A stretch of 57,299 bases of DNA, from NCBI GenBank assembly GCA_945872285.1, contig CAMBZR010000011.1, positions 1-57,299 of the forward strand, read 5' to 3'. The stretch comes from Bordetella parapertussis. Its GTDB lineage: Bacteria > Pseudomonadota > Gammaproteobacteria > Burkholderiales > Burkholderiaceae_B. The translations under genes and the position numbers were made by a program. Shown here piece after piece: positions 1-57,299 of this stretch (position 1 is the stretch's first letter; each line of letters starts with the position of its first letter). The notes beneath the pieces are model-generated. The model saw nothing but the letters and a program-made list of their open reading frames with translations. It had not been told where the DNA came from and did no database searches.

Positions 1-1113
1 CAGCCCCTGAACCCAGTACGCATTGACTCGGCCGCAAGACTCGAGCTCAAACGGCAAGGCTTTGATTCTCAGAGCGTTGCGCCCGCTGGGTGCGAAGTCT
101 TAATTCAGCGCAACGGCAATGTTGCCTTTGACTGCACCGATGACGTGCACCCTGAAGTCGCCGCACTGGCCGCGCTCGCCGCCAAAGCCGTAGGGCTCGA
201 TGTCGCCGGCATCGATTTGGTCACTGAAGACATCTCCAAGCCGCTCTCAGCGACAGGCGGTGCGATTGTTGAAGTCAATGCGGGCCCTGGACTTTTGATG
301 CATCTAAAACCGGCTGAAGGTCAGCCGCGCGAAGTGGGCAAAGCCATCATCGACTACATGTTTCCGCCAGAGAACTATCAGATATTTCCGTTGATTGGCG
401 TGACGGGCGCCTCCGGCACCACGCTGATCACACGTTTACTGTTTCATTTTTTGAAGCAAAGCGGCCTTCACGTTGGCTTATCTAACAGTGAAGGTGTGCG
501 TGTCAACGACCGCACTTTGCCCGTCAACGTGTCTTCGTCTTGGTCAAATACGCAGCGTTTGCTTTTAAACTGCCAACTTGAGGCGGCCGTTGTTGAAAAC
601 GACGGCATGCAACTACTGACCCAAGGTCTGGACTACAACAGATGCCTCGTGGGCATTGTCACCGACATCACCTTTAACGAAGCTTTCAAAGGTCCCACCG
701 TTGAACATCACAATTTTAAGACTGCGCAAGACTTGATTAAGGTCTACCGCACTCAGATTGACGTGGTCTACCCAACCGGCACAGGGGTACTGAACGCCGA
801 CGACCCTATCGTTGCGGCGTTCGCCGAATATTGTGATGGTTCGCTGACATACTTCAGCCAAAGCCCTGACTCGACGCTGATCCAGGCACATCTCGCTGGC
901 GGGCACCGTGCAGTATTGCTGGTTGCAGAGCAAATTATTCTGGCAGAGGGCTCGGTTCGCACCCCACTTTGTCAGGTCTCGACACTGCCCCTGCTCAGCG
1001 CCAACCCAGCGTCTTTTCAAGAAAACATCGTGCCGGTTTTGGCTGCAGTCGCGGCGGCCTGGGCGTTAAATCTGCCTTTAGATTTGCTGCACAACGGTCT
1101 ACAAACTTACTGA
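1..1113 (+). CDS. Cyanophycin synthetase-like protein, 3' part, degenerate ligase domain
   Basis: The reading frame is open from base 1, so the gene starts upstream; the GTG at 145 is internal. The visible 370 residues hold the end of an ATP-grasp domain (EVNAGPGLLMH) and then a Mur-ligase-like domain, the order found in cyanophycin synthetase CphA, which polymerises Asp and Arg. The Mur-ligase P-loop, normally GTNGKTT, reads GASGTTL (nt 397-423), so the ATP-binding Lys is replaced by Thr. Only about 240 residues follow the P-loop, clearly fewer than in full CphA, and the last Mur domain is missing before the TGA at 1111. This looks like an accessory CphA paralogue whose second ligase site is dead. 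An intact cphA may lie upstream, which cannot be seen here. Confidence 0.75.
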   Translation, partial: QPLNPVRIDSAARLELKRQGFDSQSVAPAGCEVLIQRNGNVAFDCTDDVHPEVAALAALAAKAVGLDVAGIDLVTEDISKPLSATGGAIVEVNAGPGLLMHLKPAEGQPREVGKAIIDYMFPPENYQIFPLIGVTGASGTTLITRLLFHFLKQSGLHVGLSNSEGVRVNDRTLPVNVSSSWSNTQRLLLNCQLEAAVVENDGMQLLTQGLDYNRCLVGIVTDITFNEAFKGPTVEHHNFKTAQDLIKVYRTQIDVVYPTGTGVLNADDPIVAAFAEYCDGSLTYFSQSPDSTLIQAHLAGGHRAVLLVAEQIILAEGSVRTPLCQVSTLPLLSANPASFQENIVPVLAAVAAAWALNLPLDLLHNGLQTY

Positions 1114-1297
1114 GGCACAGAACAAAAACCCACACGCGCGCGTGAATTTGAAGTCAGCGCTGTGATAAATCAGTAAACTAGCCCATTACGGTGCAAAAAG
1201 TGATGCGCCCACTGTGACCCGCCCCGCCAGTGTTTTGCTCAATACGTTTCGCTAAATTCGGTTACTCCTTTCCTCTTTTTATGTAAGGCTGTCTAGC

Positions 1298-3520
1298 ATG
1301 ACTGCACGCACTCAAATTCATCGTCTTCAAGTCGCAACCTCTTTATTCCGTTTTATTGAAGACATTGTGCTTCCGGGTTCGGGCGTCGACAGCCTCACCT
1401 TCTGGAAAGGCTTTGATGCGTTGGTGCATGACCTGTCGCCCAAAAACCTTGCTTTACTTGCAGAACGCGACCGTATCCAGACCGCCATGGATACTTGGCA
1501 CAGCGCTCACCCAGGCGCAATCCAGGATATGACAGCCTATCGCACACACCTGAGCGCGATTGGTTACCTGGCACCCGCACCGGGCGCGGTCACCATTACC
1601 ACCACCAATGTCGACGCAGAACTTGCCTTGCAAGCGGGGCCGCAGCTGGTGGTGCCCGTACTCAATGCACGCTACGCCTTAAACGCCGCCAATGCACGCT
1701 GGGGCTCTTTGTACGATGCGCTTTACGGCACCGATGTCCTACCCGAAACCGAGGGTGCCTCTAAAGCCGCCGCTAACGGTACGGGCTACAACCCAGTGCG
1801 TGGCGCGCGCGTCATTGCGTTTGGTCGCCAATTTTTAGATCAGTCCGCCCCCCTGGCCACGGGCTCGCATGCCCAAGCCCAGCGTTATAGGGTGCAAGCG
1901 GGTGAACTGAGCGTCACCTTACAAAACGGTAGCACCACCGGCCTGGCTCAGCCCAAACAATTTGTCGGCTACCAAGGCAGCGAGGCTGAACCCTCGGCGA
2001 TTTTGCTGGTGAATCATGGTTTGCATATCGACCTGCAGCTCGACAGTACTAAAGGCATTGGTAAAGATGATCTTGCCGGCGTGAACGATATCGTGATCGA
2101 ATCGGCACTTTCAACGATTCTCGACCTTGAAGACTCGGTGGCAGTGGTCGATGCAGACGACAAAGTTTTAGCCTACACCAACTGGCTGGGTATCCTCAAA
2201 GGCACGTTGGTTGAAAGCGTAACGAAAAACGGCAAAACCTTTAATCGCACACTCAACGCTGACCGTAAATATCAAGCAGGTGTGGGCGCGATGCAGGCCA
2301 AGAATGGCGTGGTGACTTTGCACGGTCGCTCGCTTTTGTTTTTGCGCAACGTCGGCCATCTGATGACCAACCCTGCGATTCTGGATGGTCAAGGTAACGA
2401 AATTTTTGAAGGTATTCTTGATGCGGTCGTCACCGTCACGATCGCGCTGCACGATCTCAAGCGCACAACAGAACACTTGTACGGCAACTCTCGCACAGGT
2501 TCGGTTTATATCGTTAAGCCAAAAATGCACGGCCCCGCCGAAGTGGCTTTTGCCAGCGAACTGTTTGGTCGCGTTGAAGCCGTTTTGGGTTTACCCGTCA
2601 ACACCGTCAAGCTTGGCATTATGGACGAAGAGCGCCGCACCAGCGCCAATTTAAAAGCCTGCATCAACGAAGCGCGTGCGCGAGTCGCGTTTATCAATAC
2701 CGGTTTTCTAGATCGCACCGGTGACGAAATGCACACCGCCATGCAGGCAGGCCCCATGATGCGCAAGGGCGACATGAAGTCAAGCGCCTGGTTGTCTGCC
2801 TACGAACGCAGCAATGTTTTAACCGGCTTGTCTTGCGGCTTACGAGGTCGCGCGCAAATTGGCAAAGGCATGTGGGCAATGCCCGACCTGATGGCCGCCA
2901 TGCTCGAACAAAAAATTGGTCACCCAAAGGCCGGTGCAAATACTGCCTGGGTGCCCTCGCCCACTGCGGCGACCTTACACGCTTTGCACTATCATCAGGT
3001 CAATGTAGCAACCATTCAGCAAGACCTTGAAAAAAAAGCCAGCGATGCGGAAATCGATCGTTTGCTAAACGAGATTTTGCAAGTGCCCGTCGCTACAGAA
3101 CCCAACTGGTCTGCCGCCGACATCGCCCAAGAACTTGATAACAACGCCCAAGGGATTTTGGGCTATGTGGTGCGCTGGGTGGATCAAGGCGTTGGTTGTT
3201 CAAAGGTGCCTGACATCCACAACATTGGTCTGATGGAAGATCGCGCCACCTTGCGTATTTCAAGTCAGCACATTGCCAACTGGCTCTTGCACGGCATCGC
3301 CACCGAAGCGCAAGTCAACGAGACCTTGCAGCGCATGGCCAAAGTCGTTGATAATCAAAACAGCAATGATCCGCTCTATACGCCAATGGCGCCAGATTTT
3401 GAGGCATCGTCGGCCTATCGGGCAGCACGTGACTTAGTTTTTAAAGGGCTGGTACAACCGAGTGGCTATACCGAGCCTCTTTTGCACGCCTGGCGCCTGA
3501 AGGTTAAAGCGCACGCATAA
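1298..3520 (+). CDS. glcB: Malate synthase G
   Basis: This 740-residue protein condenses glyoxylate with acetyl-CoA to malate in the cytoplasm. Length fits the monomeric G isoform (about 720 residues) and not the shorter A isoform. The family signature [14 protein letters not shown] lies near residues 553-566, and the core contains [13 protein letters not shown] and the [15 protein letters not shown] region typical of the G form. The ATG at 1298 follows a weak TAAGG site. It is the only gene here clearly of central metabolism. It sits 16 bases before the M20 peptidase gene and may be cotranscribed with it. Glyoxylate or acetyl-CoA from the neighbouring degradation genes could enter here; that link is inference. 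Confidence 0.95.
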
Positions 3521-3536
3521 TCTTTTAGGAACCAAC

Positions 3537-4997
3537 ATGAACGCACCCGTCCCAATGCTTGATACCGCAGAAATGCTTTCAACGGTCAGTCGCGCCTGGG
3601 ACGACGATCTCGTCAAACAGTTAAGCGAATACATCGAGATTCCGGCAAAGTCACCCGCCTTTGACGCCAACTGGGCAAAAGCGGGTTACCTTGAAACTGT
3701 GCTTCAGCGGGCTACCAGTTGGGTTGAGCAGCAAAAAGTCCCCGGTCTGAAAGCTGAAATCATTCGACTGCCAGGCCGCACACCCCTGATGTTTTTTGAG
3801 GTCGCCGCAACGCGCCCCCAAACACCAACAAGCCAGACCGTCTTAATGTATGGCCATCTGGACAAACAACCTGAGTTTGATGGCTGGCGGGCGGGCTTAG
3901 GCCCCTGGACCCCAAAATATCTCGACGGCAAGCTGTTCGGCCGCGGCAGCGCCGATGATGGCTACGCCACCTACGCAGCAATCACCGCGATTCAAGCGCT
4001 CAAAGCGCAGCACGTCGAACACCCCCGTATAGTCGGCATCATCGAAACCTGCGAAGAAAGTGGGTCACCCGATTTATTGCCCTATATCGACCTCATCAAA
4101 CCACGACTCGGTGACGTGGGCCTGGTGATTTGCCTGGACAGCGGCGCGGGTAATTATGACCAACTGTGGCTGACGACCAGTCTGCGCGGCATGGCAGCGG
4201 GCGTACTGAGAGTTGAAATCCTGACTGAAGGTATTCATTCCGGAGACGCGTCAGGTTTGGTGCCCTCAAGTTTCAGAATCATGCGCCATGTGCTTGACCG
4301 CCTTGAAGACAGTGAAACCGGTCGTTTATTGCCCAAAAGCTTTCACTGCGAGATTCCTGGTGAACGCCGCGAGCAAGCGCGTGCCACAGCCGCTATTTTG
4401 GGCGATGAGATTTATAAGCGGTTTCCATGGGCGCACCACGATTGCGGTGGCTCGACCTTGGTGGCGATTCCAACGACCCTGGATCCAGTCGAAGCGCTGA
4501 TGCGACGTACTTGGATGCCGACCTTAAGCGTGACGGGGGCAGAAGGATTTCCGGCCCTGCAAGACGCAGGTAATGTTTTGCGCCCTTACACCGCGTTCAA
4601 ACTGAGTCTGCGCCTACCACCCTTGATCGATGCGGCCACCGCGGTCGCCGAACTCAAGACACTGTTAGAAGACAACGCGCCTTATCAAGCCAAAGTCACG
4701 TTCGAGTCGCAAGGTGCCTCGACGGGCTGGAACGCCCCGACCATCGCCCCCTGGTTTGAACAGGCGCTCAATCAAGCCAGCCTTGCGCATTTTCAGGCGC
4801 CTGTCGGCTATATCGGTCAGGGCGGGACGATTCCCTTAATGAACCTGCTCAGCCAGGGATTCCCCACCGCACAGATGATGGTGTGTGGCGTCTTAGGCCC
4901 TAAATCCAACGCACATGGCCCGAACGAATTTTTACACGTGCCTTTTGCAAAAAAGCTGACCGCGGCAGTGGGTCAGATCATCACGCAATTACCCTAA
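3537..4997 (+). CDS. M20 family metallopeptidase (dipeptidase/deacylase)
   Basis: A 486-residue cytoplasmic M20 zinc hydrolase. Expected metal and catalytic residues are present: H-L-D in MYGHLDKQPEFDGW (about residue 107), the bridging Asp in GRGSADDGYA, the Glu pair in ETCEESGSPD, Asp in ICLDSGAG, and a late His in NAHGPNEF. Length and the long lid insertion match the dipeptidase/ArgE-DapE-like branch. It starts 16 bases after malate synthase and is followed 81 bases later by an N-acyl-D-amino-acid deacylase-like gene, so it probably cleaves an amide bond in an acylated amino acid or dipeptide. The exact substrate is not predictable. Confidence 0.88.
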   Translation: MNAPVPMLDTAEMLSTVSRAWDDDLVKQLSEYIEIPAKSPAFDANWAKAGYLETVLQRATSWVEQQKVPGLKAEIIRLPGRTPLMFFEVAATRPQTPTSQTVLMYGHLDKQPEFDGWRAGLGPWTPKYLDGKLFGRGSADDGYATYAAITAIQALKAQHVEHPRIVGIIETCEESGSPDLLPYIDLIKPRLGDVGLVICLDSGAGNYDQLWLTTSLRGMAAGVLRVEILTEGIHSGDASGLVPSSFRIMRHVLDRLEDSETGRLLPKSFHCEIPGERREQARATAAILGDEIYKRFPWAHHDCGGSTLVAIPTTLDPVEALMRRTWMPTLSVTGAEGFPALQDAGNVLRPYTAFKLSLRLPPLIDAATAVAELKTLLEDNAPYQAKVTFESQGASTGWNAPTIAPWFEQALNQASLAHFQAPVGYIGQGGTIPLMNLLSQGFPTAQMMVCGVLGPKSNAHGPNEFLHVPFAKKLTAAVGQIITQLP

Positions 4998-5078
4998 CAA
5001 GCAAACTTATCCAACAGACGGCGGTGGCGCGCTGCATAACCAAAAACAGAATAACTCAAAATAAAAAGAGACCACATC

Positions 5079-6824
5079 ATGACAAAACCAACATCTTTGA
5101 TTATTCGTAATGGCCTGATCGCCGATGGCACTGGCAACAAACCCTATGTCGGCGATCTTAAAATTGTCGATGGCATTATTGAACAGGTTGGCGCCGTCAC
5201 CGGTACGGCAACTGAAGAAATCGATGCAAAGGGCCTGCTGGTCACGCCAGGCTTTGTCGATATCCATACCCACTACGACGGCCAGGTGACCTGGAGTAAT
5301 CAAATCGCCTCGTCCTCACAACTTGGGGTGACCACCGTTGTGATGGGTAACTGTGGCATCGGCTTTGCACCCTGCAATCCAGAGCATCGCCAAGTCATGA
5401 TGAAGCTCATGGAAGGCGTGGAAGATATCCCAGGCGTCGTGCTCGATGAGGGCCTGCCCTGGAACTGGCGCACGTTCCCCGAGTATCTTGACGCCCTTGA
5501 GGCTCGCCAATACGACGCAGATATTGCGACTCAAATCGGTCACGCTCCCTTGCGCATTCATGTGATGGGCGCACGCGGTGCTGCGCGTGAAGTCGCAACC
5601 GAGGCAGACAGTGCCGAAATGGCACGCTTAGCCGTCGAAGCGGTTCAAGCCGGCGCGCTAGGCTTTACGACCTCGCGCACGATCCTTCACAAGAGCAGTG
5701 ATGGCAATCACACCCCAACTTTAGGCGCAGCCGAAAGCGAACTGACGACGATTGCCAAAGGCCTGGGCACTTTAGGTCAGGGCGTGCTGCAACTGGTTTC
5801 AGATTTCGATGATACTGACAATGAGTTCGCGATGCTTCGACGCATCGTCGAGGCCTCTGGGCGCCCGCTCTCTTTAACGCTGTTGCAACATGAACACTTG
5901 CCCCTGCGCTGGCGCCGTGTGATGCAGCACATGCACGAGGCGACCGATGCAGGTCTAAAAATGAAAGCACAAGTCGGTGCGCGACCCGTGGCTTTATTGC
6001 TGAGCTTTTCATTGTCGATTTGTCCGTTTTCGCAACTGCCTTCCTACGAGGCGCTGGCCAAGCTCCCCTTGGCCGAACGGCTCGAACGTTTAAAAGACCC
6101 GGCACTACGCGCCAAAATATTGGCCGAAGAACACACTGAAGCACTTTACAAGCGTCGCGTCGCGAACTTTGAAAACTTGTATCCGTTGGGCGATCCACCC
6201 GAATACGAACCCAAGCCTGAAGACAGCATCGCAGGTCTGGCTCAACGCGCCGGAGTCAATCCCACAGAGTATGCCTACGACTACCTGTTACAAAATCAAG
6301 GCACGGCGATTTTATATCGGCCGCTATATAACTACGCTGAGCAAAATCTTGACGTCTTGCGCGAGATGTTGCTTGATCGCGATACCGTACCCGGCTTAAG
6401 CGATGGTGGCGCGCATTATGGCTTCATTTGCGATGCAAGCTTCCCCACGTATTTGCTGACACACTGGGCGCGCGACCGCTCGCGCGGTGAAAAAATCCCC
6501 CTTGAAACACTCGTTAAATGGCAAACGCACGACACCGCGGCCACGGTAGGTTTGCTTGATCGTGGGTTACTGCGCCCAGGCTACAAAGGTGATGTTAACG
6601 TCATCGACTTTGAAAATCTTAAGCTCAGAGCACCAAAAATCGTCCATGACTTACCTGCGGGTGGACGGCGGTTAGGTCAAATTGCAGAAGGCTATCGCGC
6701 CACGATCGTCGCAGGTGTTGTCACGTATCGCGATGGCGTATCCACTGGCAAATTACCAGGCAAACTCGTGCGCGGCGCGCAAGTCGCGCAGACCGCTGCG
6801 GTTGCAGCCGAAGCCTTAGCGTAA
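5079..6824 (+). CDS. N-acyl-D-amino-acid deacylase family amidohydrolase
   Basis: A 581-residue metal-dependent amidohydrolase. The start is the ATG at 5079 after AAAAAGAGA. The first metal motif is DIHTHYDGQ (about residues 61-69), followed by the Cys-containing GNCGIGFAP typical of D-aminoacylases, and a late active-site Asp in LSDGGAHYG. These features place it in the D-aminoacylase/N-acyl-D-glutamate deacylase group, which removes the acyl group from N-acyl-D-amino acids. It lies between an M20 hydrolase and a NIPSNAP gene. The three may form one unit for acylated amino acids. Members of this family also act on other cyclic or acyl amides, so the substrate is open. Confidence 0.88.
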   Translation: MTKPTSLIIRNGLIADGTGNKPYVGDLKIVDGIIEQVGAVTGTATEEIDAKGLLVTPGFVDIHTHYDGQVTWSNQIASSSQLGVTTVVMGNCGIGFAPCNPEHRQVMMKLMEGVEDIPGVVLDEGLPWNWRTFPEYLDALEARQYDADIATQIGHAPLRIHVMGARGAAREVATEADSAEMARLAVEAVQAGALGFTTSRTILHKSSDGNHTPTLGAAESELTTIAKGLGTLGQGVLQLVSDFDDTDNEFAMLRRIVEASGRPLSLTLLQHEHLPLRWRRVMQHMHEATDAGLKMKAQVGARPVALLLSFSLSICPFSQLPSYEALAKLPLAERLERLKDPALRAKILAEEHTEALYKRRVANFENLYPLGDPPEYEPKPEDSIAGLAQRAGVNPTEYAYDYLLQNQGTAILYRPLYNYAEQNLDVLREMLLDRDTVPGLSDGGAHYGFICDASFPTYLLTHWARDRSRGEKIPLETLVKWQTHDTAATVGLLDRGLLRPGYKGDVNVIDFENLKLRAPKIVHDLPAGGRRLGQIAEGYRATIVAGVVTYRDGVSTGKLPGKLVRGAQVAQTAAVAAEALA

Positions 6825-6878
6825 ATTTTTTGACCATACCAACATTGACCTCGCCAAAAATATCCTCTGGAGATACGC

Positions 6879-7196
6879 ATGGCCATTTATGAATTACGCA
6901 CCTATACCGTTATCGTTGGCAAAATGGGCGACGTTGTTGCCCTGTACAAAGCAGAGGGCTGGCCCGCGCTTTCTAAACACCCGGCAAAGCTTTGCGGCTA
7001 TTTCACGGGCGATATCGGCGCCCTGAACCAGTTAGTTCATCTCTGGAAATTCGATGACGAGGCAGATCGTCGCAAGTTCTGGGATGGGGTGTTCGGCGAC
7101 CAGGCTTTCATGGCCTTTGCTAAGCAACTGCGCCCCTTGTTGCAAGTGCAAGAAAATAAACTGCTTTTAGCCGCCCCTTGGGGACCGCAGGTATAA
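6879..7196 (+). CDS. NIPSNAP family protein
   Basis: A small 105-residue protein starting MAIYELRTYTV, the usual opening of the NIPSNAP fold, a dimeric alpha-beta barrel of the ferredoxin-like type. The conserved LVHLWKFDDEADRR region follows near residue 52. The ATG at 6879 has CTCTGGAG upstream at suitable spacing. Bacterial NIPSNAP proteins often sit in catabolic operons but have no settled reaction. Its position 54 bases after the deacylase gene suggests a helper role in the same pathway. I am sure of the family and not of the function. Confidence 0.85.
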   Translation: MAIYELRTYTVIVGKMGDVVALYKAEGWPALSKHPAKLCGYFTGDIGALNQLVHLWKFDDEADRRKFWDGVFGDQAFMAFAKQLRPLLQVQENKLLLAAPWGPQV

Positions 7197-7204
7197 GCAT
7201 GCAC

Positions 7205-7651
7205 TCAGAGATCGTCTTTCAAAATCACAATCAACACACTGCAGTGAGCGATCTCTATCAAAGCCTTGGATTTAGAGCTTCCCCACCAGCGGGCAGCCCA
7301 GTGAGATTGGTGCTTGTGACCCACAACTATCAGATCTGAATGATTTTGTTTTGCATAGTTCGCGATTTCAACTGCTGGGTCGCCTTTTAAACAGACACCT
7401 TTGACCTGATAACCCGCAGACTTTAACGACATAACGCCTGCGTTTAAAACCTCAAGCTGCGCTTGCTCATCTTGATCTATTTTGTCTTGAGTGACAAAGC
7501 CGCCGTCTATGCCCAACGACGCGTAGTAATTAGGCGTGACCGTTAATAAGGTTATTTGTGCCGAGCCCCAGTTGGCAAGCTCTTGACACTCAATCAGTGC
7601 TATTTGATCCATTACAGAACCGTCGTAGGCAAGCAAAATATTTTTATACAT
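7205..7651 (-). CDS. Universal stress protein, UspA family
   Basis: A 148-residue single-domain Usp protein. It begins MYKNILLAYDGS, the standard first strand with the nucleotide-contacting Asp. The C-terminal motif around VVGHKHQSHWAARWWGSS resembles the ATP-binding G-2x-G-9x-G(S/T) pattern, but the second Gly is His, so ATP binding may be altered. It is convergent with the NIPSNAP gene, the two stop codons being separated by 8 bases. It is not obviously part of a catabolic unit. Confidence 0.9.
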   Translation of the reverse strand: MYKNILLAYDGSVMDQIALIECQELANWGSAQITLLTVTPNYYASLGIDGGFVTQDKIDQDEQAQLEVLNAGVMSLKSAGYQVKGVCLKGDPAVEIANYAKQNHSDLIVVGHKHQSHWAARWWGSSKSKALIEIAHCSVLIVILKDDL

Positions 7652-7736
7652 TTTGACCTCTACTGATCAGGCGTTTAGGGTTTGAGCTGTCATCGCGCAC
7701 AGAGTAAACGTATTTACTCAAATTTTTGACACGGAC

Positions 7737-7779
7737 AAACCCTAGGGGAGGTCAAACCCTAGGGCAGGTCAACCCTAAC
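7737..7779. repeat. 17-bp tandem repeat, two full copies plus a partial third
   Basis: The unit AAACCCTAGGGGAGGTC (7737-7753) is repeated with one change at 7754-7770, and a third copy begins at 7771 as AACCCTAA. Each copy contains the palindrome CCCTAGGG. The array ends inside the stop codon region of the minus-strand hydratase-like gene. A reversed copy of the core (TTTAGGGTTT) lies near 7674-7683. It may fold at the mRNA end of the hydratase-like gene, but there is no clear T-run. Two and a half copies without spacers are not a CRISPR. Confidence 0.6.
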
Positions 7780-8563
7780 TGAACGTTGCTGACACAGCGC
7801 CAAAGATACCAAAATCGGCCGTTACTTCGTCACCGACCTTGACTGGCACGGGTACCAAACAGGTGCCAGTCATCACGACATCACCCGCTTGAAGATAATT
7901 GTCGTACTCAAGCAGTTCGTTTGCGAGCCACGTTAAAGCCAGGCGAGGATCGCCCAACACATTGGCGCCCTGCCCAAGCGCCGCAGTTTTTCCGTTACTT
8001 AGCATTGTGACCTGATGGTCTTTTAAGTCGACACTGCGCCAATTTGTTATGACTTCTTTTCCTAAAACAAAAAAGCACGCGCAAGCAAATTCCGAAATCA
8101 ATTGACCCTCGCCTGCTGTTGCAAAATCTTCAAAGCGTGATGCGGGCACTTCGATCGCCACGTGTAAGGCCTCAACGCTCTGCATAACGTCTGCCACGCT
8201 TAATCGTGCGTGCCCGACACGTTTGATATCTCGCCCAATCCGAAACGCAAACTCTGCCTCTGCGACAGCCATAAAATTACCTGTTAACGACACCGTAGCG
8301 CCATCTGGCAGGCACCGTGATTGCAAGAGCCTGCCCGCAAGCGGCCCACTCACGCCAATATGCTTTTGACCTGCGGCACTCGTGGCGGCGATTTTCCAGC
8401 CAAGGCCTGCTTCGCCTGTCGCTTTAAGCAAGGCCGCCTGAATAGCATATCCCTCGGCGCGCGAGCTTGGACGGCAAGCCGGATCAAGCGCGACAATTCG
8501 CCCGTGGTCACGAAAGACAGGCAATAAAGTTGCAACAGCTTGGTTAATCTGTGGTGTTTGCAT
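7775..8563 (-). CDS. 2-keto-4-pentenoate hydratase / fumarylacetoacetase-fold protein (MhpD-like)
   Basis: A 262-residue protein of the MhpD/FAH fold. Features are the GYAIQAALL segment near residue 37, GWKIAATSAAGQKHIGVSGP, the acidic metal-site region AEAEFAFRIGRD, and the C-terminal VMTGTCLVPVPVKVGDEV. Such enzymes hydrate 2-hydroxypenta-2,4-dienoates or decarboxylate oxalocrotonates in meta-cleavage pathways. Here it stands alone, divergent from an amidase, with no ring-cleavage dioxygenase in view. The real substrate is probably another small 2-oxo acid. The start is the ATG at 8563. Confidence 0.85.
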   Translation of the reverse strand: MQTPQINQAVATLLPVFRDHGRIVALDPACRPSSRAEGYAIQAALLKATGEAGLGWKIAATSAAGQKHIGVSGPLAGRLLQSRCLPDGATVSLTGNFMAVAEAEFAFRIGRDIKRVGHARLSVADVMQSVEALHVAIEVPASRFEDFATAGEGQLISEFACACFFVLGKEVITNWRSVDLKDHQVTMLSNGKTAALGQGANVLGDPRLALTWLANELLEYDNYLQAGDVVMTGTCLVPVPVKVGDEVTADFGIFGAVSATFS

Positions 8564-8584
8564 GGAAAGACCTCACTTTGCTAG

Positions 8585-8595
8585 GCATAATATGC
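8585..8595. promoter_or_regulatory. Short inverted repeat between divergent genes
   Basis: GCATA-A-TATGC is a perfect 5-bp inverted repeat around one base, in the 63-base gap between the divergent hydratase-like (minus) and amidase (plus) genes. Its position fits an operator or core promoter region shared by both. It is short, so chance is quite possible. Confidence 0.3.
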
Positions 8596-8626
8596 ATTAA
8601 AGTACTCTAAAAAGAACAAACGAGAC

Positions 8627-9922
8627 ATGACAGAACCTTATCAACTGATGCTCGGCCAAATGGCCAAGGCGTTGCGTACCAAAACCTTGACCTCTGAGGC
8701 GCTGGTCACGAGCTGCCTCGAACGCATCGCCGCGGTCGATCCTGAGGTGTTGGCTTGGGCCCGCTTAGATGGCAACGCGGCACTGAGCCGTGCCCGACAA
8801 CTCGATCAAGAGCCACCTCGCAGCCTGCTGCATGGCATTCCGATTGGCGTCAAAGATATTATTGACACTGACGACTTTATCACCAGCTACAACTCTCCGA
8901 TCTATCAAACGCATCGACCAAGCACCAACGCCAATATCGTCACGAGAGCACTCGATGCTGGCGCCATTGTTCTCGGAAAAACAACAACGCAAGAGTTTGC
9001 CACTCGCGGCAACATCAGCCCCACGCGCAATCCTCACTCAGCCCTGCACAGCCCCGGTGGGTCATCGAGTGGCTCTGCCGCTGCTGTCGGTGCCAGCATG
9101 GTGCCTCTGGCGCTGAGCTCGCAAACCGCCGGATCGATTGTGCGACCTGCCTCGTATTGTGGGGTCGTTGGCTTCAAGGCAAGCTATGACTTAATTGATA
9201 TTTCAGGCGTCAAAAGAATGTCGCCAACGCTTGATACGCTGGGTTGGCATACCCGCAGCGTTCAAGACGCCGCCATTGCCTTGAGTCTTTTATCCAACTG
9301 GCAAGATTTACAAGAGTTCGAACGAGGCTTAACAACTGAGTTGATCGTTGGCATCTGTGAAGACCCCTTTTGGCCGCTGGCAGAGACCGCCACCCGCGAG
9401 GCGCTGTCTTTAGCTCGCGAGCGACTTGAGCGGGCCGGCGTTCGCATCATCCAGATTAGCTTGCCCTCTGGTTTTGAAAAACTAGGGGCTGCACTTGACG
9501 TGATCGGCGATGTTGAAGGGCTTGCCTCGCTTGAACACGAGTGGCTGAATCACCGTGGGGGCCTATCGGCCGGTGTGCACGAAAAACTTCAGCGCGCACA
9601 GACAATCAAACCGCAAGTATATGAGGAGGCCAAGCGTTTGGCTCGCATATGCAGTGAACAAAGCGCTAGCCTCTTTGCAGGCGCTACGTGCATCCTGACA
9701 CCAAGCTCGCCGGGCTATGCACCATTACTTGAACTTAAGGATCCAGGCGACTCTTGTTTTAGCAAACTCTGGACGATTTTAGGAATGCCAAGCGTCAGTA
9801 TCCCGATTCCGTTACCTGGCCCGCTTCCCATCGGACTTGAAATTATTTGCCCCAAAGGCCAGGATACTCTTGCACTGCAAACAGCGCAGCATATTGAAAC
9901 AATTATGAATCAAACACTCTAA
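8627..9922 (+). CDS. Amidase (amidase signature family)
   Basis: A 431-residue amidase-signature hydrolase that would release ammonia or an amine from a carboxamide. The catalytic Lys is in GVKDIIDT, and the Ser-cisSer segment is GGSSSGSAAAVGASMVPLA followed by SSQTAGSIVRPASYCG, so the Ser-Ser-Lys triad is complete. Length is near the family norm. It is followed 33 bases later by a Bug receptor and then MmgE/PrpD, so it probably deaminates the compound that the receptor brings in. It is divergent from the hydratase-like gene. Confidence 0.92.
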   Translation: MTEPYQLMLGQMAKALRTKTLTSEALVTSCLERIAAVDPEVLAWARLDGNAALSRARQLDQEPPRSLLHGIPIGVKDIIDTDDFITSYNSPIYQTHRPSTNANIVTRALDAGAIVLGKTTTQEFATRGNISPTRNPHSALHSPGGSSSGSAAAVGASMVPLALSSQTAGSIVRPASYCGVVGFKASYDLIDISGVKRMSPTLDTLGWHTRSVQDAAIALSLLSNWQDLQEFERGLTTELIVGICEDPFWPLAETATREALSLARERLERAGVRIIQISLPSGFEKLGAALDVIGDVEGLASLEHEWLNHRGGLSAGVHEKLQRAQTIKPQVYEEAKRLARICSEQSASLFAGATCILTPSSPGYAPLLELKDPGDSCFSKLWTILGMPSVSIPIPLPGPLPIGLEIICPKGQDTLALQTAQHIETIMNQTL

Positions 9923-9955
9923 TCCATTAAATTCATTTTAAAAAAAGAGCGCACT

Positions 9956-10933
9956 ATGGTGAACGATCGAAACAAATTCAGACAGATACTATTCGGTCTG
10001 CTCATCCTCTTGAGTCTGACTCCAGCCTGGGCCCAGCAATCTTATCCAGACAAGACCGTACGCCTGGTCGTACCCTACCCAACAAGCGGAGGTGCCGACA
10101 TCCTCGCGCGCGCGATCGGACAAAGACTGACCACCAATTGGGGGCAAACCGTTGTCATCGAAAATAAAGCTGGCGCTGGAGGCTCGATCGGCACAGACAT
10201 GGTTTCAAAAGCAGCCGCCGATGGCTACACGCTACTGATGGCCTCACCCAGCCATGCGATTAATGGGGCGCTTTATAAAAACCTCGCCTTTGATCCAGAA
10301 AAAAACTTTAAAGGTGTGGTGTTAGTTGCCTCAGGGCCACTCGTTCTTGTGGTTGCCAGTTCAAGCCCAATTAATTCTGTCAAAGAATTTATTGCACTCG
10401 CGCGTGCCAAGCCAGGTGCCATTAACTACGCTTCGGCGGGCGTCGGAAGCTCACCACATTTAGCAGGTGAACTGTTCGCCTTGATGGCCAAGATAGAAAT
10501 GACGCATATCGCTTACAAGGGTACGGGCCCGGCGTTAACCGATTTGATGGGTGGGCAAGTACAAGCGTTTTTTGGCCCAGTCCCTGCGCTGATTGAACAC
10601 ATCAAAAATGGTCGCCTCAAAGCGCTTGGCGTGACCACACCGCAGGCTTTTTCTGCCATTGCTTCGGTGCCACCGATTGCTAACGAGATCGCAGGCTACT
10701 CAGTATTGCAATGGTGGGGAATCGTCACACCGACCGGCACCCCAACTGCAGTGATTACCAAAGTGAATCGGGACGTTGCCGCCGTTTTGCAGGCTGACGA
10801 TATGAAGAAACAGCTCGCTGCAATGGGCGCTGAGCCAGGCGGTCAAGCACCCGAACAATTTGATGCGCTGATTCGCGAAGAAGTCGTCAAATGGACCGAA
10901 GTGATCAACAAGGCGAAGTTAAAAGCCGAGTAA
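9956..10933 (+). CDS. Bug-family periplasmic solute-binding protein (TTT receptor)
   Basis: A 325-residue protein with an N-terminal signal peptide ending near AWA-QQ, followed by the Bug ligand loop VPYPTSGGADILAR with its conserved Asp. Bug proteins are two-lobed receptors for small carboxylates. They act with TctA/TctB-type membrane proteins, which are absent from this window. Further family marks are AADGYTLL, YASAGVGSSPHLAGE and HIAYKGTGPALTDLMGG. The gene lies between an amidase and MmgE/PrpD, which suggests that its ligand is their substrate or a relative of it. Confidence 0.95.
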   Translation: MVNDRNKFRQILFGLLILLSLTPAWAQQSYPDKTVRLVVPYPTSGGADILARAIGQRLTTNWGQTVVIENKAGAGGSIGTDMVSKAAADGYTLLMASPSHAINGALYKNLAFDPEKNFKGVVLVASGPLVLVVASSSPINSVKEFIALARAKPGAINYASAGVGSSPHLAGELFALMAKIEMTHIAYKGTGPALTDLMGGQVQAFFGPVPALIEHIKNGRLKALGVTTPQAFSAIASVPPIANEIAGYSVLQWWGIVTPTGTPTAVITKVNRDVAAVLQADDMKKQLAAMGAEPGGQAPEQFDALIREEVVKWTEVINKAKLKAE

Positions 10934-10980
10934 ATTTTTATTAATGACAACCTGCTTACAACACAACAGACTGAGTCAAC

Positions 10981-12315
10981 ATGGGTACGACTGAAGCACT
11001 CGCAACTTTCATCACAACTTTTGATGGGACAAAAATTCCTGAACCCGTCCGTGCAATCGCCGTGCGCGGTTTCGTGAATTGGGCGGGCTGCGCCTTGGGC
11101 GGCGCACGTCACCCCGCCCTACTGAACGCGATGAGCGCCCTGCTCCCATTTATTGGCGCCGCACAGGCAAGTGTCATTGGTCGAAATGAACGCGTCGATG
11201 CACTCAATGCCGCCTTGTTTAACGGCATTAGCTCACACGTTCTCGATTTCGACGATACGCATATGGCGACGCTAGTACACCCGAGCGGCCCGGTACTATC
11301 GGCTTTACTGGCGCTGGCTGAGTACCACCCAATCGACGGCAACACCTTCGTCGAGGCGATTGTCTTCGGGATCGAAGTTGAATGTCGCATCGCGCTAGGT
11401 GTATGCCCTGCTCATTACGATATCGGTTGGCATGTCACGGGTACGGTCGGCGGCTTCGGTGCGGCGGCAGCGGTTGGTCGCGCACTCAAGCTAGACGCCA
11501 AACAAATGGCGTGGGCGCTTGGCATTGCAGCCACTCAAGCGGCCGGGTTACGTGAGGTGTTTGGTACCATGTGCAAAAGCCTTCACCCCGGACGTGCGGC
11601 GCAAAGTGGTCTGAGCGCGGCGTTGATGGCGCAGTCTGGCTTCACCAGCTCACTACGTGCCATTGAAGCGCCGCGCGGGTTTGCTCACGTTTTATCTACT
11701 GAGCAACATTTTGAAAAAATCACTGACGGCTTAGGGACGGTTTGGCATACTCTAGAAAATAGTTTTAAACCCTATGCCTGCGGCCTCGTGATTCATCCAA
11801 TTATCGATGGCTGCCTAACCTTACGTCAGCAGCATCAATTTAACCCAGCAGATGTCACGCAGATTGATCTAAAGGTTCACCCCTTGGTGCTAGAGCTCAC
11901 TGGAAAAAGTGCCCCCACGACTGGACTAGAGGGTAAGTTCAGCGTGCAGCACTCTGCTGCGATCGTCACCCACGAAGGCAAAAGTCAGGCAAGGCAATAT
12001 TCAGACGCCGCTGTACAAAATCCCGACGTCACAGCACTGCGCAAAAAAGTACAAGTCGAGATTGAGCTTGGACTTCGGGTAGATGAAGCTAAAGTCACTG
12101 TCAGCTTACGGGATGGACGCACGCTGCACCATCATGTCGTTCACGCACTGGGAAGTATTGAACGGCCGATGAACGATGAACAAGTCGATGCAAAATTTAT
12201 GGATTTAGCGTCAACAGTCATGACGCGTGAGCAAGCCACTCAGGCACTGGCCGCGTGTCGCGCGGTTGGTCAAGCACACGATGCCGGCGCGGTTGGTCGC
12301 GCCTTGAGCGTATGA
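10981..12315 (+). CDS. MmgE/PrpD family protein
   Basis: A 444-residue protein of the family that includes 2-methylcitrate dehydratase PrpD, cis-aconitate decarboxylase and iminodisuccinate epimerase. Recognisable parts are FVNWAGCALGGARHPA near residue 30, SSHVLDFDDTHMATLVHPS (about residues 82-100), and GIAATQAAGLREVFGTMCKSLHPGRAA cut into the usual helices. The gene is followed by an isocitrate-lyase-like gene, as prpD is accompanied by prpB, but no methylcitrate synthase is present. A dehydratase or epimerase for a small di- or tricarboxylate is the best guess. Confidence 0.88.
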   Translation: MGTTEALATFITTFDGTKIPEPVRAIAVRGFVNWAGCALGGARHPALLNAMSALLPFIGAAQASVIGRNERVDALNAALFNGISSHVLDFDDTHMATLVHPSGPVLSALLALAEYHPIDGNTFVEAIVFGIEVECRIALGVCPAHYDIGWHVTGTVGGFGAAAAVGRALKLDAKQMAWALGIAATQAAGLREVFGTMCKSLHPGRAAQSGLSAALMAQSGFTSSLRAIEAPRGFAHVLSTEQHFEKITDGLGTVWHTLENSFKPYACGLVIHPIIDGCLTLRQQHQFNPADVTQIDLKVHPLVLELTGKSAPTTGLEGKFSVQHSAAIVTHEGKSQARQYSDAAVQNPDVTALRKKVQVEIELGLRVDEAKVTVSLRDGRTLHHHVVHALGSIERPMNDEQVDAKFMDLASTVMTREQATQALAACRAVGQAHDAGAVGRALSV

Positions 12316-12463
12316 CGTTAAGGAGTACTTTTGCAAGCGGTCACGTGTGTGTCTGGTGACATCAAAGTCAATCCAACAAATTCAGTCTTAGACGCAACTG
12401 CTTACTCTCTTTTTTAACACTTTCATCTAAATATCATCCGAATAAAACAAAGGGGATACATGT

Positions 12464-13414
12464 ATGTTGAAGACACAGGCGCTGCGAGAAGCGATCTATA
12501 AACCCGAAATACTTGTGCTACCAGGAGTATTCGATGGTTTTAGCACTAGATTAGTTGAACACTTTGGCTATCCGAGCGCTTTCATCACTGGCAGTGGCGT
12601 CAGTGAATCGCGACTTGGGCAAGTAGACGTCGGCCTCATGGGGTTAGAGGAGAACGTCGCCGGAGCGCGCGCAATGGTGGCTTGCTCAGAGTTGGCCTTA
12701 CTTGCCGATGGAGACACTGGCTACGGCAACGCTGTCAATGCGTATTACACCATCCGGGGATTTGAACAGGCCGGCGTCGCAGGCGTCATGCTTGAAGATC
12801 AAGTTTGGCCAAAACGATGCGGTCACATGCGTGGCAAAGAGGTCATTGCGCAGGAAGAAATGGTCGAAAAACTTCACGCAGCCTGTGAGGCGCGTCGCGA
12901 CCCAAATTTCATTATCAAATCGCGCACCGACACACTCGCCACGCATGGCATTGATGAAGTCATACGTCGCCTAAATGCGTACGCTGAAGCCGGGGCGGAT
13001 TTACTCTTTGCAGATGCACTGCTGGACGCCGAACAAATTCGCTTGGTCGCAAAGAACGTACCCAAGCCCTTGTGCGTAAATATGGGATTTGGAATAAGAC
13101 AGCGTTCCACTACACCTCTGCTCTCGGCCTTTGAACTGCAGAAATTAGGTGTTGCTGTTGTCATTTACCCCCGATTACTGACAGCTTGCGCCCTTGCCGG
13201 CATGAAACTAGGCTTGCAATTACTTGGACAGTCGCTAGCGAGCGGTGAAGTCGTTGACCGACCAGATGCTGCTTTCAGCTTCGAAGATCTGAATGAAGTC
13301 ATGGGGATGGCGCACATTCAATCGCTTGAATCCCGGTTTTTAACCGAGGCACAAAAAAAAGCCAAGTACGGCAACGAGCACGTCGCACCAGTCAATCTAA
13401 AAAAGACAAAATAA
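12464..13414 (+). CDS. Isocitrate lyase/PEP mutase superfamily lyase (PrpB-like)
   Basis: A 316-residue TIM-barrel protein. It carries the metal-site motif DGDTGYGN (about residues 84-91) and the gating-loop motif KRCGH with the catalytic Cys, which marks C-C lyases such as 2-methylisocitrate lyase and dimethylmalate lyase rather than phosphonomutases. The ATG at 12464 has AAAGGGGAT upstream. The stop overlaps the start of the next gene by one base (TAATG), so translation is coupled. Next to MmgE/PrpD it could split a hydrated acid into pyruvate or glyoxylate plus another acid. Confidence 0.9.
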   Translation: MLKTQALREAIYKPEILVLPGVFDGFSTRLVEHFGYPSAFITGSGVSESRLGQVDVGLMGLEENVAGARAMVACSELALLADGDTGYGNAVNAYYTIRGFEQAGVAGVMLEDQVWPKRCGHMRGKEVIAQEEMVEKLHAACEARRDPNFIIKSRTDTLATHGIDEVIRRLNAYAEAGADLLFADALLDAEQIRLVAKNVPKPLCVNMGFGIRQRSTTPLLSAFELQKLGVAVVIYPRLLTACALAGMKLGLQLLGQSLASGEVVDRPDAAFSFEDLNEVMGMAHIQSLESRFLTEAQKKAKYGNEHVAPVNLKKTK

Positions 13415-14259
13415 TGAAAGAAAAAGTGAGAAATAGCTTTCCACTTGGCGCGGTGGATTGCCATGCCCACGTGTTGAAGAAAAATGCAGCACTCGTTGCC
13501 CATAGACATTCTGCCCCCACCCGCGATTGCGATGTCCAAGAGTATCTGCAACTATTGGATACGCACGGAATCACCTACGGACTACTAACTGCCCCAAGTT
13601 TTTATGGGTCAAACAATGAAGTGTTGCTTGACGCATTAAAAATCGCGAACGGCCGCTTGCGAGGAACCGCGATCGTAGAGCCTACGATCACTGAAATCGA
13701 GCTGGCAAAAATAAAAGCTGCAGGCATCTGTGGTCTGCGACTGAACTGGATCCGCCGCGAAAAACTTCCTGACATCGAATCCGAGCCATACACGGCACTT
13801 CTAGCGAAAGCTCGCGATGCAGGTCTTCACATCGAGGTCTACTTAGAAGGAGAGTTTTTAGCTCCGGTGCTCAAGGCCATCAACCGCAGCGGTGCGAAGG
13901 CTGTCATAGATCACTTCGGTCATCCACTTGGACCAGCTGCACCGCATAGTCAGGGTTTTATTGCACTACTCGACGCGATTGATCAAGGCAACACTTGGGT
14001 GAAACTGTCAGCGCCCTATCGCTTGCGCGATACGAGTCCAAATGAGTTGATTCAAAAGATAACGACATACGGAAACGGTGAGCGCGCAGTGTGGGCAACC
14101 GATTGGCCTTGGGTTGGCTTTGAGAACACAGTGGTCTATGATCAGTGCATCGAATGGCTATTCGCCTGGGTTTCTGATGAAAAAATTCGTAACAACATTT
14201 TAGTCAACACCCCTCAAGCCTTATTCGGGTTTCCGGGCAGCACCCGTGCAAACATTTAA
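13414..14259 (+). CDS. Amidohydrolase 2 family hydrolase (LigI/PDC-hydrolase-like)
   Basis: A 281-residue TIM-barrel hydrolase of the amidohydrolase-2 group, related to 2-pyrone-4,6-dicarboxylate lactonase. It opens with the H-x-H motif in AVDCHAHV, has VIDHFGHP in the middle, and the active-site Asp in WATDWPW near residue 228. These enzymes open lactones or decarboxylate without oxidation. The start codon overlaps the stop of the PrpB-like gene, so the two belong to one operon. A lactone or cyclic acid intermediate is implied by inference only. Confidence 0.87.
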   Translation: MKEKVRNSFPLGAVDCHAHVLKKNAALVAHRHSAPTRDCDVQEYLQLLDTHGITYGLLTAPSFYGSNNEVLLDALKIANGRLRGTAIVEPTITEIELAKIKAAGICGLRLNWIRREKLPDIESEPYTALLAKARDAGLHIEVYLEGEFLAPVLKAINRSGAKAVIDHFGHPLGPAAPHSQGFIALLDAIDQGNTWVKLSAPYRLRDTSPNELIQKITTYGNGERAVWATDWPWVGFENTVVYDQCIEWLFAWVSDEKIRNNILVNTPQALFGFPGSTRANI

Positions 14260-14308
14260 CATTCAGTCGCACATCTGATTATAAAAAACAGGTATTGGAG
14301 ACACTATA

Positions 14309-15250
14309 GTGAACAAATATAAAGCTTTAGGTGCAGCGCTTTTATTGGCATTTGCACACGTATCAGCAGCCAATGATGTCACAACTCTGATCATTCCCAC
14401 CGGCCCTGGTGGAGGGACCGACACACTATTTCGAGCAATCGCCCGCTATGCAGAACCACATCTGAAGTCAACCATAGTGGTAAAAAATGCGGGGGGTGCC
14501 GGGGGTTCGATTGGCGTCACGCAACTGACAAGAGCTACTCCCGATGGCCATACGCTCGCCGGTGTCTGGATGGGACCGATTACAACAGTTCCCCACACCA
14601 TCAAAACCTCCTACACATTAAACGATTACATACCTGTTTTATATGTTGACAGCGCCCCCTATGTTATGTGCGTTCGACCAGATTTCCCAGCCAAATCAGG
14701 CAAAGAGTTTTTAGATCTGCTGAAGTCCAATCCAGATAAATACAGCTATGGTACAGACGGGGTAGCGGGGCCTGCTCAATTAGCATCCGAACTTATTTTT
14801 CGCGAGTATGGCGTGAAAGCGCGCGATATCCCATACCGAGGCGCAGGAGAAACGATGCCAGCTTTGCTTGGCGGAGTGATTGATATATACGTTGGATCTG
14901 TCCCTCCGGCTGTTGCAATGGAAAAAGCCGGAACAGCAAAATGCTTGCTTGTGACCTCAGCAAAAAAATCCACGTCTTTACCCAAAGCGACTAGCCTAGA
15001 TGAGTTGGGTATGGCCGACAAAGAATTGCTGCTCTGGCACGGCCTGATTGCCCCGTCAGGAACACCCCCAGACGTTATCCGCAAAATACAGGATGCGTTT
15101 GAGAAAGCAGTTAACGCGCCTGAGATTGTGGAATTCTTCAAAACTGCGGGAGTAGAAAAATCAATTCTGAAGGGAGATGCTTTTGCAGAGCATATAAAGA
15201 AAGAATACGAGAAGCTCGGAAAACTGATCAAAGAACTAGGTCTTAAATAA
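14309..15250 (+). CDS. Bug-family solute-binding protein
   Basis: Bug receptor of 313 residues, starting at a GTG with ATTGGAG just upstream. The signal peptide ends near VSA-AN. The ligand loop is IPTGPGGGTDTLFR, where the usual aromatic after Pro is replaced by Thr-Gly. Sequence through the middle (SYGTDGVAGPAQLASE) differs from the other Bug copies here, suggesting a different ligand. It closes the operon of amidase to amidohydrolase and precedes hyuA by 100 bases. Confidence 0.94.
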   Translation: MNKYKALGAALLLAFAHVSAANDVTTLIIPTGPGGGTDTLFRAIARYAEPHLKSTIVVKNAGGAGGSIGVTQLTRATPDGHTLAGVWMGPITTVPHTIKTSYTLNDYIPVLYVDSAPYVMCVRPDFPAKSGKEFLDLLKSNPDKYSYGTDGVAGPAQLASELIFREYGVKARDIPYRGAGETMPALLGGVIDIYVGSVPPAVAMEKAGTAKCLLVTSAKKSTSLPKATSLDELGMADKELLLWHGLIAPSGTPPDVIRKIQDAFEKAVNAPEIVEFFKTAGVEKSILKGDAFAEHIKKEYEKLGKLIKELGLK

Positions 15251-15350
15251 AACCCTGCGTTATCACAAGCGGCCAACGTGAAAATAAAAAGTGAGACTTT
15301 GGATGTTGACAGAAATCGTTCATAACCTCTAACCGTCTTGGAGATCACTT

Positions 15351-17450
15351 GTGTCTGAATGGTCGATTAGTATTGATATTGGCGGTACCTTTACTGACGT
15401 TGTAGCGCTTGACTATTCGGCGGGTAGACTTTTCAGCATGAAGGTTTTGACCACACATGGAGATCCAGCTCAGGCAGTGACGGATGGCGTGAAAAATCTC
15501 ACCCACACATGCAATATTCATCCCTCAGACATTAAACGTGTCGTTCATGCGACGACGCTCTTTACTAATGCCCTGATTGAGCGTCGCGCGACCGGTACGG
15601 GGATGTTAATCAACCGGGGATTTAAAGATATTATCGAAATCGGTAATGAGCGCAAATTTGACCTTTATGATTTAAGTATTGAACGAGCGCCGGTACTGGT
15701 TCCTCGCAATCTTCGCGAAGAGATCTCTGGCAGACTCGATTCAAAGGGCAATGAGCTTGAGCCATTGAATGAAGCAGACGTAGTGTCTGCGGTCTCTAAG
15801 TTAGCGGATTTAGGTGTGAATTCAATTGCAGTCTGTCTGTTGCATTCGTATGCTTTTGCTGGTCATGAGCAAACGGTTGCTCAGTGGATTAATCGCTTTT
15901 TTCCTCAAATAGAAGTCACACTGTCTTCGGATGTGGCACCAGTGATTCGCGAGTTCGAGAGAATTTCGACTACGCTTGCTAATGCCTATATCAAGCCAAT
16001 GGCGAGTCGCTATCTGACGGCACTTGAGCAAGGACTGGTCAGCCTAGGCATTGAGTGTGGCGTTCTCATGATGCTCTCTAACGGCGGCTTGTCTCACATT
16101 TCGCAGGCTAAGCGCAATCCAATTGATTTACTTGAGTCTGGGCCCGCCGCCGGAGCGATTTCTGCTGCTCATTATGGAATGCGCGATAATTTTTCTAATC
16201 TTCTTGCGTTTGATATGGGTGGGACGACCGCCAAGCTGAGTCTGATCGAGAATGGTCAGCCGTCTATTGCCTTTTCTTTTGAGGTTGCTCGTCGCAAGCG
16301 TTTTGCCGAGGGAAGTGGGCTACCCATTCGTATTACGACTGTCGATTTGATTGAAATCGGAGCCGGTGGAGGGAGCATCGCTTATCAGGATCAACTCGGC
16401 TTGCTTAAAGTTGGGCCCATGAGTGCTGGGTCAGAGCCCGGCCCTGCCTGTTATGGTCTTGGTGGGGTCAAGCCTACGGTGACAGACGCCAATTTAATTC
16501 TTGGATATCTCAATCCTGATTATTTTGCAGGTGGAACGCTAGCTATTTATCCAACAAAAGCGACCGAAGCGCTTGAGCAACTCAGTGGCTCACTTGGCTG
16601 TAGTCTGATCGATACCGCCTGGGGCATTCATGACGTTGTCGCTGAAAGTATGGCTGGCGCTGCACGTGTCCATGTCGCTGAACGTGGTCGGGATCCAAGG
16701 GATTTTGTCTTGGTGTGTACGGGTGGTGGTGGCCCACTGCATGCTTATTATGTTGCTCAGAAGATTGGGGTACGGCAGATTATCTGCCCCCCATCGGCAG
16801 GTGTTGCTTCAGCATATGGCTTGCTGATGGCCTCAGCACGTTCAGATCGCTCACGCACGTTAAATTTCAGAATGTCTTCGAATTCGCTTGAGGTGCTTGA
16901 AGACGCCTATCATGCCTTAGAAGTCGACGCTCGCCTGTCACTAGAAACGCTATCGCAATCGTTCGGTCCAATTTCTTTAACGCGGCAGACGGATGGTCGA
17001 TTTGTGGGGCAGGGGTTTAATCTTTCGGTGAAGTTGCCAGAGGGCCCCTATGTTGAGGTGGAGGGTAGTTCGCAAGAAAGTATTCGTATCAAGCTCGTGC
17101 AAGCGTTTGAAGAGGCCTACAGAGAGAAGTTTGGGCGTACGCCGCCCGATGTGCAGGTAGAGTTTGTGAATGTTCGTGTCTCAGGAGAGGCACCACCGCA
17201 TAAACAATTTGTCCCCGAGGTATTAAGTTCTGGACAAGTTGTTGAGCCAAAGGGATTTAGGCAGGTGTATTTTAGAGAGTCTGATAGCTATCAGACGACT
17301 CCAATCTATGAGCGTTCAGCGCTCTTGGTCGGTTTTTTGGCAATAGGACCCCTATTGATTGAGGATGTCAGCTCATCACTTGTTGTTGGACCGAAAGGTA
17401 GCGTCGAACAGCTCGCTAGCGGAAATTTAGTCATTACGATTAAGGACTAA
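15351..17450 (+). CDS. hyuA: Hydantoinase/oxoprolinase subunit A
   Basis: A 699-residue HyuA-type subunit starting at a GTG preceded by TTGGAGATCACTT. It has the N-terminal phosphate-binding motif DIGGTFTDVV (residues 8-17) and the second motif FDMGGTTAK near residue 287, both from the ASKHA ATPase fold. It works with the next gene as an ATP-dependent cyclic-amide hydrolase (N-methylhydantoinase, 5-oxoprolinase) or, in relatives, as acetone or acetophenone carboxylase. No small third subunit is present, which favours the hydantoinase type. Its coding strand is richer in G and T than the plus-strand neighbours, a hint of separate origin or inversion. Confidence 0.93.
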   Translation: MSEWSISIDIGGTFTDVVALDYSAGRLFSMKVLTTHGDPAQAVTDGVKNLTHTCNIHPSDIKRVVHATTLFTNALIERRATGTGMLINRGFKDIIEIGNERKFDLYDLSIERAPVLVPRNLREEISGRLDSKGNELEPLNEADVVSAVSKLADLGVNSIAVCLLHSYAFAGHEQTVAQWINRFFPQIEVTLSSDVAPVIREFERISTTLANAYIKPMASRYLTALEQGLVSLGIECGVLMMLSNGGLSHISQAKRNPIDLLESGPAAGAISAAHYGMRDNFSNLLAFDMGGTTAKLSLIENGQPSIAFSFEVARRKRFAEGSGLPIRITTVDLIEIGAGGGSIAYQDQLGLLKVGPMSAGSEPGPACYGLGGVKPTVTDANLILGYLNPDYFAGGTLAIYPTKATEALEQLSGSLGCSLIDTAWGIHDVVAESMAGAARVHVAERGRDPRDFVLVCTGGGGPLHAYYVAQKIGVRQIICPPSAGVASAYGLLMASARSDRSRTLNFRMSSNSLEVLEDAYHALEVDARLSLETLSQSFGPISLTRQTDGRFVGQGFNLSVKLPEGPYVEVEGSSQESIRIKLVQAFEEAYREKFGRTPPDVQVEFVNVRVSGEAPPHKQFVPEVLSSGQVVEPKGFRQVYFRESDSYQTTPIYERSALLVGFLAIGPLLIEDVSSSLVVGPKGSVEQLASGNLVITIKD

Positions 17451-17455
17451 TCTTT

Positions 17456-19081
17456 ATGAATCAGGCTAAGAAATCTACTCAAGCCATTCGAGCCGCTGAT
17501 CCAATTTTTTTGGAAGTATTTTGGACACGTGTACGGTCAGTTGCGGATGAAGCAGCCAAGCTAATTATTAGGACTTCGTTTTCAACGCTTTCGACCGAGG
17601 CCAATGACTTTGCGGTTGTTATTACTGATTCTCAAGGAAGAGCTTTAGCAGAAAATAGCGGAAGTATTCCGTCATTTATTGGAACGTTGCCCCGAACAGT
17701 CAGAGCAGCAATGTCAGTGATTGGTGTGAATGAGATGCGTTCAGGCGACATCTATATCACCAACAATCCATGGATTGGAACGGGGCATCTTAACGATGTG
17801 TGCTTGGTCAAACCAATTTTTCACCTTGATAAGCTGATTGGTTTTGCCGCGACAGCAGGCCATGTTCCGGATATTGGTGGAAAAATTCGCTCGGTCGATG
17901 CCCGTGAGTTGTACGAAGAGGGTTTTCATATACCGATCATGCGATTTTTAAGTGAAGGAAAGCCCGACGATAGTTTGATCACACTGATTCGGACGAACGT
18001 TCGGACGCCCGAGCAGACGGTTGGTGATATCTGGTCTCAGGTTGGTGCCGTAGAGCTTGTGGCAGACAGACTGAGTGACGTGTTGCAAGAGTATGCACTC
18101 GATGGTGTCGATGAACTTGCCGAAGCTTTATTTTTGCGTGGTGAGCAGGCAATGAGGCAGTCCATCCTCAAGCTCAAAGATGGTGTGTATCGCTACGAGA
18201 TGAAGACAGATGGTTTTGACACTAATTTCACATTTTCTGTGGCAGTAAAAATTACTGGCAGCGACATTGAGTGCGACTTTTCAGGGACGTCGCTTCAGCA
18301 GCCTCGTGCAATCAATTGTGTCATGGCTTATACCCAGGCGATGACAGTTTATGCGATCAAGTGTTTGTTATTGCCGGACCTTCCAAATAATGATGGTCTG
18401 TTTCGCCCAATACGCGTTTCCGCACCCGAAGGAACACTTCTTAACCCAACATCGCCAGCCCCAGTCGGAGGGCGCTCTTGCACAGGCCATTATGTACCGA
18501 TATTAATTTTTGGAGCACTTCAGTTTGTTTTGCCTGACCGTGTCATGGCAGGTGCTGGTTCACCATTGTGGATTGCAAATTTAAGCGGAATCCGATCCGA
18601 TGGTAAGCCTTTTGCCACGGTATTGTTTTATAACGGTGGAATGGGTGCTACAGCGGGTAAGGACGGTTCGTCTGCGATGTCTTGGCCTAGTAATATTTCT
18701 CCGACACCCGTCGAGGTTGCAGAGCGAGATTCTCCAATATTTTTTCAACACAAACGACTCAGGCCTGGCTCCGGTGGAAAAGGCCGCACGCGAGGTGGCT
18801 TGGGTGAAGAGATCTGCTTTGTGAACAAACATGAAGGACCGCTATCGATTGTGTTTTTAACAGAAAGACTTCGCGTGCCAGCCCCGGGCCTTGGTGGTGG
18901 TGGCGATGGGGCATGCGGTGAGGTTTTGATAAACGGATTAAGTGTGGATAGTCGTCGACCTCACGTTCTAGCTCCGGGCGACGAGGTGATCCTGCGTACG
19001 CCCGGCGGAGGGGGGTATGGTGCATCGAGCGAGAGGTCTGAGGCATTGACGTCGTATGACCGCCTGCATCAATATATCTAG
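17456..19081 (+). CDS. hyuB: Hydantoinase/oxoprolinase subunit B
   Basis: A 541-residue HyuB-type subunit beginning five bases after the hyuA stop. Family marks are DPIFLEVFWTRVRSVADEAA near the N-terminus, TNNPWIGTGHLNDV, the middle FSGTSLQQPRAIN, and the C-terminal RPGSGGKGRTRGGLGEEI and TPGGGGYG. It forms the catalytic complex with HyuA for ATP-driven opening of a cyclic amide or imide. The following Bug gene at 19189 suggests a dedicated receptor. The same G/T-rich coding strand as hyuA indicates that the two moved together. Confidence 0.93.
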   Translation: MNQAKKSTQAIRAADPIFLEVFWTRVRSVADEAAKLIIRTSFSTLSTEANDFAVVITDSQGRALAENSGSIPSFIGTLPRTVRAAMSVIGVNEMRSGDIYITNNPWIGTGHLNDVCLVKPIFHLDKLIGFAATAGHVPDIGGKIRSVDARELYEEGFHIPIMRFLSEGKPDDSLITLIRTNVRTPEQTVGDIWSQVGAVELVADRLSDVLQEYALDGVDELAEALFLRGEQAMRQSILKLKDGVYRYEMKTDGFDTNFTFSVAVKITGSDIECDFSGTSLQQPRAINCVMAYTQAMTVYAIKCLLLPDLPNNDGLFRPIRVSAPEGTLLNPTSPAPVGGRSCTGHYVPILIFGALQFVLPDRVMAGAGSPLWIANLSGIRSDGKPFATVLFYNGGMGATAGKDGSSAMSWPSNISPTPVEVAERDSPIFFQHKRLRPGSGGKGRTRGGLGEEICFVNKHEGPLSIVFLTERLRVPAPGLGGGGDGACGEVLINGLSVDSRRPHVLAPGDEVILRTPGGGGYGASSERSEALTSYDRLHQYI

Positions 19082-19188
19082 AGGTCGTCGGGCTTTAAGC
19101 TTAAATTAAATATGCTCTAACAGCAGTGTTCATCTCACTACGCAACATACAAAATCTTTTTACTCTAATGAATTTAAAAGGTACCTAT

Positions 19189-20175
19189 ATGAAACAGATC
19201 GTAGCGCTGGTTTCGTCCGTTGTAATGTGTTGCGTGCTGCTGCCTGCTAGCGTTTATGCTCAGACAGTTAAGGCTGAATTTCCAAGCAAGACTATTAAAA
19301 TAATTGTTCCTTATGTTCCTGGCGGATCTACCGACCTGCTTGCCCGCACGCTTGGTAATGCCGTGGCTGAGAAACTCAAGCAGCCGGTTATTGTTGAGAA
19401 TGTTCCAGGTGCCAGCGGAAATATCGCGGTCAGTCAACTGCTCAAACAACCCGCAGATGGCTACTCCATCTTCCTCGGAACCTCTGCTGCGCTTGCTGTG
19501 AATCCGCATCTTTACAAGGCAAATTCACCTTATGACCCATTAAAGGATCTCGCGCCGATTATCCTTGCCACAAAGCAAGCAAGCCAAGTACTTGTACACC
19601 CCTCGATACCTGTAAAAACGATGCAGGAGTTGACTGCTTATCTCAAGAGCAGACCAAACCAGGACAACTACGCGACCGCAGGCAATGGCTCCCCAGGACA
19701 TCTTGGCAACGAGATGTACAAATTAATGACGGGCATAGAGATGGCGCACATACCGTATAAAGGTGGTGCCCCCGCACTCGCAGGGCTGGCCGGTGGCCAG
19801 ACGACAATGTCTATTGCCATACTTCCCGAATCAATGGCGTTGGTCAACGCCGGTATGCTTCGTGCTCTGGCTATCACCACGCTAGAGCGTTCGCCTCAGT
19901 TCCCGAACCTTCCAACTGTCAGTGAATCTGTACCTGGCTTTGAATTGATCTCTTGGTATGGTTTTGTTGTCAAAGAGGGAACCCCGAAAGAGATTGTCTC
20001 AATACTTAACTCTGCGTTTGATGCAGCGTTGCACGAGGCTAGTTTGAATAAGCGACTGTCTGAAATGGGGTTTAGCGTTGTTGGTGGAAAACCTGAGGTC
20101 TTGCGAGAGCTCATGGTCACAGAGTCTGACAAGTGGGGTCGAATTGTTGTCGAGGCAAAGATTACCCTTAACTAA
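19189..20175 (+). CDS. Bug-family solute-binding protein
   Basis: Bug receptor. I place the start at the ATG at 19189, behind AAAAGGT, because a classical signal peptide begins there (MKQIVALVSSVV, cleavage near YA-QT). An upstream in-frame ATG at 19126 would add 21 residues before it. The mature protein has the loop VPYVPGGSTDLLAR and the later HIPYKGGAPALAGLAGG. It follows hyuB by about 110 bases and probably serves that pathway. The protein is 328 residues from the chosen start. Confidence 0.92.
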   Translation: MKQIVALVSSVVMCCVLLPASVYAQTVKAEFPSKTIKIIVPYVPGGSTDLLARTLGNAVAEKLKQPVIVENVPGASGNIAVSQLLKQPADGYSIFLGTSAALAVNPHLYKANSPYDPLKDLAPIILATKQASQVLVHPSIPVKTMQELTAYLKSRPNQDNYATAGNGSPGHLGNEMYKLMTGIEMAHIPYKGGAPALAGLAGGQTTMSIAILPESMALVNAGMLRALAITTLERSPQFPNLPTVSESVPGFELISWYGFVVKEGTPKEIVSILNSAFDAALHEASLNKRLSEMGFSVVGGKPEVLRELMVTESDKWGRIVVEAKITLN

Positions 20176-20223
20176 TGAGACCGTTTATACCGCCTGCAGT
20201 CATAACGTTATACTTAAAAAAAT

Positions 20224-20346
20224 ATGAAACAAATCACCGCTGGCATTATCTCTCGAAGTTATTTCAACATGCCCTACTAGATTGCCGCCAATCAAGGGAT
20301 GTTCACAGAAGAAGGGCTTGCCAACGGGATCGCTCAGTTGTCATAG
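20224..20346 (+). pseudogene. Decayed 5' fragment of a NMT1-like gene
   Basis: Reading from the ATG at 20224 gives MKQITAGIISRSYFNMPY, a stop (TAG, 20278-20280), then IAANQGMFTEEGL. This aligns without gaps with the start of the intact gene at 22329 (from its second Met: MKKLVAGAISRNYFNMPFW...). The Trp codon TGG of the intact copy is TAG here. Over 79 bases I count about 67 matches by hand. Similarity stops near 20319, and the frame closes at 20344-20346, so only some 32 codons remain. It sits between two Bug genes and marks a duplication followed by deletion. Confidence 0.85.
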
Positions 20347-20386
20347 TTGTGCTTATTTAGAACCATTAAACCAGGAGACAATAATC

Positions 20387-21358
20387 ATGCTTTCAACATT
20401 CGTAAAAACCCTAGGAATTGCCTTGCTCGGAGCCGTTCTGGCCGGTGCAGCTGTCGCTCAAACCAACTTTCCAACCAAGCCCGTAAAAATTGTGGTCCCT
20501 TTCACCGCAGGCAGTCAGGTTGATATTGTTGCGCGCGAGCTTGGGCGTGCGCTTCAAGACATTTGGGGTCAACCCGTGATCGTCGAAAATCGTCCTGGCG
20601 CGGGTGGCACAATCGGTAGCCGCGTCGTTGCAACCGCAGACCCCGACGGCACCACGTTAATGTTTACCTCAGCCTCTCATGCAATCAACCCAACGCTATA
20701 CCAATCACTACCCTACGACACGCTCAAAGACTTCACCGGCGTAACCTTTGGAACAAGCGTACCGAATGTGCTTGTCGTTTCTCCATCCCTTGGAGTCAAA
20801 ACTCCTCAAGAGCTCATCAAGCTCATTAACGCGCAACCGGGCAAGTTAAATTTCGCTTCTGCAGGTGTTGGGAGCGGCACGCACTTTAACGGTGAAATGT
20901 TTAAAGGCATGGGCAAGCTTGACATTGTGCACGTGCCCTATAAGGGAACAGGCGAGGCACTGGTAGACACTACAGCGGGCCGCGCTGCGTTTTACTGGTC
21001 GCCGCTTGGGCTGACATTACCATTTATCAAAGACGGTAAGCTCATCGCTTTAGCTGTTAGCACCGATAAACGCGCAGCACTCATGCCCGATATTCCAGCA
21101 ATCTCGGAGATTATCCCCGGCATGATCTATGACCACTGGTATGGCCTCTTGGCGCCTGGCAAAACACCACCAGCGATTGTTGCAAAGATCTCTAAAGACG
21201 CTAATGAGGTGCTCAAGTCCCCCGCTGTGATCAAATCACTCAGTGCCCAAGGAGTGACCCCAGCGCCCACAACTCCCGAGCAGTTCAACGCCTTCATCGC
21301 TGCAGAGATCAAGCGTCTCGGTGATGTGGTGATTAGCGCCAATATCCCTCGTCAATAA
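20387..21358 (+). CDS. Bug-family solute-binding protein
   Basis: Bug receptor of 323 residues. The start is the ATG at 20387 with CAGGAGACAATAATC upstream and a signal peptide ending near AVA-QT; a longer open frame upstream overlaps the NMT1-like remnant and is not coding. The ligand loop VPFTAGSQVDIVAR is unusual because the Gly-Gly pair is replaced by Ser-Gln. It lies downstream of the remnant and convergent with the SDR gene, so its partner genes are unclear. Confidence 0.93.
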   Translation: MLSTFVKTLGIALLGAVLAGAAVAQTNFPTKPVKIVVPFTAGSQVDIVARELGRALQDIWGQPVIVENRPGAGGTIGSRVVATADPDGTTLMFTSASHAINPTLYQSLPYDTLKDFTGVTFGTSVPNVLVVSPSLGVKTPQELIKLINAQPGKLNFASAGVGSGTHFNGEMFKGMGKLDIVHVPYKGTGEALVDTTAGRAAFYWSPLGLTLPFIKDGKLIALAVSTDKRAALMPDIPAISEIIPGMIYDHWYGLLAPGKTPPAIVAKISKDANEVLKSPAVIKSLSAQGVTPAPTTPEQFNAFIAAEIKRLGDVVISANIPRQ

Positions 21359-21440
21359 ATACTTGTCTCTCAACCTAACCATCTCGACAGGAGCCTTATG
21401 AGGAGTGCGTGATCGATGTTCTGTTACGCATACACGTAAT

Positions 21441-22163
21441 CTAGACTAGTCCACCATTAGGCTGGATGATCTGACCGTGAACCCATGAGGCTCGCTCTGA
21501 CGCCAAGAACGCCACTGCCTCCGCTACCTCGGAGGGTCTGCCAATGCGATTGAAAGGACTCATGGATGCGGCGCGCTGCTTGGCTTCTTCAGTCTTGCCC
21601 GCATTGAACAAATCAGTATCCACAGCGCCAGGTGCCACGCCGTTGACACGAACACCGCGAGGGCCTAGCTCTTTGCTCATTGACCGCAGCAGTGATTCCA
21701 CTGCTGCCTTGGTCGCCGTGTAAGGGCCGCCACCAGGCACAGCGTTACGAACCATGGATGTTGTAATTCCGATAATTGATCCGCCATCCAGCACTTCTTT
21801 AGCCGCCTCAGTCAGAACGTTAAAAGCACCAAACACGTTAACCTCCATCAACTTACGAAAATTGTCGTGCGTGAACTGCCCCATGGGGACATAAGGCTGA
21901 TTAATCCCTGCGTTCACAACAACCGTCTGGGGGCGCGTTCCAAAATCCTTGGCGGCTTGCGCAAAAACACCTTGTACGGCCGCCGCATCGCGAACATCGG
22001 CCACGTAGGCCTTAATCTGTCCAACTTTTTCTTGTGCTTTGGACTCATCAGGTTTACTCACATAGGTAAACGCTACACGGAAACCGTCCCGCGCTAACGC
22101 CTGCACACAGGCAGCACCAATTCCGCGCGAGCCACCAAACACTAAAGCTAAAGCTTGTGTCAT
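21441..22163 (-). CDS. SDR family NAD(P)-dependent oxidoreductase
   Basis: A 240-residue classical short-chain dehydrogenase/reductase. It has the cofactor motif GGSRGIGAA (about residues 10-18), VVNAGINQP for the NAG motif, the catalytic Tyr and Lys in YTATK, and the C-terminal HGQIIQPNGG. The usual catalytic Ser position lies in GITTSM. It would oxidise or reduce a hydroxy/keto group in the cytoplasm. It is convergent with the preceding Bug gene and divergent from the NMT1-like gene, so it is transcribed alone. Confidence 0.92.
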   Translation of the reverse strand: MTQALALVFGGSRGIGAACVQALARDGFRVAFTYVSKPDESKAQEKVGQIKAYVADVRDAAAVQGVFAQAAKDFGTRPQTVVVNAGINQPYVPMGQFTHDNFRKLMEVNVFGAFNVLTEAAKEVLDGGSIIGITTSMVRNAVPGGGPYTATKAAVESLLRSMSKELGPRGVRVNGVAPGAVDTDLFNAGKTEEAKQRAASMSPFNRIGRPSEVAEAVAFLASERASWVHGQIIQPNGGLV

Positions 22164-22328
22164 CTTTTTTGTCCCCTTTTATGTTGTATTGCCCGTAGCT
22201 TAGCAACGAAAGGCTAGATTCGCCAAGAATAGTCCTGCAGCTTTTATGTTTTTCTGGCTTCTAAGGTGTAACGTCTCGCGATTGCGCTTTTTGCAGTAAA
22301 GTATGAGCGCTATCACTCTACAAAAAAA

Positions 22329-23234
22329 ATGATGAAAAAACTCGTTGCTGGCGCAATTTCTAGAAATTATTTCAACATGCCCTTCTGGATCGCAGCCCAT
22401 CAAGGGATGTTCACAGACGAAGGGCTTGACGTCACGCTTGATCTGCACGAGCCTATTGACGAGGTGTGGAGACGCCTTCAAGATGGCCGGATGGATATTG
22501 CCTTGGGCGTGACCGAACACATCATTTTAGACAGCGAAGGTGGCGGTCACCTTGAGATCATTGGCGGTAACGTTAATCGCCTACCTTTTTCGATGATCTC
22601 TGGTAAAGACGTGAAGTCTTTTTCAGATCTGCGAGGCAAAACGATTGGCGTCTCGTCAATCGATGCAGGCAGCTCTTCGCTGGTCATGAAGCTGATGACT
22701 GCGCACGGCTTGCACTACCCGCAAGATTATAAAATTGTGGCCTGCGGCCCTATCTTGGCCCGCTGGGAGAAGCTTCAAAGCGGTGAGATCGATGCGGGCT
22801 TACAAGGTGCGCCCTTAAACTACATCGCACTTGATCAAGGGTTCAATTCGCTGTGCGAACCGCGCGATGAGTTTCCGTGGTTTCAATTCACCTCACTGAA
22901 CATCGATGGTCGTTGGGCACGTGCGAACCATGACACCGTCATCCGCTTCATGCGTGCCTTTATTCGTGCACACGAGTGGTTCTATACAAACAAATTAGGC
23001 TGTCAAAAAATCGCCATGCTCGAAACCGGCATCACTGCTGAATATGCTGATCGAGCATGGGATGAATACACGTCAAGCGAGATTTTCCCGCGCGATGCGC
23101 AGGCAAATCCAGAATCGATTCAAACCTTAATCGATATCAGCGCTTTGTTAAGAGCCATCCCAAAACGCGCCCATACACAGGCCAAGTCTTACATCAACCA
23201 CAGTTATCTTGATGAGGCTCGTCGGTCGCTTTAG
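22329..23234 (+). CDS. NMT1/THI5-like, periplasmic-binding-fold protein without signal peptide
   Basis: A 301-residue protein of the NMT1/THI5/SsuA-like binding fold: MPFWIAAHQGMFTDEGLDV at the N-terminus, GRMDIALGVTEH, then DLRGKTIGVSS and GEIDAGLQGAPLN. The fold starts within the first residues, so there is no room for an export signal, and it is likely cytoplasmic. Known cytoplasmic proteins with this fold include the THI5 enzyme and 4,5-dihydroxyphthalate decarboxylase, so an enzymatic role is possible. Alignment with the remnant at 20224 favours the second ATG at 22332 as start. There is no Shine-Dalgarno site, only an A-run. It is convergent with the molybdenum hydroxylase operon. Confidence 0.8.
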   Translation: MMKKLVAGAISRNYFNMPFWIAAHQGMFTDEGLDVTLDLHEPIDEVWRRLQDGRMDIALGVTEHIILDSEGGGHLEIIGGNVNRLPFSMISGKDVKSFSDLRGKTIGVSSIDAGSSSLVMKLMTAHGLHYPQDYKIVACGPILARWEKLQSGEIDAGLQGAPLNYIALDQGFNSLCEPRDEFPWFQFTSLNIDGRWARANHDTVIRFMRAFIRAHEWFYTNKLGCQKIAMLETGITAEYADRAWDEYTSSEIFPRDAQANPESIQTLIDISALLRAIPKRAHTQAKSYINHSYLDEARRSL

Positions 23235-23325
23235 TCGTCGCATGCCTAAGAGCGTTATGACTTCATGATCTCAGGGTGCTTGACTGAGAAGCCTTCTCTG
23301 CGGCGACAGCAAGCGGCATAATCGA

Positions 23326-23610
23326 CTAACCACCTTCGATTCTGGGAATAAAAAATACCTCAGAGCCGGGCTTGACGGGTTGCGTGTAGTCAACCTCGTG
23401 GATTACGCCGTCAATGGCGATTGAGGTTTCTTCTTCGAGTGTCTCGCCCAAACCAGGAAACAGTTCATTCATGGCGCGTATGACGCCACGAATGTTTTTT
23501 GCCTGGATCTCAAACTCTCTGATGCTATCGGTGTAACGTCTGCTAAAGCCGGCGGTGAACGTCACCTTGACGGCTTTAACAGGAGTCGCGGCAACTTCAG
23601 CCTGCATCAA
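23326..23610 (-). CDS. MoaD/ThiS-like small protein
   Basis: A 94-residue beta-grasp protein ending in Gly-Gly (PRIEGG), the tail that MoaD uses as a thiocarboxylate to give sulfur to molybdopterin. The middle contains FPGLGETL and IAIDGVIHEVDYTQPV, followed by the usual GSEVFFIP strand. Its start overlaps the end of the molybdenum-subunit gene by 14 bases, so the two are translationally coupled. It may be a dedicated sulfur carrier for this hydroxylase's cofactor. No MoaE or MoeB is in the window, so it would share those from elsewhere. Confidence 0.85.
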   Translation of the reverse strand: MMQAEVAATPVKAVKVTFTAGFSRRYTDSIREFEIQAKNIRGVIRAMNELFPGLGETLEEETSIAIDGVIHEVDYTQPVKPGSEVFFIPRIEGG

Positions 23611-25873
23611 TCGCGGCCAACACTCTTGGAGGTGACATCGGCAACTCAGTCATGCGTCGACCGATCGCGTTTTCGATTGCATTTGCAATCGCTGCCATCG
23701 GAGGAACAATATTGGCTTCGCCCACGCCTTTCACACCAAACGGATGACTTGGATTAGGCACTTCAACCAAGACGGCTTCAATCATTGGCAAGTCTGAGGC
23801 AACCGGGATACGGTAATCTAAGAAACCTGCGTTTGAAAGACGACCCTTGCTGTCGTAGATGTATTCTTCGTTCAAGGCCCAACCAATGCCCTGCACAACA
23901 CCACCAACAATTTGACCCGCGCAATAGTCGCGGTGAATGGCACGACCCACGTCTTGAGCCGCCACAAACTGCAGAATCTTGACAGCACCGGTTTCAGGAT
24001 CAACTTCAACATCTACAAATTGTGTCGAGAAGCCTGGAGCCTGACCACCTGCATTGGTTGATGCTTCGTAACCAATTGGGCCACCTGTTACTGCCCGCTT
24101 GCCTGCAATCGCTTTCAACGAGAGTGGTTCAAAATTGCCCACGCTCGGGTCTACGGGCTTAGCATAGCCATCAGACCACACAACGTTTTTGATGTCGGTA
24201 TCCCACATCAACGACGCGCGTAAACGTAAGTCTTCGATCACTTTGTTGCAAGCCTCAACGACCGCAATACCTGTTGCATACGTGACACGTGAACCGCCCG
24301 TCACGTGGTTGTAGCCAATCGAAGCTGTGTCAGCGACCGTTGAACGCACAGACTCGTAAGACACGCCCAGGGTCTCAGCCGCCATCAAGGCCATCGAAGC
24401 ACGTGAACCGCCTACGTCCATACTGCCCGTTGCGATCACCACAGTACCGTCTTCGTTGATATGCACTGACGCTGTTGATTCGCCGCCGCCGTTAAACCAG
24501 AAACCCGAAGCCACACCACGGCCTTGGTTTTTGCCCAGCGGTTTGTTGTACTGAGGATGGTCAAGCAAAGCCTGAATCGTTTCAGCATAGCCATCATGCG
24601 AATGCTTAGGACCCCAAGCCGTTGGAGAACCAGCCTTTACAGCGTTTTTCAAACGCATCTTGAGTGGATCCATACCAATCTTTTTGGCCAAAATATCCAA
24701 CACGCTTTCAACTGCAAAAGCAGAAATTGGTGAACCTGGCGCGCGATACGCAGCCGATTTTGGACGATTACTGACCACATCAAAACCCACCGACTTAACG
24801 TTAGGGATGATGTAAGGTGCAAACGCGCACATCGTGGCGTTCATCACAGGCGAACCTGGAAAGGCACCTGCCTGAAATTTGAACAAGCCTTCGGCAGCGA
24901 CGATAGTGCCATCTTTTTTGACACCGATCTTAACTGTCATCGAAGACCCTGAAGTGGGTCCAGTTGACTTAAATACGTCTTCGCGACCCATCATGATCTT
25001 GACAGGAAGACCTGTTTTGCGTGAAAGCAAAACGGCCATCGGCTCAACATACACAACAGTTTTACCACCAAAGCCGCCACCGATTTCTGCTGGATGCACC
25101 AACAGATTACCGATTTCCATACCGACCAATTTTGCAGTGTACGCACGCACCACAAAGTGGCCTTGGCTGGCTGACCATAATTCACATTGGCCGTCTGCAC
25201 CGTAGCGTGCCAAACATGAGTGAGGCTCGATATAGCCTTGATGCACGGCTGCCGTTTTAAAGCTCATCTCAACGACTTCATCGGCAGAGGCAAAGCCTGC
25301 CGCGATATCACCGGTGCTGAACTCTAAACGCTTAGAAATGTTTGAAGGCTTGGTAGGCGCAGGCTCAACACCACGCGTGATCATGTCTTCAAAAAGCAAA
25401 GGCGCATCGGGCTTCATCGCATCTTCAACATCAATGCAATGAGGCAATACTTCGTACTTAACATCAATCAGGCCCACTGCTTCAGCAGCGATCGCGGCAG
25501 TCGTCGCTGCAACGGCTGCAATCGCGTGACCTTCAAACAGCGCTTTTTCGCGCGCCATAATGTTGCGCGTCATGTGCCAATAATTTTGCGCGACGCGCTC
25601 GGGGCCGACATAATCAAAAGGATGTTCTGGAAAATCAGAACCCAAGATAATGCTTTTGACCCCTGGCAGAGCTAGTGCTTTAGACGTGTCGACCGACAAA
25701 ATACGCGCATGCGCGTGGGGTGAGCGCAAAACTTTTGCCCATAACATTCCCGGCAAAGAATAATCAGCGCCGTACTGTGCCTGGCCCGTCACCTTTGGCA
25801 CGCCGTCAGGGCGCACTGGGCTCGTGCCCACAACTTTCATGACCTGCTGGATGTCTCTAGTGTTCGTCAACAT
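23597..25873 (-). CDS. Molybdenum hydroxylase large subunit (xanthine dehydrogenase family)
   Basis: The 758-residue molybdopterin-binding subunit of a xanthine-dehydrogenase-type enzyme, which hydroxylates a carbon with water as oxygen source. Visible marks are VTGQAQYGADYSLPGMLWA near residue 28, EIGGGFGGK near residue 265, AYRAPGSP in the active-site loop, and the catalytic Glu in KGVGEANIVPP near the C-terminus. The loop AYRAPG differs from the CO dehydrogenase AYRCSFR, so this is not CODH. It is the third gene after the FAD and 2Fe-2S subunits (order M-S-L). N-heterocycles or aromatic aldehydes are typical substrates of the family. Confidence 0.92.
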   Translation of the reverse strand: MLTNTRDIQQVMKVVGTSPVRPDGVPKVTGQAQYGADYSLPGMLWAKVLRSPHAHARILSVDTSKALALPGVKSIILGSDFPEHPFDYVGPERVAQNYWHMTRNIMAREKALFEGHAIAAVAATTAAIAAEAVGLIDVKYEVLPHCIDVEDAMKPDAPLLFEDMITRGVEPAPTKPSNISKRLEFSTGDIAAGFASADEVVEMSFKTAAVHQGYIEPHSCLARYGADGQCELWSASQGHFVVRAYTAKLVGMEIGNLLVHPAEIGGGFGGKTVVYVEPMAVLLSRKTGLPVKIMMGREDVFKSTGPTSGSSMTVKIGVKKDGTIVAAEGLFKFQAGAFPGSPVMNATMCAFAPYIIPNVKSVGFDVVSNRPKSAAYRAPGSPISAFAVESVLDILAKKIGMDPLKMRLKNAVKAGSPTAWGPKHSHDGYAETIQALLDHPQYNKPLGKNQGRGVASGFWFNGGGESTASVHINEDGTVVIATGSMDVGGSRASMALMAAETLGVSYESVRSTVADTASIGYNHVTGGSRVTYATGIAVVEACNKVIEDLRLRASLMWDTDIKNVVWSDGYAKPVDPSVGNFEPLSLKAIAGKRAVTGGPIGYEASTNAGGQAPGFSTQFVDVEVDPETGAVKILQFVAAQDVGRAIHRDYCAGQIVGGVVQGIGWALNEEYIYDSKGRLSNAGFLDYRIPVASDLPMIEAVLVEVPNPSHPFGVKGVGEANIVPPMAAIANAIENAIGRRMTELPMSPPRVLAAIDAG

Positions 25874-25875
25874 GA

Positions 25876-26352
25876 TTAGGCTCCTCGCATTTCGCGCGCG
25901 GCTTCAAGCACCGCGGTGATGATGTTGTTGTAACCGGTGCAACGGCATAGATTACCCGCCAACCAAAAACGCACTTCTTCTTCAGTTGGATTGTTATTAC
26001 GCTCTAACAACGAACGCGCGGCAATCAAAAACCCCGGGGTGCAAATGCCACACTGCAAGGCTGCATGCTCAAGAAACTTGCGCTGCAACACATGCAAGGT
26101 TTCGCCGTTGGCCATCCCTTCAATGGTTTGAATAGTTTTGCCTTGGGCCTCGACACCTAAGACAAGGCATGAGCACACTAAACGACCATCAAGAGTCACA
26201 CTACATGACCCACAATCGCCCGTGCCGCAACCCTCTTTCGTGCCAGTCATGTTTAACTCGTTGCGCAAGACATCGAGCAAAGAGACGTTCGGCTGACACA
26301 AAAACTCAACCGGATCACCATTGATAACTGTTGTGACATGATGCTTTGACAT
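25876..26352 (-). CDS. 2Fe-2S subunit of the molybdenum hydroxylase
   Basis: A 158-residue subunit with both iron-sulfur centres of the family. The N-terminal plant-ferredoxin-type cluster uses GCGTGDCGSC and a following Cys in LVCSC. The C-terminal helical cluster uses QCGICTPG and LCRCTGY. It carries electrons from the Mo site to the FAD subunit. The gene lies two bases before the large-subunit start and directly abuts the FAD gene, so the three are one operon. Confidence 0.95.
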   Translation of the reverse strand: MSKHHVTTVINGDPVEFLCQPNVSLLDVLRNELNMTGTKEGCGTGDCGSCSVTLDGRLVCSCLVLGVEAQGKTIQTIEGMANGETLHVLQRKFLEHAALQCGICTPGFLIAARSLLERNNNPTEEEVRFWLAGNLCRCTGYNNIITAVLEAAREMRGA

Positions 26353-27225
26353 TTAGTTTTTCCCCTTCGCTCTGCTGAGCGCTTTTTCTGCTGCGCGTCT
26401 AGCGAGCACACCTGATACTTTGATTCGAAATTCTTTGGTTCCGCGCTTGTCGTCGATTGGTCGTGCTGCGGCGCTTGCCGCAGCAGCGAGCTTGGCTAAG
26501 GCTGTAGCGTCAACCTTGGTGCCGATCAAGGCCGCAGCAGCCTCGGGCACTAGCAACGCACGATCAGCCACCGCACCGAGGCTGACACGGGCGTGTGTGC
26601 ACACCCCTTTGTCATCGAGCGTCAGACTCAAGCCAACACCCACCACCGCGATATCCATTTCGGTACGGGGGGTGAAGCGCAAATAGGCATCGCCTGAATG
26701 TGGCGCGCGCTTTGGAAAAAAGAACGAAACAATGAGCTCGCCCTTCGTTAAAGACGTTTTGCCCGGACCAACCGGCACAAGCTCAACGGGCACCTCACGA
26801 CGACCGTTTGGGCCGACGATACTGGCCACAGCGCCCGCGGCAATCAGGGCAGGAACCGTATCAGCGCCAGGCGAGGCGTTACAGAGGTTGCCGCCCAAGG
26901 TTGCACGGCCACGCACCTGAATTGACCCGACCAGATTTGCACCATCGATCACGCCAGGCCACATTGTGGCGAAGGCGGTGTTCTCGAGCAATTGCATACA
27001 GGAGACCGCAGCACCAACACGATACCCGCCGTTTTCAACGGCGATCACATTCATTTCGGCGATACTTTTTACATCAAGTACCAATTCAGGCTTGATATTG
27101 CCCGACCGCATATGAACCATCAAGTCGGTACCGCCTGACAAAACTTTTGACAGCCCTTGTGTGGCAGCGATTAGCGCTGACGCAGCCTCGGCTGTTTTGG
27201 GTGTTTCAAAACGCATTTCCATCAT
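26353..27225 (-). CDS. FAD-binding subunit of the molybdenum hydroxylase
   Basis: A 290-residue medium subunit. The FAD pyrophosphate-binding motifs are LSGGTDLMVHMR (about residues 30-41) and TLGGNLCNASPGADTVPAL (about 107-125), both typical of CoxM-type proteins. It passes electrons from the iron-sulfur subunit to an acceptor. It is the first gene of the operon; several close Met codons (27225, 27222, 27216) make the exact start uncertain. The stop is adjacent to the ATG of the 2Fe-2S gene. Confidence 0.93.
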   Translation of the reverse strand: MMEMRFETPKTAEAASALIAATQGLSKVLSGGTDLMVHMRSGNIKPELVLDVKSIAEMNVIAVENGGYRVGAAVSCMQLLENTAFATMWPGVIDGANLVGSIQVRGRATLGGNLCNASPGADTVPALIAAGAVASIVGPNGRREVPVELVPVGPGKTSLTKGELIVSFFFPKRAPHSGDAYLRFTPRTEMDIAVVGVGLSLTLDDKGVCTHARVSLGAVADRALLVPEAAAALIGTKVDATALAKLAAAASAAARPIDDKRGTKEFRIKVSGVLARRAAEKALSRAKGKN

Positions 27226-27526
27226 CTCGCATCCCCGTTCATTTTCTGTGAACCTTGTTTGTACATTAGGTAACTAATTCTATTCTATTCTATATGTCGA
27301 ACAACGTTTCGTGTAGACACTGAGGGCTTTGGGACGATTAAAAACAGCCCTATTTGCAGAATTCTATGTCGGCTTGTTTCTATCAACTGGGCTTGCGCCG
27401 CAGCGCATTTTTAAGCGGCTTGGCACATGGTTCAAGCTCACGCATCAAGTTTGGCTTGGCACGCAGGCTCAAAAAAATGGCCCAAGATGTAGCACCTTAG
27501 GCCATTTTCAATGGTCAAGCGAGGCG
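27226..27526. other. Intergenic region upstream of the molybdenum hydroxylase operon
   Basis: About 300 bases without a convincing gene. The left part (27226-27330) must hold the minus-strand promoter of the hydroxylase operon. It contains a three-fold ATTCT tandem (27278-27292) and TTAGGTAACTAA, an imperfect palindrome that could be an operator. The right part holds the terminator of the minus-strand Bug gene. A short open frame on the plus strand here shows no family features and overlaps the Bug gene, so I do not call it. Confidence 0.5.
27473..27508 (-). terminator. Rho-independent terminator of the Bug gene at 27527
   Basis: AAAATGGCC (27474-27482) pairs with GGCCATTTT (27500-27508), a perfect 9-bp stem with a 17-base loop. 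Read on the minus strand it is followed by a short T-run (complement of the As at 27471-27474). It lies 19 bases past the stop codon of the minus-strand Bug gene. Confidence 0.7.
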
Positions 27527-28564
27527 TTAGCCTTCGACCTTGATGTTGTTTTTCTTGATGACATCGGCAAATAACGCACTGGTGTCGCTTAAATATTTTG
27601 CGAACTCAGCACCCTGTTTGAAATCGATTTCAACAGCGATACGGTTAAATAATTCAAGCGTGTCAGGGGCTTGCATGATCTCTTGAACAGCTTTAGCCAA
27701 GCGGTCGGCTATATCTTTGGGCAGGCCAGCAGGTGCGACCAAACCCACCCAAGCACCTAAATTGAATCCTGGAATACCTGCTGCCGTGGCCAGAGGAGGC
27801 ATACCGGGCGTCAGCGCACTACCTTTGAGCAAAGACACCCCCAGCCCTTTTAACCGACCATCTCGTACGAAAGGCATTGTCGCCGCTGCTGTTTCGATGC
27901 AATAGCTCACACGGCCTGCAATCACGTCGGTCAGTGCCGGAGAAGACCCTTTGTAGGGTACGTGTACGGCCTTCAGGCCAGCGCCTGCGTTGAACGCTTC
28001 AGCGATCAAGTGCGCAGTGGCACCGGTGCCGGACGAGGCAAAGGTGTATTTGCCGGGGTTCGCCTTAACAAGTGCCACCAAAGCCGCAGCATCTTTCGCC
28101 GGGAAATCAGGTGCGGTCACCAAGACATACGGCGACAAACCCGCCATCGCGATAAAAGTCAGGTCTTTGCTCACGTTGTAAGGCGTTGGCTGCACCAAGG
28201 GAGCTACCGTGATCGGCCCGCTTGACGCGGCAAGCAAGGTGTACCCATCAGGCGCTGCCTTGGCAACCATATCGGTGCCGATCATGCCGCCGGCGCCAGC
28301 CTTGTTTTCAGGTGTCACACTTTGACCAAGAACGCGGGTCAAGCCCATGGCAAGCGCACGACCCACGAGATCAGTCGCCTGACCGGGAGGCCACGGAATC
28401 ACGATTTTGAGTGCCTTTGACGGATACGCCGCTTGCGCTTGCGCAAACAGGGGCAAGCCTAGTCCTGCGCCGGCAAGCGTTGCCCCGGCCGCAGCTAAGA
28501 GCGCGCGACGCCCATTGTTTGGTTGCTTGGCCAGAGCGGCCATCTGATTTGCTTTCACTTTCAT
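27527..28564 (-). CDS. Bug-family solute-binding protein, Tat-like signal
   Basis: Bug receptor of 345 residues with a long N-terminus carrying a twin Arg (NGRRALLAAAGATLAGAG, residues 17-34) before the cleavage site, so export by the Tat route is possible. The ligand loop is IPWPPGQATDLVGR, with Gln after the first Gly. It lies upstream of the molybdenum hydroxylase operon on the same strand, but the terminator after it separates the two. It is divergent from the CoA ligase at 28737. Confidence 0.94.
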   Translation of the reverse strand: MKVKANQMAALAKQPNNGRRALLAAAGATLAGAGLGLPLFAQAQAAYPSKALKIVIPWPPGQATDLVGRALAMGLTRVLGQSVTPENKAGAGGMIGTDMVAKAAPDGYTLLAASSGPITVAPLVQPTPYNVSKDLTFIAMAGLSPYVLVTAPDFPAKDAAALVALVKANPGKYTFASSGTGATAHLIAEAFNAGAGLKAVHVPYKGSSPALTDVIAGRVSYCIETAAATMPFVRDGRLKGLGVSLLKGSALTPGMPPLATAAGIPGFNLGAWVGLVAPAGLPKDIADRLAKAVQEIMQAPDTLELFNRIAVEIDFKQGAEFAKYLSDTSALFADVIKKNNIKVEG

Positions 28565-28736
28565 TGCATTCCCTCAAAGCAGTGTCGATTAAAAAACAGA
28601 TTGTAAATACCTTTACTATTATCCCAAGCACCGCACGGGTGCGTGTCACGGTCAGTCACTGCCTTGCACGCCAATCCTTCTGCGCCCAAGCAACATTCTT
28701 AAATTTTGTACAGCCTTTTTACCTCATCCACGAACC

Positions 28737-30305
28737 ATGAATCAAACTGCCCTGCCGCCCGTTGCCTGGTCTGAAGCTCTTAATGGCCTTACCCAACGCT
28801 TTAGCGAACGTATTGCGGCGATCGACGGGCAAGGCCATTCTCTGACCTACGAACAGCTCAACCGCTACGCCCACGCCCTCGCTAGCCAATTAAAACAAAA
28901 CGGACTCGTGCCCAGCCAAGCTATTGCGTCACTGTTACCCAATTCAATCGAGGCAGTTTGGACATCTTATGGGATTCGTCTTGCAGGCGCTACCGAAATC
29001 CCACTCAGTTGGGGGTATACCCTAGATGAAATTCAATGGTGCGCCCAGCTGGCTCAATTTAAAACTATTCTGACTCTTGAAAAACGAACGCCCGAGCTGT
29101 CAGGCGCGGGATTCAACACACTGTTAGCAGAAAGTATCACTGCCGAGCCTTCGCTGCCGAACACTGCAATACAACCGCTTGCCCCGGTTGCGTTTAATCA
29201 GTCAGCACGCATTCTTTTTACCTCGGGTACAACAGGCAAACCGAAAGGCGTTGTGTACACCAACGGCGCGCGTTGGCTGGGCGAGCAATTGCTCAAAGCC
29301 ACACTCCCCTTCGTGCCCGAGCCCGGTGTCACAATCTTACTCATGACACCCTTTGTGCACGGCGCTTCATTACTGGCCTTCGCCTGGTTGGATCATGGCG
29401 CCACGATCATCTTGCATGACGGTGTCAATATCGAAAAAATCGCCCCTCTGCTTGACAATGATTCGCTCGATGCCATCTTTGCTCCGCCAACGGTTCTCGC
29501 CAAAATCACTTCGGCGCTCGCAGGCAAACGCTACGATCACGTGCGGTGCATCTTTACAGGCACTCAACCGCTGACCCCAGCACTCTATCAGCGGGCGCAT
29601 GCCATGTTTGGCCCTAAAGTGCGCATCACGTTTGGCAAATCTGAGTGTGTCAACCCAATCACGGTCTTAGGCCCACAAGACACCCATCACTATTTTTCAC
29701 AAGCTGAGGTCCCAGCGGGTGCCTGTGTGGGTTGGCCTGCGCCGGGTGTCGAAATCAAAATCGAGGCGCCCGATGCACTGACTGCACAAAATGAAGAGCG
29801 CAACGACGGTGAGGTTTTATTGCGTTCGCCACACATGTCTTCGGGGCTGATCGATAGCAATGGCTTTAGACCTCACGAACCTGAAGGCTGGCATCACACG
29901 GGCGACTTAGGTTATATCGACCAAGCCGGTCGCGTGGTTTTGACAGGGCGTATCGCTGACGTCATCAAAACAGGCGGCTATCGCGTCAACCCCGATGAGA
30001 TTGAAGTTCAGCTGGCCGCTAACACCTTATGCGCTCAGATCTGTGTGACTTCGCTCGCGTCAGACTACTGGGGCGAGATTATCGTTGCTGTCGCTGAAGG
30101 CACGCAGCCCGAATGGCAGCAACAATGCGAAGACTTGCTTCAAGGCATGTCGCGCCACAAACGTCCAAGGTTATATGTTTCGGTTCAGGCGTTGCCGCGC
30201 AACCCGCAGGGCAAGATCAGTCGCAAAGCGGTTAGCAAGATGGTCCTTGCCACCCATCGACTGCTCGATGGGTCACACCCACAACTCGAACTGCTTAGCG
30301 TTTAA
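28737..30305 (+). CDS. AMP-forming acyl-CoA synthetase
   Basis: A 522-residue acyl-AMP/CoA ligase. The phosphate loop is TSGTTGKPKG (about residues 162-171), the A8 region reads HTGDLGYIDQAGRVVLTGR, and the catalytic Lys is in NPQGKISRKA near residue 495. The usual YGxTE adenine motif is FGKSE. It activates a carboxylic acid with ATP and CoA. The start ATG has no clear ribosome site. It is tail-to-tail with a minus-strand Bug gene, sharing the last four bases, and that receptor may carry the acid it activates. Confidence 0.92.
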   Translation: MNQTALPPVAWSEALNGLTQRFSERIAAIDGQGHSLTYEQLNRYAHALASQLKQNGLVPSQAIASLLPNSIEAVWTSYGIRLAGATEIPLSWGYTLDEIQWCAQLAQFKTILTLEKRTPELSGAGFNTLLAESITAEPSLPNTAIQPLAPVAFNQSARILFTSGTTGKPKGVVYTNGARWLGEQLLKATLPFVPEPGVTILLMTPFVHGASLLAFAWLDHGATIILHDGVNIEKIAPLLDNDSLDAIFAPPTVLAKITSALAGKRYDHVRCIFTGTQPLTPALYQRAHAMFGPKVRITFGKSECVNPITVLGPQDTHHYFSQAEVPAGACVGWPAPGVEIKIEAPDALTAQNEERNDGEVLLRSPHMSSGLIDSNGFRPHEPEGWHHTGDLGYIDQAGRVVLTGRIADVIKTGGYRVNPDEIEVQLAANTLCAQICVTSLASDYWGEIIVAVAEGTQPEWQQQCEDLLQGMSRHKRPRLYVSVQALPRNPQGKISRKAVSKMVLATHRLLDGSHPQLELLSV

Positions 30306-31273
30306 TCTTTGTTTAACATCCCTAAGCGCTCAATGGTTTTACGCTCAGCCACAAAGGCTTCTTTCGCGTACTTGGTGTACTGCGCAGTATTCATTTCAAT
30401 GATTGGTTGATCGAACTGAGCAAAAATTGCAATAACAGCTGGGTCTTTTAGCGTCTTTTGAAAGGCGTCGTGCAAAATTTTGACAACAGCCGGATCCATA
30501 TTTTTAGGGCCGCACACACCAAAAGGCGAGTCAGAAACGGTGTCGTAACCAAGCTCAGTCAAGGTCGCAACGCTTGACCATCGCGTTGTACGCTTGCTGC
30601 CATAGGTGGCTAACAAGCGCAACTTACCCGAGTCGACCGATTGGCCCCAACCTGTAGAGTCACTCATGGCCATCGTGTGACCACCAAGCACCGCCTGTAT
30701 ATTTTGCGCACTACCTTTGAACGGGATGTGCGAAAGCTGAATACCCGCTTTTTGCGCAAACTCTTCAATCGCCAAGTGCGGACTCGACCCCGCACCTGGA
30801 GTGCCGTAAGTAAACTTATTTGGATTGGCCTTCGCCCAAGCTACGAGCTCTTTAATTGACTTAACTGGCGAGTCACTCGGCACGACCAAACCAAAGGTGT
30901 AGCCTGTCAGGCAAATGATCCAAGTAAAATCTGTAAGCGTATCAAAGGTAGTTTTTTGCATGTGCGGCACACGAAATACCGAAATCGGTAACTGCGCAAG
31001 CGTGTACCCGTCAGGTTTCGCATTAACCAACTCAGCGCCACCCAACACCCCGGTTGCCCCAGGCTTGTTTTCAACAATGATACTGGTGCCCAAGATCTTG
31101 CCTGCGCTTTCAGCCAGCACTCGCATCACCACATCTGTCGCCCCGCCCGGCGGCCACGGGCAAATATATCTAATCGTTCGAGTCGGAAACGTCGCTGAGT
31201 GGGCCAAGCCAGGAACCAGCGCGCTGGCAGCCAACGCAGTCGTTGAGAGTAGAAAATCGCGGCGAGCTGTCAT
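30302..31273 (-). CDS. Bug-family solute-binding protein, Tat-type signal
   Basis: Bug receptor of 323 residues. The N-terminus TARRDFLLSTTALAA fits a twin-arginine signal (RRxFL), with cleavage near AHS-AT. The ligand loop CPWPPGGATDVVMR has Cys at the first position, unique among the copies here. Its 3' end overlaps the CoA ligase stop codon, and its 5' end is divergent from another Bug gene at 31442. Confidence 0.94.
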   Translation of the reverse strand: MTARRDFLLSTTALAASALVPGLAHSATFPTRTIRYICPWPPGGATDVVMRVLAESAGKILGTSIIVENKPGATGVLGGAELVNAKPDGYTLAQLPISVFRVPHMQKTTFDTLTDFTWIICLTGYTFGLVVPSDSPVKSIKELVAWAKANPNKFTYGTPGAGSSPHLAIEEFAQKAGIQLSHIPFKGSAQNIQAVLGGHTMAMSDSTGWGQSVDSGKLRLLATYGSKRTTRWSSVATLTELGYDTVSDSPFGVCGPKNMDPAVVKILHDAFQKTLKDPAVIAIFAQFDQPIIEMNTAQYTKYAKEAFVAERKTIERLGMLNKD

Positions 31274-31441
31274 CTTGAACCCTTTCAGTGTGAACAGAAG
31301 TCACCCATGGTAAAGCCAGAATCGAGCCCCCGCAATACGAAGCGGTGGATACAAGGGTTATACCCAATACGCGCAACGCTGAGTCCTTCGTCTTTCACGG
31401 TTATCCTTGCATACACTGAACTTGAATCTTCGGAGACTATC

Positions 31442-32410
31442 TTGAAAAACTTGATACACGCGCTTGCGGCGACAGCGTTAATTTTTTCGTCAGGTGCGGG
31501 CTTCGCGCAAGACTATCCCACCAAATCCATCAAATGGATTGTTCCCTACACCCCCGGGGGCTACACCGACAACGTCACCCGCTTGGTGACGACTCGTATG
31601 GCGACAATCCTGGGGCAGTCGATCATCATCGAGAACAAGCCTGGCGCCAATTCGATTATCGGTGTCGACCAGGCCGCTAAAGCCGCGCCCGATGGTTACA
31701 CCATGCTCACGACGATCACGGCGCATGCCGCTAACGTCACGCTTTACGAGGGCAAGTTACCGTTTGACCCTTACACGTCATTAATACCGATCTCTTTGGT
31801 GACGATTACGCCCTTGGTGCTAACAGTTAACAAGGATTTGCCCGTTAACTCAATGGGCGAGTTAATTGCCTACGCCAAAGCCAATCCGGGCAAGCTCTCG
31901 TTTGGCTCCTCGGGCGTAGGCGCGGCGGCTCACCTGACATCTGAACTGCTGAAGTACACCGCCGGTATCAACATGGTTCACGTCCCCTACAAGGGTACAG
32001 CGCCTGCTATGACAGACTTAATGTCAAACAGCATCCAGGTCTTGGTGGATGCGCCAAGCGGTGTAGGTGCAAATATTCGCGCCGGAAAAATCAAAGCCTT
32101 GGCGTTTTTCTCTGACAAGCGTTTGCCAAGCTACCCCGACGTGCCCACGATTGTTGAGTCGGGCGGCCCTAAAATTGAGTCCTCGAGTTGGGTGATGTTT
32201 TTTGCACCGGCGGGCACCTCCATGGCGATCGTTAATAAGCTTTCGCTAGCGGTCAAAGAGTCGCTGAAATCCGAAGAACTTATCAAACGCTTTGCGGATC
32301 AAGGAATTATCACGGTTGGCAACACGCCCGCCGAGGCAGACGTATTTCTGAAGGCTGAAATCGCAAAATGGGGCAAGCTGATTAAAACAGTGGGAGTGAA
32401 GGCTGAATAA
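31442..32410 (+). CDS. Bug-family solute-binding protein, TTG start
   Basis: Bug receptor of 322 residues. I choose the TTG at 31442: GGAGA lies five bases upstream, and a clean signal peptide begins there (LKNLIHALAATALIFSSG, cleavage near GFA-QD). The open frame extends to an ATG at 31307, but the extra 45 residues look non-coding and would bury the signal. The ligand loop is VPYTPGGYTDNVTR. It is convergent with the DapA-like gene, 5 bases apart. Confidence 0.9.
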   Translation: MKNLIHALAATALIFSSGAGFAQDYPTKSIKWIVPYTPGGYTDNVTRLVTTRMATILGQSIIIENKPGANSIIGVDQAAKAAPDGYTMLTTITAHAANVTLYEGKLPFDPYTSLIPISLVTITPLVLTVNKDLPVNSMGELIAYAKANPGKLSFGSSGVGAAAHLTSELLKYTAGINMVHVPYKGTAPAMTDLMSNSIQVLVDAPSGVGANIRAGKIKALAFFSDKRLPSYPDVPTIVESGGPKIESSSWVMFFAPAGTSMAIVNKLSLAVKESLKSEELIKRFADQGIITVGNTPAEADVFLKAEIAKWGKLIKTVGVKAE

Positions 32411-32415
32411 TTCAG

Positions 32416-33390
32416 CTACGACAACAAGCCCTCTGACTGAAGCAGCGCTCGTGCAGCTTGCACTTCATCCGACGCCGCACGATACAAGGGGGGGCGCACC
32501 GCCCCACCTACCATTCCAAACATCTCAGTAATCGCCTTGGTCAAGGCAACGTTGTGCTGACCTTTGGCTAAGAACTTGCTATGCAATTGATTAGCGATGC
32601 GCACGATATGTTGCAGCGGCTGCCGAGCAGCCTCATAGTCGCCGGCCTCAATGGCCGCCATAAACTCAGCGCAATAGGGTTTAGCCTTCGACTGCATGTA
32701 CAGCGGACGAGACGAGCCAAATAAAAACTTCGGCATAATCGCGGGACCAAAGGCAGCCAGGCCGTAAAGATGATATTCCTCGAGCGGACAACTAATCGGC
32801 AGCAGATGTCCGGCAGCGGCAAGCATGGCCGAATACTTATCTAAGCTTAAAGCCGCCTCTTTGACCAAACAAATGGTGTCAATGCCAGCCAAGCGCACCA
32901 TCTCTGCTGGCGTGATGTAGTAGCCAAGCTCAGAAAGAGTTGAGCTATATACACAGATGCCGATATCCACTGCGTTAGCCAAGTTCTGATAGTAATCAAA
33001 CACGCCATCGGCAGAGCGCGGGCCATAATAAGGCGGCCAACACATCACTAAGTCAGCACCTGATGCCTGAGCATGTCGGGCTAACTCGATCGAGTCTTTA
33101 TAAGACGTATGTGAAACGCCCGCAATAATAGGAACACGACCCGCGTTCGCCTCGATCATCGTATCCGTCACACGCTTACGCTCGTCCATGGTGAGGGTCC
33201 AAAACTCTTGATAGACCGAGCCCAAATACAAACCTCGTGCACCGGGCAAGCCAATCAAATGATCGACATTGTGTCGTAGCCCAGAATAATCAATTTCTAG
33301 ATCATTTTTAAAGGGAGTCGTGGTTGTCACAACATACCCGCTCAAGGTGTTGCGCGTCCATTGTTTTGCAGCGGTTCTTCTGTAATGCAT
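32416..33390 (-). CDS. Dihydrodipicolinate synthase family (DapA/NanA-like) lyase
   Basis: A 324-residue TIM-barrel protein of the class I aldolase DapA family. The Schiff-base Lys is in ICLVKEAAL near residue 176, and a Tyr is placed before it in ICVYSSTLSE. The normal GTTGE proton-relay motif is GSVYQE here, with neither Thr, so it is not a standard DapA, NanA or KDG aldolase. It probably cleaves or forms another 2-oxo acid. It follows a minus-strand Bug gene by 53 bases and likely shares its transcript. Confidence 0.87.
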   Translation of the reverse strand: MHYRRTAAKQWTRNTLSGYVVTTTTPFKNDLEIDYSGLRHNVDHLIGLPGARGLYLGSVYQEFWTLTMDERKRVTDTMIEANAGRVPIIAGVSHTSYKDSIELARHAQASGADLVMCWPPYYGPRSADGVFDYYQNLANAVDIGICVYSSTLSELGYYITPAEMVRLAGIDTICLVKEAALSLDKYSAMLAAAGHLLPISCPLEEYHLYGLAAFGPAIMPKFLFGSSRPLYMQSKAKPYCAEFMAAIEAGDYEAARQPLQHIVRIANQLHSKFLAKGQHNVALTKAITEMFGMVGGAVRPPLYRAASDEVQAARALLQSEGLLS

Positions 33391-33443
33391 ATCAAGTCCC
33401 TATCGCGCTTACCAGACGATCCCTCAAGTGAAGCTTCGTTGAG

Positions 33444-34430
33444 CTAATCAATTTTAATGTTGCTCTCGGTCACGACGCGATGCCACATCAGTCGCTCGGC
33501 TTTGATGACTTGCCCAAAAAATGCGGCGTCTTTACCTAAGGGTTCAAGACCACGTTTCAAAAAGTCTTTTTTAACCTCCGAATCATTCACAATTGCCGTG
33601 AACTCTTTTGATAATCGATTCACAATTGCGTCAGGAGTACCAGACGGTGCTAAAACACCATACCATCCCTCGACCACAAAATTACTCAGGCCACTTTCGG
33701 CTACTGTTGGCAAGTCTGGAGCCGCGGGTGAGCGTACTTTGCTACTGATGGCCAAGGCTCGAATCTTGCCAGCCTCGACCTGTGGCATCACCAAGGTCAT
33801 CGAATCAAACACGACAGCCAAACGTCCACCGATCAAATCGGTCATGGCAGGCGCAGCGCCTTTATATGGGACGTGCACCATTTGAATGTCTGCCTGCCGC
33901 ATCAACAATTCCATCGCTAAATGTGCAGTCGAGGCATTGCCAGCAGAGCCATAACTTAGGCCGCCAGTTTTTTGTTTTGCCAACGCGATAAATTCGGCAA
34001 GTGTTTTGGCAGGCACCTGCGCATTGACTGCCAACAGCAACGGATAACTTGTCAATAAACTTACCGGAGTCAGATCACGGACCGGATCGTAGGTCAGATT
34101 TTTATACAACGATGGATTCACCACGATGGGGCCTGGAAAAGCTAGCAACAAGGTGTACCCATCGGGTGCCGCCCGCACCACGGCTTCAACACCAATGTTG
34201 CCTCCCGCCCCTGGTTTGTTATCAACCACCACCGGCACACCCAAGCGCTCTTGCAATTTCTGGGCCATTTGGCGCGCGACGATATCAGTCATACCACTCG
34301 CGGCGATCGGCGCGACCAAACGAATTGATTTCGAGGGAAAGTCTTGGGCGCTCACCTGACCGTAAGCGAAAGCGCCGATCAGACTACCCACAACGACCAT
34401 TAACAGTTTGTTTCTGAGATCACGCAGCAT
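33444..34430 (-). CDS. Bug-family solute-binding protein
   Basis: Bug receptor of 328 residues with a Sec-type signal ending near VSA-QD. The ligand loop is APIAASGMTDIVAR, lacking the usual VPY and the Gly-Gly pair, so the pocket edge differs from the other copies. Further marks are YGSAGNASTAHLAME and HVPYKGAAPAMTDLIGG. It is first in a two-gene minus-strand unit with the DapA-like lyase. Upstream is a divergent SDR and a 22-bp inverted repeat. Confidence 0.94.
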   Translation of the reverse strand: MLRDLRNKLLMVVVGSLIGAFAYGQVSAQDFPSKSIRLVAPIAASGMTDIVARQMAQKLQERLGVPVVVDNKPGAGGNIGVEAVVRAAPDGYTLLLAFPGPIVVNPSLYKNLTYDPVRDLTPVSLLTSYPLLLAVNAQVPAKTLAEFIALAKQKTGGLSYGSAGNASTAHLAMELLMRQADIQMVHVPYKGAAPAMTDLIGGRLAVVFDSMTLVMPQVEAGKIRALAISSKVRSPAAPDLPTVAESGLSNFVVEGWYGVLAPSGTPDAIVNRLSKEFTAIVNDSEVKKDFLKRGLEPLGKDAAFFGQVIKAERLMWHRVVTESNIKID

Positions 34431-34501
34431 TTATTTATCTCCGAGCGTCTAGGGCATTTGCGCCCTTTGCAGCAATGTCTATTTATCGTTATTGGTGACG
34501 C

Positions 34502-34523
34502 TTAGTAGTATTATTTCTACTAA
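34502..34523. promoter_or_regulatory. 22-bp inverted repeat, candidate operator
   Basis: TTAGTAG-N8-CTACTAA is a perfect 7-bp inverted repeat in the 164-base gap between the divergent Bug gene (minus) and SDR gene (plus). The half-site distance of one and a half turns fits a dimeric regulator. The surrounding bases are AT-rich, like a promoter. No regulator gene is nearby. Confidence 0.5.
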
Positions 34524-34594
34524 TTTACAACAAAGCGAAGCACCACAGTCGGTTTAAGAAAATTTAGGCCAATTCCCCGAGTGACTTTCAGCAA

Positions 34595-35398
34595 ATGAGA
34601 CCCATTATGCAAACCAACGCAAGCTTACCGCCACCGCAGGGCAGCTACCCGTCAGGGGTTGCCGTCGTGATTGGCGGAAGCGGCGGGATCGGCAAAGGCA
34701 TTTGCCTTGCACTCGCAGCGAAAGGTGCTCAGGTGGCGCTAAGCTATCGCTCAAGTGCTCAAGCCGCGCAACAAACCGTAGATGAGATTGAGCAACTTGG
34801 CCAAGCAGCCGAAGCGTTTGCGCTCGAGCTCTCTTCGTTTGAACAGGTTCAAGCTGCGTTAACAGATATTAAAAACCGTTACCACTGCATTCACACTCTG
34901 GTCTTTGCTGCGGGTGCTGACATCACCATGACCTTCGTCGGCAATATCGATCACGCCGAGTGGCATCGCACCATTAATAATGAACTCAATGGATTTTTTC
35001 ACGTGATCAAGGTCGTCTTGCCAATGATGCGGCAAACCGGTGGCGGCTCCATCGTCGCCATTACAACAGCCGGACTCGATCGTCACCCACCCTTAGATAT
35101 CTTATCGACCGCACCGAAAGCGGGGATCGAGGCTTTGGTCAGGGGTATCGCTCGAGAAGAGGGGCGCTACAACATTCGAGCAAACTGCGTTGCCCCAGGC
35201 GTGGTGGATGGTGGGTTGTTTGATCGCCTAAAACCTCAGGTCAAACCAGAATTTATTGAGGCAATGAAACGCAACACGGCCCTTAAACGCTTTGGCACCA
35301 TCGAAGAAATTGCCGGGGTCGCCGCATTTTTGACAACACCTGCTGCTGCTTATGTCACCGGCCAGCATCTTTGCGTGGATGGTGGCTACTCAGTATGA
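34595..35398 (+). CDS. SDR-fold protein lacking the catalytic Tyr
   Basis: A 267-residue short-chain dehydrogenase/reductase-fold protein. The dinucleotide motif GGSGGIGKG is intact, and the C-terminus ends YVTGQHLCVDGGYSV as usual. At the active site YxxxK reads S-T-A-P-K (nt 35104-35118), so Tyr is Ser, and the catalytic Ser position reads ITTAG. Normal hydride-transfer chemistry is doubtful; it may act as a modified reductase or a binding protein. Its stop overlaps the next start (ATGA), which couples it to a CoA ligase. A second ATG at 34607 is an alternative start. Confidence 0.87.
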   Translation: MRPIMQTNASLPPPQGSYPSGVAVVIGGSGGIGKGICLALAAKGAQVALSYRSSAQAAQQTVDEIEQLGQAAEAFALELSSFEQVQAALTDIKNRYHCIHTLVFAAGADITMTFVGNIDHAEWHRTINNELNGFFHVIKVVLPMMRQTGGGSIVAITTAGLDRHPPLDILSTAPKAGIEALVRGIAREEGRYNIRANCVAPGVVDGGLFDRLKPQVKPEFIEAMKRNTALKRFGTIEEIAGVAAFLTTPAAAYVTGQHLCVDGGYSV

Positions 35399-37086
35399 AC
35401 GAGCCATTGCTGTCCGAGATCGATGGCCTCACGCTTGGCCAGGCACTCAGACGATCAGGTGCGCGATGGCCCGATCAAGATTTTTTTAAAACAGCAGACG
35501 TCTCAGTTAGTTTTTTACAATTTGATCAGCGGGTTGATCAATTTTCTCGAGCACTATTAGCGCTTGGACTCAAACGACAGGATCACGTCGCAGTGTGGCT
35601 TGGTAACTCGCTTGAATGGGCGCTCACTTTTTGTGCCTGCGCACGAATCGGCGCCGTGTTAGTGCCAATCAATACTCGTTACACCGCCTCAGAGGCTGGC
35701 TATATTTTGGAGCAATCCGATGCCAAGGCCTTGGTCATGACCTCGGTGCTTTACGGGCTAAATTATCTAGAGATGCTAGAACAGATCGCACCCAGCCTCG
35801 CAGAGGCTCAGCACGATCTGCTCGAATTAAAAGAGCTACCCGCACTCAAGCGGGTCATCCTGAGCGAGCCTGAACACGCAACAATGCAGGCGATCTCAGT
35901 CGGCCCCCTACCTGTATATGCTGTCCATCTTGAAGCTCTCATGGAGAAAGCGCAAGCTCACGAACAACTTCAAGCCGCCGAGCGAGCTGTCAGCGTTGAA
36001 GATGTTTTATTGATTTGCTACACCTCGGGCACAACAGGAAAACCTAAAGGCGTGATGCACAACCACCGCGTGCTCAAACAAGCCACTCGCGTAGGCTTAG
36101 CGCTTGACCTCAAACCTGGCGGCCGGATTCTTGGACATATGCCGCTGTACCACGTAGCCGGTTTATATATGGGTTTTGTCCCGGCGCTCACGCTTGGCGC
36201 TTGCTTTGTCAATATGCCGCAATGGGAGACCACCCACGCACTCGATTTGCTCGAACACGAGCGCATCACCGCCTTCGGTGGGATCCCCACGCATTTTGTC
36301 GATTTGGTCAACCACCCCTCTGTCACGCAGCGAGATCTATCGAGCGTCGAAAATGCCTGGATTGGTGGCTCGCCTGTCATGCAAGCAACGTTTGAGAAAT
36401 TTAAAACGGTGCTCGGTCTTAAACAACTCATGTCTACCTACGGCATGACTGAAAATACCATTTCAACAAGTTTTAATCGTCTGTCAGATCCGATCGAAGT
36501 GTGCTGCCAAAATCGTGCGCCGATTCTGGGCCCGAGCGAAGTCAAAATCATCGACCCCGTTACGCAAAATGAGCAGCCTCGCGGTTCAGTTGGTGAGATT
36601 TGGTGTCGTGGTGAAACCGTCATGCTGGGCTATTACAAAAATCCCGAAGCGACGCGTGCCACCATCACCCCAGAGGGTTGGCTTAAAACCGGGGATCTAG
36701 GGCGTTTTGACGACGAGGGTTTTTTGTCTGTAACTGGCCGTTTGAAAGATATGTATAAAACAGGCGGTACAAACGTGTACCCAGCGGAAGTTGAACAGTT
36801 TCTTGTGCAACACCCTGCGATTGCAATCGTCGCAATCGTGGGTGTGCCTGATACACGGTTAGATGAAGTGGGCTTTGCCTTTGTTCAGACACACCCCGGC
36901 ATGCAAATGACTCATGCTGAGTTACGTGCGTTTTGCAAAGGCAAGTTAGCCGATTACAAAGTCCCGCGTTATTTAAAGTTGCTCGCAGCGATTCCGCGCA
37001 CCGCGACCGGAAAAATTCAGCGCTCAGCGCTGCTAGAACTCGCCGGCGCTGAACTCACCCAAACGAATCACTCGATACCGGGATAG
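35395..37086 (+). CDS. AMP-forming acyl-CoA synthetase (long-chain/benzoate type)
   Basis: A 563-residue ligase. I use the ATG at 35395 because it overlaps the SDR stop as ATGA; the longer frame from 35371 lies inside the SDR gene. Motifs are TSGTTGKPKG near residue 212, YGMTEN (adenine site), KTGDLGRFDDEGFLSVTGR, and the Lys of RTATGKIQR near the end. It activates an organic acid to its CoA thioester. Coupled to the Tyr-less SDR it probably begins an acyl-CoA pathway. Its end overlaps the minus-strand racemase-like gene by 19 bases. Confidence 0.92.
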   Translation: MNEPLLSEIDGLTLGQALRRSGARWPDQDFFKTADVSVSFLQFDQRVDQFSRALLALGLKRQDHVAVWLGNSLEWALTFCACARIGAVLVPINTRYTASEAGYILEQSDAKALVMTSVLYGLNYLEMLEQIAPSLAEAQHDLLELKELPALKRVILSEPEHATMQAISVGPLPVYAVHLEALMEKAQAHEQLQAAERAVSVEDVLLICYTSGTTGKPKGVMHNHRVLKQATRVGLALDLKPGGRILGHMPLYHVAGLYMGFVPALTLGACFVNMPQWETTHALDLLEHERITAFGGIPTHFVDLVNHPSVTQRDLSSVENAWIGGSPVMQATFEKFKTVLGLKQLMSTYGMTENTISTSFNRLSDPIEVCCQNRAPILGPSEVKIIDPVTQNEQPRGSVGEIWCRGETVMLGYYKNPEATRATITPEGWLKTGDLGRFDDEGFLSVTGRLKDMYKTGGTNVYPAEVEQFLVQHPAIAIVAIVGVPDTRLDEVGFAFVQTHPGMQMTHAELRAFCKGKLADYKVPRYLKLLAAIPRTATGKIQRSALLELAGAELTQTNHSIPG

Positions 37087-37880
37087 ACATCTGCCCCGTA
37101 GACCCTTCGTACCTCTTTAAGCAACTCGCCGCGCGGCGGCGCATAAGTCATACGCTTACTAATGAAGTGACCCGTGAGGCGTTGAATTTTGACGGCGGTT
37201 TCGCCCATCTTGGTCAAGGCCACGGTACCATTCAAAATCGGCACACCATCCACATCGTGAATATTGGCATGGGCCAGCATTGCCATTACCACGCCACCGG
37301 CGGCGATAATCACCTCGGCACCTTTGTCGATGCCACGCCGCGCAGCTTGACGAAACTCTTCAAAAATTGCCTCACGCGCCACGGCATGTTCTGGCGCCTC
37401 TGAAAACCCCGGGGCCAAATCAGGCAGATTGTGAACCTTCATCGCCTCAAGAGAAGCCATTCTGGGATAAAACCCGTAGCGATGAACGTTTTCTAAGACA
37501 CGCGGCGTAAATTTTGGATTGACCGTCACGAGCGTATAAAGCGTGCCCATCATGCACGCAATACTCAACGTCGATTCGCATAGCCCCAACACCGGGATTG
37601 TCAATAGTTCGCGCAACTCTCTAATTCCGGGATCGGTGATATTGCCCAGTAAGAAACCGTCATAGCCTTCTTTTTGTGCTCTCAGGCCATTCGCAATCAC
37701 CTCGGCGACGTCAACGTATTCGGGATAGCGGTACTGGTCCGCCACCCCGCCGCCCCGTTTGAGCCCATGCGCCTCTATTTGCGTGTCAGGATCGGCAGCA
37801 TGAACGATCTGTTTATTGAGCGCTGCGCCGTAGTTACCGAACGCATCAAAACGCGAAAAACTCTGATACCAAAGTCGCAT
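37068..37880 (-). CDS. Asp/Glu/hydantoin racemase family protein without the canonical cysteines
   Basis: A 270-residue protein of the Asp/Glu racemase superfamily. I start at the ATG at 37880, giving MRLWYQSFSRFD, which matches the start MRIWYQS of the homologue at 42682; an upstream ATG at 37976 would add 32 unlikely residues. In hydantoin racemases two Cys act as acid and base. Here the first site reads LLGNITDPG and the second IIAAGGVVM, so both are lost. A Cys is found in ESTLSIACMMG, shared with 42682. Function is therefore unlikely to be two-base racemisation. It ends inside the CoA ligase 3' end. Confidence 0.82.
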   Translation of the reverse strand: MRLWYQSFSRFDAFGNYGAALNKQIVHAADPDTQIEAHGLKRGGGVADQYRYPEYVDVAEVIANGLRAQKEGYDGFLLGNITDPGIRELRELLTIPVLGLCESTLSIACMMGTLYTLVTVNPKFTPRVLENVHRYGFYPRMASLEAMKVHNLPDLAPGFSEAPEHAVAREAIFEEFRQAARRGIDKGAEVIIAAGGVVMAMLAHANIHDVDGVPILNGTVALTKMGETAVKIQRLTGHFISKRMTYAPPRGELLKEVRRVYGADVYPGIE

Positions 37881-37903
37881 GTCAACACTCACAGTGAATG
37901 AAG

Positions 37904-38311
37904 CTAGCCGGGCTGTCTCGGCGCGCCGGGCAATCCGGGTATGGTACCTAACCAAGGCATGGCAGAGTCGCACCAAATTTGCTTTTTTGGACTCAGCTGA
38001 CCGCGTTGCGCCAAGGCGCCGATGCGCAAACCAAAAATCTTTTGATCAACTTCGGTGGTGGCATAGATGGATGTGCCGCAATTCGAGCAGAAAGCCTGCA
38101 AGCGCTTGGCTCCGCTCTCGGCAGTTTTCAAGTACGTCTTGGGCTCGCCCGCCAATATTCTAAAGTTTTCTTTTTTCGCTGGAACATTCACGCGAAACGC
38201 TGAGCCGGTAATCGTCTGACAATCGGTGCAGTGACAAATCGCGACAGCTGCAGGATCGATCACTGCCTCGTAGCGAATTTGCCCACAGTGACAGGCGCCG
38301 TTTACGTTCAT
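37904..38311 (-). CDS. GFA-family zinc-binding protein
   Basis: A 135-residue protein of the GFA (glutathione-dependent formaldehyde-activating-like) fold. Zinc ligands are visible in ACHCGQIRYE at the N-terminus, ICHCTDCQ near residue 31, and FCSNCGTSIY near residue 74. Most members have no proven reaction with formaldehyde. It lies upstream of the racemase-like gene on the same strand, 23 bases from its start, so the two may be cotranscribed. Confidence 0.92.
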   Translation of the reverse strand: MNVNGACHCGQIRYEAVIDPAAVAICHCTDCQTITGSAFRVNVPAKKENFRILAGEPKTYLKTAESGAKRLQAFCSNCGTSIYATTEVDQKIFGLRIGALAQRGQLSPKKQIWCDSAMPWLGTIPGLPGAPRQPG

Positions 38312-38559
38312 GGGTGCTCCACTTTGACAGGTCTATGGCCAAAAAATGCGGCAGCGCAACAATGTCGCGGCTTACTTTACTTACTACTTACTAACGAGAG
38401 CGTACAACATTTTAAACAAACCGCTGTCCACTTTCTTGCACCAAGAGTCAGCCGAGTCGCGAGCGGATGCGTTGCGGCGCCTGAAGCCGCGCTGTACAGT
38501 GCAGCTTATATCGCGTGCTAGAGCAACATTTTTGAGGCGCGCTTGATTCCTTGACCTTC

Positions 38560-39816
38560 ATGGCAAAAATGACAAACACTGCTGCAACAAACAAAGAACA
38601 ATCTGCCGACCCGGTCAGCGCCCAGGCTGCGACAATTCCGATTTTGGTGTCTTTGAGTTTCTGTCATTTTCTCAATGACTTAATTCAATCCTTGATCCCG
38701 GCACTTTATCCCTTACTCAAAAGCGAGTTCAGCCTAGACTTCACACAGATCGGCATCATCACTCTCGCCTTTCAATTGACCGCCTCGCTTTTGCAACCGA
38801 CGGTAGGCTTTTATACAGATAAAAACCCCATGCCCTTTTCACTCGCAATTGGCATGGGTTCGACGCTGATCGGTTTGCTGTTGCTCGCAGTCGCGCCAAG
38901 TTACGCAATGATTTTGATTGCAGCCGGCCTCATCGGTACAGGCTCTGCCATCTTTCACCCAGAGGCTTCACGCGTCGCGCGCATGGCCTCTGGCGGAAAA
39001 TTTGGCTCGGCACAAGCGTTCTTTCAGGTTGGTGGAAACGTCGGCCAAGCTGTCGGCCCACTGCTCGCAGCGTTTATTGTGTTGCCGCACGGTCAAACGG
39101 CAATCGCCTGGGTGTCTTTGGCTGCACTAATCGCGATCGTGTTCTTAACACGCATCGGAAAATGGTATGGCGCTCACATCAAGCCCAGCAACAAATCAAC
39201 GATAACGGCGAGCGCAAACCCAGCATCAGATTTACCGCGGGCCCGCATGCTATTTTTAATCACAATATTGATGCTGTTACTGTTTTCAAAAAATGTCTAC
39301 AGTGCGAGCCTGACCTCTTTCTTTACTTTTTATTTGATCGAGCGTTTTGATCTACCGGTGCAAGCCGCTCAGGTCCAGCTCTTTATCTTTATGGCCGCGA
39401 TCGCGATTGGCACCCTGATCGGCGGGGCACTCACAGATCGCCTGGGCCGCAGGCCCATGATTTGGATTTCGATCCTGGGCACACTGCCATTTACCCTTGC
39501 CTTGCCCTACGCGGATCTATTCTGGACTGGCGTGTTAACGATCATTATCGGCTTGCTCATGGCGTCCGCGTTTCCGGCAATTCTGGTCTTTGCCCATGAG
39601 GTGATGCCCGGTCGCGTCGGTTTTGTGTCCGGCATGTTCTTCGGCTTTTCGTTTGGCCTAGGCGGTCTCGGGGCAGCGGTGATGGGATGGCTAGCCGACT
39701 TGAACGGGATGAGCTTCGTTTATCAGCTCTGTTCGTTTTTACCCATTCTTGGACTCGTCGCCTGTTTTTTACCAGATATGGTCGCTGAGCGACGCAAATA
39801 CCAGCAAGCGCATTAA
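38560..39816 (+). CDS. MFS transporter, fosmidomycin-resistance (Fsr)-like
   Basis: A 418-residue integral membrane protein with about 12 hydrophobic segments. The first segment holds SLSFCHFLNDLIQSLIPALYP, which in parts matches the Fsr subgroup of drug/solute exporters, and the cytoplasmic loop contains DRLGRRPM. The start is uncertain: ATG at 38560 or 38569, or TTG at 38551, none with a strong ribosome site. It is divergent from the GFA gene and followed 31 bases later by an isocitrate-lyase-like gene. It may export or import an organic acid of that unit. Confidence 0.9.
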   Translation: MAKMTNTAATNKEQSADPVSAQAATIPILVSLSFCHFLNDLIQSLIPALYPLLKSEFSLDFTQIGIITLAFQLTASLLQPTVGFYTDKNPMPFSLAIGMGSTLIGLLLLAVAPSYAMILIAAGLIGTGSAIFHPEASRVARMASGGKFGSAQAFFQVGGNVGQAVGPLLAAFIVLPHGQTAIAWVSLAALIAIVFLTRIGKWYGAHIKPSNKSTITASANPASDLPRARMLFLITILMLLLFSKNVYSASLTSFFTFYLIERFDLPVQAAQVQLFIFMAAIAIGTLIGGALTDRLGRRPMIWISILGTLPFTLALPYADLFWTGVLTIIIGLLMASAFPAILVFAHEVMPGRVGFVSGMFFGFSFGLGGLGAAVMGWLADLNGMSFVYQLCSFLPILGLVACFLPDMVAERRKYQQAH

Positions 39817-39847
39817 TTCACCTTACTAATCACTGTTGAGACGATCT

Positions 39848-40741
39848 ATGAATCCACGTACCGCAAAACTTAGAGCACTCATTGCCGCAGGCGGCCCCGG
39901 AATCGTACCTGGTGCGACCGACTGCTTCACGGCAAAATTGATTGAACAAGCTGGTTTTCCAGCTGTTTATGTTACGGGTGGGGGCACTGCAAATACGTAC
40001 TTGGGTGGACCAGATATTGGTTTAATCACACTAAATGAACTGGCCAGTCAGGTCGAAAGAATTTCAGATGCCGTCTCAGTGCCCGTCATTGCCGATTGTG
40101 ATACTGGCTTTGGAGGCGTAGCCAACGTCAAACGCACCATCAAGTTGTACGAACGGATCGGGGCTGCCGGTTTGCATATCGAAGATCAGGTGTTTCCCAA
40201 ACGCTGCGGGCACTTCGAAGGTAAGTCAGTCGCACCGGTCGAAGAAATGTTGTATCGCTTACAAGCCGCCCTGGATGCGCGTACCGATCCGAACTTTGTC
40301 ATCATCGCCCGTACAGATGCACGTGGCCCCGAAGGCTTAGACAAAGCCATCGAGCGCGCACACGCGTATCGCGAAATCGGCGCTGACATGGTGTTCGTCG
40401 AAGCCCCTAACAGCCTCGAAGAATTGCAGCGCATCAGCAAAGAGTTCAAGGGGACTCCGATGGTCGCCAACATGATCGAACGCAGCCGCACGCCACTTGT
40501 GCCCGAGAAAGAATTACTTGCCATGGGTTTTAACGTCATTCTCTATGCAAACGCCGCGCTGTACCTTGGCTCCTTCGCCATCAAACAAGGGCTCGAGGTG
40601 CTGCGTAAAGAGGGCACCACCGAAAGCATGCTCGATCGCATGACTTCCTTCCAAGAACGACAAAAATTAGTTGGGCTTGATAAGCTCGATGCAGCTGAGC
40701 GCGATTTAGTGGCACGGGTCGATGCGCGTCGCAAAAAATAA
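39848..40741 (+). CDS. Isocitrate lyase/PEP mutase superfamily lyase
   Basis: A 297-residue enzyme of the PrpB/dimethylmalate lyase/oxaloacetate decarboxylase group. DCDTGFGG supplies metal ligands, and KRCGHFEGK keeps the catalytic Cys. Start at the ATG at 39848. It is a clear relative of the lyase at 12464 but differs widely, so it is not a recent duplicate. It ends two bases before the YiiX-like gene and follows the MFS gene, which suggests one plus-strand transcript of 38.5-41.5 kb. Confidence 0.9.
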   Translation: MNPRTAKLRALIAAGGPGIVPGATDCFTAKLIEQAGFPAVYVTGGGTANTYLGGPDIGLITLNELASQVERISDAVSVPVIADCDTGFGGVANVKRTIKLYERIGAAGLHIEDQVFPKRCGHFEGKSVAPVEEMLYRLQAALDARTDPNFVIIARTDARGPEGLDKAIERAHAYREIGADMVFVEAPNSLEELQRISKEFKGTPMVANMIERSRTPLVPEKELLAMGFNVILYANAALYLGSFAIKQGLEVLRKEGTTESMLDRMTSFQERQKLVGLDKLDAAERDLVARVDARRKK

Positions 40742-40743
40742 CG

Positions 40744-41496
40744 ATGAACCAGCTTAGGCTATCACTTGGTAAATGGCTGGCCACCTATCTCACCGAAGAA
40801 ATACAGGTTGGCTCGACCGCGCCGCCCTCTAATCCACTCCATCTACAAGAAACGTTGCGTCCCGGCGACGTTCTTCTTATGGAGGGGCGCACAAGAATAA
40901 GCTCTGCCATCAAATATTTAACACAGTCGACCTGGTCACACGCTGCGCTATTTATTGGGTCCGGTTATCTTGGTGATCGTGCACCTGAAGATCACTGCTT
41001 GATCGAAGCCGACGCCGTTCGGGGCGTCTGCAGCACTAGCCTCGAACGTTTTTCACACTTACACACCAGAATCTGTCGACCGATCGGTTTGAGCAGCACA
41101 GAGTGCGAGCAAGTGATTCAGTTTGCGCTTTCGCAACTTGGGCACCAATATGACCTGCGCAATGTGTTTGATCTAGCCCGCTATCTGTTCCCGACGCCAC
41201 CGATCCCAACTCGGTTTCGACGCAAGTTGCTTGCGCTTGGTAGCGGCGATCCGACTCGCGCCATTTGCTCGACCCTCATTGCACAGGCATTCGAAACGAT
41301 TCACTACCCAATCATTGCTCGCGACAAAAACGCTTTGTTATACACGTCACATTCGTCATTTGGACCACCAAATTTTGAGCCCAAGCACTTTAGTCTTTTA
41401 ACGCCGCGCGATTTTGATGTTTCACCCTACTTCCAAATCATCAAGCCAACACTAGAAGGCGGGTTTAATTTTCACGACCTCGAGTGGGCGCAATAG
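40744..41496 (+). CDS. YiiX-like permuted NlpC/P60 cysteine hydrolase
   Basis: A 250-residue protein of the circularly permuted papain-like group (YiiX/YebB). The catalytic His is in TWSHAALFIG near residue 64, and the Cys in RAICSTLIAQAF near residue 179, in the inverted order expected for permuted members. LRPGDVLLMEG is the typical lead-in strand. These hydrolases act on amide or ester bonds, often lipid- or wall-linked. There is no signal peptide. Its start lies two bases after the lyase stop. The link of a cysteine hydrolase with a lyase is unexplained. Confidence 0.83.
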   Translation: MNQLRLSLGKWLATYLTEEIQVGSTAPPSNPLHLQETLRPGDVLLMEGRTRISSAIKYLTQSTWSHAALFIGSGYLGDRAPEDHCLIEADAVRGVCSTSLERFSHLHTRICRPIGLSSTECEQVIQFALSQLGHQYDLRNVFDLARYLFPTPPIPTRFRRKLLALGSGDPTRAICSTLIAQAFETIHYPIIARDKNALLYTSHSSFGPPNFEPKHFSLLTPRDFDVSPYFQIIKPTLEGGFNFHDLEWAQ

Positions 41497-41503
41497 GCAT
41501 TGA

Positions 41504-41530
41504 GCGCTTTCTAGCGCGTATATTTTTTCT
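41504..41530 (+). terminator. Possible terminator after the YiiX-like gene
   Basis: GCGCT-TTCT-AGCGC is a perfect 5-bp stem eight bases after the YiiX-like stop, followed by GTATATTTTTTCT. The stem is short, so this is a weak call. Confidence 0.35.
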
Positions 41531-41559
41531 CTAATACTCTTTTAGTCAAATAGCACTGC

Positions 41560-42540
41560 TCACTCGGTCGTTTTAAGACCAATTTCCTTAATGAGTTTTC
41601 CCCATTTGCTCAGATCAGCACTCAGCAAATCCCTCAAAGCCTCAGGCGTACCGCCCCCCGGAATCAACCCTTGTCGGGCTAGGCGTTCGCGAATTTCAGG
41701 CATCTTCAGCACCACATTGATGCTCTCGTTGAGCTTCAGAATGACATTGTTTGGCGTGCCCGTCGGGGCAAAAATACCAAACCAGCCAACCACCTCGAAC
41801 CCTGGTAAGCCTGATTCATCAACGGTTGGCACATCAGGGATCATCTCGACGCGGTGCTTAGAGGTCACAGCAAGCGCGCGTAACTTACCAGACTTCAAAT
41901 GCGGTAACGCAGCAGGAATCGTTGAAAAATACATCTGCACACGCCCCGCGACCGTATCGATCACTGAAGAGCCACCGCCTTTATAGTTCACGCTCTCCAT
42001 CTTAATATCTGCCATCTTCTTGAAAAGCTCACCCGCCAAATGTGCGGTGGTGCCGTTGCCTGAGTTGGCATAGTTAAGTTGACCCGGCTGTTTCTTTGCT
42101 AAGGCAATGAACTCTTGCACATTATTGACGGGTAACTGAGGATTGACCACCATGATCAGCGGCGCGGCACAGGCCAGAATAATGGGCGATAGATCTTTGA
42201 CCGGATCGTAAGACAGCTTTGAATAAAGCCAGGGACTCATTGGCAATGAGGTGATTGGCATTACCAAGGTGTAGCCGTCAGGTGTTGCTCGAACGCCCTG
42301 CTCAACGCCTATATTGCCCGCCGCGCCCGGTCGATTATCCACAACCAACGACTGCCCGAGCAATTCGCTCAGTTTGAGCCCAATTGTGCGCGCCGTAAAG
42401 TCAGTGCCACCACCCGCCTCTGAAGGCACAATCAAATGAATCGCACGATTGGGATAATTGCTTGCCTGAGCCCAACTCGAACCGATTTTAGACAGGGATG
42501 CCGCCGCCAAGCTACCCAACAATAATTGCCTTTTATTCAT
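41560..42540 (-). CDS. Bug-family solute-binding protein
   Basis: Bug receptor of 326 residues with a N-terminal NKRQLLLGSLAAASL segment (Sec or weak Tat signal) and cleavage near SWA-QA. The ligand loop is VPSEAGGGTDFTAR; the Glu in this loop is unique among the copies here. It is divergent from the racemase-like gene at 42682, with an inverted repeat between them, so the two are probably controlled together. Confidence 0.95.
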   Translation of the reverse strand: MNKRQLLLGSLAAASLSKIGSSWAQASNYPNRAIHLIVPSEAGGGTDFTARTIGLKLSELLGQSLVVDNRPGAAGNIGVEQGVRATPDGYTLVMPITSLPMSPWLYSKLSYDPVKDLSPIILACAAPLIMVVNPQLPVNNVQEFIALAKKQPGQLNYANSGNGTTAHLAGELFKKMADIKMESVNYKGGGSSVIDTVAGRVQMYFSTIPAALPHLKSGKLRALAVTSKHRVEMIPDVPTVDESGLPGFEVVGWFGIFAPTGTPNNVILKLNESINVVLKMPEIRERLARQGLIPGGGTPEALRDLLSADLSKWGKLIKEIGLKTTE

Positions 42541-42595
42541 GTTTTGTCTCCACTGCTTTTTATTTTTGAAATAGAGTCATGTGAGTTTACGAGAG

Positions 42596-42618
42596 ATTTT
42601 GCCTCTAAAGATCAAAAT
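42596..42618. promoter_or_regulatory. Inverted repeat, candidate operator
   Basis: ATTTTG-N11-CAAAAT is a perfect 6-bp inverted repeat in the 141-base gap between the divergent Bug gene and the racemase-like gene. The T-N11-A layout resembles LysR-type regulator boxes. No LysR gene is present nearby. Confidence 0.4.
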
Positions 42619-42636
42619 ATCGACACATTCAGCCGA

Positions 42637-42642
42637 TATAAT
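42637..42642 (+). promoter_or_regulatory. Candidate -10 box for the racemase-like operon
   Basis: TATAAT, a perfect consensus -10, lies 39 bases before the start codon at 42682. No good -35 sits at 16-18 bases upstream, which suggests an activator-dependent promoter. The start itself has a strong AGGAG at 42672-42676. Confidence 0.4.
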
Positions 42643-42681
42643 CAATACAAACGAAAAACATAAAGCCACTCAGGAGACATC

Positions 42682-43509
42682 ATGGGCATGCGCATATGGT
42701 ATCAATCCATGACTCAACTCGCGACGTTAACCAACTATCGCAAGGCACTTGAAGAACACGCAAAAAAATATTGCTCTGACGGCACGAAAATTGTTTTTAA
42801 CGGCGTCTCTGAAGACAACTATCACGGCCGGATGCCCGCCGAAGTCTTGCAATACAGCTATGCAAAACTGATCCTCCAAACCGAAGTGATCGACATTTGC
42901 CGTGCCGCCGAAAAAAATAAATTTGATGCAGTGATTCTTGGCAGCTTTAGTGAACCCTTTTTACCAGAGATCAGATCTTTGCTGAACATTCCGGTGATTT
43001 CAATGCCTGAATGCACGCTTTTAGTCGCCTGTTCAATGGCCGAGAAATTTGCACTGACCACCCTCGCACCCGCAAACGTCAAACGCGTCAAGGCGCTTAT
43101 TAAACGCCACGGTATTGAAAGCCGTGTATCGGGCTATTACTCGCTTGCACACCCTGTTGATGAAGATATTTTGAATGTGGCGCTTAAAAAGCCCAAACAG
43201 GTTATCACTGATTTTTTAGCAACCGCAGAACAAGCCAAAGCAGACGGCGCGGATCTCATTGTGCCGGCAGAAGGCGTTTTAAACTTGATCATTGGGCGAA
43301 GCAATATCAACCCGATCGGTCGGCTCTCAGTGCTCGACTGTGTATCGACCTCATTTTTGTATGCCGAAATGATGATCAATATGCAACGTAGACTCGGTAT
43401 CGGGATTGGACGCATGGGTAGCTATGCGATGCCTCCGGCAGACTTGCTGGCCGAACTTGATGCGGTCACGCAAGCAAAAGCAAGCGCCAAAGTAAAAACA
43501 AAAAAATAA
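42682..43509 (+). CDS. Asp/Glu/hydantoin racemase family protein without the canonical cysteines
   Basis: A 275-residue homologue of the protein at 37068. It opens MGMRIWYQSMTQ and has the superfamily core FDAVILGSFSEPF and GADLIVPAEGVLNLIIG. At the positions of the two catalytic Cys stand Ser (LGSFS) and Ala/Glu (PAEGV). A Cys in PECTLLVACSM is shared with the 37068 protein. It is followed 26 bases later by another member of the same superfamily, also Cys-less at the active site. A lyase, isomerase or hydrolase activity with different residues, possibly the Glu, is imaginable. Confidence 0.82.
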   Translation: MGMRIWYQSMTQLATLTNYRKALEEHAKKYCSDGTKIVFNGVSEDNYHGRMPAEVLQYSYAKLILQTEVIDICRAAEKNKFDAVILGSFSEPFLPEIRSLLNIPVISMPECTLLVACSMAEKFALTTLAPANVKRVKALIKRHGIESRVSGYYSLAHPVDEDILNVALKKPKQVITDFLATAEQAKADGADLIVPAEGVLNLIIGRSNINPIGRLSVLDCVSTSFLYAEMMINMQRRLGIGIGRMGSYAMPPADLLAELDAVTQAKASAKVKTKK

Positions 43510-43535
43510 ACGACTGATAAAAAAGGATTGATGTT

Positions 43536-44255
43536 ATGGTGGGTTGGCGCGCAAAACTTGGATTTCTGGTACCGGCTGGGACACCCACCGTCGAACCAGA
43601 GATGTTTGAGATGGCCCCAAAGGGGGTATCTGTGCACTTTGGTCGGATGATTTCTCGCGGTGCCGACGGCACACTGAACGGCATCGAAGCGCGTATCGCG
43701 ACACAGATCGAACATCTGGATGAATCTGTTGAGATGCTATCGATGATTAAACCTGACGTCATTGCGCTGGCGCATACGGCCACGAGCTATTACCTCGGAC
43801 GCGAAAAAGAAGCGGACCTAACCAAACGTTTAGAAGATCGTTTCGGCCTGCACTTCATCACCGCCTTTGGCAGCGTCATCGCTGCACTCAACGCACTAGG
43901 CATAAAAAAAGTTGCGCTAGGAACGCCTTATGACGAAAATCTGACGATGCAAGGAAAACAAAACCTTGAAAGCTACGGCATCGAAGTCGTCAACTTTGAT
44001 TGGCTACGCAATGTTCGCAGCATCTTTGAAGAACCACCAAACCGAGCTTATCGCTTAGGGAAGTCGGTCGACGTCCCTCAAGCGCAAGCCATTTTTTTAA
44101 GTGGCGTCGGAATGCCAACTGTGTCTATTGTCGGCGCCCTCGAACAAGATTTAGGCAAGCCCGTGATCTCAAGTTCAAGCGCCATGATGTGGAACGCATT
44201 GCGCTTGGCTGGAGTTGCGCCGGTATTGCCGGGATACGGGTCACTATTGGCCTAG
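43536..44255 (+). CDS. Maleate isomerase/arylmalonate decarboxylase family protein with no cysteine
   Basis: A 239-residue member of the maleate cis-trans isomerase/arylmalonate decarboxylase group. N-terminal LGFLVPAGTPTVEPEMFEM and the C-terminal ALEQDLGKPVISSSSAMMW match the family. Maleate isomerase uses two Cys and arylmalonate decarboxylase one. Here the first site reads ALAHTATSYY and the second IFLSGVGMPT, and the entire protein contains no Cys. Known mechanisms of the family are therefore excluded. The ATG at 43536 has AAAAGGA upstream. It lies in the middle of a racemase-like, Bug, dioxygenase unit. Confidence 0.85.
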   Translation: MVGWRAKLGFLVPAGTPTVEPEMFEMAPKGVSVHFGRMISRGADGTLNGIEARIATQIEHLDESVEMLSMIKPDVIALAHTATSYYLGREKEADLTKRLEDRFGLHFITAFGSVIAALNALGIKKVALGTPYDENLTMQGKQNLESYGIEVVNFDWLRNVRSIFEEPPNRAYRLGKSVDVPQAQAIFLSGVGMPTVSIVGALEQDLGKPVISSSSAMMWNALRLAGVAPVLPGYGSLLA

Positions 44256-44314
44256 ATATCAGAGTGCCACGTTGCAGACCTTATACACGAACTGATGATG
44301 ACAAGAGGTGCACC

Positions 44315-45277
44315 TTGAACCGATTACTCGCGCTACTGTTAACGCTACTAAGCCTGTCCGTAAGTTCTGCGCAGGCGCAAGAGTTTCCGAATCGACCTGT
44401 GCGCATCATCACGCCCTATGCGGCGGGCGGTGGCATCGATCTTCTAACGCGTACCGTCGCGCAACGCTTGGGACAGGTCTGGAATCAACAGGTGATCGTT
44501 GAAAATCGTCCGGGCGCAGGTGCCACAATCGGCTACGCCGCAGCCGCAAAGGCCCTACCCGACGGTTATACGCTGGTGGCTGCAGCAAACCCCCTCGGTA
44601 TTGGTCCGGTCGTTTATGCGAACCTCCCATATGATGCTCACCGCGACTTTATGCCGATCGGTTTACTGGCCACAGCTCCTGAGGTCTTAACGGTCAACGC
44701 CGCCTCGCCCTATCGCAGCGTTGCCGACCTTGTGAATGCCGCAAAACAGACACCTCGTCCCCAAAACTTCGGTTCCGCCGGTAGCGGTACCCTAGCGCAC
44801 TTGGCAGCTGAGTCGTTCAATACTGCTGCAAACCTCAATGCCCAACATGTTGCTTACAAAGGCAGCTCGTCCGCTCTTGCAGACTTACTTGGTGGACAAA
44901 TCGACTGGATTTTTGATTCCCCAGCTGCGATTATGTCGAATTTACAGGCAGGTAAGCTTCGTGCCTTGGCCAGCGCTGCGCCAGAGCGATCGCCTCAACT
45001 GCCTAACGTTCCCACGATGACTGAAGCAGGGTTTCCAAATTTAGATTTTAGAATTTGGCTTGGTTTAATGGCGCCTGCCGGCACACCGACAACTGTGATC
45101 ACCCAAATTGAAACTGCAATCGCAACGAGCATGAAAGACTCTGCCTTGCGAAAAACGCTCGAAGGACAGGGGTGGGATATTGCGGGGACCAGCGCCAAAA
45201 GTTTCGAAGACTTTCTCAAGACAGAACTACCGAAACTCGCCCAATCCGCACGCGCTGCCAAAGTCAAAGCCGACTAA
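44315..45277 (+). CDS. Bug-family solute-binding protein, TTG start
   Basis: Bug receptor of 320 residues. I choose the TTG at 44315, with AAGAGGTG just upstream, because a signal peptide begins there (LNRLLALLLTLLSLSVS, cleavage near AQA-QE). A longer frame from an ATG at 44189 lies inside the preceding gene. The ligand loop is TPYAAGGGIDLLTR, with Ile before the Asp. It is located between the Cys-less isomerase homologue and a dioxygenase. Confidence 0.9.
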   Translation: MNRLLALLLTLLSLSVSSAQAQEFPNRPVRIITPYAAGGGIDLLTRTVAQRLGQVWNQQVIVENRPGAGATIGYAAAAKALPDGYTLVAAANPLGIGPVVYANLPYDAHRDFMPIGLLATAPEVLTVNAASPYRSVADLVNAAKQTPRPQNFGSAGSGTLAHLAAESFNTAANLNAQHVAYKGSSSALADLLGGQIDWIFDSPAAIMSNLQAGKLRALASAAPERSPQLPNVPTMTEAGFPNLDFRIWLGLMAPAGTPTTVITQIETAIATSMKDSALRKTLEGQGWDIAGTSAKSFEDFLKTELPKLAQSARAAKVKAD

Positions 45278-45312
45278 TCGCTGCACTTCTCGAGGCTCAG
45301 GAGCACACGCTG

Positions 45313-46152
45313 ATGTATAAAAAAATAAAAGTTCAACCGCTCGCCGGCGCCTTGGGCGCCGAGGTCTTTGGCATCGACCTTTCAGCCGAGCTCGACCCAG
45401 CGACCTTTGCAGAAGTTCGCCAGGCGCATCTCGAGCATCTCGTGATTTTCTTTCGCGAGCAAAATGCTTCAGATCTCGACTTAGCCCGTTTTGCCCGAAA
45501 TTTTGGCGAACTCGCCATGCTCCCACCGCATCGTCAAGCGCCAGGAAATTTTCCTGAGTTGCTGGTCATCGACAAGAAGCCTGAGGGCACGCTGGTGTTT
45601 GGCTGGGAATGGCATACCGATACCAGTCACTTAGAGATTCCTCCGCTGGGCTCGGTGTTGGCCGCACGTATCTTGCCCTCTGTGGGTGGCGATACACTCT
45701 TTGCCAATCAGTACCTGGCGTATGACACACTCTCTGCGGGCATGAAGGCTATGCTGAAGGATCTGCGCGCGGTCCACTCGAATGGCCGGATTTTGGCCTC
45801 TCTGGCCGTCGACGATATCCTGCCACCCGGGCAAGACTGCGCTGCGCAAGCAACACTCTCGTCGGTACACCCCGTGGTTCGAACCCATCCGGACACTGAT
45901 AAAAAAGCGCTTTACGTCAATGTGATGCACACCGAGCGGTTTGAAAATATGACCGTTACCGAAAGTGCGCCACTTCTAAAGTATTTATATGACCACGCAA
46001 CGCGCCCTGAATTCAGCTGCCGGTTTCGCTGGCAACCCGGGTCGATTGCCTTTTGGGACAATCGTTGCTGCCAACATCTGGCACTGGCCGACTATCCTGG
46101 ACAACGCCGTTTAATGCACCGCGTTCAAATTCGCGGCTCTACGCCCGTTTAA
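45313..46152 (+). CDS. TauD/TfdA family Fe(II)/2-oxoglutarate dioxygenase
   Basis: A 279-residue dioxygenase. Start at the ATG at 45313 with CAGGAG upstream; a longer frame from 45172 overlaps the Bug gene. The iron site is HTDTSH (His and Asp, about residues 101-104) plus the distal His in CCQHLALADY; the 2-oxoglutarate Arg follows in QRRLMHRV. The N-terminus LAGALGAEVFGIDLS is characteristic. It hydroxylates a substrate, often releasing sulfite, an aldehyde or glyoxylate. It is flanked by Bug genes on both sides. Confidence 0.93.
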   Translation: MYKKIKVQPLAGALGAEVFGIDLSAELDPATFAEVRQAHLEHLVIFFREQNASDLDLARFARNFGELAMLPPHRQAPGNFPELLVIDKKPEGTLVFGWEWHTDTSHLEIPPLGSVLAARILPSVGGDTLFANQYLAYDTLSAGMKAMLKDLRAVHSNGRILASLAVDDILPPGQDCAAQATLSSVHPVVRTHPDTDKKALYVNVMHTERFENMTVTESAPLLKYLYDHATRPEFSCRFRWQPGSIAFWDNRCCQHLALADYPGQRRLMHRVQIRGSTPV

Positions 46153-46170
46153 AAAATTTAAACATACATC

Positions 46171-47157
46171 ATGAAAAACTTTCTCAGATTACGCTTTTTT
46201 GCTTTGGCCTTCACCTGTTCACTGTGCTTGCTATGCACTTTTGGGATGACTGAAAGCTTTGCACAAACCTATCCCACCCGAACCATTCGTTTGATTGTGC
46301 CCTACGCCGCAGGCGGTGGCACCGACGTGCTGGGCAGAGCATTGGCACAAAAACTCACTGAGGCGTTGGGTCAATCAGTCATCGTTGAAAACCGCCCGGG
46401 TGCCGACGGCATGATTGGCTCTGAAGTCGTTGCCCGAGCCACCGCCGATGGTTACACGCTGCTCTTTAACTCGAGTAGCCACGGCATCAACCCATCGATT
46501 CATCCTAATATTAATTTTGACACCATGCGAGACCTGCGTTGTATTAGTCAAACGGCATCGCAGCAAATGATCTTGGTAGTTCATCCCTCGTTACCAGTTC
46601 ATTCGGTCAAAGAACTCATTGCCTATGCAAAAGCCAATCCCAACGTCTTAAATTTTTCGTCCTCATCCAAGGCAACCCAATTACCAATGGAACTGTTTAG
46701 CTGGATGGCAGACATACGCATGACTAACATCCTGTACAAAGGCTCAGGCCCTGCAACAACAGATTTACTCGCAGGACGAATTCAAACAAGTTTCGGTGGA
46801 GCCGCTTCAGTCGTTCCACACATCAATGCCGGCAAGCTGCGCGCACTCGCGATTGGCGATAATCGGCGCTCGCCACTCACGCCTGACATTCCAACACTTG
46901 CCGAAGAGGGCTTGCCAGATTTTTATTCTGTCCTGTGGTCGGCAATGTTTGCCCCTTCGGGTACGCCACCTGCCATCATTAACCGATTAAATGCGGAGCT
47001 GGTCCGTATCTTGAAAGACCCTCAATTCAAAGCAAAGACCGCACAGCAAGGGTTCGAGAACGATGGCACAACATCGCAAGCCTGCGACAGCTTCGTTCAA
47101 CGCGAAATTACAAAATGGGCTGATGCGATCAAACAAGCGGGGATCAAGCCCGAGTGA
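46171..47157 (+). CDS. Bug-family solute-binding protein
   Basis: Bug receptor of 328 residues with a long Sec signal rich in Phe and Cys (FFALAFTCSLCLLCTFG), cleavage near SFA-QT. The ligand loop is VPYAAGGGTDVLGR. It follows the dioxygenase by 18 bases with no visible Shine-Dalgarno site, so translation may depend on the upstream gene. A frame beginning at 46053 inside the dioxygenase gene is not coding. Confidence 0.95.
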   Translation: MKNFLRLRFFALAFTCSLCLLCTFGMTESFAQTYPTRTIRLIVPYAAGGGTDVLGRALAQKLTEALGQSVIVENRPGADGMIGSEVVARATADGYTLLFNSSSHGINPSIHPNINFDTMRDLRCISQTASQQMILVVHPSLPVHSVKELIAYAKANPNVLNFSSSSKATQLPMELFSWMADIRMTNILYKGSGPATTDLLAGRIQTSFGGAASVVPHINAGKLRALAIGDNRRSPLTPDIPTLAEEGLPDFYSVLWSAMFAPSGTPPAIINRLNAELVRILKDPQFKAKTAQQGFENDGTTSQACDSFVQREITKWADAIKQAGIKPE

Positions 47158-47279
47158 TCATTTGTGCGCCGCAACAAATCTTTAGACTGCGTCCTGAATC
47201 CCTAGGCAAAGAATCTGTTGCGAGACCCGTGCAACGGTAGTAATCTCATCGACACAAATCATTTTCAAAGAGGCTCGTC

Positions 47280-48047
47280 ATGTCCGTGCACAATCTAAAT
47301 ATCAAACAACAGTCTGACGCGGTTCAGAAAGCCAAAATTCATCTTGCTGCTGCAAATCGTCTTGCCGTGCTCGACGACCTGCATGAAGGCATTGACAATC
47401 ACTTTACGATGATCGTACCCGGACGCAAAGACCAGTATCTGATTTCGCCTTTTGGCATGCATTGGTCAGAAGCGCGCGCAAGCGACATGATGATCTTTAA
47501 CGAAAAAGGCGAAACGCTTGAGGGTGTTGGCGTCGTTGAGCGTTCAGCGATGTGTATTCACGCACCGGTGCACCGCATCGCGGGTGCCAATGTCGTCTTG
47601 CATACCCATCAACACTGGGCGCTGACTCTCAATCTGCTACAAAATAACCGGTTGTTACCAGCCAGCCAGTCAGCAGCGTTTTTTATGGGCATCACAGGCT
47701 ATGACGATACCTACACTGGTGTGGCTGACGGCCTGAGCGAAGGCGAGCGTCTCGCCCATCAAGTCGGCAACAAAAAAGTACTCTTCATGAAAAATCATGG
47801 CGTACTCGTGGTGGGTGACACGGTGGCTGAGGCCTACAAACGCTTGTACAAACTCGAGCGCGTCTGTCGTGCGCAAGTGCTTGCCATGAGCACTGGTCAA
47901 CCGATTCAAGTGTTGTCAGATGAAGTTGTGCATGCCGTTCAAAATCCAGCACCAGGAGACAGTCATTCACGCCAAGAGCGCGATGAATTGTTCTTCGATG
48001 CCATGATGCGTGTTTTAGATCGCGAATTGCCAGGCTACGCCGACTAA
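47280..48047 (+). CDS. Class II aldolase/adducin family protein
   Basis: A 255-residue zinc enzyme of the class II aldolase/adducin group. Zinc ligands are in VLHTHQHW near residue 105 and in FMKNHGVLVV; EGIDNHFTMIVPG near residue 36 is the substrate-side loop. Family members cleave sugar phosphates or decarboxylate; this one resembles those annotated with unknown substrates in catabolic operons. AAGAGG lies upstream of the ATG. It ends the plus-strand unit and is convergent with a second dioxygenase. Confidence 0.9.
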   Translation: MSVHNLNIKQQSDAVQKAKIHLAAANRLAVLDDLHEGIDNHFTMIVPGRKDQYLISPFGMHWSEARASDMMIFNEKGETLEGVGVVERSAMCIHAPVHRIAGANVVLHTHQHWALTLNLLQNNRLLPASQSAAFFMGITGYDDTYTGVADGLSEGERLAHQVGNKKVLFMKNHGVLVVGDTVAEAYKRLYKLERVCRAQVLAMSTGQPIQVLSDEVVHAVQNPAPGDSHSRQERDELFFDAMMRVLDRELPGYAD

Positions 48048-48060
48048 GCTTGTACCTGCT

Positions 48061-48089
48061 AAAAATCCCGTCTTGGCTTAGGCGGGATT
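48061..48089 (-). terminator. Rho-independent terminator of the dioxygenase gene at 48078
   Basis: AATCCCG (48064-48070) pairs with CGGGATT (48083-48089) around a 12-base loop. On the minus strand the stem is followed by a T-run (complement of 48061-48065). The stem overlaps the last codons of the minus-strand gene. On the plus strand there is no T-run, so it is one-directional. Confidence 0.7.
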
Positions 48090-49133
48090 CAGCGGCGCCT
48101 GCCAAGCTGCGGCGGGCATCGTGACTCCACCTCTAAAGCCTGGCTCAACCGAGCCATAACGCTGCGCCCACTCGGGCGAGAGCGGCCGCGCCGCTGGCGA
48201 TGACAGCCACAAACGCAATAAATGCCGTTTACGTGTTGGGTCACTCCAGTCTTCAAACACGGTGCGATCATGCAGCAAGGTGTGGTTATGAACAAACTGC
48301 ATATCCCCTGCTTCTAAACGCATCAAAAAATTCAGATCGGCGCTATTCGCTAGGGCATCAAAACAATCAAGGGCTTCAACGTGCAGGGGTGTCAGGCGCA
48401 TGGCGTCTTCAAAGCGTTGAGCAGAGTCAATGTACTGACGCTGATAGATTGTAGACAACAAGCCTTGGTGCCAACTAAAAACAGGAATTTCAAAAAAAGG
48501 CTTTTGCCCTGCTGCCACCTCGCCACGACGATCGGTTGCGATCGGATCAAAGAGCGCCGCAGCCAAGTGAGGATACTGAGCCCGCATTTGGTTGTAAATC
48601 GTATTAGAAGATACCAAGGCTGAATCACCACCCGCTTTCGCCTGTTGCAGACACACTAACCCCACGATATCGCTTGAATCTGTATGAAAGGTTTGCCGTT
48701 CATGCGTCTGATAAATCCGAACATTCGGGTCCTTCGCATCTAGGCCCATATCGATGACATGGCCCAGCACATGCCCTTTTGAGTTTTGCGGTCGCGGATG
48801 GCCTAGATGCGTGCCAATGCCATAGAACGCGGCTGCCGTGATCTCGCGCGACCACTGCCGTACGGGTAGCGAGCGAATCAACGCAAAGCCGCACCCAGAC
48901 AACAGTGCATCGTGAATGTCTTTCAGGCGCGGGCCTAACCTCGGCAGCACGAAGGATTCTCGATTAATTTGCGTCAGGTCAACGTTGATACCCAGACAAG
49001 AGGTTGCCGCCTGCTCAAGCTCAGTCAAATCCTTAGGCGTCAACTCGTGTTGCCAGTGTTGCTTGGTTGATTCTTCTGGCCCGAGCCAGGCGCTGGGGCC
49101 AGAGATCTCGGGGGGTAATGCGTCGACTCGCAT
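48078..49133 (-). CDS. TauD/TfdA family dioxygenase
   Basis: A 351-residue Fe(II)/2-oxoglutarate dioxygenase-like protein. Start at the ATG at 49133 with GAGAG upstream; an earlier ATG at 49211 would add 26 residues. The iron site is FHTDSSD, and the distal part has HNHTLLHDRTVFEDW followed by RHLLRLW with the oxoglutarate Arg. It is longer than the other dioxygenase here and not closely alike. It is divergent from a TauE-type exporter, which would fit release of sulfite from a sulfonate, though that is inference. Confidence 0.88.
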   Translation of the reverse strand: MRVDALPPEISGPSAWLGPEESTKQHWQHELTPKDLTELEQAATSCLGINVDLTQINRESFVLPRLGPRLKDIHDALLSGCGFALIRSLPVRQWSREITAAAFYGIGTHLGHPRPQNSKGHVLGHVIDMGLDAKDPNVRIYQTHERQTFHTDSSDIVGLVCLQQAKAGGDSALVSSNTIYNQMRAQYPHLAAALFDPIATDRRGEVAAGQKPFFEIPVFSWHQGLLSTIYQRQYIDSAQRFEDAMRLTPLHVEALDCFDALANSADLNFLMRLEAGDMQFVHNHTLLHDRTVFEDWSDPTRKRHLLRLWLSSPAARPLSPEWAQRYGSVEPGFRGGVTMPAAAWQAPLNPA

Positions 49134-49205
49134 GTGGTGCTCTCTATATGCACTATGATGAAACTCATTGTAAGCTGCTCGCTTCGGCCAAAAATTCAAA
49201 GCCCT

Positions 49206-49958
49206 ATGCAAGATAATCTGACAGTGGTTGCCTTAACGGGTCTAATTTTTGTCGCAGCAGGACTCGTCAAAGGCGTGCTTGGCATGGGACTGCCAACAGT
49301 CGCCATTGGCTTTTTAGGGCTCGTCATCGCTCCAGTCGAAGCTGCCGCCATGCTTGTCTTGCCTTCGCTGATCACCAACGTATGGCAATTAATCGCAGGG
49401 CCCAACTTCAGAGCATTAAGCAAACGCTTCGGCACCTTGCTACTTGGAATCTGTTTAGGCACCCCCTTTGGCGTGAGCTTCATTACTAGCGGCAACACGC
49501 AGATTGTCACCGCGGGCCTGGGGGTCGTTCTCACAATTTATGGCGCCTTTGGTTTGAGCGCAGCGCGTCTCACCGTTGCACCAAAATCAGAATGGTGGCT
49601 GTCACCTTTCATGGGATTTTGCACAGGCGTCTTGATGGGCGCTACCGGAATTTCAGCCCTCCCCGTCGCGCCTTACTTTACCGCGCTCAACTTAAAGAAA
49701 GACGATCTGATCCAGGCACTTGGCCTCTCGTTTACCGTATCTTCTTTTGCCTTAGCCCTGGGATTATTGATCACAGGTCAGTTTCAGCTGACAGTGGCCG
49801 CAGCCTCATTGGTTGCATTGATCCCAGCCTTTGCTGGAATGTTTGTAGGCCAAAAGCTGCGCGACAGAATGCCTCAGGCGTTATTCAAAAAATGTTTTTT
49901 TAGTGGCTTGCTGCTGCTCGGGGTTTACATGACCTATCGCGCAATCACCTTCATATAA
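49206..49958 (+). CDS. TauE/SafE family membrane exporter
   Basis: A 250-residue membrane protein with about eight hydrophobic segments. The N-terminal repeat LIFVAAGLVKGVLGMGLPT and the mirrored GFCTGVLMGATGISALPVAP are the two family signatures. Members export sulfite, sulfoacetate or other small anions. I choose the ATG at 49206; in-frame ATGs at 49134, 49155 and 49158 are possible but give a basic, unlike leader. It is divergent from a dioxygenase gene. The two could form a desulfonation pair. Confidence 0.88.
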   Translation: MQDNLTVVALTGLIFVAAGLVKGVLGMGLPTVAIGFLGLVIAPVEAAAMLVLPSLITNVWQLIAGPNFRALSKRFGTLLLGICLGTPFGVSFITSGNTQIVTAGLGVVLTIYGAFGLSAARLTVAPKSEWWLSPFMGFCTGVLMGATGISALPVAPYFTALNLKKDDLIQALGLSFTVSSFALALGLLITGQFQLTVAAASLVALIPAFAGMFVGQKLRDRMPQALFKKCFFSGLLLLGVYMTYRAITFI

Positions 49959-49971
49959 GGTTGGCTAAGTG

Positions 49972-51009
49972 TTAAACCAAGCGATACACACGCTCTGCGG
50001 TTGCGCTAAATAACGCGGCCTTCTCGCTCGCTGAATAATCTTTTGCTAAACGCTTAAAGCCGTTCCAGAGCACTTGATAACTAAACATCCCCTTATCAAC
50101 CGGAAAATTACTTTCGAACATACACCTATCAACGCCAAAATATTCAAGACAGGTTTCAAAGTACGCCCGCCAAGCTACGGCCAATTGTTCTGACGCCGGC
50201 GGGGTTGACTCATGATCAAAGCGGATACCAAACACCGGCATACCTGCCCCACCCATTTTGATGACGGTATTGGGCAAGCTGGCAACAAGTGCAATGCCCG
50301 CGCGCCACTGCTTAAACATATCAGTCATGTCCGCAGCGTGAGGCCCAACGCCGACCGGCCCGCCAAAGTGATCCACAATCACCGTGACGTTTAGATTGGC
50401 TTTCGCGAGTTGGTAGATTTCTTCAAGCTGCGTGTGATATGCCCACACATCTAACGAGAGTCCAAGTAATCCAAGTTGCGCGACGCCTTTGCGAAACGCT
50501 GTATCGGCCATTAAGCCCTTGGGCGGTGGTGCTGCAGTGCTGGATTGAACATCTAGGCTGCTGTGCCAGACCACAGGGTTGCGCACCCCCCGTAATCTGC
50601 CACCCGCGCTATGCGCCATCAATTCAAGTACTGACGCAACCCGATCTCCCAATTGCAAATCTGCACCCGCAACAATGCCGGCGCAGGCACGTGCAGAACC
50701 ATAGATACCACTGGCAGCCATCGCCGCGATACCCGTCACAAACTCAACCTCGCCAAGAGGCGCAAGCTCACTAGGCCCATCTTTGCGCAACATCGAGCGA
50801 CATTGAACAAACACGGTCGACACCACTTTGTGACCTGCGTTCATATCCGCCAGTAGGTCATGAAACAGATAAGGGTTGTCTGCGCGATCCCACAAATGAT
50901 GATGTGGATCCACAATCTTCAGCTCAGGCTCAAGAATCGCCTCAGTGTGCAGAGCAAGCCACTCTGGGCGTACCGCGCTATGAGGGTTCCTTTCGACTGT
51001 CTGTGCCAT
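49972..51009 (-). CDS. Amidohydrolase 2 family hydrolase
   Basis: A 345-residue TIM-barrel hydrolase. The metal motif is IVDPHHHLWDR (about residues 33-43), followed by IVDHFGGP and the late ESNFPVDK segment. It is related to the lactonase/decarboxylase-type protein at 13414 but is longer, with extra N-terminal residues. It is the second gene of a minus-strand pair, 17 bases after a flavin reductase gene. A lactone, a cyclic imide or a carboxylate that is decarboxylated without redox is the likely type of substrate. Confidence 0.9.
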   Translation of the reverse strand: MAQTVERNPHSAVRPEWLALHTEAILEPELKIVDPHHHLWDRADNPYLFHDLLADMNAGHKVVSTVFVQCRSMLRKDGPSELAPLGEVEFVTGIAAMAASGIYGSARACAGIVAGADLQLGDRVASVLELMAHSAGGRLRGVRNPVVWHSSLDVQSSTAAPPPKGLMADTAFRKGVAQLGLLGLSLDVWAYHTQLEEIYQLAKANLNVTVIVDHFGGPVGVGPHAADMTDMFKQWRAGIALVASLPNTVIKMGGAGMPVFGIRFDHESTPPASEQLAVAWRAYFETCLEYFGVDRCMFESNFPVDKGMFSYQVLWNGFKRLAKDYSASEKAALFSATAERVYRLV

Positions 51010-51026
51010 GATTTGCCTTGTGATCG

Positions 51027-51653
51027 CTACTTCGCGACGTAATCTTTTGGACGGAACATCTCAAACAGAGTGTTGACTTCGACGTAATCCCCCTGATAGC
51101 CGCAACGGCCTAAGGGCTTTGCTGCTGCCGTATCAAAGATACCGTCTTTCAAAAATGCATCATTAATATGCACACCGACCACTTCGCCGAGCGTCAACCA
51201 AGTATTGATCAACGCACCTTTCGCATCAGTGAGTTGCGTGGTGCTAATCAGTTTGCACTCAAGCGCGGCAATGGCATTGGTGATACGCGGGGGCTTGACC
51301 ATGGTCGAGGCGGTTGCCGCCAAACCGGCAAGTTTCATTTCGTCAACGCCAGGAGCCACCGACGATGAAGTGATGTTCATTTCTTGGGCTAAGTCAGCAC
51401 CGCAGAAATTTGCCACAAACTCACCAGTTTCGTCAGCGTTATTACAGCTGTCTTTGCGTTCGCCGCTGGTGCAAAAGCCGATGACTGGTGGGGTTTCGGC
51501 AAAGGCATTAAAAAAACTATAGGGTGCTAAATTGACACGGCCCTGCTTGTCTATGGTCGAAATCCACCCAATCGGACGCGGCGCGATGATGGCCTTGAAT
51601 GGGTTATGGGGAAGACCGTGGCCTTTGCTAGGTTCGTAAAAATAGTCGCTCAC
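51027..51653 (-). CDS. Flavin reductase family protein, GTG start
   Basis: A 208-residue FMN-binding split-barrel protein. I take the GTG at 51653: AAAGGA lies seven bases upstream and the protein then begins VSDYFYEPSKGHG, as in relatives. A longer frame from an ATG at 51731 is unlikely. Conserved parts are AIIAPRPIGWISTID, NLAPYSFFNAF and GEFVANF. It may supply reduced flavin to a monooxygenase, but none is in the window, so it may act in another way. It leads the amidohydrolase gene. Confidence 0.9.
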   Translation of the reverse strand: MSDYFYEPSKGHGLPHNPFKAIIAPRPIGWISTIDKQGRVNLAPYSFFNAFAETPPVIGFCTSGERKDSCNNADETGEFVANFCGADLAQEMNITSSSVAPGVDEMKLAGLAATASTMVKPPRITNAIAALECKLISTTQLTDAKGALINTWLTLGEVVGVHINDAFLKDGIFDTAAAKPLGRCGYQGDYVEVNTLFEMFRPKDYVAK

Positions 51654-51785
51654 GTTAGGATCCTTTGTAATTTTTTGATTCTGAAACAACACACAAAACG
51701 GCTCACAGTACCGTAGCACAGAGCGAGACAAAAGACGAGAGGTCAGACCTCTGGCCTTTGAAATAAGCCAAGCTAACCGAATTGC

Positions 51786-51803
51786 ATCAAATCCACATTT
51801 GAT
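51786..51803. promoter_or_regulatory. 18-bp perfect inverted repeat, candidate operator
   Basis: ATCAAAT-CCAC-ATTTGAT is a perfect 7-bp inverted repeat around four bases, in the 231-base gap between the divergent flavin reductase (minus) and isochorismatase-type (plus) units. Its location and symmetry fit a repressor or activator site controlling both. No regulator gene is adjacent. Confidence 0.5.
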
Positions 51804-51884
51804 ATTGTCATTTTGAAACTCTCCCTTTAGACTCTAACCTATCTTATCTAGATTTACTTCAGTCAATCATTGAAAGGTAAAACG

Positions 51885-52523
51885 ATGACCGAGCCAACAC
51901 GTGACGAAAACTATCGCGGGGTGTTTGATACCGCTCTTGGGTACGGCAATCGCCCTGCTGTTATTGTGGTTGACTTTGTCAAAGCCTACACGACTCCAGG
52001 GGCTCCATTTTTCGGCCAAGGTGTTGTCGATGCGGTACAGCATTCGATACCCTTACTAGAGGCGGCACGCGTCGCTAAAGTGCCAGTGCTGTATACCCAA
52101 GTGGTCTACCATCCCTCAGGGGCAGACGGTGGCTTATTTTTTAAGAAAGTACCGTCACTCAAACTTTTTGTAAAAGGCGAACCCCTTGGAGAAATAGACT
52201 CCCACATTACGCCTCAGCCTCAAGATTTCATCATCACTAAACAATACCCAAGCTGTTTTTTTGGAACCTCGTTGGGCTCAACGCTTAAAAGCCTAGACAT
52301 CGACACCATTGTGCTAATTGGCTGCTCAACCAGCGGTTGTGTCAGGGCAACTGCGGTAGACGGAATTCAGTACGGCTACCGAGTCATTGTTCCACGCGAA
52401 TGCTCAGGTGATCGGCATGACGGCCCACACGACGCGGCGCTGTTTGATATCAACGCCAAATATGGCGACGTTGTCCCTAAGGCAGAGGTTGTTGGTTGGT
52501 TTAACAAGCTTGTTAGTGAGTAA
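51885..52523 (+). CDS. Isochorismatase-family amidohydrolase (maleamate/N-carbamoylsarcosine amidase-like)
   Basis: A 212-residue cysteine hydrolase. Start at the ATG at 51885 with AAAGGT upstream. The Asp-Lys-Cys triad is visible in VVDFVKAY (Asp), IITKQYPS (Lys) and TSGCVRAT (Cys). The segment YTTPGAPFF after the Asp is shared with N-carbamoylsarcosine amidohydrolase and maleamate amidase, so a small amide of an organic acid is a likely substrate. It is first in a plus-strand unit with an RraA-like lyase and a truncated amidase. Confidence 0.9.
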   Translation: MTEPTRDENYRGVFDTALGYGNRPAVIVVDFVKAYTTPGAPFFGQGVVDAVQHSIPLLEAARVAKVPVLYTQVVYHPSGADGGLFFKKVPSLKLFVKGEPLGEIDSHITPQPQDFIITKQYPSCFFGTSLGSTLKSLDIDTIVLIGCSTSGCVRATAVDGIQYGYRVIVPRECSGDRHDGPHDAALFDINAKYGDVVPKAEVVGWFNKLVSE

Positions 52524-52524
52524 C

Positions 52525-53205
52525 ATGCAGACACCAGCCCTCACCATTGTTAAAGACTGGCCACGCGCGTCGATTCAAAACTATCCCGTCTTTTTACAAG
52601 CTTCTTCTAGCCAATTTAGCGATGCGACCGAGGGGGTTGGTTCACTCAAATGTGCTTTGAGTCGATTGGCGGGCACGACCCGACTCATCGGCACAGCCCT
52701 ACCTGTTTGGACCTCTCCGGGGGATAATCTAGCGCCTTACGCCGCTCTACGGGTCGTTCAACCCGGCGATGTCTTAGTCGTCTCCAGTTCAACTTATACC
52801 GGCTGTGCTCTTTTGGGCGACCACATTACAGGTCTTCTAAAAAACGCCAAGGGTGCGGGCCTGATTACAGACGGTTTGGTACGTGATCTTGACGGCTTAC
52901 GCCAGCTCAACTTACCAGTCTACGCTGCTGGTACCTCTCCTTTGGCACCAACTAAAATCGGTCCAGGCGCAGTCGGACTGCCCATCACTCTGGGGTCAGT
53001 TGTCATACACGCTGGAGATTTAATCGTTGCAGACGACGATGGCATCGTCGTTATCCCTCCCTCAAAGTTTGCCATCACCTCAGAAAAGCTCATTGCAATA
53101 CGCAAACAAGATGAAAAACTTGAACAGCGTATCCGAGGCGGTGCGACCGAGCCGCCCGATTTTTCACAACTTCTTGAGCGCTCGGGCGTTCGGTGGTTAA
53201 CATGA
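52525..53205 (+). CDS. RraA-like / 4-hydroxy-4-methyl-2-oxoglutarate aldolase family protein
   Basis: A 226-residue protein. The start ATG at 52525 lies one base after the preceding stop; the frame open further upstream is inside that gene. The family core GDHITGLLKNAKGAGLI and the metal-site TDGLVRDLD with Arg and Asp are present, which points to the HMG/CHA aldolase or oxaloacetate decarboxylase activity of this family. The stop overlaps the next start as ATGA. It may split the acid produced by the upstream amidase into pyruvate and a second product. Confidence 0.87.
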   Translation: MQTPALTIVKDWPRASIQNYPVFLQASSSQFSDATEGVGSLKCALSRLAGTTRLIGTALPVWTSPGDNLAPYAALRVVQPGDVLVVSSSTYTGCALLGDHITGLLKNAKGAGLITDGLVRDLDGLRQLNLPVYAAGTSPLAPTKIGPGAVGLPITLGSVVIHAGDLIVADDDGIVVIPPSKFAITSEKLIAIRKQDEKLEQRIRGGATEPPDFSQLLERSGVRWLT

Positions 53206-53549
53206 AAAAGAGAGAAATAGAAAAATCTTCCGAGCTTTGGGCAACTACCATTGCTTCAGCCTCAACACGTATCGCTAACCAATCGCTTTCTCCAGTCGAC
53301 TTGCTCGAAGCATACCTTGACCGCATCGAAGCGGTAGACACTCGAATCCACTCTTATATCCATGTCGCTGCTGCGCATGCCCGCCAAGCAGCTGCACAAG
53401 CTGCAGCCGACATTGCTGCAGGGCATTGGAAAGGACCGCTGCACGGCCTACCTTTTGCCGTAAAAGATAACTACGACGTCGCTGGCATGCCGGCCACCGC
53501 GGGCTCGCGCTTACGTCTGAACCATATGCCAAGTCGTGACGCCAACTGA
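53202..53549 (+). pseudogene. Truncated amidase (N-terminal third only)
   Basis: The frame encodes 115 residues that match the N-terminus of amidase-signature enzymes: LSPVDLLEAYLDRIEAVD, GPLHGLPFAVKDNYDVAG with the catalytic Lys, and TAGSRLRLNHMPSRDAN before the TGA at 53547. The Ser-cisSer segment GGSSGGS and the rest of the normal 430-480 residues are missing, and no frame of the next 140 bases continues the family. It would be inactive. Its ATGA overlap with the RraA-like gene shows that it was once the third gene of the operon. Confidence 0.85.
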
Positions 53550-53687
53550 GGCAAGGGCTATTCTAGGCATCTCACCAGGATGGTGATTAGATATTTTTTG
53601 CAGTGCAGCATTCCGTATTTTCGGTATTATTTTTAATGTCAGGCTGCTATTCTAAAGTCACTGTTCAAAATAATTAGAGACATCACC

Positions 53688-54455
53688 ATGCAAACAAGCT
53701 CTCCCGCACGTGTTCAAGTTTTTTGGCAACCCGGTTGCTCATCCTGTTTGCGTACAAAAGAATTTTTAACCAAGCAAGGGATAGACTTTGAATCGATCGA
53801 TGTGCATAACGATCCGACTGGAATGGATAAGTTACGTGCCTTGGGTGCGCGTAGCGTTCCAGTCGTCGCGCTCGGCGGCAAGTACACCCTTTGCCAATCA
53901 TTTAATGATGTCATCAAATTTCTAGATCTCAAAACAAAACTGATGGATCCTTTGCCACCAGAGCAATTGGCAGCCAAGCTAGATATTGTGTTACAGACTG
54001 CAATACGACTGATTAAACAATTTAAGCCCGGCCAGTTACGTGAAAACTTTCGTGATCGTAATCGTAACCCCGCGGGTACCGCTTTTCACGTCTTTCGGGT
54101 GGCTCAAATGGGCATTGAAGCCGCACACCTCATTGATCTAAAGTTTGAAAGCTTCAACGAAGTTGCGCCTGATGACTGGGACGCCGAAGACTTGGCAAAG
54201 TGGGGACAAACAGTACGTCAGGAACTGAGCGCTTGGTGGGCCAGTGAGAAAGATCGAACGCTTTCGTATTTGGTCCCTACCTATTACGGTCGGTGCTCAA
54301 TGCACGATGTGTTTGAGCGCACAACTTGGCATGCTGCCCAACACACTCGCCAAATGAGCTTGATGCTGGAAACCTATGGCATCATACCTGATGGTGCTTT
54401 GACCGCTGAAGATCTAAAGGGCTTGCCCGTACCAGATGAAGTCTGGGACCGCTAA
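53688..54455 (+). CDS. Glutaredoxin-DinB fusion protein
   Basis: A 255-residue two-domain protein. Residues 8-80 are glutaredoxin-like, with the redox pair C17-S-S-C20 in QPGCSSCLRTKEFL and the cis-Pro loop SVPVVALGGK. Residues about 95-235 look like a DinB/YfiT four-helix metal-binding domain: a His in AFHVFRVAQMGIEAAHL and the second pair in WHAAQHTRQM. DinB-type domains often act as thiol-dependent transferases, so a built-in thiol carrier makes sense. The ATG is preceded by AGAGA. It is flanked by the truncated amidase and a Bug remnant. Confidence 0.8.
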   Translation: MQTSSPARVQVFWQPGCSSCLRTKEFLTKQGIDFESIDVHNDPTGMDKLRALGARSVPVVALGGKYTLCQSFNDVIKFLDLKTKLMDPLPPEQLAAKLDIVLQTAIRLIKQFKPGQLRENFRDRNRNPAGTAFHVFRVAQMGIEAAHLIDLKFESFNEVAPDDWDAEDLAKWGQTVRQELSAWWASEKDRTLSYLVPTYYGRCSMHDVFERTTWHAAQHTRQMSLMLETYGIIPDGALTAEDLKGLPVPDEVWDR

Positions 54456-54459
54456 ATTT

Positions 54460-54617
54460 TCACGTTGGTACGCGAGCGCCAGGCATCAAGCTCGCGATCG
54501 TTATCTCAATAATGCATTCGATCCAATCGCCAGCACCCCTGAAGCATTTTCTGCTCAAATCAAAGCCGACTATGCGCGTTGGGCCAAGTGTTCAAGGACG
54601 CCAATCTTAAGCAATAA
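54460..54617 (+). pseudogene. C-terminal remnant of a Bug gene with a frameshift
   Basis: Translation gives FDPIASTPEAFSAQIKADY followed by ARWAK, the standard C-terminal helix of Bug proteins. After WAK the frame goes wrong, but restoring one lost G gives VFKDANLKQ and a stop at 54615-54617, the normal Bug ending. Upstream of 54500 the other frame reads GTRAPGIKL, resembling the Bug GTPAPVIxKL segment, which suggests another shift. No signal peptide or ligand loop remains. This is the twelfth Bug copy and is dead. Confidence 0.8.
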
Positions 54618-54688
54618 CCCCCGTCGCACACAAAAACACGACCCTCACCATCAAAACTGATCTCACAATCAACACCGGGAGCCACAAG

Positions 54689-55768
54689 ATGTCAAACCGC
54701 AACACTCTCTTATCAAACACCAGTATCTCGAGGCGGACTTTACTCAAACGCAGTGTAGCTGGAGCCTTCGTCATCTCAAGTCCATGGATGACAACTTCTG
54801 CCCGTGCAGCAGGTGAACTGACTGTGGTCTTAAATCAAGGGTTGCTCGCGAAGTTGTGGATCGATGAACTCAATCCAAAATTTGAAAAAGAAACTGGCGC
54901 AAAACTAAACATCCAACAGTCCGTCACTGGCGCGATGCTTGCCATGCTCAAAACACAAAAGGATAATCCGCCCGATTTAATGCAATTCTCTGAAGCGGGC
55001 GTGTTTCAAGCACGAGACCAAGGCTTGCTCAAACAATATAAAACGTCTTCCATACCAAACTGGAAATTTTTACGTAAAGAATTCAACATGGCTGACGACT
55101 ATTCAGCAGGCATGATCGATGCGATGAATACTATTTTTTATAATACAAATGTCATCAAAACTGCACCAACCTCATGGGCTGAACTGTGGCAAGTCTCAAA
55201 CAAAGGAAAAATTGCGATACCGCCCGCAACATGGAACAACGGCATACGAATGGTTGTCACGGCATCACAAGTTGCCACTGGCTTGCCGCTTGACAAAGCG
55301 CAGTACGACCTTGAGTCGGGTATCAAACATTTAGCTAATCTTAAAAAGAATAGTGCTGTGGTTTATAACGATGCGCCTCAAGCGCTGCAAATGATGCAAA
55401 GCGGACAAGTGCCGCTTGTACCTTTTTATGTCGCCTTCGCAGCTGGCCTTGTCGCCAAAGGTGCTCCTATTTTTCCGGCAATCAATTTAAAAGAAGGTAA
55501 ACATGGAGAAATAGTCGGACTCAATATGCCGGTCAATGCGAAGAATGTTGAACTCGCTCAAGCGTATGTGAATCTTAGCCTTGAAAAAGAATTTCAGTCG
55601 AAAATTGATAGCGTATTGCGTGCCCGTTGCGGCCATATCGACGTTGTGACGTCACCCGACACGCTAAAACTGATCGGTGATCCCGCGAACACAACATACG
55701 CGGACTGGGCATTTTTATCAAAAAATCGACCAAAAATCACTGAAATGTGGAACGAAATTTTTGGATAA
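54689..55768 (+). CDS. ABC transporter substrate-binding protein, family 1 (PotD/spermidine type)
   Basis: A 359-residue exported receptor. Its N-terminus holds SRRTLLKRSVAGAF (residues 14-27), a good twin-arginine signal, with cleavage near ARA-AG. The mature part contains LVVLNQGLLAKLW-like start, MNTIFYNTNVIK and TSWAELWQ, which are typical of polyamine/iron-type solute-binding proteins. It is followed 37 bases later by two permease genes, so the unit is an ABC importer. No ATPase gene is visible; it would be beyond the window end or elsewhere. Confidence 0.88.
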   Translation: MSNRNTLLSNTSISRRTLLKRSVAGAFVISSPWMTTSARAAGELTVVLNQGLLAKLWIDELNPKFEKETGAKLNIQQSVTGAMLAMLKTQKDNPPDLMQFSEAGVFQARDQGLLKQYKTSSIPNWKFLRKEFNMADDYSAGMIDAMNTIFYNTNVIKTAPTSWAELWQVSNKGKIAIPPATWNNGIRMVVTASQVATGLPLDKAQYDLESGIKHLANLKKNSAVVYNDAPQALQMMQSGQVPLVPFYVAFAAGLVAKGAPIFPAINLKEGKHGEIVGLNMPVNAKNVELAQAYVNLSLEKEFQSKIDSVLRARCGHIDVVTSPDTLKLIGDPANTTYADWAFLSKNRPKITEMWNEIFG

Positions 55769-55805
55769 GAATAAGCACTTGTTACTTTTTTAGGATGTTG
55801 GGCCA

Positions 55806-56702
55806 ATGCTCTTGACGACAACAAGTTTCTCGAGATCACCGCTCTCTTTTTGGAAGCGCTACCGTTCGGGAATCTTGTTGCTCACACCACTCATTGTTTT
55901 TTTATTGTGCTTTTATGTTATTCCACTGACAAACCTGCTCGCGCAAAGTTTTTCGTTTTCTTCCAGCGATACCAATCGACACGATGGCTGGACGTTTTAT
56001 CAGTATCTAAAAACTTACGATAGCGCGAGGCTTGGTCGAGTATTGACTCGAACGTTTCGTATTTCGTTCATTACTGTCCTGATTACACTTGCTTTTTCTT
56101 ACCCGCTTGCTTTATTGCTTTTACGTGCGGGTCGACGTTTGCGAACGGCCATTTTAATCGTGACCTTCGTATCGCTTGCTTCTAGCTTAATCGTTCGTAA
56201 CTATGGCTGGGTTGTTGTACTGGCCGATGGCGGCGCACTTAATAGCGTCCTGATCGGTCTTGGCTTCATTAATCAACCAATTCGCTTCATGTACTCAGAA
56301 GGCGCAATCATCGTAGGCCTGGTGCACTTTGCAATCCCTTTTATGGTGCTGCCAATCTATGGATCATTGTTACGGATACCGCCATCCATGCGCGAAGCGG
56401 CACTGTCGTTGGGCTCAAGTGAATGGGCGTGTCTGTGCAGCATTACACTGCCCCTGAGTTTGCCCGGGGTCTTTGGTGGCACCATGCTGACTTTTGCGGT
56501 GAGCATGAGTGCGTACGTCACACCTCTCATGCTTGGCTCTCCTTCGACCTCAATGATTTCACAGGTCGCGGCAGAACAATTATTGGTTCAGTTGAATTTC
56601 CCGTGGGGTGCTGCCATCATCGTAACGCTGACTGTGCTGACATTCCTTTTGGTCGCTGCCTACGCCAGTATTTTGCGAAAGGTCTTTCGTGCAACAGTCT
56701 AG
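55806..56702 (+). CDS. ABC transporter permease (PotB-like)
   Basis: A 298-residue inner-membrane permease with six predicted segments. The cytoplasmic EAA loop, which docks the ATPase, reads MREAALSLGSSEWACLCSI followed by TLPLSLPG. The first segment starts near residue 19 (LLLTPLIVFLLCFYVIPLT). Its 3' end overlaps the start of the second permease by 14 bases. It belongs with the PotD-like receptor upstream. Confidence 0.93.
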   Translation: MLLTTTSFSRSPLSFWKRYRSGILLLTPLIVFLLCFYVIPLTNLLAQSFSFSSSDTNRHDGWTFYQYLKTYDSARLGRVLTRTFRISFITVLITLAFSYPLALLLLRAGRRLRTAILIVTFVSLASSLIVRNYGWVVVLADGGALNSVLIGLGFINQPIRFMYSEGAIIVGLVHFAIPFMVLPIYGSLLRIPPSMREAALSLGSSEWACLCSITLPLSLPGVFGGTMLTFAVSMSAYVTPLMLGSPSTSMISQVAAEQLLVQLNFPWGAAIIVTLTVLTFLLVAAYASILRKVFRATV

Positions 56703-57299
56703 TGAATATCAGCCTAGACGCTATCAAGCCATTGTTCACTCAATCGGCTGGCTGACAATCGTTTTTTTAGTCTTTCCCGTCTTGCTGACCGTAATCGTTT
56801 CGTTTAACGCCTCATTTTTTATTGAGTTTCCGCCCAAAGCCCTATCGATCGACTGGTATGGAAACATCGCAAAGATCCATCGGATCGGGCACGCTACGTT
56901 TATCAGTGCATTAGTCGCCCTCGCCAGTGCGACGGTGGCGACGCTCCTTGGGATCTGCGCCAGTTTGGCGCTCGTTCGTACCGAGCTACCAGCAAAAGCA
57001 GCCATCACAGCTTTTTTGGTATCGCCGATCACAATTCCAATGGTCGCGATTGGGATTGCACTCGTCCAGTTTTTTATTCTGATTGGTACCGCTTTTACTT
57101 GGTATAGCCTTCTAATTGGTCATATCCTGTTGGTGCTCGCTTATCCTATTCGGACCTTGGTCGCCTCACTGACCCTTTCAAATATGTCTCTTGAGGAGGC
57201 CGCGAGATCGCTCGGTGCAACCCGTCGGCAAGTCTTTATCACGATCACTTTGCCACAAATGAAACCTGGTTTAATCAGTGGCTTTATTTTTTCTTTTTT
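56689..57299 (+). CDS. ABC transporter permease (PotC-like), partial
   Basis: An open frame from the GTG at 56689 runs to the window end, 203 codons. It begins VQQSSEYQPRRYQAIVHS and then enters a first membrane segment (WLTIVFLVFPVLLTVIVSF). Near the end it has the EAA loop EEAARSLGATRRQVFITI followed by TLPQMKPG. This is the second permease of the importer, and the C-terminal part lies outside. The GTG overlaps the previous gene by 14 bases, suggesting coupling. Confidence 0.9.
   Translation, partial: MQQSSEYQPRRYQAIVHSIGWLTIVFLVFPVLLTVIVSFNASFFIEFPPKALSIDWYGNIAKIHRIGHATFISALVALASATVATLLGICASLALVRTELPAKAAITAFLVSPITIPMVAIGIALVQFFILIGTAFTWYSLLIGHILLVLAYPIRTLVASLTLSNMSLEEAARSLGATRRQVFITITLPQMKPGLISGFIFSF

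Follow-up and report, generated by a model that had tools for sequence, protein, structure and literature searches.

In the window, by which we mean the whole analysed stretch of 57,299 nt, we identified a gene whose product belongs to a conserved branch of the PF17645 (Amdase) family in which both catalytic Cys positions are replaced, the first by His and the second by Gly. Such a protein probably performs cofactor-free organic-acid chemistry by a route undescribed for the family. The Asp/Glu racemase superfamily serves as the textbook example of catalysis by paired Cys, and a 2025 paper (PMC12661438) describes both Cys as conserved across it. The gene and the two replaced sites are as follows.

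43536..44255, + strand: PF17645 (Amdase) protein of the His/Gly branch, 239 aa, 0 Cys (ORF, Pfam, homologue alignment, tree)
43773..43775, + strand: His80 codon, equivalent to Gly74 of arylmalonate decarboxylase (AMDase) and the first catalytic Cys of maleate isomerase (alignments; H in 120/121 rows)
44103..44105, + strand: Gly190 codon, equivalent to AMDase Cys188 and the second catalytic Cys of maleate isomerase (alignments; G in 120/120 non-gap rows)

The ORF starts with ATG and carries AAGGA 8 nt upstream, which is the good ribosome site noted by the first-pass annotation. The translation contains no Cys among its 239 residues and includes the two motifs that had been quoted as the changed sites, ALAHTATSYY and IFLSGVGMPT. 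The proposed homology to maleate isomerase and arylmalonate decarboxylase was confirmed, with a score of 94.9 bits against Pfam PF17645 (curated cut-off 25.9). The predicted model (pLDDT 91.5) matched 4IX1 best among solved structures in Foldseek, together with maleate isomerase and AMDase, in agreement with the claim that the fold is kept. This shared fold and family, and the names maleate isomerase or maleate cis-trans isomerase given to the homologues in databases, would suit an ordinary known enzyme (a maleate/fumarate-type isomerase, a racemase or AMDase) in which another residue stands in for Cys and the reaction is unchanged. However, the protein reached only 83.6 bits against the arylmalonate decarboxylase model NCBIfam NF052327 (cut-off 225) and 79.9 bits against the EutA (ectoine utilisation) model TIGR02990 (cut-off 318). 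Moreover, maleate isomerase, as described in PMC12576825, needs attack by one Cys to form a Cys adduct and also uses a second Cys, neither of which is present here. We therefore regard an unchanged reaction as unlikely, and the swap from Cys/Cys to His/Gly makes names like maleate isomerase doubtful for proteins of the branch.

The two sites were assigned by aligning the protein with AMDase and maleate isomerase chains of solved structure, and one alignment used L011 and L078/L079 as stand-ins for the two families. A homologue search with the protein gave 2378 proteins at E <= 0.001, and the best 120 of these were aligned with the window protein (n=121 rows). Across these rows, position 80 was His in 120 and Tyr in one (P0103), position 190 was Gly in 120 with a gap in the remaining one (P0007), and T81, A82, Y85 and Y132 were each found in 121/121. 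None of the best 120 homologues retained a Cys at either site (His80 in 119/120, Gly190 in 119/119 scorable), and the first site presents an invariant His in place of a nucleophile of the known mechanisms. Judged from the homologue alignment, chance is excluded as the explanation of the replacements. In the same 120 proteins the total number of Cys varied, with 56 carrying none, 40 one, 17 two, six three and one four, while position 84 was Cys in 4/121 rows. Because relatives carry 0–4 Cys elsewhere in the chain, the absence of Cys from the whole protein is incidental and was ruled out as the key feature; what the alignment shows to be conserved are the replacements at the two sites. Thus, the earlier interpretation stood with respect to the changed sites, the fold, selection and the clade, but not in its emphasis on the total lack of Cys.

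We then considered a relaxed or decaying copy with recent Cys loss, a reading to which the absence of Cys from both sites would lend itself. The window gene gave dN/dS values of 0.012–0.060 against eight relatives at this locus, and the highest value over all pairs was 0.081, indicating that the gene is under strong purifying selection. This result, together with the identical replacement throughout the listed homologues, rules out decay, to which we assign almost no probability, and bears out the annotated view that the gene is not decaying.

The PF17645 family is abundant in the group, being present in 51/101 relatives with up to 9 copies, and its representatives show the site pairs Cys/Cys, Gly/Cys (the AMDase-like L011), Ala/Cys, His/Gly, Ile/Gly and Gly/Gly. 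In a 73-row tree, a split supported at 97/95 set apart the 21 His/Gly rows that make up the branch, which answers positively whether Cys-less relatives form a clade. Another His/Gly row, L076 (3719-4492, with HGHSIHSF and HVGTNLP at the sites), is a PF17645 protein placed outside the branch. A single origin of all His/Gly rows was ruled out by this placement (AU p 0.009), and L076 is apparently a case of convergence with the branch. Other PF17645 subfamilies are also Cys-free at both sites, with Ile/Gly or Gly/Gly (L045, L049, L054, L059, L063; L070, L074; L165 6565-7356). Several independent double losses of Cys are not demonstrated, as a constraint uniting all 27 Cys-less rows was not rejected (p 0.209), and the long branches (L165_6565, L045, 4IX1) have unsure positions in the tree.

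Comparison of 128 branch rows with 50 other PF17645 representatives revealed a set of residues specific to the branch: R53 (128/128 versus 1/50), H80 (127/128 versus 1/50), Y85 (128/128 versus 1/50), T137 (124/128 versus 4/50), R170 (128/128 versus 4/50), G190 (127/127 versus 5/50) and G192 (128/128 versus 3/50). The family residues T81 and Y132 were both kept in 128/128 branch rows, and were found in 43/50 and 40/50 of the others, respectively. This combination of branch-specific and kept residues would speak for a working site with its own substrate.

The branch gene is accessory and patchy in its distribution. In the nearest genus, the branch profile matched at E <= 1e-40 in 23/32 genomes, two of which (G020 and G028) scored only near 150 bits, as members of another subfamily do; the branch is thus present in 21/32 genomes, 20 at no less than 388 bits and one at 266 bits where the gene is cut by a contig end. 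In wider samples, where just the 6-7 best first-look candidates were scored per genome and misses are possible, the branch was found in G001, G063, G889 and G893 of the order (399 genomes; at least 384 bits, next best 168), and in G001 only of the class (369 genomes) and the phylum (398 genomes). The two other matches in the phylum sample belonged to Cys-bearing classes (CC, GC). A plasmid search gave 37 records, every one below 60% identity. No paper on the His/Gly branch was found in the open-licence literature, and the branch is conserved but apparently unstudied. The locus at 43536-44255 is also carried by public MAG contigs titled Bordetella parapertussis (L001, L007), and further by MAGs named Alcaligenaceae, Methylopumilus and Gammaproteobacteria, so the organism names look unreliable.

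The gene lies in a tightly spaced row on the + strand, consistent with the operon placement proposed for it, and no terminator-like site was listed on this strand within 42400-48400. The surrounding features are as follows.

37068..37880, - strand: third racemase-superfamily gene (PF01177); Asn80 and Ala194 replace the two catalytic Cys (alignment)
41560..42540, - strand: divergent TctC receptor upstream
42682..43509, + strand: adjacent PF01177 racemase-superfamily gene; Ser88 and Glu197 replace the two catalytic Cys (Pfam, alignment)
44315..45277, + strand: TctC solute receptor of a tripartite tricarboxylate transporter (TTT); TTG start inferred
45307..46152, + strand: TauD/TfdA-family dioxygenase
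46171..47157, + strand: second TctC receptor
47280..48047, + strand: class II aldolase/adducin-family protein

The row on the + strand therefore runs from the PF01177 gene through the His/Gly gene to TctC, TauD, TctC and the class II aldolase. A longer TctC ORF from 44189 was rejected as an over-extension of 44315..45277. Five TctC receptors occur between 30000 and 48000 of the window (at 31307, 33444, 41560, 44315 and 46171). Among distinct branch loci, TctC was found within 3 kb in 22/24; it lies directly downstream of the branch gene in L157, none is in view in L155, and TctB, TctA, TctC and a fused FMN/FAD/HbpS-like protein come after the branch gene in L148, L162 and L163. In L163 the fusion (12518-14950, 810 aa) joins an FMN old-yellow-enzyme domain, a Rossmann part and an HbpS-like domain directly after TctB, TctA and TctC. 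In L156 (2751-5669) two Cys/Cys PF17645 genes and a gene of 234 aa with no Pfam match line up with the branch gene. When next-door genes were counted with a simple ORF picker, which missed some genes including the branch gene of L157, TctC adjoined 9/22 branch genes versus 49/207 control genes. Because control genes also often adjoin TctC, the link to TTT is only suggestive, and the association was set aside as proof of the substrate.

The Ser/Glu gene ends 26 bp before the His/Gly gene. Its S88 and E197 are near-invariant among the homologues listed, with Glu at the second site in 87/87 non-gap homologues among them. The short distance and the loss of both Cys from both proteins raise the idea of one hetero-oligomeric enzyme in which the two chains share the missing acid/base pair, and the neighbour was found at most 60 bp away in 7/9 distinct window-type loci with a checkable flank. 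However, it is missing in L142 and L143, and it occurs within 3 kb in 0/14 other branch loci (L152 has just 65 bp upstream), so obligate pairing is unsupported and we consider a shared enzyme very improbable. Around distant Ser/Glu homologues, no PF17645 profile match was found among the neighbours, in a search that lost several query genes to the simple ORF picker. For the third racemase-superfamily gene, an internal ATG was chosen as the start within a longer ORF. Databases often label its homologues as allantoin racemase, and those listed carry Asn in 120/120 and Ala in 119/120 at the two sites. While the first-pass annotation was right that the His/Gly protein is Cys-less at both sites, this protein is one of many, and two more such genes lie in the same window. 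We tentatively propose, with less than even confidence, that the superfamily may contain several Cys-free lineages with new acid/base sets (His/none, Ser/Glu, and Asn/none at 37068-37880) and one-way cofactor-free chemistry, three of them in the organic-acid catabolic region of this window, with His/Gly as a natural His opposite-face AMDase.

The annotated suggestion of different chemistry seems likely for the His/Gly protein. To us it is an even call that the gene encodes a live cofactor-free PF17645 enzyme which has lost both catalytic Cys, would use His80 as its one acid/base, and would act on a carboxylate substrate in a one-way reaction. The carboxylate would be held by the kept oxyanion-hole residues T81 and Y132. 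We infer from the alignment that His80 is directed at the substrate; it would be the lone acid/base at the two classical sites, on the face opposite that of AMDase Cys188, and Gly190 would leave the other face without one. The branch-specific R53, Y85 and R170 may bind a further polar or anionic group. The known AMDase and isomerase routes appear closed because His80 and Gly190 occupy the sites, and a single acid/base there would favour a one-way reaction, such as decarboxylation with stereospecific protonation, beta-elimination, or C–C cleavage of a 2-oxo/hydroxy acid, over two-Cys racemisation or Cys-adduct maleate isomerisation, both of which are disfavoured. An organic acid is the probable substrate, and a TTT system may import it, although TctC neighbours are common among control genes too. 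P0103, with Tyr at position 80, also counts against this reading of the enzyme. With the known catalytic residues absent from both sites, the protein may instead be non-catalytic, with a binding or regulatory role in which it holds a carboxylate or senses one; a binding role was among those first proposed. However, the site shows a specific invariant His instead of drift, the oxyanion-hole Thr and Tyr are kept, and the gene is located amid catabolic genes; a pseudoenzyme is thus a minor and rather improbable rival. If the enzyme reading holds, a His/Gly clade with the fold and the oxyanion Thr/Tyr kept would show the fold changing its chemistry, and would supply a starting scaffold for opposite-face decarboxylases.

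Among known enzymes, the maleate cis-trans isomerases (2xec/2xed of Nocardia farcinica; 4fq5/4fq7 of Pseudomonas putida) share the fold, but both of their catalytic Cys are replaced in the window protein, which makes a Cys adduct impossible. The pair is numbered 76 and 194 in the N. farcinica enzyme, where the window protein has His80 and Gly190. Two-base Asp/Glu racemases place an acid/base (Cys, or Thr) on both faces, whereas Gly190 leaves one classical site without any. Sequences and structures of Cys-less PF17645 proteins were already known, and Cys-lessness alone is not unique to the window protein: 4IX1, the uncharacterised Rhodococcus opacus hypothetical protein OPAG_01669 (31% identity), is also Cys-less at both sites. 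It has Gly/Gly, without the His at site 1, and falls outside the His/Gly clade in the tree, though on a long branch. OpaE was ruled out as a precedent, its sites being Cys/Cys. According to PMC8142540, replacing a Cys by Thr in another racemase fold turns an epimerase into a dehydratase.

The AMDase of Bordetella bronchiseptica (EC 4.1.1.76) shares the fold, PF17645 and the pseudo-symmetric active site with the window protein, and TTT genes close to the gene recall those reported near AMDases in PMC4996985. Two of the four dioxyanion-hole residues given there (T75, S76, Y126, G189; Table 4) are kept as T81 and Y132, whereas Ser76 is Ala82 and Gly189 is Val191. Both catalytic positions differ (Gly74 to His80, Cys188 to Gly190). 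In the large pocket (P14 P15), P13 is kept and A14 differs, many branch members having PP. The hydrophobic pocket (L40 V43 Y48 V156 M159) aligns via L011 to S40, G49, I54, S162 and I163 and appears mostly not kept, in an alignment made unsure by an insertion in the loop around 40-50. The absence of Ser76 and Gly189 and, with the same uncertainty, of most pocket residues speaks against an arylmalonate as substrate and makes AMDase-type ground-state destabilisation doubtful. As described in PMC12576825 and PMC6563808, the enediolate in AMDase receives a proton from Cys188 on one face, and moving the Cys across (G74C/C188G or C188S) yields S-selective, slower enzymes. The cost of this shift, 20,000-fold for G74C/C188S (PMC12576825) and 25-65-fold on alkenyl substrates for the shifted-Cys variant (PMC6563808), counts against a working opposite-face site. 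The engineered forms (G74C/C188G, and G74C/C188S in 3ixl) nevertheless resemble the window protein in placing the catalytic residue on the position-74 face, and G74C/C188G also has Gly at 188; the residue in the window protein differs in being His, not Cys, and in being natural and invariant in its clade. On this analogy, the His/Gly branch is best read as the natural counterpart, with His, of the engineered AMDase G74C/C188G.
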